Shown: piece by piece, positions 1 to 37,535 of the stretch
Layout of the letters: each line of letters begins with the position of its first letter
Position numbering within the stretch: position 1 is the first letter of the stretch
DNA from: Bacteroidota bacterium
GTDB taxonomy: Bacteria; Bacteroidota; Bacteroidia; Flavobacteriales_D; Crocinitomicaceae
DNA: 37,535 bases
Assembly (NCBI GenBank): GCA_006227105.1
Contig: SBFR01000204.1
Location: 1-37,535, forward strand
Direction: 5' to 3'
Position numbers and translations under genes: made by a program
The notes under the pieces: generated by a model
What the model saw: the letters and a program-made list of their open reading frames with translations, nothing else
What the model was told of the DNA's origin: nothing
Databases searched by the model: none

Positions 1-2
1 CT

Positions 3-773
3 CAGCCTGACTGCGCAACACCTACAGGTTCCGTTGCACTTAGTGGATTACCAGCATCAGGATCATGGACAGTAACAGGTTCTCCTTCTGGTTCAGCAAC
101 AGGTACAGGAGCTACAGGTGCTGTATCAGGTCTGACACCTGGCGCTACATACACCTTCACAGTAACAAATGCCTCTGGTTGTACTTCAACAGCTTCAACT
201 TCTGCGAACATCAATACAGTGCCTGGCGCTCCAACAGCACCAGTGATTGGAACGATCACACAGCCAACATGTACAGTTGCAACAGGTTCGATCGACTTAA
301 GTGGTCTACCTGCTTCAGGAACATGGACAATCACAGGATCACCTTCTGGATCAGCAACAGGTACAGGAACAACAACAACGATTTCAGGACTTGCTGCCGG
401 AACATCGTATACATTCACAGTAACCAACGATCTTGGTTGTACTTCTTCTGCTTCAACATCAGGAGTTCTGAACGCGCAACCATCAACTCCATCTGCTCCT
501 GTAGTAGGAACAGTAACTCAACCGGATTGTACAACGCCTACAGGGTCAGTTGCTCTTAGTGGACTTCCAGCTTCAGGAACATGGACTGTGACGGGTTCAC
601 CTTCTGGTTCCTTGACTAGCACTGGAACAACAGGAACAGTAACGGGTCTTGCATCAGGGACATCGTATACATTCACAGTAACCAATGCTGATGGTTGTAC
701 ATCTACTACTTCTGCCGCTGCAGTGATCAACTCTTTACCAGCGGGTCCTTCTGCGCCAACTGGAACTGCAACT
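3..773 (+). repeat. Three tandem coding repeats (258, 258 and 255 bp) plus a divergent fourth copy from 774
   Basis: Units start at QPDC/QPTC/QPDC (positions 3, 261, 519; next QPTC at 774), each with TGS..LSGLPASG(S/T)WT(V/I)TGSPSGS...G(A/T)(S/T)YTFTVTN..GCTS. Confidence 0.9.
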
Positions 774-1490
774 CAACCTACATGCATAGTAACAACGGGT
801 ACAATTGAGGTTACGGCTCCGATCGGGACCTTCTCTTACAGCATTGATGGTACAAACTTCCAGTCTTCAACGACTTTCGCAAATGTTGCGCCTGGTTCTT
901 ACACGATAACAGTTCAGGATGACAATACGGGTTGTACGACAACTTCTTCTACTCAAGTAGTCATCGATCCAGTTCCTTCGGCTGAGGTGATCACTGTTGA
1001 TCCGGACAACTCAATTGCAGAGGGTCAGAGCATTTCGATCAATGCTAGCGGTAACGGTACCATTTCATGGGACAACGGAGACAATGGAAGTCCAATTTCA
1101 GTTAGTCCACTAATTACTACGACCTACTGTGCTACACTTACGGACGCCAATGGATGTACTGATTCTGATTGCATCACTATCACTGTAAATTCAGTTCCTG
1201 TGGTATGCGGAGATCTTTTCATTCCTACTGCCTTCAGTCCAAACGGAGATAACACCAACAATTCATTTGGCGTTAGCATCAACCTGGATTGTGTCGATTC
1301 GATTGATGTAAAAGTATTTGATCGTTGGGGAGAAGTTGTTTTCGAGACGATTGATGCTGCTCAACGTTGGGATGGAACTTACAAATCAAAGGAACTTGAT
1401 CCTGCTGTATTTGTCTATGTAATTCGCATCAAAACGTCTGAAATGACTAATGAAGAGACATTTAAAGGAAACGTCACATTAATGAAATAA
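3..1490 (+). CDS. Repeat-rich secreted adhesin-like protein with gliding motility-associated / T9SS type B-like C-terminal domain (5' truncated by window edge)
   Basis: Frame 3 is open from base 3 (QPDCATPTGSVALSGLPASGSWTVTGSPSG...), so the ORF call at 219 is an internal Met. Tandem ~86-aa repeats; C-terminus DLFIPTAFSPNGDNTNNSFGV...VFDRWGEVVFE...WDGTYKSKELDPAVFVYVIRIKT matches the CHU_C/gliding-motility C-terminal domain pattern. Confidence 0.9.
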   Translation, partial: QPDCATPTGSVALSGLPASGSWTVTGSPSGSATGTGATGAVSGLTPGATYTFTVTNASGCTSTASTSANINTVPGAPTAPVIGTITQPTCTVATGSIDLSGLPASGTWTITGSPSGSATGTGTTTTISGLAAGTSYTFTVTNDLGCTSSASTSGVLNAQPSTPSAPVVGTVTQPDCTTPTGSVALSGLPASGTWTVTGSPSGSLTSTGTTGTVTGLASGTSYTFTVTNADGCTSTTSAAAVINSLPAGPSAPTGTATQPTCIVTTGTIEVTAPIGTFSYSIDGTNFQSSTTFANVAPGSYTITVQDDNTGCTTTSSTQVVIDPVPSAEVITVDPDNSIAEGQSISINASGNGTISWDNGDNGSPISVSPLITTTYCATLTDANGCTDSDCITITVNSVPVVCGDLFIPTAFSPNGDNTNNSFGVSINLDCVDSIDVKVFDRWGEVVFETIDAAQRWDGTYKSKELDPAVFVYVIRIKTSEMTNEETFKGNVTLMK

Positions 1491-1493
1491 GCC

Positions 1494-2528
1494 ATGAAGA
1501 AGCAATTATATATTTTCTTAATTCTTGTTGTCAGTTCTTGGACTGCAACTGCTCAGGATCTTCATTTTTCCATGAACGACATGAATCCATTGTACTTGAA
1601 TCCTGCTCAAGCCGGAATGAACATTCATGTAAGAGGATCAATTCAATACAGAGAGCAATGGAGATCCGTTACAACACCTTTTACGACTGGAATTTTTTCA
1701 TACGACATGAACACCATGAAGAATTCAAGAGGTAACGCTACACTAGGTGTGGGAGTACAAGTGATCAATGACAAGGCTGGAGATTCTAAAATGGGTTTGA
1801 CACAAGGTAATTTAAACCTATCAGCAGTTCTCAAGCTTGCCGAAGAAAGCAAGTTAAGCTTCGGACTTATGGGTGGATTTGGCCAACGAGCAATCGATTA
1901 CAGTTCGTTGCGCTGGGAATCGCAATATGTCAATGGCGCCTACGATCAGAATGCATCAACAGGAGAAAACCTATCTGCAAATTCGACCACCTATTTTGAT
2001 GCGGGTGCAGGATTCGTTTGGTCTTATGGTAAAGATCAAGGATACATTACGCAAAACAATGGTGTAAAATTCAATATTGGTTTTTCGGCATTTCACTTCA
2101 ATCTACCCAACACTACTTTCATGGGAGGTACAGATGTGAAATTGGACACAAAATTCGTAGGATTCACAAATGCTGAGATCGGAAAAGAAAATACCAATCT
2201 CACATTTATTCCAAGCGTTTACTATTTGAGACAGGGTAAATTACAAAATCTGATCCTTGGGAATACATTCCGTTACCTGATCAATGAGGGATCTCATTTT
2301 ACCGGATTTGTAAAATCATCGGCTGTTTCACTTGGTGTAAACTATCGTTTGAAGGATGCGATCATCGGTAATTTCAATTTTGAATATGCGAATTACACCA
2401 TTGGTTTCAGTTATGACCTGACTGTCTCTGGGTTGTCAACTGTAAATCAATCACGAGGCGCATTTGAAGTTGTTTTCCGTTATCGAACGCCAAATCCGTT
2501 TGGTAAAATGTCGAAAGCAAGGATCTAA
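1494..2528 (+). CDS. PorP/SprF family type IX secretion system membrane protein
   Basis: Signal peptide, then AQDLHFSMNDMNPLYLNPAQAGM...RGSIQYREQWRSVTTPFTTG...; directly downstream of a T9SS cargo gene. Confidence 0.92.
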   Translation: MKKQLYIFLILVVSSWTATAQDLHFSMNDMNPLYLNPAQAGMNIHVRGSIQYREQWRSVTTPFTTGIFSYDMNTMKNSRGNATLGVGVQVINDKAGDSKMGLTQGNLNLSAVLKLAEESKLSFGLMGGFGQRAIDYSSLRWESQYVNGAYDQNASTGENLSANSTTYFDAGAGFVWSYGKDQGYITQNNGVKFNIGFSAFHFNLPNTTFMGGTDVKLDTKFVGFTNAEIGKENTNLTFIPSVYYLRQGKLQNLILGNTFRYLINEGSHFTGFVKSSAVSLGVNYRLKDAIIGNFNFEYANYTIGFSYDLTVSGLSTVNQSRGAFEVVFRYRTPNPFGKMSKARI

Positions 2529-2583
2529 GGATTCTTGACTTAGAAGAGGATTGATCTTTTTTTAGTTACTTTGAGGCTTGAAA

Positions 2584-3726
2584 ATGAGTCTCAGGTCTTT
2601 ATTATTCTCAATTTTTTTCTCTTTAACTGCTTTTTTAACGTTCGCTAAAAAGGCAGATGATGGCGTGTTGCGTCCTCTGGATTCCCTCGCTTTTCAAGCC
2701 TTGGAGTCCAATTCACCTGATATGTTGGAAAAGGCAAATGCCTTTCTGGAAAAAGCACTTCAATACGATCCTTCTTTTTACAGAGTCAATGCCTATACTT
2801 TACTTGGTATTATTTATAAGAATCGAGGATTTTATGTTACCTCTCTCGATTATTATCTGAAATCATACAATGAAGCCGTTATTCTAAAGGATGATGGTAG
2901 AAAAAGTGCATGTCTGAATAACATTGGAGCTGTTTACCAGCTTCAAGGGAAATTTGACCAGGCGATCGAATACTTCAACCGAAGTCTTCAAATAGAGAAA
3001 AAGCTGAGCAATCCTCTTCAAACCTCGATTCGTTATTTTAATCTGGGTGATTGTTACAAAGAGCTGGATTCATTGGACCTTGCTCTTAACTTCTTCAATA
3101 ATTCACTCATCATTGAAAAGAAATTTAATAATGCTGAAGGGATTGCCTATGCAAAAATTGGAATCGCAGATGTCTATGAACGATATGGTAATGTGATCGA
3201 CGCTAAACGAATCATTGTTGAGTTGGAGAATAAGTTGTCGGCAAACCTTCCGGACCTAAAAATACTCTACCATCTCATTAAAGCGAAAATATTTCTTCAA
3301 GAGGGCAATTCTCAGGCAGCTGAAAATGAATTAAAATTAGCCCAGTCCACTTCCGAGAACAATAAGATCAGAACTCACCTTTTAGAGATTTTTGAATTAC
3401 AGATCAGTATTCTTGAGAATCGAAGTGACTGGAAAGCAGTAGCATCGAAATACAAAGAATATGTGAAATTGAATGAAGAGCTGAATAGCCTTTCCATTAA
3501 AAATCAATTGGACGATCTTGCCTATCAGAATGAACTGAAGAGGAAAGAACTTGAAATCAAGCTGGTTCAGGAAGAAAGAGACCTGGCCAAGAAAAATGAA
3601 CGTCTTGAAAAAGACCTACGTAATTTTGAACAACGACTGGTGATCTTTATTGCAGGCGTATTACTGATCATAGTTGCTATCGTAGTTTTCACTATCACCA
3701 AATACGCGAAGAATGCAGGCAATTAA
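2584..3726 (+). CDS. TPR-repeat membrane protein with C-terminal coiled coil and transmembrane helix
   Basis: Signal sequence; TPR motifs (ACLNNIGAVYQLQGKFDQAIEYFNRSLQIEKK...); charged coiled coil, then FIAGVLLIIVAIVVFTITKY. ATG at 2584 preferred over TTG at 2578. Confidence 0.85.
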   Translation: MSLRSLLFSIFFSLTAFLTFAKKADDGVLRPLDSLAFQALESNSPDMLEKANAFLEKALQYDPSFYRVNAYTLLGIIYKNRGFYVTSLDYYLKSYNEAVILKDDGRKSACLNNIGAVYQLQGKFDQAIEYFNRSLQIEKKLSNPLQTSIRYFNLGDCYKELDSLDLALNFFNNSLIIEKKFNNAEGIAYAKIGIADVYERYGNVIDAKRIIVELENKLSANLPDLKILYHLIKAKIFLQEGNSQAAENELKLAQSTSENNKIRTHLLEIFELQISILENRSDWKAVASKYKEYVKLNEELNSLSIKNQLDDLAYQNELKRKELEIKLVQEERDLAKKNERLEKDLRNFEQRLVIFIAGVLLIIVAIVVFTITKYAKNAGN

Positions 3727-4486
3727 TCGAAATAGAATGATAGCCTTTGCCTTCGGGATCTATAGTATTCTGAGCTTGTTATTGTTGGGTGCGTTTAACT
3801 TCTTTGAGACAAACATTGTCATCACGATAATAACTCATTTCGCAGGACTCATAGGATTCGAATGGCTCTTTCTGGAATTGTCTAAAAAAGGAAGGACAAA
3901 CAAGGAAATCCTTGTCATTAAAACAATTTCATTTTTCCTTTCAGGATTTATGACTGCGGTGATCTGCTTTTTGTTTCTTTCATTGAATACTGATATGCTC
4001 CTTGCTTATTTCAGTTCTTTCGTGATCATTCCAATTCTACCAGCTTCACTATTGATGATGTATGAATTGTTCGTGCCTATCGACAGATTATTAACAATGA
4101 GCATTGATCATTCAATTGACAATGCCGCTGAAGAAAAAAGCGACAAAACCCTATCCATTAAAAACGAGACTGGAAAAGTAATTCTTAAAACTTCCGTGAG
4201 CTCGATCATCTGTTTTGAATCGAATGACAACTATGTGATCACGTATTATCTGGGGAAAGATGAGAGCGTAAAAAAATCAATGGATCGGCTTTCACTTAAA
4301 AACATCGAAGAGATCTTAAAGGAGGAATCGATTGCTTTTGAAAGGGTACACAAATCATATATCGTCAACCCGGATTTTGTTGATTCTGTTTCCGGACGTT
4401 CCCAGGCGTACAAATTAAAGATCAGTACCCTCAACAAGGAGATCCCAGTATCAAGATCATACGACATCTCTATTTTTAAAGGTTAA
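3713..4486 (+). CDS. Membrane-anchored LytTR-family DNA-binding regulator
   Basis: About four hydrophobic N-terminal segments; C-terminus VSSIICFESNDNYVITYYL...FERVHKSYIVNPDFVDSV matches LytTR. Overlaps the TPR gene by 14 bp. No receiver domain seen. Confidence 0.85.
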   Translation: MQAINRNRMIAFAFGIYSILSLLLLGAFNFFETNIVITIITHFAGLIGFEWLFLELSKKGRTNKEILVIKTISFFLSGFMTAVICFLFLSLNTDMLLAYFSSFVIIPILPASLLMMYELFVPIDRLLTMSIDHSIDNAAEEKSDKTLSIKNETGKVILKTSVSSIICFESNDNYVITYYLGKDESVKKSMDRLSLKNIEEILKEESIAFERVHKSYIVNPDFVDSVSGRSQAYKLKISTLNKEIPVSRSYDISIFKG

Positions 4487-4516
4487 CCATTTACCGACAA
4501 AAGTTAACCATTCACC
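4482..4516 (+). promoter_or_regulatory. Direct repeat GTTAACCATTTACC / GTTAACCATTCACC, 21-bp period: candidate LytTR operator
   Basis: Copies at 4482-4495 and 4503-4516, 13/14 identical, two helical turns apart, immediately after the LytTR gene. LytTR proteins commonly bind short direct repeats with ~21-bp periodicity. Confidence 0.45.
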
Positions 4517-4533
4517 CTGTTTCTTGGCTTTAC

Positions 4534-4560
4534 ACTACGCTTCTCAGCGGTTGCCGTAGT
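4534..4560. repeat. Inverted repeat ACTACG-N15-CGTAGT
   Basis: Perfect 6-bp arms at 4534-4539 and 4555-4560, between the LytTR gene and the secreted protein gene. Confidence 0.4.
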
Positions 4561-4627
4561 TTATTTGACTTCAAATCGGTATATTCATAGGTTTGTGATG
4601 TTCAATGAAGCAGAGCAACTAAACCTA

Positions 4628-7318
4628 ATGAAAAAGTTAACGAACATATTTGATCTTTTTCTTCAAACCAGAATCCAAAAGTGGGTTTTCGTTTTTGGCG
4701 TTTTTTGTAGTTCAGTGTCATTTTCTCAGACAGTATTTACCGAGGGATTTGAAGGTGGAACAAGTTATCCAACTCCTTCTGGATGGAACACTTCAGGATC
4801 ATGGACCATAAACAATGGCGGTGGACATACAGGATCTAATTATGCAAGATTATCAGCTGGTCAAACTAATCGTTATTTATTTACTCAAACTTTTACCGCA
4901 ACCGTAGGTTGGACTTATAATTTATCATATTGGGATATTGCATCAGGATCGTCAGGAAACTCACTGGCGATCTATGTATCTAATTTAAATCCAGGATCTC
5001 AAAGTATTGCTAATACAAATTCTGGAGCAAATTACATAGGTGGAACCAATTCGGGAACTTCATCAACATCATGGCTAAATGAAAACTCAACTGATTGGGT
5101 TTGTCCAGCTTCTGGAACATATTTTTTTGCATTTGTAGCCACTACAGGTTCGAGTAGTGCAGTTATGAGAATTGACGATGTAGTTCTAACGAAGACGGCT
5201 CCATCATGCACAGCACCCTCTACGATTCCTAGCGCCGTGAATACTTCATTCTTAAGTTCACAATATGCTACCGTTAACTGGAATCCAGGCTCTGGAGACA
5301 ATTCTTTAGTAGTTGTTAGTCCTGGGGCATTAAGTTCATTGCCTGCAAACGGAATAAGCTATACAGGAAATTCAGCCTATGGAGCGGGAAGCGCATTAGG
5401 AAACGGATATGTTGTATACAATGGTTCTGCGTCTACGGTTAGTATTAATAGCTTGGTAAGAAATACTTCATATACTGTCACTATTTTTACTTATAACAAC
5501 ACGGCAACTTGTTACAACACTACACCAGCTACATTAAACTTTAACACAACAAATGGAGCTGGAGCCTTCTATGTTGATGACAATTCTAATTTAAACGATG
5601 TTTATACTGTCGGATCTACTTCCGGTAGTGACGCAACTGAAGGGAAAAGACTAACACCTTTTGCATCCCTCACAAAAGCTTTTACTGTAGTTCAGGCTGG
5701 AGACACGATCTACGTTGATGCTGGAACCTATTCTGACGCCTTGAATAAAGATTTGAATCTTCCGGTAACTGGATTAAAAATTTTGGGAGCCGGAATGCAA
5801 CTTACCATCTTCGATAATGGATCAAATTCTGATCATTATTTCATGCGCATCGACAAAAACAACACGACCTTATCAGATATGACCATAAGAAGTTATGCAG
5901 CCCAAACATGCGGGGGAGGAGCAAATGGTCAGGCGTTAGGCGTTATAGGTGCAACCGGGGTTAACATTATCAATGTTCTTGTTGACAAAACGGCGACCTC
6001 AAGTGATGGCTGCGGTTACCCAATTGAAGTAAAAGGTGGTGCATCTGCAACTTTCCAAGGTGGAGGGGCAACCTGCAATAACTATCTTGCAGGTGGTGGT
6101 ATACGCGTCACAGGGCCTACCACAGTCTTGACAATTAAAAATTACTTATTCTACGGTAATTCAAAATATACGGATAATGGTGCCTCTCTTCATGTTACAG
6201 ACGGAAATGTGATTGTTCAGAATACCAAATTCAAGAATAACGAATCTAGAAATGATAAAAGAGGAGCTGGAGTTTATCAAACAGGCGGTACAATGTCAGT
6301 ATTTGATTGCGAATTTGATCAAAACATAACATGGCTTGCATACGATCAAGTTGGAGGAACAATTCTGGTTACTGGTGGAAATTTCACCATAAAACGCTCC
6401 GTAATCAAGAACCACACTCAATTAGGTGGAAGTACCTCTTATGGTGCGGGAATAGGTGTAATGAACGGAACTGCATATATTGATTCGTGCTACTTCGAAG
6501 GAAATGATGGTGACCTTGGTCATGCAACTGACATTTTCACATCAGGCGGTAATGTGTTTGTCAGAAATTGTTCTTTGTCATCCGCTAGTAATCGAATTGG
6601 ATCAACAGGAGGAACAACAACCATAAATAACTCTGGTTCATTTACCCCAAGTTACTCTGTTGGTATGACTTTCCTAAATACATTGGACACAAGCTACACC
6701 GCTAATCCAACAGTTCCTCAATTCATAGGTGATTGTCCAACTGGCATCACAATCCTCCCTGTAGAGCTTTCTTCTTTCACAGGTAAATGTCTCGATGGAA
6801 TGGGAGCATTGACATGGACAACTGATTCTGAGCACAACAATGCGTATTTCACTGTAGAAAGATCTCAGGACGACAATGATTATACTGCTCTTTCCTTTGT
6901 TAACGGTGCTATCAATACAACAGAGAAGTCTGAATATCGTTTCCTGGACACTGAAATGCAAAAAGGGACGAATTATTACCGATTATCTCAGACTGATCTT
7001 GATGGACAAACAAGAATTCTGGAGACCATCGCAATCGAAAATAACTGTTTCGGGAATGGCTTAGAGGAAACCGCTTTCGTTGTTGACGCAGTGAACAACC
7101 AAGTGCTTTTACTCATGAATGTTGAGCATAAAGTGAACTTCGAATTTACATTGACAGATAACATGGGTAGGCTTTTACTTCACAAAGATTTAACAGCCGA
7201 TCCCCATCAGAATAAAGTTACTATACTACTACCCGATTCTATGGCAGCAGGTGTTTATCACCTGACTGTCACGGATGGAAGTATAAGAGTTAATAACAAA
7301 GTTTTCATGAACAAGTAA
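4628..7318 (+). CDS. Large secreted protein: N-terminal adhesion-like module, parallel beta-helix (pectate-lyase-like) region, T9SS type A-like C-terminus
   Basis: ATG at 4628 (MKKLTNIFDLFLQ...FSQTVFTEGFEGG); beta-helix-like GGNVFVRNCSLSSASN; LPVELSSFTGKCLDGMGALTWTTDSEHNNAYFTVERSQD...AGVYHLTVTDGSIRVNNKVFMNK tail. The TTG at 4565 in the track is less likely. Confidence 0.85.
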   Translation: MKKLTNIFDLFLQTRIQKWVFVFGVFCSSVSFSQTVFTEGFEGGTSYPTPSGWNTSGSWTINNGGGHTGSNYARLSAGQTNRYLFTQTFTATVGWTYNLSYWDIASGSSGNSLAIYVSNLNPGSQSIANTNSGANYIGGTNSGTSSTSWLNENSTDWVCPASGTYFFAFVATTGSSSAVMRIDDVVLTKTAPSCTAPSTIPSAVNTSFLSSQYATVNWNPGSGDNSLVVVSPGALSSLPANGISYTGNSAYGAGSALGNGYVVYNGSASTVSINSLVRNTSYTVTIFTYNNTATCYNTTPATLNFNTTNGAGAFYVDDNSNLNDVYTVGSTSGSDATEGKRLTPFASLTKAFTVVQAGDTIYVDAGTYSDALNKDLNLPVTGLKILGAGMQLTIFDNGSNSDHYFMRIDKNNTTLSDMTIRSYAAQTCGGGANGQALGVIGATGVNIINVLVDKTATSSDGCGYPIEVKGGASATFQGGGATCNNYLAGGGIRVTGPTTVLTIKNYLFYGNSKYTDNGASLHVTDGNVIVQNTKFKNNESRNDKRGAGVYQTGGTMSVFDCEFDQNITWLAYDQVGGTILVTGGNFTIKRSVIKNHTQLGGSTSYGAGIGVMNGTAYIDSCYFEGNDGDLGHATDIFTSGGNVFVRNCSLSSASNRIGSTGGTTTINNSGSFTPSYSVGMTFLNTLDTSYTANPTVPQFIGDCPTGITILPVELSSFTGKCLDGMGALTWTTDSEHNNAYFTVERSQDDNDYTALSFVNGAINTTEKSEYRFLDTEMQKGTNYYRLSQTDLDGQTRILETIAIENNCFGNGLEETAFVVDAVNNQVLLLMNVEHKVNFEFTLTDNMGRLLLHKDLTADPHQNKVTILLPDSMAAGVYHLTVTDGSIRVNNKVFMNK

Positions 7319-7341
7319 AGTTAGGTTTAGTTAGGTTAGGT

Positions 7342-7401
7342 ATGAAGCAGACAATTATCACAACACCAATCATTTTTGTTATTCAGCACTACGCTGAGTG
7401 A
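7342..7401 (+). CDS. Putative ilv leader peptide MKQTIITTPIIFVIQHYAE (attenuator peptide)
   Basis: ATG at 7342, TGA at 7399-7401; 19 codons with 5 Ile, 1 Val and 3 Thr, just upstream of a terminator hairpin and ilvE. Confidence 0.8.
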   Translation: MKQTIITTPIIFVIQHYAE

Positions 7402-7454
7402 GAATTGCTGCTTCTAAAGAATTCGGCCTTTCTCACATAGAGAAAGGCCTTTTT
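7381..7454 (+). promoter_or_regulatory. Transcription attenuator with alternative 1:2, 2:3 and 3:4 RNA structures upstream of the ilv operon
   Basis: 1:2 pairing 7381-7384/7402-7405 plus 7387-7390/7397-7400; 2:3 antiterminator GTGAGAA 7398-7404 / TTCTCAC 7430-7436 plus GCTG 7407-7410 / CGGC 7424-7427; 3:4 terminator 7425-7434/7440-7449. Confidence 0.75.
7425..7454 (+). terminator. Intrinsic terminator (attenuator hairpin)
   Basis: GGCCTTTCTC-ACATA-GAGAAAGGCC perfect 10-bp stem followed by TTTTTG. Confidence 0.85.
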
Positions 7455-7479
7455 GTTAAAGGATTAAAAGTTAAAAGTT

Positions 7480-8367
7480 ATGTATTACACGGATGAAACA
7501 GTTGTTTTTTTAAATGGCGAATTTGTAAAAGCAAAAGATGCTCAAGTTGGTCTTTATAATCAGACCATGCACTATGGAAATGGCGTTTTCGAAGGGATTC
7601 GTTCATATGATACTCCAGACGGCACAAGGATCTTTAAAGCCAAGGAACACTTTGACAGATTGCATTATTCTGCAAAAATGATGCATATCAACCTTACCTA
7701 TTCTTCTGAAGAACTTGAGCAAATCACATATAAACTATTAGAACTAAATGGTCAAAAGGACGCATACATACGGCCTCTGGTTTATCTTGGAGATAATATG
7801 TCCCTGACTCCGACCGACGAGGTACACGTGGTGATCATGACGTGGGAATGGGGAAAATACCTTGGAGATAAAATGCTGAAAGTGATGCTTTCTTCTTATC
7901 AACGACCAAACCCTAAAGCATGTCATGTTGAAGCGAAAGTGGTTGGTCACTATACCAATTCAATACTTGCCACGACAGAAGCCAAAAGCAAAGGATTTGA
8001 CGAAGCCCTACTTACAGATATGAACGGTAACGTCGCTGAAGGTCCTGGGGCAAATTTCTTCTTCGAAAAAGATGGAAAACTGGTAACTGCACCTTTGGGT
8101 AATATCCTTTCCGGAATAACACGTGCCACCGTTCTAGAACTTTCAAAAGAGCTTGGAATCGAGGTTGAAGAGCGATTCTTTAAACCAGAAGAAATAACAA
8201 CTGCGGATGCAGCTTTCTTCTGTGGAACAGCAGCAGAAGTAATTGGAATAGAGCAATACAATGATTATCGATTCCCAATGAAATGGGAGGACACAAATGG
8301 TCATCTTGTACAGCGAATGTACAAACGCAGAGTCTCTACGAATGAATTCAAAGAAGTTTATTTATAA
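7480..8367 (+). CDS. ilvE: Branched-chain amino acid aminotransferase
   Basis: Fold-type IV aminotransferase: MHYGNGVFEGIRSYDTPDG...EALLTDMNGNVAEGPGANFFF; first gene of the ilv operon. Confidence 0.93.
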   Translation: MYYTDETVVFLNGEFVKAKDAQVGLYNQTMHYGNGVFEGIRSYDTPDGTRIFKAKEHFDRLHYSAKMMHINLTYSSEELEQITYKLLELNGQKDAYIRPLVYLGDNMSLTPTDEVHVVIMTWEWGKYLGDKMLKVMLSSYQRPNPKACHVEAKVVGHYTNSILATTEAKSKGFDEALLTDMNGNVAEGPGANFFFEKDGKLVTAPLGNILSGITRATVLELSKELGIEVEERFFKPEEITTADAAFFCGTAAEVIGIEQYNDYRFPMKWEDTNGHLVQRMYKRRVSTNEFKEVYL

Positions 8368-8370
8368 ACC

Positions 8371-10044
8371 ATGGAACTCAATAAATACAGTAAAACCATT
8401 ACTCAAGACGAGACACAACCTGCAGCACAAGCGATGTTGTATGGGATCGGTCTGACTGAAGACGACTTGAAAAAAGCTCAGGTGGGGATCGTGAGCACCG
8501 GCTACGAAGGCAACACTTGTAACATGCACCTGAATGATCTGGCAAAAAATATTAAAAAGTCAGTTTGGGAGAAAGACCTCGTTGGATTGATCTTCAATAC
8601 GATCGGAGTCAGTGATGGGATCTCTAATGGAACTGACGGGATGCGTTTTTCATTAGTTTCCAGAGACATTATCGCTGATTCTATAGAAACAGTTATGGGT
8701 GCACAATGGTACGATGCGATGATCGCTGTTGTTGGATGTGATAAAAACATGCCCGGTTCTGTCATCGCCATGGGGAGATTGAATCGTCCAGCGATCATGG
8801 TGTACGGTGGAACTATCCATTCCGGAAACTGGAAAGGTGAATCATTGAATATCGTCTCAGCATTCGAAGCGTTGGGTAAGAAATTCAGTAATACGATCAC
8901 ACCTGAAGACTTTAAAGGAATCATAAAAAGTGCTTGTCCGGGAGCGGGTGCCTGTGGCGGAATGTATACCGCTAATACCATGTCCTCTGCGATCGAAGCT
9001 TTGGGAATGAGCCTTCCATATAGCTCTTCCAATCCGGCATTAAGTGAAGACAAGCAACGAGAATGTGAGGAAGCAGGCGCCGCTATCCGCCTGTTACTTG
9101 AAAAAGATATCAAACCACGAGATATCATGACCATGAAAGCATTCGAAAATGCGATCACAATGGTAATGGTACTTGGAGGATCAACCAATGCGGTACTTCA
9201 CCTCATCGCCATGGCTCATTCAGTTGGATTGAAGCTGACAGTAGATGATGTCCAGCGATTTAGTGACAAAACACCGGTCCTTGGTGATCTTAAACCAAGC
9301 GGAAAGTATTTGATGGAAGATCTGCATCGTGTTGGTGGCGTGCCTGCGGTAATGAAGTATCTGCTGAAAAAAGGATTGATCCATGGCGATTGTTTAACTG
9401 TCACAGGAAAAACAGTAGCTGAGAATCTCTCTGCCGTTCCTGATCTGATGGAAGGACAAGATGTATTCCATGCTCTTGAAGATCCAATCAAACCAACTGG
9501 TCATTTACAAGTGCTCTATGGGAATCTTGCAGAAGAAGGATCGGTAGCCAAAATAAGCGGAAAGGAAGGAGAATACTTCGAAGGAACTGCTGTAGTTTTT
9601 GAAGATGAATTCACAGTGATCGATGGTGTAAGAGAAGGCCGTGTGAAACCAGGTAATGTTGTAGTGATCAGATATTGTGGACCAAAAGGTGGTCCGGGAA
9701 TGCCTGAAATGCTTAAACCTACCTCAGCGATCATGGGAGCAGGTCTTGGTTCATCGGTTGCCTTGATCACAGATGGACGATTCTCCGGTGGCACCCATGG
9801 ATTTGTTGTGGGACATATCACTCCAGAAGCCTTTACAGGAGGAAATATTGCATTGGTTAAAGATGGTGATAAGATCTCTATCGATGCAGTAAATAACCAG
9901 CTTACACTTCACATAAGTAATGAGGAGTTGGAAGCAAGAAGAAAAGAGTGGAAACAGCCGGATCTAAAAGTAAAGCAAGGTGTGCTTTATCGTTATGCCA
10001 AATGCGTGGCATCAGCATCTGAGGGTTGTATAACAGATAAATAA
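8371..10044 (+). CDS. ilvD: Dihydroxy-acid dehydratase
   Basis: [70 protein letters not shown]. Confidence 0.96.
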
Positions 10045-10050
10045 TTTGTG

Positions 10051-11736
10051 ATGAAAATAAGAGGAGCAGAAGCAGTTATGCAAAGCCTTGTTCAGGAAAA
10101 AGTTGAAACCATATTTGGTTATCCTGGCGGCGCCATCATGCCGATCTATGATGCTTTGTATGATTTCAGAGATACTGTAAACCATGTATTGGTAAGACAT
10201 GAACAAGGTGCAATTCACGCAGCTCAAGGATTTGCGAGAACCTCAGGAAAAGTTGGGGTTTGTTTTGCAACTTCAGGCCCGGGAGCGACTAACCTGATCA
10301 CAGGATTAGCAGATGCAATGATCGACTCTACACCTGTGGTTTGTATCACAGGACAAGTTGCTTCCCATCTATTGGGAACAGATGCATTTCAGGAAACGGA
10401 TGTCATCGGTATTTCGATGCCGGTCACCAAGTGGAACATACAGGTTACCCGAGCGGAGGATATCTCAGGAGCAATTGCAAGAGCTTTCTATATCGCAAGA
10501 TCCGGAAGACCAGGCCCAGTGCTGGTAGATATCACGAAGGACGCACAGTTCGGAATGGTTGACTTTTCATACGAACCTTGCACTAAGATCAGAAGCTATC
10601 AACCCACCCCTGTCGTTGATGAGCAAACCCTTCAGGAAGCAGCGGCACTCATTAATCAGGCAAAAAAACCATATATACTGGTCGGACAAGGGATCTTTTT
10701 ATCCAACGCCGAAAAAGAGATCCTTGATTTTGCAGAAAAGACTGGAATTCCTGTAGCCTCTACCCTGCTTGGATTAGGTTCATTTCCGTCTGACCATCCT
10801 TTGTACGTCGGTTATCTTGGAATGCATGGTAATTATGCTCCAAACGTGTTAACCAACGAATGCGACGTACTTATTGCCGTGGGAATGCGCTTCGATGACC
10901 GAGTGACAGGAGATGTTTCAAGGTATGCGAAACAAGCCAAGGTGATCCATATTGATATCGATAAAGCAGAATTGAACAAGATCATTAAAGCTGAAGTAGC
11001 AATACACGCAGATGCCAAAGATGCACTGCAAAAATTGAGTGCACTTGTTAATCACAATGAGCATCCACAATGGTTACAACAGTTCAGAGACCTTGAAGCT
11101 GTCGAAAAAAGTGAAGTAGTCGATGAAGCGATTCATCCATCAAGTGATCAACTGAAAATGGCCGAGGTGGTGAATTTACTTTCGGAAAAAACCGACGGTA
11201 AAGCAATTATAGTAACCGATGTTGGTCAGCATCAAATGATCAGTTCAAGATATTACAAGTACAGAGGACATCGAAATAATGTAACCTCAGGAGGACTCGG
11301 AACCATGGGATTTGGGCTTCCTGCCGCAATTGGAGCGAAACTCGGTAATCCTAAGCAGACTGTAGTTGCGATCATCGGCGATGGAGGTTTCCAGATGACC
11401 ATACAAGAATTGGGTACCATACTTCAATCCAAAGTGGATGTCAAGATCCTGATCCTGAACAATAACTTCCTGGGAATGGTAAGACAATGGCAACAGCTTT
11501 TCTTTGACCGAAGATATTCGTTCACGGAGATCGTGAACCCAAATTTTACTGCAATCGCCAAAGGATATTCGATCGATGCATTGAAGATCGAAGAGCGAAA
11601 TCAGTTAGATGAAGCGCTAACTACAATGTTGAATTCCAAAGGAGCTTTCCTTCTGGAAGTCGTTGTAGAGCAGGAAGAAAATGTATTCCCAATGGTTGAA
11701 ACCGGAGCATCTGTTTCAGAAATCCGATTGAATTAA
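10051..11736 (+). CDS. ilvB: Acetolactate synthase large subunit
   Basis: ThDP enzyme: GYPGGAIMPIYDALYD, RHEQGAIHAAQGFARTSGKVGVCFATSGPGATNL, IGDGGFQMT. ATG at 10051; the track starts at GTG 10048. Confidence 0.95.
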   Translation: MKIRGAEAVMQSLVQEKVETIFGYPGGAIMPIYDALYDFRDTVNHVLVRHEQGAIHAAQGFARTSGKVGVCFATSGPGATNLITGLADAMIDSTPVVCITGQVASHLLGTDAFQETDVIGISMPVTKWNIQVTRAEDISGAIARAFYIARSGRPGPVLVDITKDAQFGMVDFSYEPCTKIRSYQPTPVVDEQTLQEAAALINQAKKPYILVGQGIFLSNAEKEILDFAEKTGIPVASTLLGLGSFPSDHPLYVGYLGMHGNYAPNVLTNECDVLIAVGMRFDDRVTGDVSRYAKQAKVIHIDIDKAELNKIIKAEVAIHADAKDALQKLSALVNHNEHPQWLQQFRDLEAVEKSEVVDEAIHPSSDQLKMAEVVNLLSEKTDGKAIIVTDVGQHQMISSRYYKYRGHRNNVTSGGLGTMGFGLPAAIGAKLGNPKQTVVAIIGDGGFQMTIQELGTILQSKVDVKILILNNNFLGMVRQWQQLFFDRRYSFTEIVNPNFTAIAKGYSIDALKIEERNQLDEALTTMLNSKGAFLLEVVVEQEENVFPMVETGASVSEIRLN

Positions 11737-11746
11737 TTGAATAAAA

Positions 11747-12265
11747 ATGGAAACAGTATATAACATATCTGTCTTTACAGAAAACAGTATCGGGATCCTG
11801 AACCGCATCACGATCATTTTCACTCGAAGACACCTGAATATCGAAAGCATCACGGCTTCTGAATCTGAAGTAAAAGGTGTCTATCGATATACCATCGTTG
11901 TGAAAACGGATCTGGATCAAGTTAAAAAGGTTGTTGCACAGATCGAAAAACAAGTCGAGGTACTGAAAGCATTCTTTCATTCGGATGATCAAGTGGTTCA
12001 TCAGGAGATTGCTCTTTATAAAATCGCAACGGAATCATTTGTAAACGGAAGTACTGAAAAGATCGTCCGAGAACATCATGCACGAATCTTAACCGTAGAC
12101 AAAGAATTTACGATCATTGAAAAAACAGGGCAACCAGAGGAGCTGCAAGCGCTTTTCAATGAGCTGGACACCTATGGTGTTTTGGAATTCGTGCGCTCAG
12201 GAAGAGTGGCGATCTCAAAACCGATGAAAACATTAGAAACCTATTTAAAAGAGTTAGAAGCATAA
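11747..12265 (+). CDS. ilvN: Acetolactate synthase small subunit
   Basis: N-terminal ACT domain [37 protein letters not shown]; directly after ilvB. Confidence 0.93.
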
Positions 12266-12269
12266 CGTC

Positions 12270-13739
12270 ATGGAAAATTATTTCAATTCATTACCGTTTA
12301 GAAAACAAGTCGAACAATTATCAATGTGCGAATTCCTGGATCGATCGCATTTTGAAAGAGGAGTAGAAGAACTTATTGGAAAGAAGATCGTGATCGTTGG
12401 TTGTGGCGCTCAGGGATTGAATCAGGGTTTGAACATGAGAGATTCGGGTCTTGATATTTCTTATGCCCTAAGAACAGATGCCATTTCAGAGAAAAGAGCT
12501 TCTTGGAAAAATGCCGTTGAGAATGGCTTCACGGTCGGCACGTACCAGGAACTTATTCCATCTGCCGATCTTGTTTTGAATTTAACTCCAGATAAACAAC
12601 ATACGGCTGTAGTGAATGCGATCATGCCTCTCATGAAAAAAGGTGCGACTCTTTCGTATTCTCACGGATTCAATATTGTTGAAGAAGGAATGAAGATCCG
12701 CGAAGATATTACAGTGATCATGGTTGCTCCAAAATGCCCGGGAACTGAAGTTCGCGAGGAATACAAACGAGGATTCGGTGTACCTACTTTGATCGCTGTG
12801 CATCCGGAAAATGATCCAGAGGGAAAAGGACTTGAGCAAGCAAAAGCATACGCTGCCGCGACAGGAGGTCATCGAGCAGGAGTACTTCTTTCTTCCTTTG
12901 TAGCCGAGGTGAAATCTGACTTGATGGGTGAGCAAACCATCCTTTGTGGCGTATTGCAAACTGCATCCATACTCTGTTTCGACAAAATGGTTGAAAAAGG
13001 AATGGATCAGGGATATGCATCCAAATTGATCCAATACGGTTGGGAAGCGATCACTGAAGCATTGAAGCATGGGGGCATCACGAACATGATGGATCGATTG
13101 AATAATCCATCGAAGATCAAAGCATACGACCTGGCTGATGAATTGAAATTGATCATGACACCTTTGTTTAAAAAGCACATGGACGATATCATGAGTGGAG
13201 CGTTTTCTTCACGAATGATGACAGATTGGAAAAACGGTGACAAAGAGTTGCTTGAATGGAGAAAAGCGACCGGCGAGACTGCCTTTGAGAAAGCACAAAA
13301 CACGTCTACAGAAATATCAGATCAGGAATTCTTTGATCATGGAACGCTTATGGTTGCATTCGTGAAAGCAGGTGTCGAATTAGCCTACGAAACGATGACT
13401 TCAACAGGAATTGTTGCTGAATCAGCGTACTATGAATCACTTCATGAAGCACCTTTGATCGCGAATACGATAGCGCGTAAAAAACTCTATGAAATGAACC
13501 GGATCATCTCTGACACTGCTGAGTATGGTTGTTATCTATTCGATCATGCATGCAAGCCTTTGCTGGCAGATTTCATGAAGAAAATGGATACGAATGTGAT
13601 CGGAAGGGCCTATTCAAGTAACAACCAGGTTGATAATTCTGAATTGATCGATGTCAACAGATCTATCCGTGAACACGAGATCGAAATCGTTGGTGCGTAT
13701 TTACGAGAGGCAATGACAGATATGAAAAAATTGAATTGA
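12270..13739 (+). CDS. ilvC: Ketol-acid reductoisomerase (long class II type, 489 aa)
   Basis: [65 protein letters not shown]. Confidence 0.95.
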
Positions 13740-13746
13740 CCTAGGG

Positions 13747-14991
13747 ATGGACTTATTAGAAGAAATACAAGAAGCCAGGTTAAGACTGAAGGGAGTGGTA
13801 AATGAAACTCCCTGTAATCTGAGTGTGAATCTTTCTGAACAGCATCAAGCGACTGTCTATCTGAAAAGAGAGGATCTGCAAACCGTACGTTCATATAAGA
13901 TCAGAGGTGCATATAATAAGATTAACTCTCTGGATAACCATGAACGAAACAGAAAGATCGTTTGTGCCAGTGCAGGGAATCATGCGCAGGGAGTAGCCTA
14001 TTCTTGTAATCTACTGAATATCGAAGGCGTGATTTTCATGCCTGCCACAACCCCAAAGCAAAAAATCAAACAAGTCGAGCTTTTCGGAAAAGACAAAATT
14101 GAAATTGTTCTTACTGGAGACACCTTTGATGATGCATACGCGAAAGCACAGCAATATTGTTCACTTCACAATTGTGTTTTCGTTCATCCTTTTGACGACC
14201 AAAAAGTGATTGCCGGACAAGGAACAATCGGCCTGGAAATAATCGATCAGATCAAGGGACCTATCGACTTTTTGATATTGCCGGTCGGCGGAGGTGGATT
14301 GGCAGCAGGAGTTACGACCGTATTCAAAGCACTAAGTCCCCAAACAACCATCATTGGTGTTGAACCAGAGGGAGCACCATCCATGAAAAAATCTCTTGAG
14401 AAAGGCGAAATTGTCACGTTGGACAACATTGACAAATTTGTAGATGGCGCAGCTGTCAAGCGAGTAGGAGATCTGAATTTCTCCATTTGTAAAAATACAT
14501 TGGATGAAATGCTTGTTGTGCCAGAAGGTAAAGTATGTTCAACCATACTCAAATTATACAATGAAGAAGCAATGGTTGTTGAGCCGGCAGGTGCTTTAAG
14601 TATTGCAGTGCTCGATTCATTGAGTGATCATATCAAGGGAAAAACCGTAGTATGTATCGTTAGCGGAAGCAACAATGACATTACCAGAACAGAAGAGATC
14701 AAAGAAAGATCGCTTTTCTATGAAGGGCTAAAACACTATTTCCTCATCCAGTTTCCTCAGCGTCCAGGAGCATTAAAGGATTTCGTAACAGATGTACTCG
14801 GACCAAATGATGACATTACCTTCTTCCAGTTTTCAAAAAAGAACAATCGGGAGAGTGGACCTGCCGTTGTTGGTATTGAAGTGAAAAACGCTACAGATTT
14901 TCAGAAGATCAAGGTTAATCTTGAACGACTGCAATTCCATTTTCAATATCTGAATGACGATCCCACCCTATTCAACCAGCTCATCGGTTAA
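13747..14991 (+). CDS. ilvA: Threonine ammonia-lyase with C-terminal ACT-like domain
   Basis: LKREDLQTVRSYKIRGAYNKI, CASAGNHAQGVAYSC, PVGGGGLAAGV. Confidence 0.94.
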   Translation: MDLLEEIQEARLRLKGVVNETPCNLSVNLSEQHQATVYLKREDLQTVRSYKIRGAYNKINSLDNHERNRKIVCASAGNHAQGVAYSCNLLNIEGVIFMPATTPKQKIKQVELFGKDKIEIVLTGDTFDDAYAKAQQYCSLHNCVFVHPFDDQKVIAGQGTIGLEIIDQIKGPIDFLILPVGGGGLAAGVTTVFKALSPQTTIIGVEPEGAPSMKKSLEKGEIVTLDNIDKFVDGAAVKRVGDLNFSICKNTLDEMLVVPEGKVCSTILKLYNEEAMVVEPAGALSIAVLDSLSDHIKGKTVVCIVSGSNNDITRTEEIKERSLFYEGLKHYFLIQFPQRPGALKDFVTDVLGPNDDITFFQFSKKNNRESGPAVVGIEVKNATDFQKIKVNLERLQFHFQYLNDDPTLFNQLIG

Positions 14992-15031
14992 TTGGTCGAG
15001 GAATAAACGCGTCAGTCTAAATTTGCCGTCT

Positions 15032-15054
15032 TTTCTGAAAAAACTTATCAGAAA
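15032..15054 (+). terminator. Possible weak terminator hairpin downstream of ilvA
   Basis: TTTCTGA (15032-15038) / TCAGAAA (15048-15054), 9-nt loop; not followed by an immediate pure T-tract. Confidence 0.35.
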
Positions 15055-15058
15055 GCCC

Positions 15059-15066
15059 TATTTTTG
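15059..15066 (+). promoter_or_regulatory. Bacteroidota -7 element TATTTTTG upstream of the arsC-like gene
   Basis: Exact TAnnTTTG match 20 nt before ATG 15087; no convincing -33 element. Confidence 0.4.
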
Positions 15067-15086
15067 TCGTCCTGATTTTTTAATCG

Positions 15087-15437
15087 ATGTCTGACATGAT
15101 CAAGGTTTATCACAATCCTAGATGCTCAAAGAGTAGATGCGCTTTGGATTATCTTAACGAAAAAGGAATTCAATTCGATGTGATCGAATATTTGAATGCA
15201 CCTTTTACGAAAGATGAGCTGAGGGATGTCCTTAATAAATTGGGGATTTCAGCAGAAGAATTACTCCGAAAAAATGAGACTGAGTTCAAAGAGAATTTTA
15301 AGGGGAAAACACTCTCAAATGAGGAGTGGATCGATGCAATGATCAAATTTCCGAAACTTATTGAGCGTCCAATCGTAGTAAACCAAGATAAAGCGGTTGT
15401 GGCTCGTCCAACCGAGAAAATTGACGAGATCTTATAA
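15087..15437 (+). CDS. ArsC/Spx-family arsenate reductase-like protein
   Basis: IKVYHNPRCSKSRCALDYLNEKGIQFDVIEYL...LSNEEWIDAMIKFPKLIERPIVV. Confidence 0.88.
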   Translation: MSDMIKVYHNPRCSKSRCALDYLNEKGIQFDVIEYLNAPFTKDELRDVLNKLGISAEELLRKNETEFKENFKGKTLSNEEWIDAMIKFPKLIERPIVVNQDKAVVARPTEKIDEIL

Positions 15438-15482
15438 TATTATCAAGCCTTAACTGGGAAACGGCATTCCTTGTAGTATGAA

Positions 15483-16874
15483 ATGAGAACGAAGTATATT
15501 GATTTGATCGACCAGACATTTGATTTTCCTCAGAACGAATTCCATCTGAGAGAAGATAAATTGTTCTTCCATGGTATTGATCTGATGAGATTGATCGAAG
15601 ATTACGGCACTCCTTTAAAATTCAATTACTTACCCCAGATCTCAAACAACATACAACGGGCAAAAGGATGGTTCAGAGAAGCCATGAACAACCTTGGATA
15701 TGCCGGAAATTACTATTACTCCTACTGTACGAAAAGTAATCACTTTTCATTTGTGATGGATGAAGTCTTAAAGAACGATGTTCATATTGAGACTTCTTCA
15801 GCATTTGATATCGATATCGTTCGAAATCTATACGAGAAAGGAAAATTAACTGATGGAAAATATGTGATCTGTAACGGTTACAAAACTCCTCAGTACATTG
15901 AAAATATTGCCACGCTCATCAATGAGCAAAAACTTCAGGTAATTCCTGTTGTTGACAATACGGCCGAGCTTCAGGAAATACTTGCAAAAACGGAAGTACC
16001 GATCAAGATAGGAATCAGGATCGCATCTGAAGAAGAACCCAAATTCGAATTCTATACCTCACGATTGGGAATCCGTTATCGTGAAATCGTTCCTTTTTAC
16101 AAAGCGATCGTTAAGGAAAACCCACGTGTTGAGATCAAAATGCTTCATTTCTTCATCAACACGGGAATCAACGATACGGCATATTACTGGAACGAATTAA
16201 CCAAGTGTCTTAAGGTATACAGTGATCTTAAGAAGATCTGTCCTGAGCTTGACTCATTGAACATTGGAGGTGGATTCCCTATTAAAAAGTCACTTGCTTT
16301 CGATTTTGATTACGCCTACATGGTAAGAGAGATCCTTACTCAGGTGAAAAGAGTATGTACGGACGATGATATTCCTGAACCAAACATTTTTACAGAATTT
16401 GGTTCATTCACTGTTGGTGAATCAGGGGGCGCCATCTTTAGTGTTTTGCACCAGAAGCAGCAGAATGACAGAGAGAAATGGAACATGATCGATTCATCCT
16501 TCATGACCAACCTACCTGATACCTGGGCAATCAATCAGCGATTCATCATGTTACCGATCAACCGTTGGAATGAAGACTATGAGCGTGTCCTTCTTGGTGG
16601 ATTGACTTGTGACTCTGATGACTATTACAACTCAGAACAGCACTCCAACGCGATTTACTTGCCAAAATTCGATCGAAATAAAACCCTGTATATCGGATTT
16701 TTCAATACTGGGGCTTATCAGGAAACCATTGGAGGATTTGGTGGCCTTAAACACTGTCTGATTCCCGAACCAAAACATGTCCTCATTAAAAGAGATGAGA
16801 ACGGGAAACTTCAGACAGAACTCTTCAGCGACGAGCAAACAGCTAAAGATTTTATGAAAATTTTGGGTTATTAG
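15483..16874 (+). CDS. speA: Type III PLP-dependent decarboxylase, arginine decarboxylase-like
   Basis: LIEDYGTPLKFNYLPQI...YCTKSNHFSFVMDEVLKNDVHIETSSAFD...LNIGGGFPIKKS...FTEFGSFTVGESGGAIF; resembles short arginine decarboxylases of Flavobacteriia. Substrate inferred. Confidence 0.75.
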   Translation: MRTKYIDLIDQTFDFPQNEFHLREDKLFFHGIDLMRLIEDYGTPLKFNYLPQISNNIQRAKGWFREAMNNLGYAGNYYYSYCTKSNHFSFVMDEVLKNDVHIETSSAFDIDIVRNLYEKGKLTDGKYVICNGYKTPQYIENIATLINEQKLQVIPVVDNTAELQEILAKTEVPIKIGIRIASEEEPKFEFYTSRLGIRYREIVPFYKAIVKENPRVEIKMLHFFINTGINDTAYYWNELTKCLKVYSDLKKICPELDSLNIGGGFPIKKSLAFDFDYAYMVREILTQVKRVCTDDDIPEPNIFTEFGSFTVGESGGAIFSVLHQKQQNDREKWNMIDSSFMTNLPDTWAINQRFIMLPINRWNEDYERVLLGGLTCDSDDYYNSEQHSNAIYLPKFDRNKTLYIGFFNTGAYQETIGGFGGLKHCLIPEPKHVLIKRDENGKLQTELFSDEQTAKDFMKILGY

Positions 16875-16908
16875 TTGAATAATTTCTTCGCTAAAAAAAC
16901 TAAAATGT

Positions 16909-16916
16909 TAATTTTG
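16909..16916 (+). promoter_or_regulatory. Candidate -7 element TAATTTTG
   Basis: TAnnTTTG match 34 nt upstream of ATG 16951. Confidence 0.35.
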
Positions 16917-16950
16917 CACACCCCTGCAATATTTGGGGACCTCAATACAT

Positions 16951-17316
16951 ATGAAGATCAAAAAAATTCATTTAAGAACAGGCAGCCAGTTTGGTAAATT
17001 CATCGTTCCATATCTGGAAACCCATCATCTTGAATTTTCAGATTATGATACAGATAATGAAGATGCTGGAATCGATGGTATGGTGATCTTCAATGAAAAT
17101 CAGCAGGTTCTTAAAGAGATCGATGAGATCAAATCTTCTTTCGACAGGAATCAGAAACCAGTGCATAACATTGATATCAACGGGACACTACAGGTTGCCA
17201 AATCAAATTTGGATCTGTGGCTTGAAAGAAATCGATGTAAGTCAGTACTTTTTGTAGGTGCTGATGGTCTTGTGAAAAACCCGAATCTTGAGCGACTTTT
17301 CAGTAACCTGAAATAG
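16951..17316 (+). CDS. Small protein of unknown function (~121 aa)
   Basis: ATG at 16951 (MKIKKIHLRTGSQFGKFIVPYLETHHLEF...); track start at 16933 is TTG. Long single ORF with upstream -7 element. Confidence 0.75.
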   Translation: MKIKKIHLRTGSQFGKFIVPYLETHHLEFSDYDTDNEDAGIDGMVIFNENQQVLKEIDEIKSSFDRNQKPVHNIDINGTLQVAKSNLDLWLERNRCKSVLFVGADGLVKNPNLERLFSNLK

Positions 17317-17325
17317 TCTATTTCA
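17309..17325. repeat. Palindrome TGAAATAG-T-CTATTTCA spanning two convergent stop codons
   Basis: Perfect 8-bp arms around a single T; contains the stop codon of the plus gene and of the minus gene. Confidence 0.6.
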
Positions 17326-17725
17326 TTTCATTGCAATTTTCTTGTTCGAACGATTCTCCCAACGGTTCCCATAATTCTATTCGGTTCCCCTCGGGGTCAT
17401 TGATGTGAAGAAACTTCCCATAACTGAATTCCTCAATTTCATCTACGATCTCTACGTTCATCTCTTTCATTTTCATACAAAGAGAAACAAGATCATCAAC
17501 CCTGAAATTGATCATGTATTGCTGATGAGCAGAACCAAAATAACCAGAGGATTGATCAAATGTACCAAGTTGGAGATATGCCTTTTCATTTGAGTTCCCG
17601 TTGAAACTGAAAAGAACTCCATAATCATTGGGTTCTAAACCTAAAACTTCTTTGTACCATTTGTTCATTCTCGATGGATCCTTAAATTTCATAAAGATCC
17701 CTCCTATTCCGATAGCTTTTCCCAT
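17318..17725 (-). CDS. VOC (glyoxalase/bleomycin resistance) family protein
   Basis: IGIGGIFMKFKDPSRMNKWYKEVLGLEPNDYGVLFSFNG...FLHINDPEGNRIELWEP. Confidence 0.9.
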   Translation of the reverse strand: MGKAIGIGGIFMKFKDPSRMNKWYKEVLGLEPNDYGVLFSFNGNSNEKAYLQLGTFDQSSGYFGSAHQQYMINFRVDDLVSLCMKMKEMNVEIVDEIEEFSYGKFLHINDPEGNRIELWEPLGESFEQENCNEMK

Positions 17726-17791
17726 TCGCTTTTTTTCACTAATCTAAACAATTGCCCGACTTGTTTTTTTAATATTGTTGAAGATCTCACT

Positions 17792-19267
17792 ATGAAAGCA
17801 ATTGTTGTTGGTTCTGGTATTGGAGGCTTAGCTTCTGCTTTACGCCTAAAAGCGGCAGGTTACGATGTAGAGATCTTTGAACAAAATGCTGTGCCGGGTG
17901 GGAAACTTGGTCTACTTCAAATGGGAGATTATCGATTCGATACCGGTCCGTCACTGTTCACAATGCCTCATTTTGTAGAAGAGCTATTTCGAATTTCTGG
18001 CGAGGATGCCAGTGATCATTTCGAATATATCAAGTGCAATACGACTTGCCATTACTTTTTCAATGATGGTGTATTTCTGCCCTTTTCAGCCAACAAAGAT
18101 GAACTCGGTGAAACCGTGGAAAGTGTTTTGAAGGCTGACCCTACTCCGCTAAGAAAACATCTTGACCGAAGTGAGTTCATCTATTCTAAAACTCATCAGG
18201 TTTTTCTAGAACGATCATTGCATAAAGTATCCTCCTATCTTGATCCAGCTATTTTGAAGGCGATACTGGCCATTCCAGGTTTGGGCATATTCAGCACCAT
18301 GCATCGTGAAAATGAGAGACATCTCAATCACCCAAAGCTGGTGCAGATCTTTGATCGTTATGCCACTTACAATGGATCAGACCCCTACCGAGCTCCGGGG
18401 ATATTGAATATTATTCCTCATTTGGAATTCGGAATAGGTACATTCTTCCCTAAAAAAGGCATGCATTCAATTACAACTTCTCTTGTTGAATTAGCCAAAA
18501 GAAAAGGAATTGTCTTCCATCTCAACTCAGCAGTGAAAGAAATCATTGTAGAACAAAATGCGGTGACAGGTATAAAGACCGACACTGATACACATTTGGC
18601 TGACACTGTCTTTTGCAATGCAGATATTCGTCCAGCCTATAAGCATCTTGTAAAAACTGTCACCCCTCCCAAAAGAGTAATGTCCCAGGAACCTTCAAGT
18701 TCTGCAATGATCTTTTACTGGGGAATCCGAAAGAATTTTGATCAACTTGATCTACACAACATCTTTTTCTCCGATCGATACAAGGAAGAGTTTCAAATGA
18801 TCTTTGAGGGCAAGGAAGTAATTGATGATCCAACAATATATATTCACGTCAGCTCAAAGATCGTAAAGGAAGATGCGCCCGAAAATTCAGAGAACTGGTT
18901 CGTAATGGTAAACGTTCCTTCTAATCAGGGACAGGATTGGGAAATGATCAGAAAAGAGATCCGTTCAAATGTCATCAAGAAGCTGTCAAGCAATTTAAAA
19001 ACAGATATAGAAGCCCTCATTGAGGAAGAAGATTACCTTGATCCGGTTCGGATCGAACAACGCACTTCCAGTTACGGAGGGGCTTTATATGGAGCAAGCT
19101 CAAATGATCGAATGGCTGCATTTTTCAGGCATCCAAATTTCTCAAAAGTGAAAGGCCTCTATTTTGTTGGAGGAAGTGTACATCCAGGTGGTGGAATTCC
19201 ACTTTGTCTTCTGTCTGCTAAAATTGCAGCTGAGATCGCTTTAAAGGATCAAAAAATATCCAGCTGA
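17792..19267 (+). CDS. Phytoene desaturase-family oxidoreductase, possibly 1-hydroxycarotenoid 3,4-desaturase (CrtD-like)
   Basis: VVGSGIGGLASALRLKAAGYDVEIFEQNAVPGGKLGLLQMGDYRFDTGPSLFTMP; C-terminal GLYFVGGSVHPGGGIPLCLLSAKIAAE. Confidence 0.85.
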   Translation: MKAIVVGSGIGGLASALRLKAAGYDVEIFEQNAVPGGKLGLLQMGDYRFDTGPSLFTMPHFVEELFRISGEDASDHFEYIKCNTTCHYFFNDGVFLPFSANKDELGETVESVLKADPTPLRKHLDRSEFIYSKTHQVFLERSLHKVSSYLDPAILKAILAIPGLGIFSTMHRENERHLNHPKLVQIFDRYATYNGSDPYRAPGILNIIPHLEFGIGTFFPKKGMHSITTSLVELAKRKGIVFHLNSAVKEIIVEQNAVTGIKTDTDTHLADTVFCNADIRPAYKHLVKTVTPPKRVMSQEPSSSAMIFYWGIRKNFDQLDLHNIFFSDRYKEEFQMIFEGKEVIDDPTIYIHVSSKIVKEDAPENSENWFVMVNVPSNQGQDWEMIRKEIRSNVIKKLSSNLKTDIEALIEEEDYLDPVRIEQRTSSYGGALYGASSNDRMAAFFRHPNFSKVKGLYFVGGSVHPGGGIPLCLLSAKIAAEIALKDQKISS

Positions 19268-20457
19268 ACCTCATTTCTATAAAGATCTTCCAGCTCTTCT
19301 CGTTTGCGGATCAAATGATATGCGCCTTCATGAATTAGTACTTCAGCAGGTCTTAACCTGGCATTGTATTGATTGCTCATCGAAAAACCGTACGCCCCGG
19401 CATTGTAGATCGCCAGAATATCACCCTCCCTGACTTCATTTAACAATCGATCATACCCCAAAGTGTCCGATTCACAGATATATCCAACCACAGAATAAAG
19501 CTTCTTCTCGCCATTTGGATTGCTAATATTCTCGATTCTGTGATACGAATTGTAGAACATCGGGCGGATCAAATGATTTTGTCCGCTGTTTACGCCTGCA
19601 AAAACTGTGGAAGTAGTTTGCTTAACAACATTCACCTCAACAAGGAACACACCTGCCTCGCTTACTATGTATTTCCCTGGTTCAAACCACAGCTCGAGCT
19701 CACGACCATATGATGTGCAAAACTTCTCAAATGAACCAGCTATTTTTTGGCCAATGGACTCAACATCTGTGACGATATCCCCTTCCCTATATCCTACTTT
19801 GAATCCGCTTCCAAAGTCCATGAATATAAGATCGGGAAAATGAGATGCCGCTTCATAAAGCAATTCGGCTCCTCTTAAAAACACATCTGCATCAATGATA
19901 TCGCTTCCGGTATGCATATGCAGCCCTTCGACACGGATATTATGGTGCTTCATTATTCGTTCAATATGTCTTACCTGATGAATAGATATGCCGAACTTGG
20001 AATCAATGTGTCCTACAGATATATTGCTGTTTCCTCCTGCCATGATATGCGGGTTGATTCGAATGCAACAAGGAACAGAATTACCATATTCGTTTCCAAA
20101 TTTTTCAAGGATCGAAAGATTGTCTATGTTGATGTAAACTCCCAGGGATACTGCATCTTTGATTTCAGAAAAAGCCACACAATTTGGGGTATACATGATC
20201 TGAGAAGACTCAAAACCAGCTCTGATCGCCAAATGGATCTCTTCGATCGAAACTGCATCTACCCCTGCGCCAAATGAATGAATTAACTTAAGGATATTAC
20301 TATTATTCAATGCTTTCATTGCATAATGCAGTTTGACTTTTTTAGTACCAAATGCATTGTTCAATCGATCGTACTGCTCTTTGATTTTAGCCGAGTCATA
20401 AACGTATGTTGGCGTTCCATAAACAGAGGCCACTTCAAGTAAAAGTGAATTATCCAT
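19249..20457 (-). CDS. lysA: Diaminopimelate decarboxylase
   Basis: YGTPTYVYDSAKIKEQYDRL...LHYAMKALNNSNILKLIHSFGAGVDAVS...EGLHMHTGSDI...GYICESDTLGYDRLL...NAGAYGFSMSNQYNARLRPAEVL. Confidence 0.92.
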   Translation of the reverse strand: MDNSLLLEVASVYGTPTYVYDSAKIKEQYDRLNNAFGTKKVKLHYAMKALNNSNILKLIHSFGAGVDAVSIEEIHLAIRAGFESSQIMYTPNCVAFSEIKDAVSLGVYINIDNLSILEKFGNEYGNSVPCCIRINPHIMAGGNSNISVGHIDSKFGISIHQVRHIERIMKHHNIRVEGLHMHTGSDIIDADVFLRGAELLYEAASHFPDLIFMDFGSGFKVGYREGDIVTDVESIGQKIAGSFEKFCTSYGRELELWFEPGKYIVSEAGVFLVEVNVVKQTTSTVFAGVNSGQNHLIRPMFYNSYHRIENISNPNGEKKLYSVVGYICESDTLGYDRLLNEVREGDILAIYNAGAYGFSMSNQYNARLRPAEVLIHEGAYHLIRKREELEDLYRNEVQLDIF

Positions 20458-20473
20458 ATCGTAAATTGAAGCG

Positions 20474-20481
20474 CAAAAATA
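20474..20481 (-). promoter_or_regulatory. -7 element TATTTTTG for lysA (minus strand)
   Basis: CAAAAATA on the plus strand, 16 nt upstream of the lysA ATG. Confidence 0.4.
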
Positions 20482-20594
20482 TATTATTTTTTTAACATTT
20501 TGTTATTTATATATTTTCATAGTCCTTTTTTTCACGAGTGTAACCTTTTGATGAACCATATTGTTTTAAGAGTGTATCCCTGAAAAATTAAACT

Positions 20595-22316
20595 ATGAGA
20601 TCAATATCCTTCATCCTCTTCTTTTGTGTGAGTCTATTCACAATTGGACAAAAACCACAGAATCAAACGATCACTTCACCTATCAAACGAGTAAAACTAT
20701 TCCTCACGTCCGGTGAAATTGAACACGAACAAAAGGTACAGATCCACAAAGGGAGAAATAAATTGATTTTCCCTGGGATATCTGCCTTTGCCGACCCTCA
20801 ATCGATTCAATTTAAAGGAGATGGAAATTTCAGATTAGTCAGTGTATCTACGGAAATGGATTTTTTCGCAGCAGAACAATTCAATCCGAGAATAGCCATT
20901 CTGAAGGATTCACTTGAATCATTAAAGGATCGAAATCAATCCAATAATGACCAATTAAGTGCCTATCAGGCAGAGCTTGAATTGCTCAACGCGAATAAAA
21001 AATTGGGTGGACAAAACCAGAATTTAACTGTCGCTCAGATCAAAGAAGCGGCTGACTTTTACAGAACTCGAACTCTCGAGATCAACACAAAAATGTCAAA
21101 GATCAGAAAGGATCAGATCAGAGTGAATGAGCTGATCGAAACAACCAGATACCAACTTGTTGAGCTGAATTACAATGAAAACCAAAGGAGCAATCAGGTG
21201 ATCGTTCTTCTCGATGCGGATGAGAGCGTTACCTTCAATAGCACCTTGAAATACCTGGTTTCAGACTGCGGTTGGGCAGCGCTTTATGACCTTTCTGCGA
21301 AGGATATCAATTCCAAAGTGAACTTAAAATACAAGGCACAAGTCTACAACAACACTGGAAATAACTGGGAAAATATCGATTTAACACTTTCAACAGGTGA
21401 TCCGAGACTTTCTGCCTCACATCCTGTTTTATCTCCATGGTTTCTGAATTATTACAATTCAAAATCATATTCAAAAAAAGCCTATTATGCTCCTCAGGTA
21501 ATACAACAGGACTACCGAATGGAAGCTGAAAACAATCTAAGTGCTGCCAATCAGCGAGTTTATGATAACTACATTCTTGACAAGGACAAAACTTCTGAGA
21601 AACTTGAAATGTTCAAGAATGAGATCATCTCTCGTCAGACAACGAATGGAGTTGCCATGAGACAAATAGAGATTTCCGAGCTTACTGCGGAATACCAGAT
21701 CAAAGACAAATTCAATTGTCCTTCTGATTCAAAACCATATATGGTCGATGTGAAAGAAATGGATCTTGAAGCTTCATTTAGTCATATCACAGTGCCAAAA
21801 TTGGATAATGCGGCATTTCTTCTTGCGAACATCGTTGGATGGCAGGAACTTGAATTGATCCTAGGACCAACAAAAGTATATTTCGGCGGAGCGTATGTAG
21901 GAATGTCGGAAATTGACACCCGAAACATTTCAGATACACTTTCTTTATCATTCGGTAGAGATTCCAAAGTAACAGTCATGCGAAAGCTGAAAAAGGAAAT
22001 GTCTACGAAAAAAGTGATCGGAGGAAGTAAAAAAGACTCCTACCTATATGAGATCGCTGTAAGAAACAACAGAGACGTACCGGTCACCATTGATATTTTT
22101 GATCAAGTTCCGATTTCAAAGAATAGCGAAATCACTGTTACTATTGATGAATTAAGCGGTGTTACATCGGATCCTGAAACTGGCGAGGTGAACTGGAAAT
22201 ACACTCTTCAACCTGGAGAAACGAAGAGTTATATGATCGGTTATACTGTAAAGTACCCGAAAGAAGCTAATATTTCAATGGTTTCTTTCCGCACAGTTTC
22301 GTGTCCATCCTTTTAA
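20595..22316 (+). CDS. DUF4139 / mucoidy inhibitor MuiA-like secreted protein
   Basis: N-terminal KRVKLFLTSGEIEHEQKVQIHKGRNKLIFPGISAFADPQSIQFKGDG; coiled-coil middle; LVSDCGWAALYDLSAKDINSKVNLKYKAQVYNNTGNNWENIDLTLSTGDP; C-terminal VNWKYTLQPGETKSYMIGYTVKYPK. Confidence 0.85.
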   Translation: MRSISFILFFCVSLFTIGQKPQNQTITSPIKRVKLFLTSGEIEHEQKVQIHKGRNKLIFPGISAFADPQSIQFKGDGNFRLVSVSTEMDFFAAEQFNPRIAILKDSLESLKDRNQSNNDQLSAYQAELELLNANKKLGGQNQNLTVAQIKEAADFYRTRTLEINTKMSKIRKDQIRVNELIETTRYQLVELNYNENQRSNQVIVLLDADESVTFNSTLKYLVSDCGWAALYDLSAKDINSKVNLKYKAQVYNNTGNNWENIDLTLSTGDPRLSASHPVLSPWFLNYYNSKSYSKKAYYAPQVIQQDYRMEAENNLSAANQRVYDNYILDKDKTSEKLEMFKNEIISRQTTNGVAMRQIEISELTAEYQIKDKFNCPSDSKPYMVDVKEMDLEASFSHITVPKLDNAAFLLANIVGWQELELILGPTKVYFGGAYVGMSEIDTRNISDTLSLSFGRDSKVTVMRKLKKEMSTKKVIGGSKKDSYLYEIAVRNNRDVPVTIDIFDQVPISKNSEITVTIDELSGVTSDPETGEVNWKYTLQPGETKSYMIGYTVKYPKEANISMVSFRTVSCPSF

Positions 22317-22356
22317 AAAAAGCAATTTTATCCGTAATTTGGCGTTCCTTATTAAA

Positions 22357-23178
22357 ATGAAACTGTTTCTATTTTCCATAGCGTTATTGGCTACCTCGTT
22401 GAATTTGCGGGCGCAATACCATAATTCAAAGTCGAAGTCAGAACTTGGTTTTCTAATCGGTGGCTCCAATTATTTTGGTGATCTGAGTCAGTTTGGAAGA
22501 TTAAAGGATACCAAACTTTCTGGAGGGATCATCTATCGATATAATGTACACTCCCGAATGAGTTTGAGAGCCAATCTAAGTTATGGTAAGGTCACCGCCA
22601 ATGATGCTGATTCAAAGATCGATCTTTTACGAAACAGAAATTTAAATTTCGAATCAGACATATTTGAGTTAGCCGGAGGACTCGAATTCACTTACCTACC
22701 TTTCTTCCTGGGAAGCGAAAAGTACAGAGGGACAGCCTATATCCTAGCTGAAATAGGAATGTTCAGAATGAATCCGAAAACAGAGTACAATGGTGATATG
22801 ATCGAATTGCAACCAATTGGTACAGAGGGACAAGGTTCATCTCTAAACAATAAGAAAAATTATAGCCTCACTCAATTGTGTGTTCCATTGGGTGTAGGTG
22901 TAAAGTTTGCTTTGGGAAAGAAGGCAACGATCAATCTTGAGTACGGAATTAGAAAAACCTTTACGGATTATCTTGATGATGTTGGTTCTAATACTTATGT
23001 CGATGCCGCTACTTTGGCAGCTGAAAATGGTCCATTAGCGGCTGCATTATCAAATAGAAGTCTTGATGGTTCCAGATACGGAAAACGAGGTAATTCTGCC
23101 ACGTCAGACTGGTATTCATTCTATGGGGCAATGGTGACATTCAGATTAGGAAAACCAAATCGATGCACAATGCCTTAA
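22357..23178 (+). CDS. Outer-membrane beta-barrel protein, DUF6089-like
   Basis: Signal peptide MKLFLFSIALLATSLNLRAQ; SELGFLIGGSNYFGDLSQFGRLKDTKLSGGIIYRYNVHSRMSLRANLSYG. ATG 22357; track start at 22339 is TTG. Confidence 0.78.
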   Translation: MKLFLFSIALLATSLNLRAQYHNSKSKSELGFLIGGSNYFGDLSQFGRLKDTKLSGGIIYRYNVHSRMSLRANLSYGKVTANDADSKIDLLRNRNLNFESDIFELAGGLEFTYLPFFLGSEKYRGTAYILAEIGMFRMNPKTEYNGDMIELQPIGTEGQGSSLNNKKNYSLTQLCVPLGVGVKFALGKKATINLEYGIRKTFTDYLDDVGSNTYVDAATLAAENGPLAAALSNRSLDGSRYGKRGNSATSDWYSFYGAMVTFRLGKPNRCTMP

Positions 23179-23198
23179 ATGGCATAGCTATAAAAAAG

Positions 23199-23223
23199 AA
23201 AGGCTGCCAATGGCAGCCTTTTC
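23199..23223. terminator. Bidirectional intrinsic terminator between convergent genes
   Basis: AAGGCTGCC-AAT-GGCAGCCTT (23200-23208/23212-23220), flanked by AAAAAAGAA upstream and a T-rich tail downstream. Confidence 0.85.
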
Positions 23224-23229
23224 TATTTC

Positions 23230-24336
23230 TTAATGCTCGTGTCCGTCGTGATCTCCGTGTTCATGATCGTGAGGCTCTGGAGCCATCAAATCAACAATCT
23301 CAATATCGAAAACCAGATCAGCGTATGGAGGAATCCCAGGTCTTCCATTTTTACCATATGCTTGATAATAAGGAATGATCAATTTTGCCTTTCCGCCTTT
23401 TCCTAACATTCCCAAACCTTCTTCGAAACCAGGGATCATTCTGTTTTCCTTGTAATTGAAATCCATCGGCATTCCTCTATCATAACTTGCATCGAATTGC
23501 TTACCATCTCTTCTGAAAGTACCTCTGTAATGCACTGACATTCTGCTTCCGACTTCCGGCTTCATCTCATCACCTGCTTTTTCAATAATGTACACTAATC
23601 CAGATGCAGATCGCTCAGCATTCGGATACTTTGCTTTTACTTCATTGAACATGAAATCATTGTATTCTTGCTCAGACATTGCTCCGATCTTGGCTAGCTC
23701 TGCTGCTTTTTCATCCTCCACTTTCTTGATCTCATCTGATACGGTTTTGAAGGTTTCAGTGGCATTCCATTTTTTCGCTTCTTTTCCTACACGAATGATC
23801 TTCACTGTGGTCATTACATCATCTTGCTCAATGGCATTTACTACATCTTGTCCTTGGATCACATGCCCAAAAACCGTATGCTTTCCATCCAACCAAGGTG
23901 TTTCTTTGTGCGTAATGAAGAACTGGCTACCATTCGTCGCAGGACCTGAATTTGCCATTGACAAAATTCCTGGACCTGAATGCGTAAGATCTGGATGGAT
24001 CTCATCATAGAATTTATAACCAGGACCACCTGAACCATTGCCATCCGGATCACCACCCTGGATCATAAAATCTTTGATCACACGATGGAATTTTAATCCA
24101 TTGTAATACGGTTTTGTAAAGCTTTTTTCTCCATTTGTAAAATTACCTTCTGCCAAACCAACAAAGTTGGCCACAGTCATTGGAGTCTTTTTAAATTCAA
24201 GCATGCAAAGAATAACACCTTTCGAAGTCGTAAATTCTGCATAAATACCCGGCTCCAATTTCGGCTTCTTTGGTTTAGCTGCCAAACTCATCACACTAAT
24301 TCCCAATAGCAACGCCAATGTTCCTAATTGTTTCAT
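23230..24336 (-). CDS. Dual peptidyl-prolyl isomerase: cyclophilin domain plus FKBP domain, signal peptide, His-rich C-terminus
   Basis: Cyclophilin: [30 protein letters not shown]...[50 protein letters not shown]...[29 protein letters not shown]; tail [16 protein letters not shown]. Confidence 0.93.
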
Positions 24337-24353
24337 ATTCTCTGTTTTACTTA

Positions 24354-25235
24354 TTAATTACGTTTATCTAATCCCCACATCATTTTATTTCTGATCGTGT
24401 CGAGGAAGTTGTTGTCTTCAAATTTAATCACATTTACCATGAATTCAGCCTTTGTGATCATCACTTCTTCCCCTTGCTTGATGCTCTTTGATTTACCATC
24501 CAAAGAAATGAGGTATTTTCTTTCCCTGCCCTCAAGACTTAACTTAATTGGCATATGATCCGGCACAACCATTGGTCTTACATTCAAGTTGTGGGGAGCG
24601 ATCGGTGTAAGGATATGCACTCTGCATCCTGGAGTAACAATTGGTCCTCCACAGCTCAAACTATAAGCAGTTGATCCTGTCGGGGTGGATACAATCAAAC
24701 CATCCGCCCAATATGAATTCAAATACTTATTATCAAGGTAAGCGTGAACAGTGATCATCGAACTCGTATCCTTCTTATGGAAGGTGACCTCATTCAAAGC
24801 GAAGTTATCCTCACCGTACAAATTCTCCTCTGTAAAAACTCTTAACAACGAGCGGGATTGAAATTCGAATTGCTTCCGATAGACTAAGTCTAATGCAGCT
24901 TCAATATTCTCTCTTGCAATGTTGGCAAGAAACCCAAGTCGCCCTGTGTTGATCCCAAGTATGGGTACTTCTGAATTGCGGATAAATCCAACAGATTCAA
25001 TGAACGTCCCATCTCCACCCATGCTGATCATCAGATCAATACCCGACTGAAAATCCTTGTAATTCGAAAAGACGTCCAAGGTCTCGATCCCTTTCACTTT
25101 TCCAATACAATTCTTTTTAAGATCCTGATGCAAAACAACCTGCCATCCATAGGAATGAAAAATGGCTAACAGCTCAGACAAATATTGACTAGTCTGCTTA
25201 TTTGTTTTACGGCTATAGATTGCTACTACCATCAA
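24354..25235 (-). CDS. nadK: NAD kinase
   Basis: [69 protein letters not shown]. Confidence 0.95.
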
Positions 25236-25894
25236 AATTTGAGGAAGTTCATTAATGAATCATAACGTTGCTGAAGATCGTCGTCGATATCGGATTTTTG
25301 AAAGGAAGCTTTCACCACATAATCATAGCGCTCAAAAGTTCTGATCACCGAAGACAACTCAACCTGATTGATCTTCAACGTCACTTCAACCATCGTACTA
25401 TCCGGAGACGACATGATATAAGAACTCAAAATACGTGCATTGTTACTCTCTACGATCTGAGCTATTTGTGCCATTGAATAATCCGCTGAATTCATTTCAA
25501 GTACGATTATCCCTCCTATCTCTCGGATACTTCCTGTGTTGGCTATAACTGTCAGTAAATGGTAAACTGAAGTGCACCCCAGATACTTTTCGCTATTATC
25601 CAATATTGGTAATACAGAAATCTTATGCTCAGCGATCTTTGCCAACACCTCATAGATGTGTGCATTTTCAAAAACATAAGGTCTTGGGAGGTGATCAAAA
25701 AGCTTATCCAACGTTTCATCGAGATCCATTTTGTCAAGTACGTCAGATTCTGACAAAACACCGACAAAATTTCCGTTTTTCAGCACTGGCAAATGAGAAA
25801 CTTTCAATTCATCCATCCACCTAAGTGCTTTCTCTCCTGTATCCTTGTGAGTTAGTGGAGGGATCTCTTCTGTTATTAATTCTGCTGCTCTCAT
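25232..25894 (-). CDS. CBS-domain protein with C-terminal ACT-like region
   Basis: [59 protein letters not shown] at 25894 preferred over TTG at 25948. 4-bp overlap with nadK. Confidence 0.85.
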
Positions 25895-25931
25895 TATTAT
25901 TGCCAAAGTAGTAAAATACTCTCTAAGTTCG

Positions 25932-25939
25932 TACTTTTG
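25932..25939 (+). promoter_or_regulatory. -7 element TACTTTTG for pdxJ
   Basis: Exact TAnnTTTG match 24 nt upstream of the pdxJ ATG, in the divergent CBS/pdxJ intergenic region. Confidence 0.45.
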
Positions 25940-25963
25940 ATCTGCCAAAAATCGTACCGTTCA

Positions 25964-26677
25964 ATGACAAAACTAAGCGTAAACATTAATAAAGTTGCCA
26001 CAATCCGGAATGCCAGAGGAGGCAATACCCCAAACGTGGTTCAATTTGCAATTGACTGTGAATCATTTGGCGCGGATGGAATTACTGTACATCCAAGACC
26101 AGATGAACGTCACATTACATTGAAAGACGTTTACGATCTTAGCAAGGTTGTTAAAACGGAATTTAACATTGAAGGGTATCCTGATTCAAGATATCTTAAG
26201 ATCATTGAGGAGATCAAACCGGCTCAGGCCACTTTGGTGCCGGATCCCCCTCATGTCCTGACTTCAAATGCCGGTTGGAAAACAAAAGAAAATCTATCCA
26301 TGTTAACTGAGCTCGCCGATCATTTTAGATCGATTGGAGTAAGGTCTTCAATTTTTGTGGATACCATTCCTGAAAACATCGAATATGCCGCTAAATCAGG
26401 TGTAGATAGAATTGAGCTCTATACCGGGCCTTATGCAGAAGAATTTTCAGCTGATCCGGAGAAAGCAATTCTTGAATTTATTACAGCTGCCCAATTGGCG
26501 TCATCTCTTGGGTTAGGGGTGAATGCTGGTCACGATCTTAGTTTGGAAAATCTACGTTTTTTTAAAGAATCTTTACCAGTACTTGACGAAGTCTCGATCG
26601 GTCATGCATTGATCTCAGATGCACTATACCTTGGACTCGAAAATACGATACAGCGATACAAATTCCTTTTACGCTAA
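25964..26677 (+). CDS. pdxJ: Pyridoxine 5'-phosphate synthase
   Basis: [68 protein letters not shown] 25964; track start at 25937 is TTG. Confidence 0.95.
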
Positions 26678-26680
26678 GTG

Positions 26681-27418
26681 TTATAGATGCGTATTTCTCA
26701 AGTTATGAGAAGTCAGTTTGGAGAAGTACGGCAAATGGAGATTGTCTTCCAATAGTCTAAGATGTTGAATCCTGTGGCAATCTGTGCCCACAAAATCGAC
26801 CAAGCCTTTATCGATCAACTGCTCTGCCTGTTTTTTAATATGCGGTCCGTAATGACCGGTCAATGAGTTCAGATTCATTTGGATCAAAACACCTTTATCC
26901 CTGTATTCTGCTGCTTTATCGATATTCCCCATGAATGCTCCGTATCTTTCAAAATGTGCCAGTACAGGCTGATAGTCTGCGCTTAGCATATCAAAAAACA
27001 ATTCATCTTCATAGGTGGGACTACCCTGAAACGCAAATTCTACCAGAACGTGATTTCCGCCAAAAGTCAGTAATTCTTTTTCCTTGATCTTTGATGGAAG
27101 CGTCTCGTCAAAATAATATTCGGCAGCGGCTTCGATCTCAATGGATAAATTCAATTTAGCTGCCATTTCCCGCACATCGTCAAGACCGGATAAGATTATA
27201 TCTCTGGTATTAGGGTAGTAATCACTCATGATATGAGGAGTAGTGATCACTTTTCGGTAGCCCAAACTCTGAAACTTTGCTAATAAGGCAATGGTTTCAT
27301 CCATGTTTTTTGAACCATCATCGATTCCAGGAATAAGATGGCTATGCATGTCCACTTCGATCAGTGAAAGATCAAGCTTCTCTTTTTTACCACCAAAAAT
27401 CCTAGATATCACACTCAT
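26681..27418 (-). CDS. CpsB/CapC (YwqE)-type PHP-fold tyrosine-protein phosphatase
   Basis: IEVDMHSHLIPGIDDGSKNMDETIALLAKFQSLGYRKVITTPHIMSDYYPN; VGTDCHR. Confidence 0.9.
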   Translation of the reverse strand: MSVISRIFGGKKEKLDLSLIEVDMHSHLIPGIDDGSKNMDETIALLAKFQSLGYRKVITTPHIMSDYYPNTRDIILSGLDDVREMAAKLNLSIEIEAAAEYYFDETLPSKIKEKELLTFGGNHVLVEFAFQGSPTYEDELFFDMLSADYQPVLAHFERYGAFMGNIDKAAEYRDKGVLIQMNLNSLTGHYGPHIKKQAEQLIDKGLVDFVGTDCHRIQHLRLLEDNLHLPYFSKLTSHNLRNTHL

Positions 27419-28474
27419 TTAACGGTCAGAATACATGTTTTCGTAATATTCCTTATATGCTCCGGACGTTACTTTTTCAACCCATTCACTGTTGTTAAGA
27501 TACCAATCCACAGTATCCTCCAAACCTTTTTCAAAGGTGATCGAAGGTTTCCAACCTAATTCCTTTTCCAATTTGGAGGCGTCTATTGCATATCTCAGGT
27601 CATGTCCCTTCCGATCTGTAACATAGGTAATCAGCTTTTCAGATTCTCCCTGAGATCTTCCAAGTTTCTGATCCATTAATTGGCAAAGGAATTTTACCAG
27701 GTCGATATTCTTCCATTCGTTCAGACCTCCCACATTGTATGATTCACCTATTCTTCCTGAATGAAAGATTGTATCAATGGCAGATGCATGATCATTCACC
27801 CAAAGCCAGTCTCTCACATTTTCACCCTTTCCATAAACCGGGAGTGGTTTGTTATTGACAATGTTGTGGATCATCAATGGAATCAGTTTTTCAGGAAAAT
27901 GATGGCTACCATAATTGTTGGAACAATTAGACATTTTAACTGGCAAACCATACGTATGATAAAACGCCATCACAAAATGATCCGATGAAGCCTTTGAAGC
28001 AGAATAAGGACTTCTTGGGTCATAAGGAGTTGTTTCTTTAAACAATCCCTCTTCACCCAAACTTCCATAAACCTCATCCGTTGAAACATGATGAAAAACA
28101 TGTTCTCCCTCCTTCCAGTTCTCTTTGGCTTGCTGAAGTAAGTTTACGGTACCAACAACATTCGTCATCACGAAGTCCATTGGTCCTTCAATACTTCTGT
28201 CTACGTGAGATTCTGCAGCCAGATGAATTACATCTGTTACCGCATACTTTTCAAATGCCTTTTTTACATCTTCCTGGCTAACAATATCTCCTTTTACAAA
28301 GACATAGTTGTCAGCATTCTCAATGTCTTTTAAGTTTTCAAGATTACCGGCATAAGTCAATTTATCAAAATTGACAATCCTGTATTCGGGATATTTAGTT
28401 ACAAATAACCGAACAACGTGAGAACCGATAAATCCAGCTCCTCCAGTAATCAATATGTTTCTTTTGTAATGCAC
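27419..28474 (-). CDS. rfbB: dTDP-glucose 4,6-dehydratase
   Basis: ILITGGAGFIGSHVVRLFVTKYPEYRIVNFDKLTYAGNLENLKDIE; HVSTDEVYGSLG; YSASKASSDHFVMAFYHTYGLPVKMSNCSNNYG. Confidence 0.95.
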   Translation of the reverse strand: MHYKRNILITGGAGFIGSHVVRLFVTKYPEYRIVNFDKLTYAGNLENLKDIENADNYVFVKGDIVSQEDVKKAFEKYAVTDVIHLAAESHVDRSIEGPMDFVMTNVVGTVNLLQQAKENWKEGEHVFHHVSTDEVYGSLGEEGLFKETTPYDPRSPYSASKASSDHFVMAFYHTYGLPVKMSNCSNNYGSHHFPEKLIPLMIHNIVNNKPLPVYGKGENVRDWLWVNDHASAIDTIFHSGRIGESYNVGGLNEWKNIDLVKFLCQLMDQKLGRSQGESEKLITYVTDRKGHDLRYAIDASKLEKELGWKPSITFEKGLEDTVDWYLNNSEWVEKVTSGAYKEYYENMYSDR

Positions 28475-28476
28475 TT

Positions 28477-29781
28477 TTACAATGACCAGTATTCAAGGTC
28501 CTTGATCTTTCCTTTGAAAATTCCTTTAACGTCAACAAAGACACCTTTTCCATTCTTCAATAGGGCTTTAAACTGATCTTCTGACATATTCTTATACTCC
28601 TTATGATTCACAGCAACAATGATGGCATCATAATTACCAGAAGCAGCTTCAGTCAAACCAACACCGTATTCATGCATCATTTCTTCTGAAGAAGCATGAG
28701 GGTCAACAAGATCTACCTTCACCTGGAATGACTTCAATTCGTTCACAACGTCGATCACTTTTGAATTTCTGATATCAGATACGTCTTCCTTGAACGTTGC
28801 TCCCATTACCAGAACTTTTGCATCCTGAATGTGTTTACCTTGAGCAATGATCCTTTTCACCGTTTGTTTACCGATATAGAATCCCATAGAATCATTCACA
28901 TAGCGCCCACTCGTGATCACTTTTGAATGATAACCTGCCTGTTGTGCTTTATGCGTCAAATAGTAGGGGTCAACTCCAATACAGTGACCTCCCACAAGAC
29001 CTGGAGAAAACTTTAGGAAATTCCACTTCGTTCCAGCGGCTTCAAGCACTTCAAATGTATTAATTCCCAATTTATTGAAGATGATCGAAAGTTCATTGAT
29101 CAGTGCAATATTCACATCTCGCTGGGTGTTCTCAATGATCTTCGCTGCTTCGGCTACTTTGATAGATGCAGCGCGATGTACGCCAGCCTCAACAACTAGC
29201 TCATATGTTTTTGCAATTTCTTCTGAGGATTCAGGATCGCATCCTGAAGTTACTTTGATCACATTTTGAAGGGTATGCTCTTTATCACCCGGATTAATTC
29301 TTTCAGGAGAATAACCAACCTTAAAATCCTGAGGGAATTTCAAGCCGGATTCAGCTTCCAATACCGGAATACAATCCTCTTCAGTACATCCAGGATAAAC
29401 TGTCGATTCAAAAACAACATAATCACCTTTCTTCAACACTTTACCAACTGTAGCTGAGGCTCCAAGTAATGGTTTTAAGTTTGGAAGATTCGCGTCGTCG
29501 ATCGGTGTTGGAACGGCAACAATAAAAAACTGAACGTCTTTCAAGTCATGTATGTCGGCCGTAAATTCAATATCACAACCATCAAAGGCTGATGCATCAA
29601 GCTCGTTACTCGGATCAATAGATCTTTTCATCAGATCCACTCTTTCCTGGTTGATATCAAAACCAACAACTTTAATTTTTCTTGCAAACTCCAAAGCAAT
29701 TGGTAATCCTACGTATCCCAAACCAATTACAGCAAGTTTTGCTTCTTTTTGTAGTAGTCTATTGTAAATTGAGTTGTTCAT
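28477..29781 (-). CDS. UDP-N-acetylhexosamine 6-dehydrogenase (WbpO/TviB type)
   Basis: AVIGLGYVGLPIALEFARK; VFESTVYPGCTEEDCIPVLE; YSPERINPGD; GTKWNFLKFSPGLVGGHCIGVDPYYLTHKAQ. Confidence 0.9.
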   Translation of the reverse strand: MNNSIYNRLLQKEAKLAVIGLGYVGLPIALEFARKIKVVGFDINQERVDLMKRSIDPSNELDASAFDGCDIEFTADIHDLKDVQFFIVAVPTPIDDANLPNLKPLLGASATVGKVLKKGDYVVFESTVYPGCTEEDCIPVLEAESGLKFPQDFKVGYSPERINPGDKEHTLQNVIKVTSGCDPESSEEIAKTYELVVEAGVHRAASIKVAEAAKIIENTQRDVNIALINELSIIFNKLGINTFEVLEAAGTKWNFLKFSPGLVGGHCIGVDPYYLTHKAQQAGYHSKVITSGRYVNDSMGFYIGKQTVKRIIAQGKHIQDAKVLVMGATFKEDVSDIRNSKVIDVVNELKSFQVKVDLVDPHASSEEMMHEYGVGLTEAASGNYDAIIVAVNHKEYKNMSEDQFKALLKNGKGVFVDVKGIFKGKIKDLEYWSL

Positions 29782-30799
29782 TTCTTACTTCATAAATTCG
29801 TTCAATAATTTCGACAACTTTCAGTCCTTCAAGCGCATTTGTTGTTGCTGAAGTTCGTCCTTTCAATGTATCGATCACATTTCTGATCACATAGTTATGA
29901 TTTGCTGCAGAACCCTTGTAGGAACCATAATCATTTCCCGGATTGGTCGGAGCAAGCTCAGGCATTTCATAACCTGGAATATTGCAGATCTCTACCTCAT
30001 TCATATATTGTCCGCCGATCTTCACACTACCCTTTTCTCCAATAATTGTGATCGATGATTCAAGATTCTTATCGGCCACAGAAGTGGAATAATTGATACA
30101 TCCCATTCCCCCATTGATGAAATCAAAGCTCACAAAACCAGAATCTTCAAAAGTGGTTAAATCTTGGTGCGTGAAATCAGCAAATTTTCCCTGTATATTC
30201 TTGATATCACCGAACAGCCAATACATGATATCGATAAAGTGTGAGAACTGAGTAAACAATGTTCCTCCATCCAAATCAGAGGTTCCTTTCCAGCTTCCCT
30301 TTTTGTAATAGCGATCATCTCGATTCCAGTAGCAATTCAACTGGACCATAAAAGTTTTGCCCAATATTCCGCCGTCTACAACAGACTTGATCCATTCAGA
30401 TGGTGGAGAATATCTGTTTTGCATTACGCAAAAAACTTGCTTAGAAACCTGAAGTGATTTAAAGATCACCTTCTCACATTCGTCCTTACTAAGCCCCATT
30501 GGTTTTTCACAAACGACGTGCTTTCTATTCTCAAGTGCAGCAATACTTTGACGGGCATGTAATCCATTTGGTGTACAGATGTTCACCACATCGAATTCCA
30601 ACCCTGAATTTAAAAGCTCTTCGATCGAGTTGAAAAATGGAACATTGAACAGCTGAGCATCGCATTCTTCCATACTTCTGGAGTCACAAAGCGCAACCAG
30701 CTCGGCTTCACTTTCACGACGAATCATTTCCGCATGTCGTTTCCCGATGTGTCCGGCACCTACTACGGCAAATTTTACTTTTTGATCTTCCTGGATCAT
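29759..30799 (-). CDS. Gfo/Idh/MocA oxidoreductase (WbpB/WlbA-like)
   Basis: FAVVGAGHIGKRHAEMIRRESEAELVALCD; VNICTPNGLHARQSIAALENRKHVVCEKPMGL. Confidence 0.9.
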   Translation of the reverse strand: MIQEDQKVKFAVVGAGHIGKRHAEMIRRESEAELVALCDSRSMEECDAQLFNVPFFNSIEELLNSGLEFDVVNICTPNGLHARQSIAALENRKHVVCEKPMGLSKDECEKVIFKSLQVSKQVFCVMQNRYSPPSEWIKSVVDGGILGKTFMVQLNCYWNRDDRYYKKGSWKGTSDLDGGTLFTQFSHFIDIMYWLFGDIKNIQGKFADFTHQDLTTFEDSGFVSFDFINGGMGCINYSTSVADKNLESSITIIGEKGSVKIGGQYMNEVEICNIPGYEMPELAPTNPGNDYGSYKGSAANHNYVIRNVIDTLKGRTSATTNALEGLKVVEIIERIYEVRNEQLNLQ

Positions 30800-30802
30800 T
30801 TC

Positions 30803-31372
30803 TTATTTTCTTTTAACCTTACCACTTTCCAAAACATACTCTTGTCCACTCTCAGGACAAACAGCAACTCCGTTCTCATCAAAATTCAAACGATGTCCAT
30901 ATTCACTCATCCATCCGATCTGTCTGGCCGGATTTCCCACTAATAATGCGAAATCAGGAACTTCTTTCGTTACCACAGATCCAGCTCCGATAAATGCAAA
31001 AGCACCTATATCATTTCCGCAAACGATCGTTGCATTCGCTCCAATGCTTGCTCCTCTTTTCACAATAGTTCTTGAATACTGATCCCTTCTGTTCACTGCA
31101 CTTCTAGGATTGATCACATTTGTAAAAACCATAGATGGCCCAAGAAAAACATCATCCTCACATTCAACGCCTGTGTAAATAGAAACGTTGTTCTGAACCT
31201 TTACGTTATTGCCAAGCTTGACACCTGGAGAAACCACTACATTCTGTCCTATGTTGCATCTTTCTCCGATTGTACAGTCCGGCATGATATGCGAAAAATG
31301 CCAGATCTTGGTTCCTTCACCGATCGTGCATCCTTCATCAATCACTGCTGTTTCGTGCGCAAAGTATCCCAT
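30803..31372 (-). CDS. Left-handed beta-helix N-acetyltransferase (WbpD-like)
   Basis: [89 protein letters not shown] hexapeptide repeats. Confidence 0.9.
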
Positions 31373-32367
31373 TAGCGAATAATGTATTTATCAAAATTAT
31401 AATGATCCGTTTCAAGAAGTTCCTCTTGAGACAACCCTTTGAAATAATCGTAAGTCAATTTCAAGCCTTCAGACCTGTCAACTTTTGGTTCCCAGTTTAA
31501 GATCTCTTGAGCTTTGGAAATATCCGGCCTTCTTTGCTTAGGGTCATCTACAGGTAGATCTTTATAGATCACTTTCTGAGAAGTTCCTGTAAGCTTGATG
31601 ATCTCTTCAGCAAAATCAGAAATGGTAATTTCAGATGGATTACCAACATTTACCGGATATGCGTAGTCACTATGTAACAAACGAACAATTCCTTCAACAA
31701 GATCATCTACATAACAGAACGAACGTGTTTGACTTCCATCACCGAAAACCGTTAAATCTTCACCACGAAGTGCTTGTCCAATGAAAGCAGGTAAAACCCT
31801 ACCATCATTCAATCTCATTCTTGGTCCGTAAGTGTTGAATATTCTTACAATTCTCGTTTCAAGTCCGTGAAAGTTGTGATAAGCCATCGTTATTGCTTCT
31901 TGAAATCTTTTGGCTTCATCATAAACTCCTCGCGGTCCGACAGGGTTAACATTCCCCCAATAATCCTCTGTTTGCGGATGTACAGTTGGATCACCATACA
32001 CTTCTGAAGTAGAGGCGATCAACAATCTCGCTTTCTTCGCTTTCGCTAATCCCAAACAGTTGTGAACTCCCAATGAACCAACTTTAAGGGTTTGAATAGG
32101 AATCTTTAAATAATCAATCGGACTAGCGGGTGAAGCAAAATGCAGTATGTAATCCAGTTTACCAGGAACATGAATAAACTTGGAAACATCATGGTGATAG
32201 AACTCAAAATTTTCCAGTTTGAATAAATGCTCGATGTTCTTCAATCTGCCTGTGATCAAATTATCCATGGCAATCACATGATAGCCATCATTGATAAAAC
32301 GATCACACAAATGAGATCCTAAAAATCCTGCTGCACCAGTTATTAATACTCGCTTTCTTTCCATCAT
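31372..32367 (-). CDS. UDP-glucuronate decarboxylase (UDP-xylose synthase)
   Basis: [86 protein letters not shown]. Confidence 0.9.
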
Positions 32368-33677
32368 CCGATTGTATTTCTACCGATACTACTGTAGTAA
32401 AATCCTTTATCCGTCATATCCTCGATCTCGAATAGGTTTCTACCGTCAAAGATCACAGGGTCATTCATTAACGACTTCATTTTGTCAAAATCCGGATTTC
32501 TGAAGATACTCCATTCCGTGCAGATCACAAGAGCATCAGCATCCTTAAGTACTTCATACTCATTAGACCCGTATTTGATCTGATCACCGATCAATCCTTG
32601 CACGTTGGACATTGCCTCTGGATCATATGCAAAAACATTTGCACCATCTTTCGTAAGCTTCTCGATCATGTAAAGTGAAGGTGCTTCTCGAATATCATCA
32701 GTATCCGGTTTAAAGGCCAATCCCCACATCGCAATCTTTTTTCCTTTCAGATCTCCACGGAAGTAATTTTTTATCTTAGGATAAAGCACTGTTTTCTGTC
32801 CTTCATTGACTCTCATTACCGCCTCGAGGATCTCAAAATTGAAGTTATTTTCCAATCCCGATTTTGCGAGTGCCTTCACATCCTTCGGAAAACATGACCC
32901 TCCGTAACCTATTCCAGGAAAAAGGAACCTTTTTCCTATCCTTGAATCTGAACCGATCCCGATGCGAACCTTATCTACGTTCGCCCCTACGAGCTCGCAA
33001 AAATTAGCGATCTCATTCATGAAGGTGATCTTCGTTGCTAAGAATGAATTTGCCGCGTATTTTGTCAGCTCTGCCGATCTTTCATCCATGAAAATGATCG
33101 GATTTCCTTGTCTCACAAACGGGCGATACAAACTCTCCATCACCTTCTTTGCTCTCTCATCACTTGTACCAATGACCACTCTGTCCGGCTTAAGAAAATC
33201 GTCAACAGCGAATCCTTCACGTAAAAATTCAGGATTAGAAACTACTGAAAACTGAACCTTAGCGTTCTTCGCAATTGCCTCTTTCACAAGATCTGCTGTA
33301 CCAACAGGAACAGTACTCTTATCAACGATTACTTTGTAATCTTCGATCAATTTCCCTAATTCTTCAGCAACTCCCAAAATATATGAGAGATCCGCTGAGC
33401 CATCCTCTCCCGGAGGAGTTGGAAGTGCCAGGAAAATGATCTCAGCATCTTTTATTCCATCTACAAGTGAAGTAGTAAAACTTAATCTACCCCCTTCAAT
33501 ATTTCTTTCAAAAAGTGATTCAAGGTGTGGCTCATAAATTGGCACCTCGCCCTTCTTCATCTTTTCGACCTTTTGTTCGTCAATATCGATACAAACTACG
33601 TTGTTTCCAGTCTCTGCAAAACAAGTCCCGGTAACTAATCCAACATAACCCGTACCTACAACTGCGATTCTTTTCAT
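32364..33677 (-). CDS. ugd: UDP-glucose 6-dehydrogenase
   Basis: [74 protein letters not shown]. Confidence 0.94.
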
Positions 33678-34807
33678 TAGTTCGTGATAAAGTTTTTAAC
33701 CGTAGCGCAAATGTGATCCAATTGATCCTGTTCCATTTCAGTATGGATCGGTAAAGAGATCACCCTTTCGGTCAACCAATCGGTCAATTCAAGCACTGTA
33801 TCCGCACTTCCAAATGTTTCGAACATTTTTTGACGATGCGCAGGCACTGGATAATAGATCATTGATGGAACATCATGTTCAGCGAGATACTGGTGCAATC
33901 CGTCTCTATCGATACCATCAAGAATCAAGGTGTATTGGTGAAAAACATGTGTCGAATACTTATCCCTCACAGGGACAGTAATTCCCTCGATCTTTGAAAA
34001 GAAATTGTCATAATGATCCGCTACAGATCTTCGAGCAGCAATATACCCATCCAATTCTCTCAATTTGATCCTCAGAATCGCTGCTTGAATACTGTCTAAA
34101 CGAGAATTACATCCGACAACATCGTGATAATATCTTTTTGACTGACCATGATTGGCAATCATTCTCATTTTTCCAGCCAGGTCATCGTCATTGGTGAAAA
34201 TCGCACCACCATCCCCGTAACATCCAAGATTTTTTGATGGGAAAAATGAAGTACAACCAATATGACCTATCGTCCCAGTTTTAGCTGAACGACCATTTTT
34301 GTAATTATAATCACTGCCTATGGCTTGCGCATTATCTTCTACAACTGCCAATCCATGTTCATTTGCAATTTCCATAATCGCCTCCATGTTTGCCGCTTGT
34401 CCATACAAGTGAACCGGAACAATCGCCTTCGTTTTTGAAGTGATTGCAGATCGTAAAGCATCAGGATCTATACAAAAAGTATCTCCCTCTACCTCTACAA
34501 AGACAGGTTTCAAACCAAGCAGTGCAATCACTTCTGTAGTTGCGATATATGTGAAAGATGGGGTAATCACCTCATCACCGGGCTTCAATCCAAGTGCCAT
34601 TAAAGCAATCTGTAATGCATCTGTACCATTCGCACAAGGAATGACGTGCTTTACATTCAGGTAATCCTCCATTTCTTTCTGAAATGAAGTCACCTCCGGA
34701 CCATTGATGAACTGTGCTTTTTCAATAACGCTCAGGATAGCTTCATCCACCGCGGGCTTGATCTTCTGATATTGTGTCATCAGATCGACCATCTGGATTT
34801 TTTTCAT
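33677..34807 (-). CDS. DegT/DnrJ/EryC1/StrS sugar aminotransferase (WbpE-like)
   Basis: GPEVTSFQKEMEDYLNVKHVIPCANGTDALQIALMALGLKPGDEVITPSFTYIATTEVIALLG; FFPSKNLGCYGDGGAIFTND. Confidence 0.93.
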   Translation of the reverse strand: MKKIQMVDLMTQYQKIKPAVDEAILSVIEKAQFINGPEVTSFQKEMEDYLNVKHVIPCANGTDALQIALMALGLKPGDEVITPSFTYIATTEVIALLGLKPVFVEVEGDTFCIDPDALRSAITSKTKAIVPVHLYGQAANMEAIMEIANEHGLAVVEDNAQAIGSDYNYKNGRSAKTGTIGHIGCTSFFPSKNLGCYGDGGAIFTNDDDLAGKMRMIANHGQSKRYYHDVVGCNSRLDSIQAAILRIKLRELDGYIAARRSVADHYDNFFSKIEGITVPVRDKYSTHVFHQYTLILDGIDRDGLHQYLAEHDVPSMIYYPVPAHRQKMFETFGSADTVLELTDWLTERVISLPIHTEMEQDQLDHICATVKNFITN

Positions 34808-34978
34808 AGTCCGATTTATTAATAATACAAGGCGGTAAAGATAACGAAATGGTTTGATAAAAATTTTCTATTCGACACAATTATTGCCCTAAAAAACTGA
34901 AGAAATTAAGAATGAAAGACCACAATAAATCAAATGAACAATTCAAACCTTTTTCATTCGTTATCCTAAAAAAGCACC

Positions 34979-34986
34979 TATTTTTG
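34979..34986 (+). promoter_or_regulatory. -7 element TATTTTTG with only 4 nt before the ATG at 34991
   Basis: Exact TAnnTTTG match; TTCG at 34957-34960 is a weak -33-like match 18 nt upstream. Confidence 0.4.
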
Positions 34987-34990
34987 AAAC

Positions 34991-35746
34991 ATGAAATTAC
35001 TTCTGCTCTTCGGAATCGTTTTTCAGATCTATTTTATAACTGCCCAACGAAATGTTGCTGATTCGGCAATTGGCACACCTTGGATTGGAGTACATTATGG
35101 AGGCAACTGGACTGCAGGCGATCTTGCAGATCGATATGGCTTTCTTAATCATGTAGGTGTGATTGCAGGATATAAAACAAAATCGAATTGGTTCTATGGC
35201 CTGGAATCTTCCTTCATATTTGGTAACGATGTTAGAATGACAGGACTATTCGATCACCTTGTCGATTCTCAGGGAAATATTACAGATGTCAATGGAGATA
35301 TTGCTCTTGTGGTTGTTTACCCAAGGGGCATGAACCTGAATCTTGCAGCTGGTAAAGTTTTTCCTGTGCTTGCCCCAAATAAGAATTCAGGGATATTCAT
35401 TCACGGAGGCGTAGGTTATCTCAATCACAGATTAAGAGTAGAGACTCAAGATCAGGTCATCCCTCAATTGGAGCTTGATTATCGAAAAGGATATGATCGC
35501 TTAACAACAGGAGTCAATTTTCATGAATTCATAGGATATTCCTTCATGGCAAACGGAGGTTATTTTAACTTTTTCGGCGGCTTCTATGCTTCCCAAGGAT
35601 TAACTCAAAACAGAAGAACCGTGTTCTTCGATCAACCGGATATTCCCGTCTCCACTGAGACGCGTATGGATATTCAATATGGATTCAAATTTGGTTGGTT
35701 CATTCCTTTCTACAAGAGACAGCCAAAAGAATTTTATTACAACTAA
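34991..35746 (+). CDS. Predicted outer-membrane beta-barrel protein
   Basis: Signal peptide MKLLLLFGIVFQIYFITAQ; amphipathic aromatic strands (GTPWIGVHYGGNWTAGDLADRYGFLNHVGVIAGYKTKSNWFYGLESSFIFG). Confidence 0.75.
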   Translation: MKLLLLFGIVFQIYFITAQRNVADSAIGTPWIGVHYGGNWTAGDLADRYGFLNHVGVIAGYKTKSNWFYGLESSFIFGNDVRMTGLFDHLVDSQGNITDVNGDIALVVVYPRGMNLNLAAGKVFPVLAPNKNSGIFIHGGVGYLNHRLRVETQDQVIPQLELDYRKGYDRLTTGVNFHEFIGYSFMANGGYFNFFGGFYASQGLTQNRRTVFFDQPDIPVSTETRMDIQYGFKFGWFIPFYKRQPKEFYYN

Positions 35747-36945
35747 TGATCTTCATCTACAATTTCGGTATCATCCTTTATGGATTAATTATTCGAATTG
35801 CTTCATTGGGTAATGAAAAAGCGAAGAAGTGGGTTGCTGGTCGTAAAAACTGGCATGAAGCCATTCAGCATGATGATAATAAAAGGCTGATCTGGTTTCA
35901 TTGTGCATCATTAGGAGAATTCGATCAAGGCATACCCCTGATCAAGTTGATCAAAGAAAAACAGAAAGATGTCTCGATCGCTGTGAGTTTTTTCTCACCA
36001 TCCGGGATGGAACATTACCAAAAAAGAAACGCTCCGATTGATTTCGCATTTTATTTGCCAGAAGATCGAAGTTCCATAATGAAAGATTTGTTTACAAGAC
36101 TTCAACCTGAAGCTCTATTTCTAGTAAAATATGAATTCTGGCATCACTTAATTGAGACATCGTCAAAGTCGAATGTGCCAGTATATTCAATAAGCACCCT
36201 ATTACGACCTCAACATCGCTTTTTTAAATGGTGGGGCTCGATCTTTCGAAAGGATCTCTCCAAAATTGACTTTTTCTTTGTTCAAAACAAAGAGACATCT
36301 ATCCTTCTTAATTCAATAGGTTTAGACAATCATCTAATAGTGGGTGACACAAGAATAGACAAGGTAATTGCCAACCGTAAAAATGCATCAGAAGACCTCA
36401 GACTGAAAGCCTTTTGCGCTGAAAATGAAATTTTAATCCTAGGCAGCTCTTGGCAATTTGAAGAAGAAATCCTTTCCAAAAGTCAATGGCATACGAGTGG
36501 TCAAAAAACCATTATAGCGCCCCATGACATCTCTCCAAATAACGTAAAAAGAATTCAGTCCTTATTCCCGGATTCTGAGCGATATTCAGAAGCCCCAAGA
36601 GGAAGCAAAATGTTAATTCTTGACACAATCGGACATTTGTCAAATGCCTATCAATATGGGGATTTTGCTTTTATTGGAGGGGGTTCTACAGGTAAACTCC
36701 ATAATATTTTGGAACCTGCAGTTTTTGGTTTACCAGTTGTTTTTGGTCCAAAATACGATCGCTTCCCAGAAGCAAAAGCATTCATAGAAAGCAATATTGG
36801 TTTTTCAATCAGGAACCATCAGGAATTTGATGAAACACTGGATCAAATCAAAAAGAATCAAAAAGAAATTCTATCCGGGCTTGAAAATTATTTAAATGAG
36901 AATCAAGGTGCTTCAGAAAAGATTTATTCCAAGATCTACAGTTGA
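35746..36945 (+). CDS. waaA: 3-deoxy-D-manno-octulosonic acid (Kdo) transferase
   Basis: RLIWFHCASLGEFDQGIPLIKLIK; VKYEFWHHLI; FAFIGGGSTGKLHNILEPAVFGLPVVFGPKYDRFPEA. ATG 35746 overlaps the preceding TAA; the track start 35695 is inside the upstream gene. Confidence 0.93.
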   Translation: MIFIYNFGIILYGLIIRIASLGNEKAKKWVAGRKNWHEAIQHDDNKRLIWFHCASLGEFDQGIPLIKLIKEKQKDVSIAVSFFSPSGMEHYQKRNAPIDFAFYLPEDRSSIMKDLFTRLQPEALFLVKYEFWHHLIETSSKSNVPVYSISTLLRPQHRFFKWWGSIFRKDLSKIDFFFVQNKETSILLNSIGLDNHLIVGDTRIDKVIANRKNASEDLRLKAFCAENEILILGSSWQFEEEILSKSQWHTSGQKTIIAPHDISPNNVKRIQSLFPDSERYSEAPRGSKMLILDTIGHLSNAYQYGDFAFIGGGSTGKLHNILEPAVFGLPVVFGPKYDRFPEAKAFIESNIGFSIRNHQEFDETLDQIKKNQKEILSGLENYLNENQGASEKIYSKIYS

Positions 36946-37535
36946 TCTTTCGTCTCTTCGATAGATTCCAAAATTATTTGTGCTGCAGTCCTAATTTCAT
37001 TTTCTGATATGTTTAAGGGTGGCGACAACCTAAAACTATACGGATGAGATAAAAACCAGAAGCTGATCAGACCTTTTTCCATACATTTTAGAACCACCCT
37101 GTTCACCCTTTCATCGGAGGCCATATCAAAAGCGAACATCATACCTATTCGTCTCACAGAAATTATTTCATCCGACGCTCTCAATAATTGTTCGAGAAGC
37201 GCTCCTTTTTCTTCCACTTCTGAAAAATTAATTTCTTCCTTAAAGACCTCAAGACAAGCGGCAGCACTTGCGCAAATAACGGGATGACCTCCAAATGTCG
37301 TAATGTGTCCCAGCATTGGATCGAATGTGAACTTATTCATATGATCCTTACTTGAAACAAGCGCACCAATTGGCATTCCACCGCCAAGAGCCTTCCCTAG
37401 TGTTAAAATGTCCGGAAGAACTTCGAAGTGTTCAAAAGCGAACATTTTTCCTGTTCGTCCCATGCCACACTGAATTTCGTCAAAGATCAACATCGCTCCA
37501 GTTTCATTGCATTTTTTCCTAAGCGCGAGCATAAA
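36936..37535 (-). CDS. Class III PLP aminotransferase (acetylornithine/ornithine aminotransferase-like), C-terminal part; 5' end outside window
   Basis: LIFDEIQCGMGRTGKMFAFEHFEVLPDILTLGKALGGGMPIGALVS; frame stays open to the window edge. Confidence 0.88.
   Translation of the reverse strand, partial: FMLALRKKCNETGAMLIFDEIQCGMGRTGKMFAFEHFEVLPDILTLGKALGGGMPIGALVSSKDHMNKFTFDPMLGHITTFGGHPVICASAAACLEVFKEEINFSEVEEKGALLEQLLRASDEIISVRRIGMMFAFDMASDERVNRVVLKCMEKGLISFWFLSHPYSFRLSPPLNISENEIRTAAQIILESIEETKDQL

Follow-up and report, generated by a model that had tools for sequence, protein, structure and literature searches.

A probable ribosome-mediated transcription attenuator with an isoleucine-rich leader peptide upstream of the ilvEDBNCA operon in a Bacteroidota bacterium

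Does the short isoleucine-rich reading frame in front of the ilv operon of an aquatic Bacteroidota bacterium belong to a transcription attenuator governed by the translating ribosome? The best-known cases of leader-peptide attenuation come from Proteobacteria and Actinobacteria, and attenuation in bacteria was reportedly treated in a comparative study by Lopatovskaya in 2010. A 2010 survey was aware of no case shown outside these two groups before its own in Firmicutes (PMC2965389). The window analysed here is a stretch of 37,535 nucleotides (contig SBFR01000204.1) from a genome of 2.9 Mb that is 88.8 % complete and has metagenome-assembled genomes of the Crocinitomicaceae/Flavobacteriales as its nearest relatives. 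We conclude that the locus very probably holds a ribosome-mediated transcription attenuator of the ilvEDBNCA operon, a reading built on the anatomy, conservation, covariation and predicted folding states given below.

When the sequence from 6900 to 7700 was read, the leader ORF (MKQTIITTPIIFVIQHYAE) was found at 7342-7401 of the forward strand, which also carries all other features described for this locus, with its ATG at 7342 and its TGA at 7399-7401. Its 19 codons include five Ile (starting at 7354, 7357, 7369, 7372 and 7381), one Val (7378) and three Thr codons (7351, 7360 and 7363), all at the positions given in the initial annotation. The regulatory codons (Ile5, Ile6, Ile10, Ile11, Val13 and Ile14) span 7354-7383. 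This short ORF, rich in codons for the operon's products, lies directly 5' of the ilv genes, and the order ilvE-D-B-N-C-A was confirmed by NCBIfam matches above the cut-off for all six: ilvE as the first gene (branched-chain amino acid transaminase, 7480-8367, TIGR01122), ilvD (dihydroxy-acid dehydratase, 8371-10044, TIGR00110), ilvB (acetolactate synthase large subunit, 10048-11736, TIGR00118), ilvN (its small subunit, 11747-12265, TIGR00119), ilvC (ketol-acid reductoisomerase, 12270-13739, NF003557 and TIGR00465) and ilvA (threonine ammonia-lyase, 13747-14991, TIGR02079 and NF006390). Between the leader ORF and ilvE stands an intrinsic terminator (7425-7454), a 10 bp stem (7425-7434/7440-7449) followed by TTTTT (7450-7454), which an independent terminator search recovered where the 3:4 pairing had been proposed. 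A scan of both strands of the window found one Ile/Val leader and terminator module only.

The 126-nt leader region has a minimum free energy (MFE) of -42.6 kcal/mol (z = -6.6), which was matched by 0 of 200 shuffles. In the MFE fold, region 1 (7344-7361) pairs with 7398-7414 in a 1:2 stem (7344-7350/7408-7414, 7352-7356/7403-7407 and 7358-7361/7398-7401) that joins leader codons 1-7 to the stop-codon region and the RNA that follows it and, with its inner hairpin, amounts to about -24.6 kcal/mol. The 1:2 pairing suggested at first (7381-7384/7402-7405 plus 7387-7390/7397-7400) is possible, but the dominant stem is longer and lies elsewhere. Its outer part is a perfect 13 bp in the close relative L001; the stem is clear in the Crocinitomicaceae and weak in Tenacibaculum and Flavobacterium. 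A local hairpin (7383-7397, pairing 7383-7387 with 7393-7397) can coexist with the antiterminator. For the antiterminator itself, folding reproduced exactly the 2:3 pairing that had been described (GTGAGAA 7398-7404/TTCTCAC 7430-7436 plus GCTG 7407-7410/CGGC 7424-7427). Region 2 (7398-7410), its 5' arm, runs across the leader stop codon and covaries with the terminator arm, and region 3 (7424-7436), its 3' arm, overlaps the 5' arm of the terminator (7425-7434). The energies of the two hairpins are -15.2 (2:3) and -16.6 kcal/mol (3:4).

Constrained folding was applied to a paused transcript (3' end at 7440, before region 4) with the ribosome footprint masked. The footprint reached about 12 nt beyond the first base of the A-site codon, an extent taken from E. 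coli ribosomes. The probability of 2:3 was 0.99-1.0 with a ribosome on Ile5, 6, 10, 11 or 14 and 0 without a ribosome or with one at the stop codon, which is the switching put forward in the initial annotation (terminator on stop-codon masking, antiterminator on an Ile stall). In these computations the antiterminator and the terminator are mutually exclusive, a ribosome that has reached the stop codon covers the 5' arm of the antiterminator, and the 1:2 stem keeps the terminator on when the leader is untranslated. Once region 4 was present, the terminator won thermodynamically in every ribosome state. Because the full-length RNA favours the terminator, antitermination must be kinetic, as in classical attenuators.

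We infer translation of the leader ORF, ribosome stalling caused by uncharged tRNA, and control of the operon through this stalling. A ribosome would translate the 19-codon Ile-rich ORF while RNA polymerase transcribes the leader. With sufficient charged tRNA-Ile, and probably also tRNA-Val, it would reach the TGA at 7399 and cover region 2; the terminator (7425-7449) would then form and transcription would end near 7454. If charged tRNA-Ile ran short, the ribosome would stall at the Ile codons between 5 and 14, open the 1:2 stem and leave region 2 free to capture region 3 (7398-7410/7424-7436), and the polymerase would read into ilvE. In an untranslated leader, 1:2 would form and would again lead to the terminator.

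The 700 nt upstream of ilvE were scanned in 80 loci encoding IlvE relatives (Flavobacteriales and Cytophagales), and an Ile/Val-rich leader with a terminator was found in 68 of them. The 12 module-negative loci include two that end at a contig edge, several whose module scores lower but can be recognised by eye, and five from Flavobacterium in which ilvE lies directly behind a coding sequence. The leader peptides are diverse and all are Ile/Val-rich (for example MKQAIIIPIIIIIPME, MKNSFNIVIVILVIIIQLIN, MYNNTVIINNTIIVWTT and MKSINIIVVLVIVSVINMTAKGDW). Among the ten closest sequences, indels in the leader ORF measure 3 and 6 nt, both multiples of three, and GTGAGA and CCTTTCTCA are invariant. Such indels, like the codon bias described below, are at most an indirect sign that the ORF may be translated. 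The leader stop of L002 and L003 is displaced 9 nt further upstream with GTGAGA retained, which indicates that this segment is conserved for pairing and not as a stop codon. Conservation of the Thr codons was looked for in the relatives and none was found; Thr sensing is thus unsupported and was rejected. Of the control proposed at the outset, by charged tRNA-Ile and perhaps tRNA-Val and tRNA-Thr, the codons still suggest a response to Ile, and in the relatives to Val, but not to Thr.

A second survey, around ilvD in 61 Bacteroidota genomes, found the module in several families; in many others it was missing, which is weak evidence because another gene than ilvD often comes first. None of 46 reverse-strand decoys carried the module. 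Two Bacteroidales-type matches in this survey (L088 and L091) were discounted as apparent chance. When leuA was searched for in the relatives, no convincing leuA was found.

Could the hairpin be the plain terminator of the gene in front, and the Ile-rich ORF a chance frame? This gene (4565-7318) encodes a secreted protein of 917 aa without a match in the NCBIfam search; the terminator lies about 107 nt past its stop, and homologues (30-52 % identity) are syntenic before ilvE in 13 relatives. However, the module persists without the gene (68 loci with the module against 13 with the gene), and a plain terminator would leave unexplained the Ile/Val-richness, the covariation between stop codon and terminator and the codon bias described below. 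We therefore regard this explanation as very improbable, and the hairpin may additionally terminate upstream transcripts. Only 23 nt (7319-7341), with TTAGG-like repeats (GTTAGGTTTAGTTAGGTTAGGT), separate the upstream stop from the leader ATG. The canonical Bacteroidota promoter (TTG-N-TAnnTTTG) is present upstream of the leader in many relatives and was not found upstream of the window's leader, where the near-match TAGGTTTA at 7322 is the only candidate. The ilv transcript may start at this weak site or arise by read-through from the gene in front.

Covariation was measured in 42 non-redundant modules using 18 nt around the stop codon. This segment paired with its own terminator arm better than with permuted ones (14.8 versus 11.7 ± 0.41; z = 7.5; 0 of 20000), and the leader start paired with the post-stop segment (1:2) better than swapped controls did (z = 5.0 in 29 leaders, 0 of 20000; z = 4.7 in the Crocinitomicaceae-like set), z values that are optimistic because permutation leaves phylogenetic structure in. 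Whole helices are replaced between clades (GTGAGAA:TTCTCAC, TTGATACAG:CTGTGTCAA, GACGAGA:TCTCGTC and AGGAAGC:GCTTCCT), and this change is independent of the permutation z values. In Cytophagales the segment that pairs is found 6-13 nt before the stop codon ends, a place that a terminating ribosome would still cover. The initial annotation had proposed to check related genomes for stems that covary and for Ile/Val codons that are conserved, and both were observed.

Outside the paired segments the primary sequence of the related loci is not conserved, whereas the encoded Ile/Val-richness is. This argues against control of the same terminator by a riboswitch, a T-box, a ppGpp riboswitch or an RNA-binding protein, which also typically act through a terminator upstream of a biosynthetic operon. 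Rfam searches of the window, the leader region and the related loci gave no match, T-box and ppGpp riboswitch included; for the leader region there was only a spurious miRNA match (E 0.71) and none at the gathering score. We consider such control extremely improbable. Purely translational action, in which the leader ribosome re-initiates at ilvE or unmasks it with termination unaffected, is scarcely credible: it is common to find short leader ORFs close to genes, and reinitiation has been proposed for closely spaced ORFs, 11-14 bp in Bacteroidetes (PMC4833913), but here 78 nt, including the terminator, separate the leader stop from ilvE, and the leader-ilvE spacing varies widely among the relatives.

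Synonymous codons are not used randomly in the 70 distinct ilv leaders (chi2 p ~ 1e-16 for Ile and 1e-57 for Val, p values that ignore phylogeny). The Ile codons ATT, ATC and ATA occur 330, 59 and 42 times in the leaders versus 456, 220 and 204 times in the ilvE genes, and GTC accounts for 82 of 155 Val codons in the leaders versus 59 of 948 in the genes. The GTC share is 62 %, 68 % and 41 % in Crocinitomicaceae-like, Cytophagales and Tenacibaculum leaders (8 %, 7 % and 7 % in genes), with five Flavobacterium leaders (4 GTT) as an exception. The sole Val codon of the window's leader is GTT. The only tRNA-Val found in its genome, which is incomplete and has two weak, untyped tRNA matches, carries the anticodon UAC, so that GTC would be the poorest-read Val codon. 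Charging of isoacceptors has been proposed to set the sensitivity of attenuators (PMC1183508).

Corresponding leaders were found at two other pathways. A His-rich leader with a terminator precedes hisG in 7/7 genomes of the same family that have hisG, including the genome of the window (MNFIQLHHHHFHTCSQAS; L116 1332-1455, contig C183). A promoter-like motif (TATATTTG) was seen by eye upstream of this his leader. All three full-length trpE genes (L140, L141 and L142) are preceded by a Trp-rich leader (e.g. MKTQYTNWWWHTTFRWCDWQ) and a terminator. The search for trpE in the window's own genome gave partial and weak matches, not a full-length one, and no Trp leader is therefore expected there. The Bacteroid-trp RNA (RF01692) is also a cis-regulatory, trp-named element of Bacteroidetes (PMC2864571); none of the trpE, hisG and ilv loci tested matched it at the gathering score. 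The agreement between leader residue and pathway would be hard to explain unless decoding were the signal.

Two Ile/Val leader and terminator modules stand in series upstream of ilvE in 23 of the 80 loci, e.g. MKKQILNIISIIVIVIISQG and then MNQFFNIVVIIIVIISSPPS. They occur in Tenacibaculum (L050, L053-L057, L059, L060, L064-L066, L068-L071, L074-L076 and L080) and in L012, L042, L043 and L078, and were seen by eye in L046 and L047. Like these tandem ilv modules, the tandem attenuators of Salmonella mgtCBR have two short ORFs per leader that govern transcription; they differ in operon and signals, and the window has a single module (PMC3641672). In a search limited to the open-access literature, we found no earlier description of tandem ilv attenuators or of the leader codon skew.

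The logic of enterobacterial ilv attenuation, which had been invoked for this locus, agrees with its anatomy, conservation, covariation and folding. The ilvGMEDA/ilvBN, his and trp attenuators of enterobacteria share with it a leader rich in cognate codons, exclusive 1:2/2:3/3:4 pairings, a stop codon adjoining region 2, an intrinsic terminator and a biosynthetic operon. The likeness drawn here is one of design. The leader is Ile/Val-rich here and Ile/Val/Leu-rich there, and here region 1 includes the beginning of the leader ORF, which has no evident Shine-Dalgarno sequence. Bacteroidota make little use of Shine-Dalgarno sequences. Branched-chain-residue-rich uORFs with a terminator likewise precede ilv genes in the Corynebacterium ilvB-II, ilvB-OMG and Leptospira ilvB motifs, which belong to other phyla, have other sequences and stand before ilvB instead of ilvE (PMC10272879). 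In Bacteroides thetaiotaomicron, long 5' UTRs contain short ORFs resembling leader peptides (PMC7366714). For Flavobacterium psychrophilum, of the same phylum and class, leader-peptide attenuation of amino-acid biosynthesis operons was proposed from transcriptome data; the main text of that report gives no operon names or structures, so ilv may be among them (PMC9723704). The principle thus has a precedent in Flavobacteria.

The ilv leader is very likely a real device and a well-conserved branch of a known kind of attenuator. More tentatively, with chances that we would put somewhat under even, the Flavobacteriales and Cytophagales may have a large number of undescribed leader-peptide attenuators, independent of Shine-Dalgarno sequences, at their ilv, his and trp operons; among these, tandem Ile/Val attenuators would sharpen the response and leader codons would be those least well decoded by the isoacceptor (GTC, tRNA-Val(UAC)). 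The results give base-pair-level comparative support for leader-peptide attenuation in Bacteroidota. The skewed Val and Ile codons of the leaders make the isoacceptor-charging idea testable in a new phylum, and the cultured genera Flavobacterium, Tenacibaculum and Fulvivirga are ready test systems for the coupling of transcription and translation.
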